Below, piece by piece: positions 1 to 13,111 of a stretch of DNA of 13,111 nucleotides. Position 1 is the first letter of the stretch. Every line of letters begins with the position of its first letter. The notes beneath the pieces were generated by a model. The model searched no databases. It saw nothing but the letters and a program-made list of their open reading frames with translations, and was not told the origin of the DNA. The DNA is from DATDCY01 sp031406795 [NCBI: Candidatus Rokuibacteriota bacterium] (GTDB lineage: Bacteria; JAUVQV01). The stretch spans positions 1 to 13,111 of the forward strand of contig JANOHV010000110.1 of NCBI GenBank assembly GCA_031406795.1, given 5' to 3'. Both the position numbers and the translations under genes were made by a program.

Positions 1-254
1 AGAGCCCCGCAGGCCATCAGAAAACTGCCGAAATACAGCGGGTTGCGGGTGTGGGCGTACGGCCCGGTCGTCGCGAGCACTTCGCGCTTGCGAATGTGGC
101 CGGCGGCCCAGGTGCGCACCGCGGCGCCGAGCGCGAAGAGCAGCGCTCCAGCGGCAATCGACGCGGGGGTCGGGCGGGCGAAGACCACGAAAGCCGCCGC
201 GAAGACCCACCCGAGGGTCACGCGCCGCTTCTGGAGGCGATCGGCGAGACTCAC
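1..254 (-). CDS. Isoprenylcysteine carboxyl methyltransferase (ICMT)-like membrane protein, partial (3' end cut)
   Basis: Only the first 84 or so residues are in the window; the gene runs off the left edge. It starts at a GTG (254-252) that overlaps the TGA of the upstream acyltransferase in a GTGA junction, which argues for translational coupling and for this start. The product begins MSLADRLQKRR, followed by two hydrophobic stretches (about residues 14-25 and 32-46). It then has the sequence RTWAAGHIRK and GPYAHTRNPLYFGSF. The G-P-Y-x-x-x-R-N-P-x-Y motif is typical of the ICMT/PEMT-like membrane methyltransferase superfamily, whose members use S-adenosylmethionine at the membrane face. Its substrate here is unknown. 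Its place at the end of a lipid A/Kdo operon suggests an envelope lipid or glycolipid role, but that is inference. The catalytic C-terminal part is not visible. Confidence 0.72.
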   Translation of the reverse strand, partial: MSLADRLQKRRVTLGWVFAAAFVVFARPTPASIAAGALLFALGAAVRTWAAGHIRKREVLATTGPYAHTRNPLYFGSFLMACGA

Positions 255-1183
255 GGCTCCCACACGGCCTCCCCCGGGTCCGGGGTACGCTTCCAGCGAT
301 CGTGAACCCAGAACCACTGCTCGGGGTACCGCCGCACGTACCCCTCGATCGCCGCGGTGTACCGCGCGGTCGAGACGCCGACGCGCGCGGCCCGGTCGCC
401 GGCCTCGGCGAAGGGGATCGGCTCGCCGATCCAGCCCCGGTGGCGGCCGTCCGCGCCGCGGGCCGAGAAGGCCGGCAACACCGGGGCGCCGCTCTTGAGC
501 GCGAGCATCGCCAGGCCGAAGTTGGCCGCCGCCGGGCGCCCGAGGAAGGGCACGAAAACCCGTTCGCTGCGCAGCGCATTCTGATCGAGGAGCATGCCGA
601 CGGCCTCCCCGCGACGCAGCAGCCGCAGGACGCCGCGCGCCGAATCCCGGGCGCTCATGGTGCGGTTGCCGGCGGCACGGCGCAACGCCTCGACGGTGGC
701 GTCGACCAGCGGGTTCGCCATCGGCCGCGCCAGGCCCGTCACCGTGACCTCCCGCGAAATCCGTGCGGCCAGCAGCTCCCAGTTGCCGCAGTGGCCGCCG
801 AGGATGAAGGCGCCGCGACCGCGCGCCAGGGCCGCGTGCAGATGTCCGGCGCCCTCCAGGTCCACGCGCTGCAGCAACTCGTCGCTGCGGCTGCCTGAGA
901 GGGAGAATTCGGCGAGGGTGCGGCCGATGTTCTCGAAGGCGGCGCGGGCGACGCGGGCCGACGCCTGCGGATCGAGCCCGAGCCCGAGCCCGATGTTGCG
1001 CGTCGCGAGACGCCGGTGCCGCCGGTCGAGCGCATGCCAGATCCGGCCGAGGCGCGCCCCGCGCTCGAGCGCTTCATCGAGGGGGCGTTCCGCGACCGAA
1101 CGGAGGAGGCTGCTGACGATGGCATGTTCGATCCGGTGCTTCAGCCGCCGCCGCGCGCCACGAGTGAGTTGAGCGTTTCCCAT
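251..1183 (-). CDS. Lysophospholipid/lipid A late acyltransferase (LpxL/HtrB family)
   Basis: A 310-residue protein of the family that transfers a secondary acyl chain onto Kdo-lipid A at the inner membrane. The family's HX4D/E catalytic motif is seen as H131-CGNW-E136, in the context FILGGHCGNWEL. A DQN motif at 200-202 is followed by FVPFLGRPAAANFG. A C-terminal PEQWFWVHDRWK block is also present; all three are characteristic of LpxL/LpxM-type enzymes. An obvious N-terminal transmembrane helix, usual in E. coli LpxL, is lacking. The ATG at 1183 lies inside lpxK and gives a 43-base overlap. The upstream sequence has only a weak Shine-Dalgarno, so a start at a CTG overlapping the lpxK stop cannot be fully excluded. 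It is the third gene of the waaA-lpxK operon and overlaps the ICMT-like gene by GTGA. Acyl-chain position and specificity cannot be read from sequence, so no symbol is given. Confidence 0.88.
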   Translation of the reverse strand: MGNAQLTRGARRRLKHRIEHAIVSSLLRSVAERPLDEALERGARLGRIWHALDRRHRRLATRNIGLGLGLDPQASARVARAAFENIGRTLAEFSLSGSRSDELLQRVDLEGAGHLHAALARGRGAFILGGHCGNWELLAARISREVTVTGLARPMANPLVDATVEALRRAAGNRTMSARDSARGVLRLLRRGEAVGMLLDQNALRSERVFVPFLGRPAAANFGLAMLALKSGAPVLPAFSARGADGRHRGWIGEPIPFAEAGDRAARVGVSTARYTAAIEGYVRRYPEQWFWVHDRWKRTPDPGEAVWEP

Positions 1184-2238
1184 AGTGTTTCGTGACCGCT
1201 GATCATAGCAAGTTTCACCTCCGCCCGATAGAGCGGCACCCCGCCGCTCCAGCCGGCCACCCGCACCGCATCCTTGGCCGTCGTCACGGCCGCAACCGCA
1301 CCGCTCGCCGCGGCGGCGCGCTGCAGGCGGGCGATCTCCCCGGCCGCATAGACATGGTGGTCCCGGAAGACCTCCTCGCCCTTGATGCGCATCCCGAGCA
1401 GCTCGAGCGTCCGCCGGAACGACCCGGGGTTGGCGATGCCGCTGAAGGCGTAGACCGCGGCGCCGGCGGGAAGTTCCACCGGGACACCGGAGCCGGCATC
1501 CCGCCAGCCGGCGAAGACAAGATCGGCCTCCGCGAGCGCGGCGCGAGGGGCGATCATCGCAACCGTCCGCCGCAGTCCGGGGAGATCGGGAGCCGAGCCG
1601 ACCCGGTTGAGCATGACGAACCCGGCCCGCGCCGCCGCGGCCGGCGCTTCGCGCAGCGGGCCGGCAGGGAGCTGGTACCCGTTGCCCAGGCCGCGCGAGG
1701 CATCGATGACCAGGATATCGAGCTCGCGCGCGAGGCGCCGATGCTGGAATGCGTCGTCCGCCACGACCACGGTCGCGCCGCAGGAGCCCACGGCGAGCAG
1801 GCCCGCCGCGTAGCGGTCGCGACCGACGATCACGGGGACGTCCGGGTAGCGCGCGGCCAGCAGCGCCGGCTCGTCGCCGAACCGCCGGGCCGCCGCCGGG
1901 CCGCCGCCGCTCGTGACACGCTCCGGCCCGCGCGCGCTGCCGCCGTACCCGCGGGAAACCACGGCCGGACGCGCGCCGAGGGCGGCCAGCTGATCAACCA
2001 GCCAGGCAACCAGCGGCGTCTTGCCGGTGCCGCCGACGCTGAGATTGCCGACACTGACGCAGGGCACCGGGAGGCGCCGCGCGGCGAGCACTCCCCGCTC
2101 GTACGCGCCGGCCCGCCCGCGGGCTGCCAGCGCGTGCAGCGCCGCCGCCGCCCGCAGCAGCGCCGGGGGCGGCGCGCCCGCAGATCCGGGGGCGGGATAC
2201 CAGATGCGCTCGAGCCGGGAGGCGAGCTGCCCGATCAC
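1141..2238 (-). CDS. lpxK: Tetraacyldisaccharide 4'-kinase LpxK
   Basis: A 365-residue protein that uses ATP to phosphorylate the 4' position of the tetraacyldisaccharide-1-phosphate lipid A precursor at the inner membrane. The P-loop GNLSVGGTGKTP is at 64-75, SRGYGG at about 95-100, GDEP at 121-124, and the Walker-B-like block DDAFQHRRL at 161-169. All are LpxK signatures, and the length is near the family norm of about 330-365. I chose GTG at 2238 because it overlaps the waaA TGA (GTGA), and because the residues after it (IGQLASRLERIWYP) resemble LpxK N-termini. The open frame upstream of it is only a shadow of waaA. An N-terminal hydrophobic anchor is weak, with an Ala/Leu-rich stretch at 26-40. 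The waaA-lpxK pairing is a common arrangement in Gram-negatives. Confidence 0.95.
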   Translation of the reverse strand: MIGQLASRLERIWYPAPGSAGAPPPALLRAAAALHALAARGRAGAYERGVLAARRLPVPCVSVGNLSVGGTGKTPLVAWLVDQLAALGARPAVVSRGYGGSARGPERVTSGGGPAAARRFGDEPALLAARYPDVPVIVGRDRYAAGLLAVGSCGATVVVADDAFQHRRLARELDILVIDASRGLGNGYQLPAGPLREAPAAAARAGFVMLNRVGSAPDLPGLRRTVAMIAPRAALAEADLVFAGWRDAGSGVPVELPAGAAVYAFSGIANPGSFRRTLELLGMRIKGEEVFRDHHVYAAGEIARLQRAAAASGAVAAVTTAKDAVRVAGWSGGVPLYRAEVKLAMISGHETLWETLNSLVARGGG

Positions 2239-3548
2239 GACGCGCGCCCCGGCCCGTCGAGAATCTCGAGCGCGGCGCCGGCGACCGCTTCGACCGCACC
2301 CGAAAACGTCGCGGCGACCGCGAGGGCGCGGCTGCCGGCGGCGACGCGGGCAGCGTCGGCGAAAAGCAGCGCCCGGCAGCGCTCGAAGATCGCGCCGGCA
2401 TCGTGCGCCTGGAAGCCGCCGCCCGCAGCCAGCAGCGCGCGGCCCTCGTCCTCGACATGCCGGATGTCCGGACCGAAGATGACCGGCACGCCGTGGTACG
2501 CCGGTTCGAGCAGGTTGTGCCCGCCGTGATCGCCCCAGGTGCCGCCGACGAGGGCGACGGCCGCCGCCGCGTAGAAGTCGGCGAGTTCGCCGAGCGTATC
2601 GAGCACCACGATCTGGGTCCCGGGGCCGATTGCCCGCTGCGACGCGCTCCAGCGAACCCAGGCGCCCGGCCAGTCGCCGAGCCGTTCGAAGCCGAAGCGC
2701 TCGGGGTGGCGCGGGGCGAGCACGAGCAGCAGCCCGGGATCCAGCGCGCGCAGGCGCCGAAACGCCGCGAGCACGAGATCGCTCTCGCCGCCGCGCACGC
2801 TGCCGGCGACGAGCACCGCGCGCCCGGCGGCGACGCCGAGGCGCTCGCGAATCGCGGCTTGACGGCGCACGCCGGCCAGGTCGCCGCCGTGCCGCCGGGC
2901 ATGCTTGAGGTTCCCCGCGACACGGACCCGGGCTGCGGGAAGCCCGAGCTGCCGGTACCGCCGGGCGTCGTCGGCGGTCCGCACCAGCGCCAGCGTGACC
3001 GCCTCGAGAACCGGGCGCAGCGCGCGCCGCAGCAGCCGGTAGCGTCCGAAGCTGCGCGGCGAGATACGGCCGTTGGCGATCAGCACCGGCACCCGGGCGC
3101 GCCGCAGCGCGGTCAGCAGCACCGGCCACAACTCGGTTTCAAGGAGGATAAACAGCGCCGGGCGCTCGCGCCGAATCACCCCTCCCGGGATCCAGCCCCA
3201 GTCGAGCGGCAGCAGCAGGCAGCGCACGCGCGGTTCGCCCTCCGCCAGCGTCCGCGCGGCGACCCGGCGGCCGCTCGCCGTGAACGTCGAGACGAGAATG
3301 CGCGCCCGCGGGCGCCGGCGAAGCAGCTCGCCGACCAGCGGGGCCGCCGCCCGGACCTCGCCGACCGAGGCCGCGTGAATCCAGATCGTCTCGTCGGCCC
3401 CGGCGCCACCGGCGATCGGCCACCAGTCGGCGGGCACGCGCCCGAGGCGCTCCGCCAGTCCCTGGCGCAGGGCCGGAACGAAAAGCGCGAGCAGGCCGAG
3501 GACCAGGGCTGCGACCGCGCCGAAGGCGTTGTAGATGACCAGTTGCAT
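2235..3548 (-). CDS. waaA: 3-deoxy-D-manno-octulosonic acid (Kdo) transferase WaaA/KdtA
   Basis: A 437-residue GT-B glycosyltransferase that adds Kdo from CMP-Kdo to lipid IVA on the cytoplasmic face of the inner membrane. An N-terminal hydrophobic anchor spans residues 4-26. Family motifs follow in order: IHAASVGE (57-64, holding the conserved acidic residue), LLETELWP (135-142), ANGRIS (158-163), GNLKH (212-216), APRHPERF (278-285), VLDTLGEL (315-322) and GGTWGDHGGHNLLEP (335-349). The length is close to the usual 420-430. Motifs continue unbroken from the first ATG, at 3548. The next gene, lpxK, overlaps by four bases. A perfect TATAAT lies only 9 bases upstream of the ATG, so the mRNA may have almost no leader. 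Whether one or two Kdo residues are added cannot be told from sequence. Confidence 0.95.
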   Translation of the reverse strand: MQLVIYNAFGAVAALVLGLLALFVPALRQGLAERLGRVPADWWPIAGGAGADETIWIHAASVGEVRAAAPLVGELLRRRPRARILVSTFTASGRRVAARTLAEGEPRVRCLLLPLDWGWIPGGVIRRERPALFILLETELWPVLLTALRRARVPVLIANGRISPRSFGRYRLLRRALRPVLEAVTLALVRTADDARRYRQLGLPAARVRVAGNLKHARRHGGDLAGVRRQAAIRERLGVAAGRAVLVAGSVRGGESDLVLAAFRRLRALDPGLLLVLAPRHPERFGFERLGDWPGAWVRWSASQRAIGPGTQIVVLDTLGELADFYAAAAVALVGGTWGDHGGHNLLEPAYHGVPVIFGPDIRHVEDEGRALLAAGGGFQAHDAGAIFERCRALLFADAARVAAGSRALAVAATFSGAVEAVAGAALEILDGPGRAS

Positions 3549-3557
3549 AGACTATCT

Positions 3558-3563
3558 ATTATA
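3558..3563 (-). promoter_or_regulatory. Probable -10 element of the waaA operon promoter
   Basis: Read on the minus strand this is a perfect TATAAT, nine bases upstream of the waaA ATG (3548). No good -35 lies at 16-18 bases; a TTGACT at 3593-3588 is 24 bases away, which is too far. If the box is used, transcription would start at about 3551, leaving a leader of only about 3 bases. No purine-rich ribosome-binding sequence lies between the box and the ATG, which is consistent with a leaderless message. The call rests on one perfect hexamer in a GC-rich background plus its position in the only gap upstream of the operon. Confidence 0.5.
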
Positions 3564-3675
3564 CCCGCTGAGGTTGCGAAACGTTCGAGTCAAGCAACGC
3601 TTGCAGCGAGCAGCGCGGTCCGGCAGGAGCCACAACACCCGAAAAGCAAGACCAGGCAACGAACCTGCCGCATTG

Positions 3676-3696
3676 ATCCGCGCGTTACGCGCGGAT
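3676..3696. repeat. Perfect inverted repeat in the divergent waaA / kinase intergenic region
   Basis: ATCCGCGCG, then loop TTA, then CGCGCGGAT: a perfect 9-bp stem with a 3-base loop, 20 bases upstream of the -35 box of the kinase promoter. No T-tract follows on either strand, and no gene ends nearby, so it is not a typical terminator. It could be an operator for either divergent gene or a structured element. The rest of the 3549-3800 gap holds the two promoters and nothing else I recognise. Confidence 0.4.
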
Positions 3697-3715
3697 TTGG
3701 GTTCGATCGGCGTGA

Positions 3716-3743
3716 TTGACACCCCGAGGTCGCGTGTTACCAT
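3716..3743 (+). promoter_or_regulatory. Sigma-70-type promoter for the histidine kinase operon
   Basis: A perfect -35 TTGACA (3716-3721), a 16-base spacer and a TACCAT -10 (3738-3743, four of six matches). The -10 is preceded by TGT, giving an extended -10 (TGn). Predicted transcription start is near 3750, giving a leader of about 50 bases to the ATG at 3801. This suggests that the sensor system is made constitutively by the housekeeping polymerase. Confidence 0.6.
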
Positions 3744-3800
3744 TGCCCCCGTCTCACGGACGAAAGAGGGCGTTAACCCCGCCGCCAGGCTCAGGAGACA

Positions 3801-5463
3801 ATGACGAAGACAGCCTCCAAGGGTGCTCCGGACAGGAAGCGGGCCCCGTCCCGCTACAGCCTGCGCGTTCGACTCGGGATGACCCTGGCGCTCGCCATCG
3901 CCGGGGCCTCGATTGCTTTCGCGTTCCTGATCATCGCGCACAGCCGCAATGAGGTGCTCGCCCAGACCATCCTGCAGAACCAGCAGACGGCCGAGGTCAT
4001 CCGTCGCAGCACCCGCTACGCCATGCTGCAGAACCACCGCGAGCAGGTGGTGCAGATCATCGAGGCGGTGAGCCGCACCCGCAGCATCGAGAAGATCCGC
4101 ATCTTCGACCGGGAGGGCGAAATCATCACCTCGACGCAGCCGGGCGAGATCGGCACCCGCGTCGACAAGAGCGCCGAGGCCTGCTATCACTGCCACGCGG
4201 CCGGCCGGCCGCTGCAGCAGATTCCCGGAACGGACCGGCACCGCATCTACCGCTCGCCCAGCGGGCACCGGATCCTCGGCACGATCGACGTCATCCGCAA
4301 CGAGCCGGCCTGTTCGAACGCGGCGTGCCACGCGCACCCCGCCACGGTCACCGTGCTCGGCGTACTCGACATCGCCTACTCGCTCGACGCCCTGGACGCC
4401 AGCGAGCGCAGCGACATCCTGGCCGTAGTCGGGATCGCCTTTGGCCTGGGGCTCGCGATCTTCCTGACGGTGACGCTGCTGGTCAGCCGCCTGGTCTACC
4501 AGCCCCTCGGCGACCTCGAGGCCGGCGCACGGCTCGTCTCCGCCGGCGATCGGGAGCACCTGATCCCGGTGCGCCGCCCCGACGAGATCGGCCACCTCGC
4601 CGATTCGTTCAACCGGATGACCCTCGCGCTGAAGAATTCGGAACGCGACCTCGCCGAGTGGGCCCACACCCTGGAGCAGAAAGTCGCCGAGAAGACGGCC
4701 GAACTGCGGGTCGCCGAGGGCAAGACCGTCCAGGCCGAGAAGCTATCTTCGGTCGGGTTGCTCGCCGCGGGGATCGCCCACGAAATCAACAACCCGCTCA
4801 CCGGCGTATTGACCTTCGCCCACCTGGTGCGCGTCAAGCTCCCCGAGGGGAGCGCCGAGGCCGAGGACATGGACATCATCATCCGCGAGACCAAGCGCTG
4901 CGCGGCCATCATCCGCCGGCTGCTGGACTTCGCGCGAGAGAAGAAACCCGAGATCGTCAGCGGCGACCTCAACGCCGTGGTCCGCGAGACCGTCCAGTTC
5001 GTCGAGCACCAGGCCGGCTTCCAGAACGTCGCCTTCGCGGCCGAGCTCGACCCCGAACTGCCGCCGATCTTCATGGACCCGAACCAGCTCAAGCAGGTGA
5101 TCATGAACCTGCTCGTCAACGCCCGGGACGCGATGAACGGTCGCGGTCGGCTCGCCGTGCGCTCGCGCCGCTCCCCGAGCCTGGTCTCGCCGGGAGCCGG
5201 CCGCCGCGCGGTTCCCGCGGTCGAACTGACGTTCACGGACACCGGCTGCGGCATCCCGGCGGAGGACCTGCCGAAGATCTTCGACCCGTTCTTCACGTCG
5301 AAGGAGCCGGGCAAGGGCGTCGGGCTGGGGCTGTCGGTCGGCTACAGCATCGTCAATGCGCACGGTGGAACGATCGACGTCGAGAGCGAGTTCGGCCGCG
5401 GCACGACATTCCGCATCGTACTGCCCGTGGAGGGCGTGTCGCCCGAGGGCGCAAAGGAGACCC

Positions 5464-5489
<26 letters not shown>
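3801..5489 (+). CDS. Membrane histidine kinase with periplasmic diheme-c sensor region
   Basis: A 562-residue kinase. TM1 is at about residues 23-45, and a periplasmic region of about 160 residues follows to TM2 (about 206-229). HAMP spans about 230-283 and a short coiled coil about 284-312. HisKA has phospho-acceptor H327 in GIAHEINNPL. The ATPase domain has N-box N440, G1 DTGCGIP (480-486), F-box FDPFF (494-498) and G2 GVGLGLS (506-512), so the kinase looks complete. The periplasmic part has a standard heme-c site, C128-YH-C131-H132. It also has a longer-spaced one, C171-SNAA-C176-H177 (CX4CH, a spacing known in cytochrome c3-type proteins). Two covalently bound hemes are therefore likely; redox potential, gas or another ligand is the probable signal (inference). 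An AGGAG at 3793-3797 precedes the ATG. The next gene begins inside its 3' end, so the two are cotranscribed. Its target is most likely the adjacent NtrC-type regulator. Confidence 0.9.
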
Positions 5490-6885
<1,396 letters not shown>

Positions 6886-6903
6886 CACGCCCAGGGAGAA
6901 GGG

Positions 6904-7434
6904 ATGATTCGAAAAGAAACCGCCAAAGACTTCCGGGACATTCGAGAGCTGCATGACCGGGTCTTCTCCGGCCCCACCGAAGGGTCAATTGTCGATGGCA
7001 TCCGAAAAGGAAATCCCGATGCGTTGTCGCTGGTCGCCGTGGTCAACGACAGGATCGTCGGCCACATCTTCTTCTCTCCCGTCGCGATCGGCGGTCTCGA
7101 CGCGATACCGGCGATGGGCCTGGGGCCGATGGCAGTCCTGCCGGAGCACCAGAAGCAGGGGATCGGCGCGGCACTGGTCACGCGAGGCATCCAACTGCTT
7201 CAAGAATCCGGCTGCGCCATGGTCTTCGTCCTCGGGCACGCCGGGTACTATCCTCGATTCGGCTTCTCCCCCGCGAGCAGACACGGTTTCACCTGCCAAT
7301 GGGATGGTGCCCCCGATGACGCATTCATGGTCAAGTTCCTGAGAAAGGAGTACGACGGCGTTGTCGGCGGCACGGTTGAATACTTGCCTGAATTCAACGA
7401 GGCCGTCGAGCGGGCGGCGGGCCAGGCGTCGTAG
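6904..7434 (+). CDS. GNAT-family N-acetyltransferase, YhbS-like
   Basis: A 176-residue GNAT protein. The acetyl-CoA-binding motif A is GLGPMAVLPEHQKQGIGAAL (72-91), with the Q-x-x-G-x-G type pyrophosphate loop at 83-88. The segment GHAGYYPRFGFSPA (111-124) is characteristic of the COG3153/YhbS group, whose substrates are mostly unknown. The start ATG follows GGGAGAAGGG, 18 bases after the upstream regulator gene ends, so readthrough from the kinase/regulator operon is likely. By eye its third codon positions are less GC-rich than those of neighbouring genes, compatible with a different origin; this was not computed. The substrate cannot be predicted. A link to the following metalloid-type methyltransferase is possible but unproven. 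Confidence 0.85.
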   Translation: MIRKETAKDFRDIRELHDRVFSGPTEGSIVDGIRKGNPDALSLVAVVNDRIVGHIFFSPVAIGGLDAIPAMGLGPMAVLPEHQKQGIGAALVTRGIQLLQESGCAMVFVLGHAGYYPRFGFSPASRHGFTCQWDGAPDDAFMVKFLRKEYDGVVGGTVEYLPEFNEAVERAAGQAS

Positions 7435-7441
7435 CCGGCCC

Positions 7442-7457
7442 CGATGCCGCAGCATCG
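7442..7457 (+). repeat. Short hairpin between the acetyltransferase and methyltransferase genes
   Basis: CGATGC, loop CGCA, GCATCG: a perfect 6-bp stem, 7 bases after the acetyltransferase stop. No T-tract follows, so it is at best a weak pause or an mRNA-stability element. The remaining gap to the methyltransferase start holds its strong ribosome-binding sequence, purine-rich from about 7488 to 7500. Confidence 0.25.
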
Positions 7458-7503
7458 CCCCGGCATGAGGGTGCGAGCAGGGACAGAGAAGGAGGAGGAG
7501 CCG

Positions 7504-8247
7504 ATGAAAGCCGGATGCGAGCACGAGAAGATTCGCGGCGCCGTCCAGAAGCGTTACGCCGAAATAGCCGGAGGTGCCGTCGGCAAGTTTGCCTATGCGA
7601 CCGGGCTTGAAGGGGCGCATGCCCTGAACTACGACCCCGCCGTTCTTTCGCTCATACCGCCCGACCTGATGAAGTCATTCTGCGGCGTCGGCAACCCCTT
7701 CCTGGCCGGACCGCTGGGCGAGGGTGAATCCCTGCTCGATGTCGGCTGCGGTGCGGGTATCGATCTGATCGTCGCCAGTCACTCGATCGGCAGCACCGGC
7801 CGGCTCTGTGGCATCGACATCACGCCGGAGATGCTGAGAATCGCACGGGAGAACGCGGCCGCCGTGGGCCTGCACAACGTCGATCTGCGGGAAGGGAGTG
7901 CCGAGGCCATCCCCCATGAAGCCCACTCTTTTGACGTCGTCATCTCGAACGGTGTGCTGAACCTGTCCACCGAGAAGGAACGCGCCTTCCGGGAGATATT
8001 CCGAGTGCTGGTCCCCGGGGGGCGGCTTCAGTTCGCGGACATCGTTTTCGAGGGTGAACAGGCGCGGGAGGCGCCCTGCACCCTCGCGGCCTGGTCCGAC
8101 TGAATCGGCGGGGCGATCCCCGTGCGGGATCTCCTGGACATGATCGGGCGGGCCGGATTTCAGGACGTCGAGTTCCTCGGCAGGACACCGGTTTCCACTT
8201 CCCGCCAGACCCATGGCGCGACTTTCCGCGCCCGGAAACCGGGGTAG
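7504..8247 (+). CDS. ArsM-like SAM-dependent methyltransferase, probable selenoprotein (in-frame UGA = Sec200)
   Basis: Class I SAM methyltransferase of the ArsM/UbiE group. ATG 7504 follows a strong GGAGGAGGAG. Seen in order: FCGVGNPF (59-66, comparable to the GCGNP region of arsenite methyltransferases), motif I LLDVGCGAG (77-85), ITPEMLRIAREN (106-117), DVVISNGVLNLS (144-155) and VPGGRLQFADIV (170-181). The frame then meets TGA at 8101-8103 after AAWSD. It continues as IGGAIPVRDLLDMIGRAGFQ and on to TAG at 8245-8247, with GC-rich third positions. In ArsM proteins this place reads roughly C-x-G-A-L, and the cysteine binds As(III). The UGA therefore replaces a functional Cys, and residue 200 is probably selenocysteine. 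A hairpin with SECIS geometry follows. The full length is 247 residues; stopping at UGA would remove the conserved end. Substrate (arsenic, selenium or other) is not known. A recent nonsense mutation is the alternative. Confidence 0.8.
8101..8131 (+). promoter_or_regulatory. Candidate bacterial SECIS element: UGA codon plus downstream hairpin
   Basis: The UGA is 8101-8103. GATCCC (8115-8120) and GGGATC (8126-8131) form a perfect 6-bp stem around the loop CGTGC (8121-8125). The apical loop lies 18-22 bases after the UGA, essentially where it lies in E. coli fdhF, and has a G at its second position. These fit the published bacterial SECIS pattern: stem-loop just inside the coding region, apical loop about 16-37 bases past UGA, and a G among the first two loop bases. 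A competing 4-bp GGGG/CCCC hairpin (8110-8121) also exists. SelB recognition cannot be tested from sequence alone. Confidence 0.65.
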
Positions 8248-8260
8248 CGACCGGGACCGC

Positions 8261-8291
8261 GGGCTCGCCGCCACCTCCGGGCGGCGAACCC
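8261..8291. terminator. Convergent intergenic hairpin, possible bidirectional terminator
   Basis: GGGCTCGCCGCC, a 7-base loop, GGCGGCGAACCC: a 12-bp stem with one C-A mismatch at its fourth pair. It lies between the methyltransferase stop (8247) and the stop of the convergent response regulator gene (8319). No T-tract follows on either strand, so intrinsic termination would be weak. Position and symmetry are the main support. Confidence 0.45.
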
Positions 8292-8318
8292 GTTGGGAGA
8301 TGCAGCCGGACCTTGCCC

Positions 8319-8930
8319 TCACCGCCTGGTCATGAACGACTTGTACCCGTACTTGCCGATCGCCCAGGCAGCCACGAAGGGGAACGCCACGATATAGGCC
8401 AGGCCGATGAAGGGCGCGGCGAAGAAGAGCGCAACGTTCTTCGCGACATTCTCACGTGCTTCGGCAGCCAGGGCAGGCTCCGCCGCCAGCTCCGGAGCGG
8501 TCGTCGTCGCGGGGGAGATCAGCGCCAGCGCGGACAACCTGATCGCCTCGGCGGTCTCGTCCCGCTCGCGCAGCACGCGCTCGGCGTTCGAGATAATCGC
8601 CTCCGGAGAGAGCGGCTTGTGCAGGAAACCCGCCACACCGAGATCGCGCGCCCTTTGTTCACTCGCTTCCGTCCCGTACCCGGTGATGACGACGACCGGC
8701 ATCTCCGGATGGCTCTTCTTCATCCGCGAGGCCATCTCCAGCCCGTCCATGCCGGGCATACGCAGGTCGGTGAACACCATGTCGTAACGCTTCTGGTCCA
8801 ACTCCTCCATCGCCTCGGACCCGCTCATCGCCTCCCGCACCAGGTACCCGTGCTCCGTGAGCACGCGGTTGATGCTCCTCCCGACCACCGCGTCGTCGTC
8901 CACCACCAGCACTCTGCGTGACTCGAACAT
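8319..8930 (-). CDS. Response regulator receiver with C-terminal membrane tail (last gene of cytochrome operon)
   Basis: A 203-residue protein. The receiver domain (about 1-122) has D11/D12, phospho-acceptor D55, T83 and K105, so it should be phosphorylatable. No DNA-binding or enzymatic output domain follows. Instead, an Ala/Glu-rich linker (about 123-160) leads to a hydrophobic segment, LFFAAPFIGLAYIVAFPFV (168-186), and a short basic end. The receiver would therefore be tethered to the cytoplasmic side of the inner membrane (inference). The tail is nearly identical to that of the first gene of the operon (11762-12319), much more so than the receivers are. ATG 8930 is preceded by AAGGAGGT on the minus strand at the right spacing; the open frame upstream is not needed. 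It sits 62 bases after the single-domain regulator gene. A role in controlling a membrane redox complex is a guess. Confidence 0.88.
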   Translation of the reverse strand: MFESRRVLVVDDDAVVGRSINRVLTEHGYLVREAMSGSEAMEELDQKRYDMVFTDLRMPGMDGLEMASRMKKSHPEMPVVVITGYGTEASEQRARDLGVAGFLHKPLSPEAIISNAERVLRERDETAEAIRLSALALISPATTTAPELAAEPALAAEARENVAKNVALFFAAPFIGLAYIVAFPFVAAWAIGKYGYKSFMTRR

Positions 8931-8992
8931 GACCGACCTCCTTGCCGTTGCGCTCGTCGGGCGTCCCTTCAACCCGCCGCCATCCCGGGCCT

Positions 8993-9403
8993 TCACCCGG
9001 CCGCGGACTCGCACTGGATCGTCCAGCGCTTCTGCATCCAGGCTCCGGTGGTCGCCCTGATCACCGCTTCGGGCACCACCGGCTTCGCCAGGTAGTCATA
9101 CGCGCCGAGCTTCACCGCCTCCTTGGCCGTCTCGATCGACGGGTACCCGGTGACCACCACGACTTCGCTCTGGGGCCACCGCTGCTTGATCGCCCGCAGG
9201 ACTTCCATCCCGTCCATGCCGGGCATCCGCATGTCCAGCAGCACCACGTCGAAGCCGGCATCGCCCATCAGGTCGAGCGCCTCGGCCCCGTTGCCCGCCG
9301 CCATCACGCGGAATCCGTCCGCCGAGAGCACCCGCCGGTAGCCGAGGCGAACCACTTCCTCGTCGTCCACCACCAGAACTCGAATCCTCTCTTCCATGAC
9401 CAT
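8993..9403 (-). CDS. Single-domain response regulator (CheY/NtrC-type receiver)
   Basis: A 136-residue stand-alone receiver with D13/D14, phospho-acceptor D57, T85 and K107 all present. After the receiver there is only a short tail ending CESAAG, so it has no visible output domain. It may relay phosphate or bind a partner. The ATG at 9403 overlaps the stop of the cytochrome b gene in a TGATG junction, with AAAGGA just upstream, which fixes the start better than the GTG at 9406. A second ATG at 9397 is an alternative. The receiver resembles those of NtrC-type regulators (RMPGMDGMEVL, GAYDYLAKP). Its kinase is not identified in the operon. Confidence 0.9.
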   Translation of the reverse strand: MVMEERIRVLVVDDEEVVRLGYRRVLSADGFRVMAAGNGAEALDLMGDAGFDVVLLDMRMPGMDGMEVLRAIKQRWPQSEVVVVTGYPSIETAKEAVKLGAYDYLAKPVVPEAVIRATTGAWMQKRWTIQCESAAG

Positions 9404-10038
9404 CACGTCCTTTTCGCGTGCTCGAACTCTTCCTCGTAGCCGGTGAACATCGCCTTGAAGTGCGCGCCCGGGGTGTGCCCGAGCGTCGCGAGGTAGGCGT
9501 GGACCGGCAGGAAGGCCGTGAAGAAGATGAAGAACAGCACGTGGAGCGTGTCCACGGTGCGCACCCCGCCGAGCGCCGCCACCGCGCCCGAGAAGCGCTG
9601 CACATCCCAGAGCAACAACCCCGAGAGGAACTGAAGGGGCACCACAAGTAGCATGATCAGGTCGTAGGCCAGCTTCTGCATCGGGTTGAACTTGGTGTAC
9701 GCCGAGGCGTGGTGGGGGTTCGCCGAACCGCGGAAGATGCCGTAGCCGTAGTACACCGCCTGGTTGATGGCGTCGGTGTAGAATTTCCTGGGGCGCAGCT
9801 CCATCTGGTAGTTCTTGATCTTGTCCGAGGTGAGATAGAAGACGAGCCAGAGCAGGTAGCTGCCCATCAGCGCGAAGCCGACGTAGTTATGGAGCCGCAC
9901 CGAGGCCTCGAACGAGGCCAGCCCGATCAGGTCGCGGTAGCGGATCTGCAACCCCGAGAGGATGAGCAGCACGAACCCGAGCGCGTTCGTCCAGTGCCAG
10001 ATCCGCACCGGCAGCGGGTGGATGTAGATCCTTTTCAT
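9403..10038 (-). CDS. Membrane cytochrome b subunit (FdnI/HydC-like cytochrome b561 family)
   Basis: A 211-residue integral membrane protein with about four transmembrane helices (near 18-35, 52-70, 125-144, 163-185). The likely b-heme axial histidines are H15 in the RIWHWTN motif, H50 in RLHNYVGF, and H166 and H180 in DTLHVLFF and FLPVHAYL. The RxWHWxN start and the paired histidines are typical of the cytochrome b subunits of formate dehydrogenases and Ni/Fe hydrogenases, which exchange electrons with quinones. It follows the multiheme cytochrome gene by 6 bases, with a GAAGGGTGA ribosome-binding sequence inside that gene's end. The two probably form one quinone-linked membrane complex, comparable in idea to the Geobacter Cbc complexes (inference). 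No dehydrogenase subunit is in the operon. Confidence 0.9.
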   Translation of the reverse strand: MKRIYIHPLPVRIWHWTNALGFVLLILSGLQIRYRDLIGLASFEASVRLHNYVGFALMGSYLLWLVFYLTSDKIKNYQMELRPRKFYTDAINQAVYYGYGIFRGSANPHHASAYTKFNPMQKLAYDLIMLLVVPLQFLSGLLLWDVQRFSGAVAALGGVRTVDTLHVLFFIFFTAFLPVHAYLATLGHTPGAHFKAMFTGYEEEFEHAKRT

Positions 10039-10044
10039 GACGGT

Positions 10045-11727
10045 TCACCCTTCCTTGCGGGCGCGCGCGGCCCGGAGGCGGAATGTCAGATGAATGGCGA
10101 CGACCGAAAGGCCGCCGGCGACCGCCAGCACGAGCAGCCAGTCGAGCACCCCGTGCCTCGTGGCCCCGAGGGCGTAGAAGCCGTGGATCGACATCACGGA
10201 AGCCGAGTCGGCGAGCATCCCCGGGGAGGCGTCGAAGCGCTTCGGGCGGTTGTCGTCGCGGGCGAGCGTCAGAACGACGCGATCGAACGCCGTGGAGCCA
10301 TTCGTGTGGCAGGTCTCGCAGGCCCGGACCGCGCCGGACTTCGCGGCGAGACGGTGGGCGTCGACGCCCCGGGCGACCTGTAGCCGGCCGGTCACGTCGA
10401 GCTTGGCCGCAGAGGCCTGCCGCCGGGACTCGAGCCGGCGCATACTCGACCAGAGATCGAGACCGCTCACCCCGCTGCCTGACGGGTCGAAGGCGGCGCG
10501 CGCATTGCCGTCGAACAGGTCGCCAACCTCGCGCTCGGTGAGCGCCCGGCCCGTGCCCTCCTCGACGAGGCTCAGGGCGACCACCCGCTCCGCCTGCGGC
10601 GCGTGGCACGCGGCGCAGGAAACGACGTCCAGGTGCAGTGCGGCGTTCGGCAGCCAGGCCGAATGGACCGCCACCGCGGTCGGGTGACAGCCGATGCAGG
10701 CCGCGCGGACCAATTCGGGGCGGGCGCTGCCCTGCACATCGTGGGCGCGGTGGCAGTCCGAGCACAACGGCGCGTCGAAGTGATCGCCTGAGGCGCGGGC
10801 CTTGCCGTGCATGCTCCCCGCGTACGCCGCGAAAACCTTCTGGTGACAGGCGCGGCACGGCGTTCCGGCGACGGAGGCGAACCGCTCCTTCGGCGCCACC
10901 TCGTGCGCGCTGTGGCAGTCGGTACACCCCGGAGCCCCCGCAACCCCCGCCCGCAGCAGTGTGAAATGAACGCTCCCTTCCGCCTGGCGCAGCTTGTCGG
11001 CGTGGCAGCGGGCGCAGATCCGGACGGCCGCGATGGCGCGGTTGCCCTCGTCGGCGCTGGTTTCGGCCGGGTGCGCGGTCGCCGAAAAACCGGTGTGGCA
11101 ATCGGAACAGACGTGGTTCGGGTGCACGGAGGCCTTGAGCTTGAGCGCCTCCACCCCGAGTTCCACCGAGGAGCCGTCCGGGCGCTGCAACTTCAGAGCC
11201 CGGGAGTGACAGCTCAGACAGTATTCATCGGGCGCCGCGCCGCGCTTCCAGGCGGCAACGCTTCTCACTCCGTGGGAGCCGTGACATTCGATGCACGCAA
11301 GCTGCTGGTCCTCGAAAACGACGGCCGCGTGCGGGGAATGTGCGCGCAATCCCTCTGCCGGATGGCACGCGAGGCAGTTGCGCGATGCGTCAAGGCGGAA
11401 TGCTTCCCGGCTCGCCGCGGGATGCCCATCGGGGTGTGCGTCGAGCCGCACCCCGCGGTGACAGCCCCGGCACTCGATGCCGCGGTGGGCCGAACCGGCG
11501 AGGTCGGCCGCGCTCACCGCGAGCGACACCTTCTCGCCGTTCGCCGTCGTCACCGAGAGACCGACGTCTTCGTGGCACGAGAGGCAGGCCCGCCAGGTCG
11601 GCCCGGAAGCTGCTGCAGCGGCGCCTGCTCCGGCCGGCAGCGACAGCGCCGCGAGGAGGAGCAGCGCGAACGAAAGACGAAGGAGGGGCGACCGCCCCCC
11701 CCTCGCCAACCGATTCCTCGTGATCAT
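10045..11727 (-). CDS. Membrane-anchored multiheme c-type cytochrome (13 CxxCH motifs)
   Basis: A 560-residue protein. ATG 11727 gives a clear signal peptide: basic MITRNRLARGGR, a Leu/Ala core at about 15-30, and likely cleavage in the Ala-rich stretch near 35-41. A longer frame to a GTG at 11775 would only add residues before the basic region. Thirteen CxxCH motifs begin at residues 48, 86, 118, 145, 170, 207, 238, 268, 291, 322, 344, 371 and 470, so it can carry 13 covalent hemes. A stretch of about 95 residues without heme sites (376-469) precedes the last motif. A membrane helix follows at about 529-548 with a basic cytoplasmic end, so the heme domain faces the periplasm. It lies 34 bases after the upstream regulator gene and 6 bases before cytochrome b. 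Likely role: moving electrons between the quinone pool and periplasmic carriers. Direction is not known. Confidence 0.92.
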   Translation of the reverse strand: MITRNRLARGGRSPLLRLSFALLLLAALSLPAGAGAAAAASGPTWRACLSCHEDVGLSVTTANGEKVSLAVSAADLAGSAHRGIECRGCHRGVRLDAHPDGHPAASREAFRLDASRNCLACHPAEGLRAHSPHAAVVFEDQQLACIECHGSHGVRSVAAWKRGAAPDEYCLSCHSRALKLQRPDGSSVELGVEALKLKASVHPNHVCSDCHTGFSATAHPAETSADEGNRAIAAVRICARCHADKLRQAEGSVHFTLLRAGVAGAPGCTDCHSAHEVAPKERFASVAGTPCRACHQKVFAAYAGSMHGKARASGDHFDAPLCSDCHRAHDVQGSARPELVRAACIGCHPTAVAVHSAWLPNAALHLDVVSCAACHAPQAERVVALSLVEEGTGRALTEREVGDLFDGNARAAFDPSGSGVSGLDLWSSMRRLESRRQASAAKLDVTGRLQVARGVDAHRLAAKSGAVRACETCHTNGSTAFDRVVLTLARDDNRPKRFDASPGMLADSASVMSIHGFYALGATRHGVLDWLLVLAVAGGLSVVAIHLTFRLRAARARKEG

Positions 11728-11761
11728 GACTTCCCGCTCCCCGGCTCGCGGTTCAGATCCG

Positions 11762-12319
11762 TCACCGGGAGCCAAGCGCCAGGCGCACGCAGCAGCGCGC
11801 GATCATGTAGGCGCCAACGAACGGAAACGCCACGATGTACGCCAGTCCGATAAACGGAGCCGCGAAAAAGAGCGCGATGTTGCGCGCGATGCTCTCCGTC
11901 GCTTCGATCGGGACGGCCGCGCCGACGACCGCGGCCGGGCCGGCCGTCACCGCCGCGATGCGTCCCATGACCCGGGCGGCGACTTCCTCGATGATCGAGG
12001 GCGTGAGCGGCTTCTGGATGAATTCGGCGACACCGATCTCCCGGGCTTGCTCCTCAGCTTCCTGCGTCGCATAACCGGTGACGACCACGATCGGCAGCCA
12101 GGGATTCATCTCCTTGATCCGGCGCGCCACCTCGAGACCGCCCTGACCGGGCATGCGCAAGTCGGTGAACACCATGTCGAACTCGGCGCCAGCGTACTTT
12201 TCGAACGCTTCCCTCCCGCTCAGGGCGGTGTCGACCCGATACCCCTTGTTCGTGAGCACCCGTTCGAAGCTGCTTCCCACCACCTGATCGTCATCCACCA
12301 CCAGAATCCTTTTTTCCAT
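11762..12319 (-). CDS. Response regulator receiver with C-terminal membrane tail (first gene of cytochrome operon)
   Basis: A 185-residue paralogue of the protein at 8319-8930. The receiver (about 1-120) has D9/D10, phospho-acceptor D53, T81 and K103. A short Ala/Val-rich linker leads to the hydrophobic segment LFFAAPFIGLAYIVAFPFV at 150-168. This is identical over 19 residues to the other protein's tail, and the end, near 174-185, is basic. No DNA-binding domain is present. ATG 12319 lies a few bases after a GAGGGGGTGA ribosome-binding sequence; upstream in-frame codons, including a GTG 9 bases earlier, are less likely starts. It is promoter-proximal in the operon, about 60 bases downstream of the predicted sigma-54 transcription start. 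A membrane-tethered receiver is inferred; its partner kinase and output are unknown. Confidence 0.88.
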   Translation of the reverse strand: MEKRILVVDDDQVVGSSFERVLTNKGYRVDTALSGREAFEKYAGAEFDMVFTDLRMPGQGGLEVARRIKEMNPWLPIVVVTGYATQEAEEQAREIGVAEFIQKPLTPSIIEEVAARVMGRIAAVTAGPAAVVGAAVPIEATESIARNIALFFAAPFIGLAYIVAFPFVGAYMIARCCVRLALGSR

Positions 12320-12390
12320 CGTACTCACCCCCTCTTCCCGTTGTGTTGGTTGCTGTTTCGTCCTTCCCGTCAATCCATGACTGGGGATAT

Positions 12391-12406
12391 AGCATCAGGC
12401 GTGCCA
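12391..12406 (-). promoter_or_regulatory. Sigma-54 (-24/-12) promoter of the cytochrome operon
   Basis: Read on the minus strand: TGGCACGCCTGATGCT. The -24 block TGGCACG is a full match to the consensus. The invariant GG and GC are separated by exactly 10 bases. Only the first base of the TTGC block differs (ATGC). The predicted start is near 12380, leaving a leader of about 60 bases to the ATG at 12319. This promoter class needs an AAA+ activator with a GAFTGA loop, which the regulator at 5464-6885 has. Confidence 0.8.
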
Positions 12407-12424
12407 GGCGCGACGATCACCGGG

Positions 12425-12453
12425 ATTAAGACAATATTATTGAATATATTCAA
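12425..12453 (-). promoter_or_regulatory. Possible secondary sigma-70-type promoter for the cytochrome operon
   Basis: On the minus strand, TTGAAT (12453-12448), a 17-base spacer and CTTAAT (12430-12425, four of six matches). It sits inside the AT-rich stretch upstream of the sigma-54 promoter. AT-rich DNA makes such matches easy by chance, so support is weak. Confidence 0.25.
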
Positions 12454-12460
12454 TATGTTG
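12432..12460. repeat. AT-rich dyad upstream of the sigma-54 promoter, with an IHF-like site
   Basis: A perfect 18-bp palindrome, TATTGAATATATTCAATA (12438-12455), lies inside a larger imperfect dyad with CAA/TTG ends. It is a sharp AT-rich island in GC-rich DNA, centred about 66 bases upstream of the predicted sigma-54 start. The right half includes ATTCAATATGTTG (12448-12460), which matches the IHF consensus WATCAANNNNTTR at all but one defined base. IHF often bends DNA between activator sites and sigma-54 promoters. It could instead be a regulator operator. Confidence 0.45.
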
Positions 12461-12472
12461 ACATGAAGGTCA
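12459..12472. promoter_or_regulatory. Candidate upstream activator half-site pair TGAC-N6-GTCA
   Basis: TGAC at 12459-12462 and GTCA at 12469-12472 form an inverted repeat centred about 86 bases upstream of the predicted sigma-54 start. That is a usual distance for an NtrC-type dimer with a Fis-like HTH. The arms are only 4 bases each, so chance is possible. Between here and the rplU promoter (12473-12692) I see only a TTGTACAA palindrome at 12514-12521 and no convincing gene. Confidence 0.25.
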
Positions 12473-12692
12473 CCATCGGCTTGCGCGAATTCTGGACGGT
12501 TCGGCACCCATCATTGTACAAATAGTTCATACGTACTAGCCCGACAAATTCGACGGCTATTCTGCCTTTTCAAGGGGTTGCGGGCGAAAAATGATTGTAT
12601 GTTTTTTGTGTACGTCGTTGCCCAGAGCAGCGAAAAACTCCACGCTTCCGCCCCCCTGACGGAGGCCGAGAACATTGTCGCTGAAGTTTCGC

Positions 12693-12720
12693 TTGACACC
12701 GGCCGAATTCCAGCGATAAT
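12693..12720 (+). promoter_or_regulatory. Sigma-70 promoter of rplU-rpmA
   Basis: A perfect -35 TTGACA (12693-12698), a 16-base spacer and GATAAT (12715-12720, five of six matches to TATAAT). The predicted start is near 12727, giving a leader of about 36 bases to rplU. This is a strong housekeeping promoter, as expected for ribosomal protein genes. Confidence 0.75.
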
Positions 12721-12762
12721 CAGTCCTCTTTATAGAACTGATGTGCGAGGAGGAGATACGCA

Positions 12763-13092
12763 ATGTACACGATCCTTGAAACCGGCGGCAAGCAATACCG
12801 CGTGGGCGTCGGCGACCTGATCGACGTCGAACTGCTCGACGCGGCACAGGGCTCTACCGTCAATTTCGACCGGGTGCTGCTGCTGGTCGCCCCGGATCAG
12901 ACCCTGATCGGCCGGCCGACACTCCCGCAGGTGAAGGTCACCGGCGAGGTGGTGAGCGATGACGAAACCAACCCGGTGAAGGGGCCGAAGATCATCGTCT
13001 TCAAGTTCAAGAAGCGCAAGAACATGCGGCGCAAGACCGGCCACCGTCAGCACTACACCCGCGTGAAGATCAGCGGGATCACCGTCGCGTAA
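12763..13092 (+). CDS. rplU: 50S ribosomal protein L21
   Basis: A 109-residue protein that binds 23S rRNA in the large subunit. The opening MYTILETGGKQYRV and the end FKFKKRKNMRRKTGHRQHYTRVKI are clear L21 signatures, and the length is typical (about 100-110). AGGAGG at 12748-12753 precedes the ATG. It is followed after 12 bases by the start of rpmA, the usual L21-L27 pairing. It is the only plain housekeeping marker at this end of the window and could be used for placing the organism. Confidence 0.98.
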   Translation: MYTILETGGKQYRVGVGDLIDVELLDAAQGSTVNFDRVLLLVAPDQTLIGRPTLPQVKVTGEVVSDDETNPVKGPKIIVFKFKKRKNMRRKTGHRQHYTRVKISGITVA

Positions 13093-13104
13093 GGGGAGAG
13101 GACC

Positions 13105-13111
13105 ATGGCTC
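13105..13111 (+). CDS. rpmA: 50S ribosomal protein L27, start only (partial)
   Basis: Only ATG GCT C is in the window, preceded by a GGGGAGAGGA ribosome-binding sequence and 12 bases after the rplU stop. The Met-Ala opening and the place directly after rplU make rpmA the expected gene. The call rests on conserved gene order, not on visible protein sequence. Confidence 0.75.

Follow-up and report, generated by a model that had tools for sequence, protein, structure and literature searches.

In CmArsM, a solved arsenite methyltransferase, the arsenic sites are Cys72, Cys174 and Cys224: the mutants C174A and C224A have no activity, and C72A has none on arsenite (PMC3877260). As(III) ligand roles of ArsM cysteines are also described in PMC5552862. 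Selenocysteine (Sec) forms of such enzymes are on record. Eight Sec arsenite methyltransferases were counted in an ocean survey of 2008 (PMC2398784) and 41, from 39 organisms, in a survey of 2016 (PMC5029168). A 2026 review, citing Fomenko 2007 for Sec ArsM, lists a Sec arsenite (S-adenosyl)methyltransferase with the motif UxxG, for example WP_011987699.1, together with three fused families (PMC13188914).

Relation to described families

We analysed a 13,111-nucleotide stretch of a Candidatus Rokuibacteriota contig (hereafter the window), in which an ArsM-like methyltransferase gene carries an in-frame UGA. The original prediction called it a new or little-described selenoprotein. Because Sec arsenite methyltransferases are already in the reviews and surveys cited above and in NCBIfam models, the selenoprotein claim itself is not new.

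The window protein resembles the listed Sec arsenite methyltransferase (PMC13188914) in being ArsM-like with one in-frame UGA, and its U-I-G-G fits UxxG; in contrast, it scores 195.8 bits against NF008823 (ArsM), under the cut-off of 263, with WP_011987699.1 compared by its description. The three NCBIfam models that it matches best all describe selenoproteins: NF041537 (ArsM_AhpD_UU), NF041536 (ArsM_DUF2284_UU) and NF047649 (MTase_UXPK_star), which all 39 members of set A3 also match. Their methyltransferase part aligns over window residues 6–246, but the window protein matches only their first 249 positions and stops at residue 247, without a further domain or the UXPK end, and its scores (257.6, 251.8 and 239.9 bits) lie under the respective cut-offs (510, 575 and 460). 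Since the stand-alone form falls under every curated NCBIfam cut-off compared, annotation may cut it at residue 199.

An in-frame UGA followed by a constrained tail

The gene and its parts around the UGA are as follows.

7504–8247, + strand: stand-alone ArsM-like SAM methyltransferase gene, ATG start, TAG stop, 247 residues with Sec200 (Pfam, NCBIfam and PDB profiles; structure model)
8101–8103, + strand: in-frame UGA at residue 200, probably read as selenocysteine (motif U-I-G-G)
8104–8244, + strand: 47 conserved codons 3' of the UGA

Frame translation runs from the ATG at 7504 through the TGA at 8101–8103 (codon 200) to the TAG at 8245–8247. The gene begins 69 bases after a GNAT gene, and an AG-rich stretch resembling a ribosome site lies 5' of its ATG. 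The frame is thus open beyond the TGA, as originally described, although the 48 codons given there include the stop and comprise 47 sense codons. GC3 of the gene is 0.81 after the UGA versus 0.78 before it.

To assess conservation of the UGA column, we collected 39 loci in one scan of genome contigs. The eight best (L001–L008) were the closest relatives found, and all eight had TGA at the codon-200 column, as did 41/41 distinct rows of the clade defined below by Cys60; L009 and L010, which are about 40% identical, had Cys. Across 72 homologue rows the column held UGA in 49 and Cys in 23, the two states that the original prediction had proposed to look for in relatives. A profile search of 395 genomes of the G004 phylum and 245 genomes of the G005 phylum gave 37 hits above 240 bits, each with exactly one internal in-frame TGA. 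By diagnostic residues the Cys60 clade was present in at least 21 of the 395 and at least 14 of the 245 genomes, centres included; these are lower bounds, with weaker TGA-bearing hits lacking a locus left unclassified. In the G007 phylum (search at E 1e-60) it was found in the centre genome only (1/299). Viral contigs searched contained no relative of the methyltransferase, and of the 600 plasmid records with matches none reached 60% identity.

The codons after the UGA are also conserved, with 81% identity between the window and L001 over 47 codons. We compared pN/pS pairwise between the 120 codons before the UGA and the codons after it. The values before and after were 0.23 and 0.17 (window–L001), 0.32 and 0.27 (window–L003), 0.31 and 0.29 (window–L004), 0.19 and 0.28 (L003–L004), and 0.22 and 0.34 (L001–L004); they were 0.33 and 0.35 for window–L005 and 0.36 and 0.47 for window–L007, two pairs in which silent sites are near-saturated. 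The tail is constrained, in some pairs slightly less than the part before the UGA. The loss of purifying selection in close relatives that the original prediction had named as evidence against itself is not what these comparisons gave.

These data bear on whether the TGA is a true stop, in which case the gene either has decayed or makes a protein of only 199 residues. Most window genes (10 of 13) do end in TGA, and the energy of the hairpin described below is by itself ordinary. Against this stand the retention of the UGA and the later codons across contigs from several phyla and the pN/pS of 0.17–0.29 after the UGA relative to the three closest relatives, and we consider termination at this codon very improbable.

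Some relatives call for separate mention. In L008, around 8001–8708, the methyltransferase frame is broken twice 5' of the UGA, through sequence error or decay. L001 and L002 carry near-identical methyltransferase genes on contigs of metagenome-assembled genomes that bear the labels Dehalococcoidia and Desulfonatronospira, a pattern suggestive of misbinning or of a recent transfer. The gene is present two or three times in each of the genomes G286, G244 and G338, and every copy has a single in-frame TGA.

A covarying hairpin, and selenium machinery in relatives

The original prediction placed a hairpin with bacterial SECIS geometry directly after the UGA.

8115–8131, + strand: SECIS-like hairpin, stem 8115–8120 with 8126–8131, loop CGTGC 8121–8125 starting 17 bases after the UGA

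The fold of the window hairpin is not unusual in itself (z −0.92; 42 of 200 shuffles fold equally well or better), and Rfam gave no SECIS match, so support for the hairpin comes from covariation over 24 window-type sequences. In these, 96.5% of stem cells are paired and both sides change at four of the six pairs. Their covariation score was reached by 0/500 shuffles, and a measure of further pair types by 23/500; sliding the stem out of register lowered pairing to 28–71%. A G-U is invariant in the hairpin loop. Among 47 folded UGA sequences, the apical loop begins 16–23 nt after the UGA in 45, the exceptions being L077 and L078, whose minimum-energy folds lack such a loop, and G is among the first two loop bases in 44. 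A stem is also present in a second subclade of 17 sequences (16 distinct); there the loop lies near +23 and 126 of 128 cells are paired, but few pairs vary. The predicted hairpin is therefore present, covarying and with an apical G, but with ordinary energy in the window and no counterpart in Rfam.

As a separate comparison, UGA sequences folded at a mean of −16.5 kcal/mol versus −10.1 kcal/mol for Cys sequences; this contrast was discarded because the two sets differ in GC (0.62 versus 0.51).

We searched the relatives' genomes for selenium machinery. SelB was over the cut-off in seven of the eight genomes of L001–L008 (G001 had none over it) and in 31/33 further clade genomes, where the exceptions were G475, with a selB fragment under the cut-off, and G486, with no selB. 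The clade contrast is weak, since 25/33 genomes without a clade hit also carry selB. In the L001–L008 genomes tRNA-Sec scored above 60 bits in five and 51–52 bits in two, and in G005 fell short of the cut-off, a threshold that 5/14 control genomes also passed, so marginal scores mean little.

A UGA read as some other amino acid without selenium, through a reassigned code or plain readthrough, is likewise very improbable: TGA terminates most window genes, distant homologues have Cys at column 200, the hairpin after the UGA covaries and relatives' genomes carry selB. Judged from the shared UGA column, the constrained tail and the covarying hairpin, the gene at 7504–8247 very probably encodes a selenoprotein, in line with the original prediction.

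A proposed two-ligand site in place of three thiols

The protein has the ArsM SAM methyltransferase fold by profiles and by structure comparison. A model built with Cys in place of Sec reached a mean pLDDT of 93.2, and its best structural match was CmArsM (4fr0, Z 25.4). In its fold, its SAM domain and the placing of residue 200 at Cys224, the window protein is like CmArsM and further arsenic methyltransferases of known structure (4fr0, 6cx6, 5evj, 8xt7); in contrast to the CmArsM chains of 377–383 residues, it has 247. Profile alignment puts window residues 200, 150 and 62 at CmArsM Cys224, Cys174 and Cys72; the 50-residue spacing between the last two cysteines fits exactly, with the chain index being the native number plus one. 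The codons concerned, from the alignment and the homologue table, are the following.

7681–7683, + strand: Cys60 codon, invariant in the clade (homologue table)
7687–7689, + strand: Val62 codon, at the place of CmArsM Cys72
7951–7953, + strand: Gly150 codon, at the place of CmArsM Cys174

Residue 200 therefore falls on a cysteine column with an As(III) ligand role in CmArsM (PMC3877260), as the original prediction had it. To describe the protein as an ArsM that carries Sec in its metalloid site is nevertheless too simple: in place of the three As(III) cysteines it has Val62, Gly150 and Sec200, the first two replacements are clade-wide, and Cys60 is new.

The combination of Cys60, Val or Ile at 62, Gly150 and UGA200 occurs in 43 of the 72 rows (41 distinct). 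Five further Sec rows have Ala or Val at position 60 (L059, L061, L064, L068 and L087), which indicates that Sec can work without Cys60, and L008 is broken at this site. Among the 23 Cys200 rows, 18 have both Cys72 and Cys174 and four have Gly150 (L084–L086 and L090), L011 being a fragment; Cys rows from Bacillota have Cys72 and Cys174 in 25/25 cases. Cys60 was present in 41/41 distinct clade rows, all with UGA200, and in 0/47 Cys200 homologues with the column covered, a distribution that ties Cys60 to Sec200.

In a tree that left out five rows (L002, L008, L011, L040 and L070), the Cys60 Sec clade needs two changes, not one, because the very long branch of L090 (Cys, Gly150) sits at the clade base; one change suffices in only 6% of 200 bootstrap trees. 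The five Sec rows without Cys60 (UIAG or UIGG) form a second, separate group, placed in the tree near Gly150 Cys homologues.

Genomic neighbourhood

No arsenic family was found among the window proteins scanned (10 in one profile scan and 7 in another). Across 26 loci no neighbour family occurred in more than five, apart from ORFs overlapping the methyltransferase gene; a VTT-domain protein and PEPCK were each found at four. A Pfam tally covered 92 neighbour ORFs of relatives, hand-picked from 129 within about 2.2 kb, with the window's six and others, many of them short, left out; no arsenic family was among the 25 listed of its 98 families. At least one such family was nevertheless hidden in the tally: in single scans, ArsR-family regulators lay near the relatives L105 (6199–6552) and L106 (3209–3541), and a heavy-metal P-type ATPase near the methyltransferase in L109. 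The nearby ArsR-family ORFs fit a metal role and name no substrate.

Other genes were observed around these methyltransferases. The LpxK encoded in the window reaches no more than 48% identity across 198 genomes of the G004 phylum and 40% in 12 others. At L105 6199–7296, genes for an ArsR-family regulator and a membrane protein with a VTT domain stand in a row 5' of the Sec methyltransferase. In the window, a histidine kinase containing the haem-type motifs CYHCH and CSNAACH and an NtrC-type sigma-54 regulator are encoded 5' of the methyltransferase at 3801–6885 on the + strand, and related regulators lie near the methyltransferase in L006 (4233–6401) and L083 (1712–2626). In two response regulators on the − strand (8319–9014 and 11762–12373), the receiver domain is followed by an unusual hydrophobic tail that both have in common (FFAAPFIGLAYIVAFPF). 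At 9403–11775 (− strand), a b561-type cytochrome adjoins a protein that contains 13 CXXCH motifs, and genes for response regulators flank the two on either side.

Proposed mechanism and substrate

We consider it likely that this gene encodes a stand-alone selenoprotein methyltransferase in which Cys60 and Sec200 together bind a soft substrate that receives a methyl group from SAM. Following the conservation pattern, the UGA at 8101–8103 would be read as Sec by SelB and tRNA-Sec, guided by the downstream hairpin, yielding a protein that profiles and model predict to adopt the ArsM-type SAM-dependent methyltransferase fold. Its reactive group would be Sec200, which aligns with Cys224, an As(III) ligand in CmArsM. 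The homologue table shows that the Cys174 and Cys72 ligands have been lost, and that an invariant Cys60, which precedes the Cys72 position by two residues, accompanies Sec200; if the two residues pair in space, they would form a two-ligand soft site. The substrate might then be methylarsenite or a similar trivalent organoarsenical, or else a soft species of some other metal or metalloid. Arsenite seems less likely than these, because CmArsM uses three thiols for it. The arsenic link itself rests mainly on homology.

The protein could instead be an ordinary arsenite methyltransferase, in which Sec merely replaces the catalytic Cys and As(III) is methylated stepwise as by CmArsM. The closest families are ArsM models, the fold matches with Sec200 at Cys224, NCBIfam and reviews give Sec relatives this name (PMC13188914) and ArsR-family ORFs lie near L105 and L106. 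We nevertheless think this unlikely: Gly150 and Val62 replace Cys174 and Cys72, which CmArsM needs on arsenite (PMC3877260), the score falls short of the ArsM cut-off and the window proteins scanned include no arsenic family.

The methyltransferase might also have a non-arsenic substrate; candidates include species of selenium, tellurium, mercury or antimony, and organic thiols or selenols. Such a role would agree with the loss of two of the three As ligands, with the tie between Cys60 and Sec200 and with the lack of a conserved arsenic neighbourhood at the relatives' loci. Nothing points directly to another substrate, however, the nearest structures are As(III) methyltransferases, and one relative (L007) comes from Anaerobacillus arseniciselenatis, an organism name that alone does not show a role. 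We regard a non-arsenic substrate as a real possibility, somewhat short of probable.

The lost ligands and Cys60 of this clade may already be in print. We tentatively suggest that the members of this clade, encountered here only in Sec form and at present named arsenite methyltransferases, may not be such enzymes, and that the Cys60–Sec200 pair might replace the three-thiol site to serve another step or another soft substrate. A clade named for arsenite methylation has two of the three As ligands gone and a new Cys that occurs only with Sec, and this association of Cys60 with Sec200 offers a direct way to test the role of the selenium.
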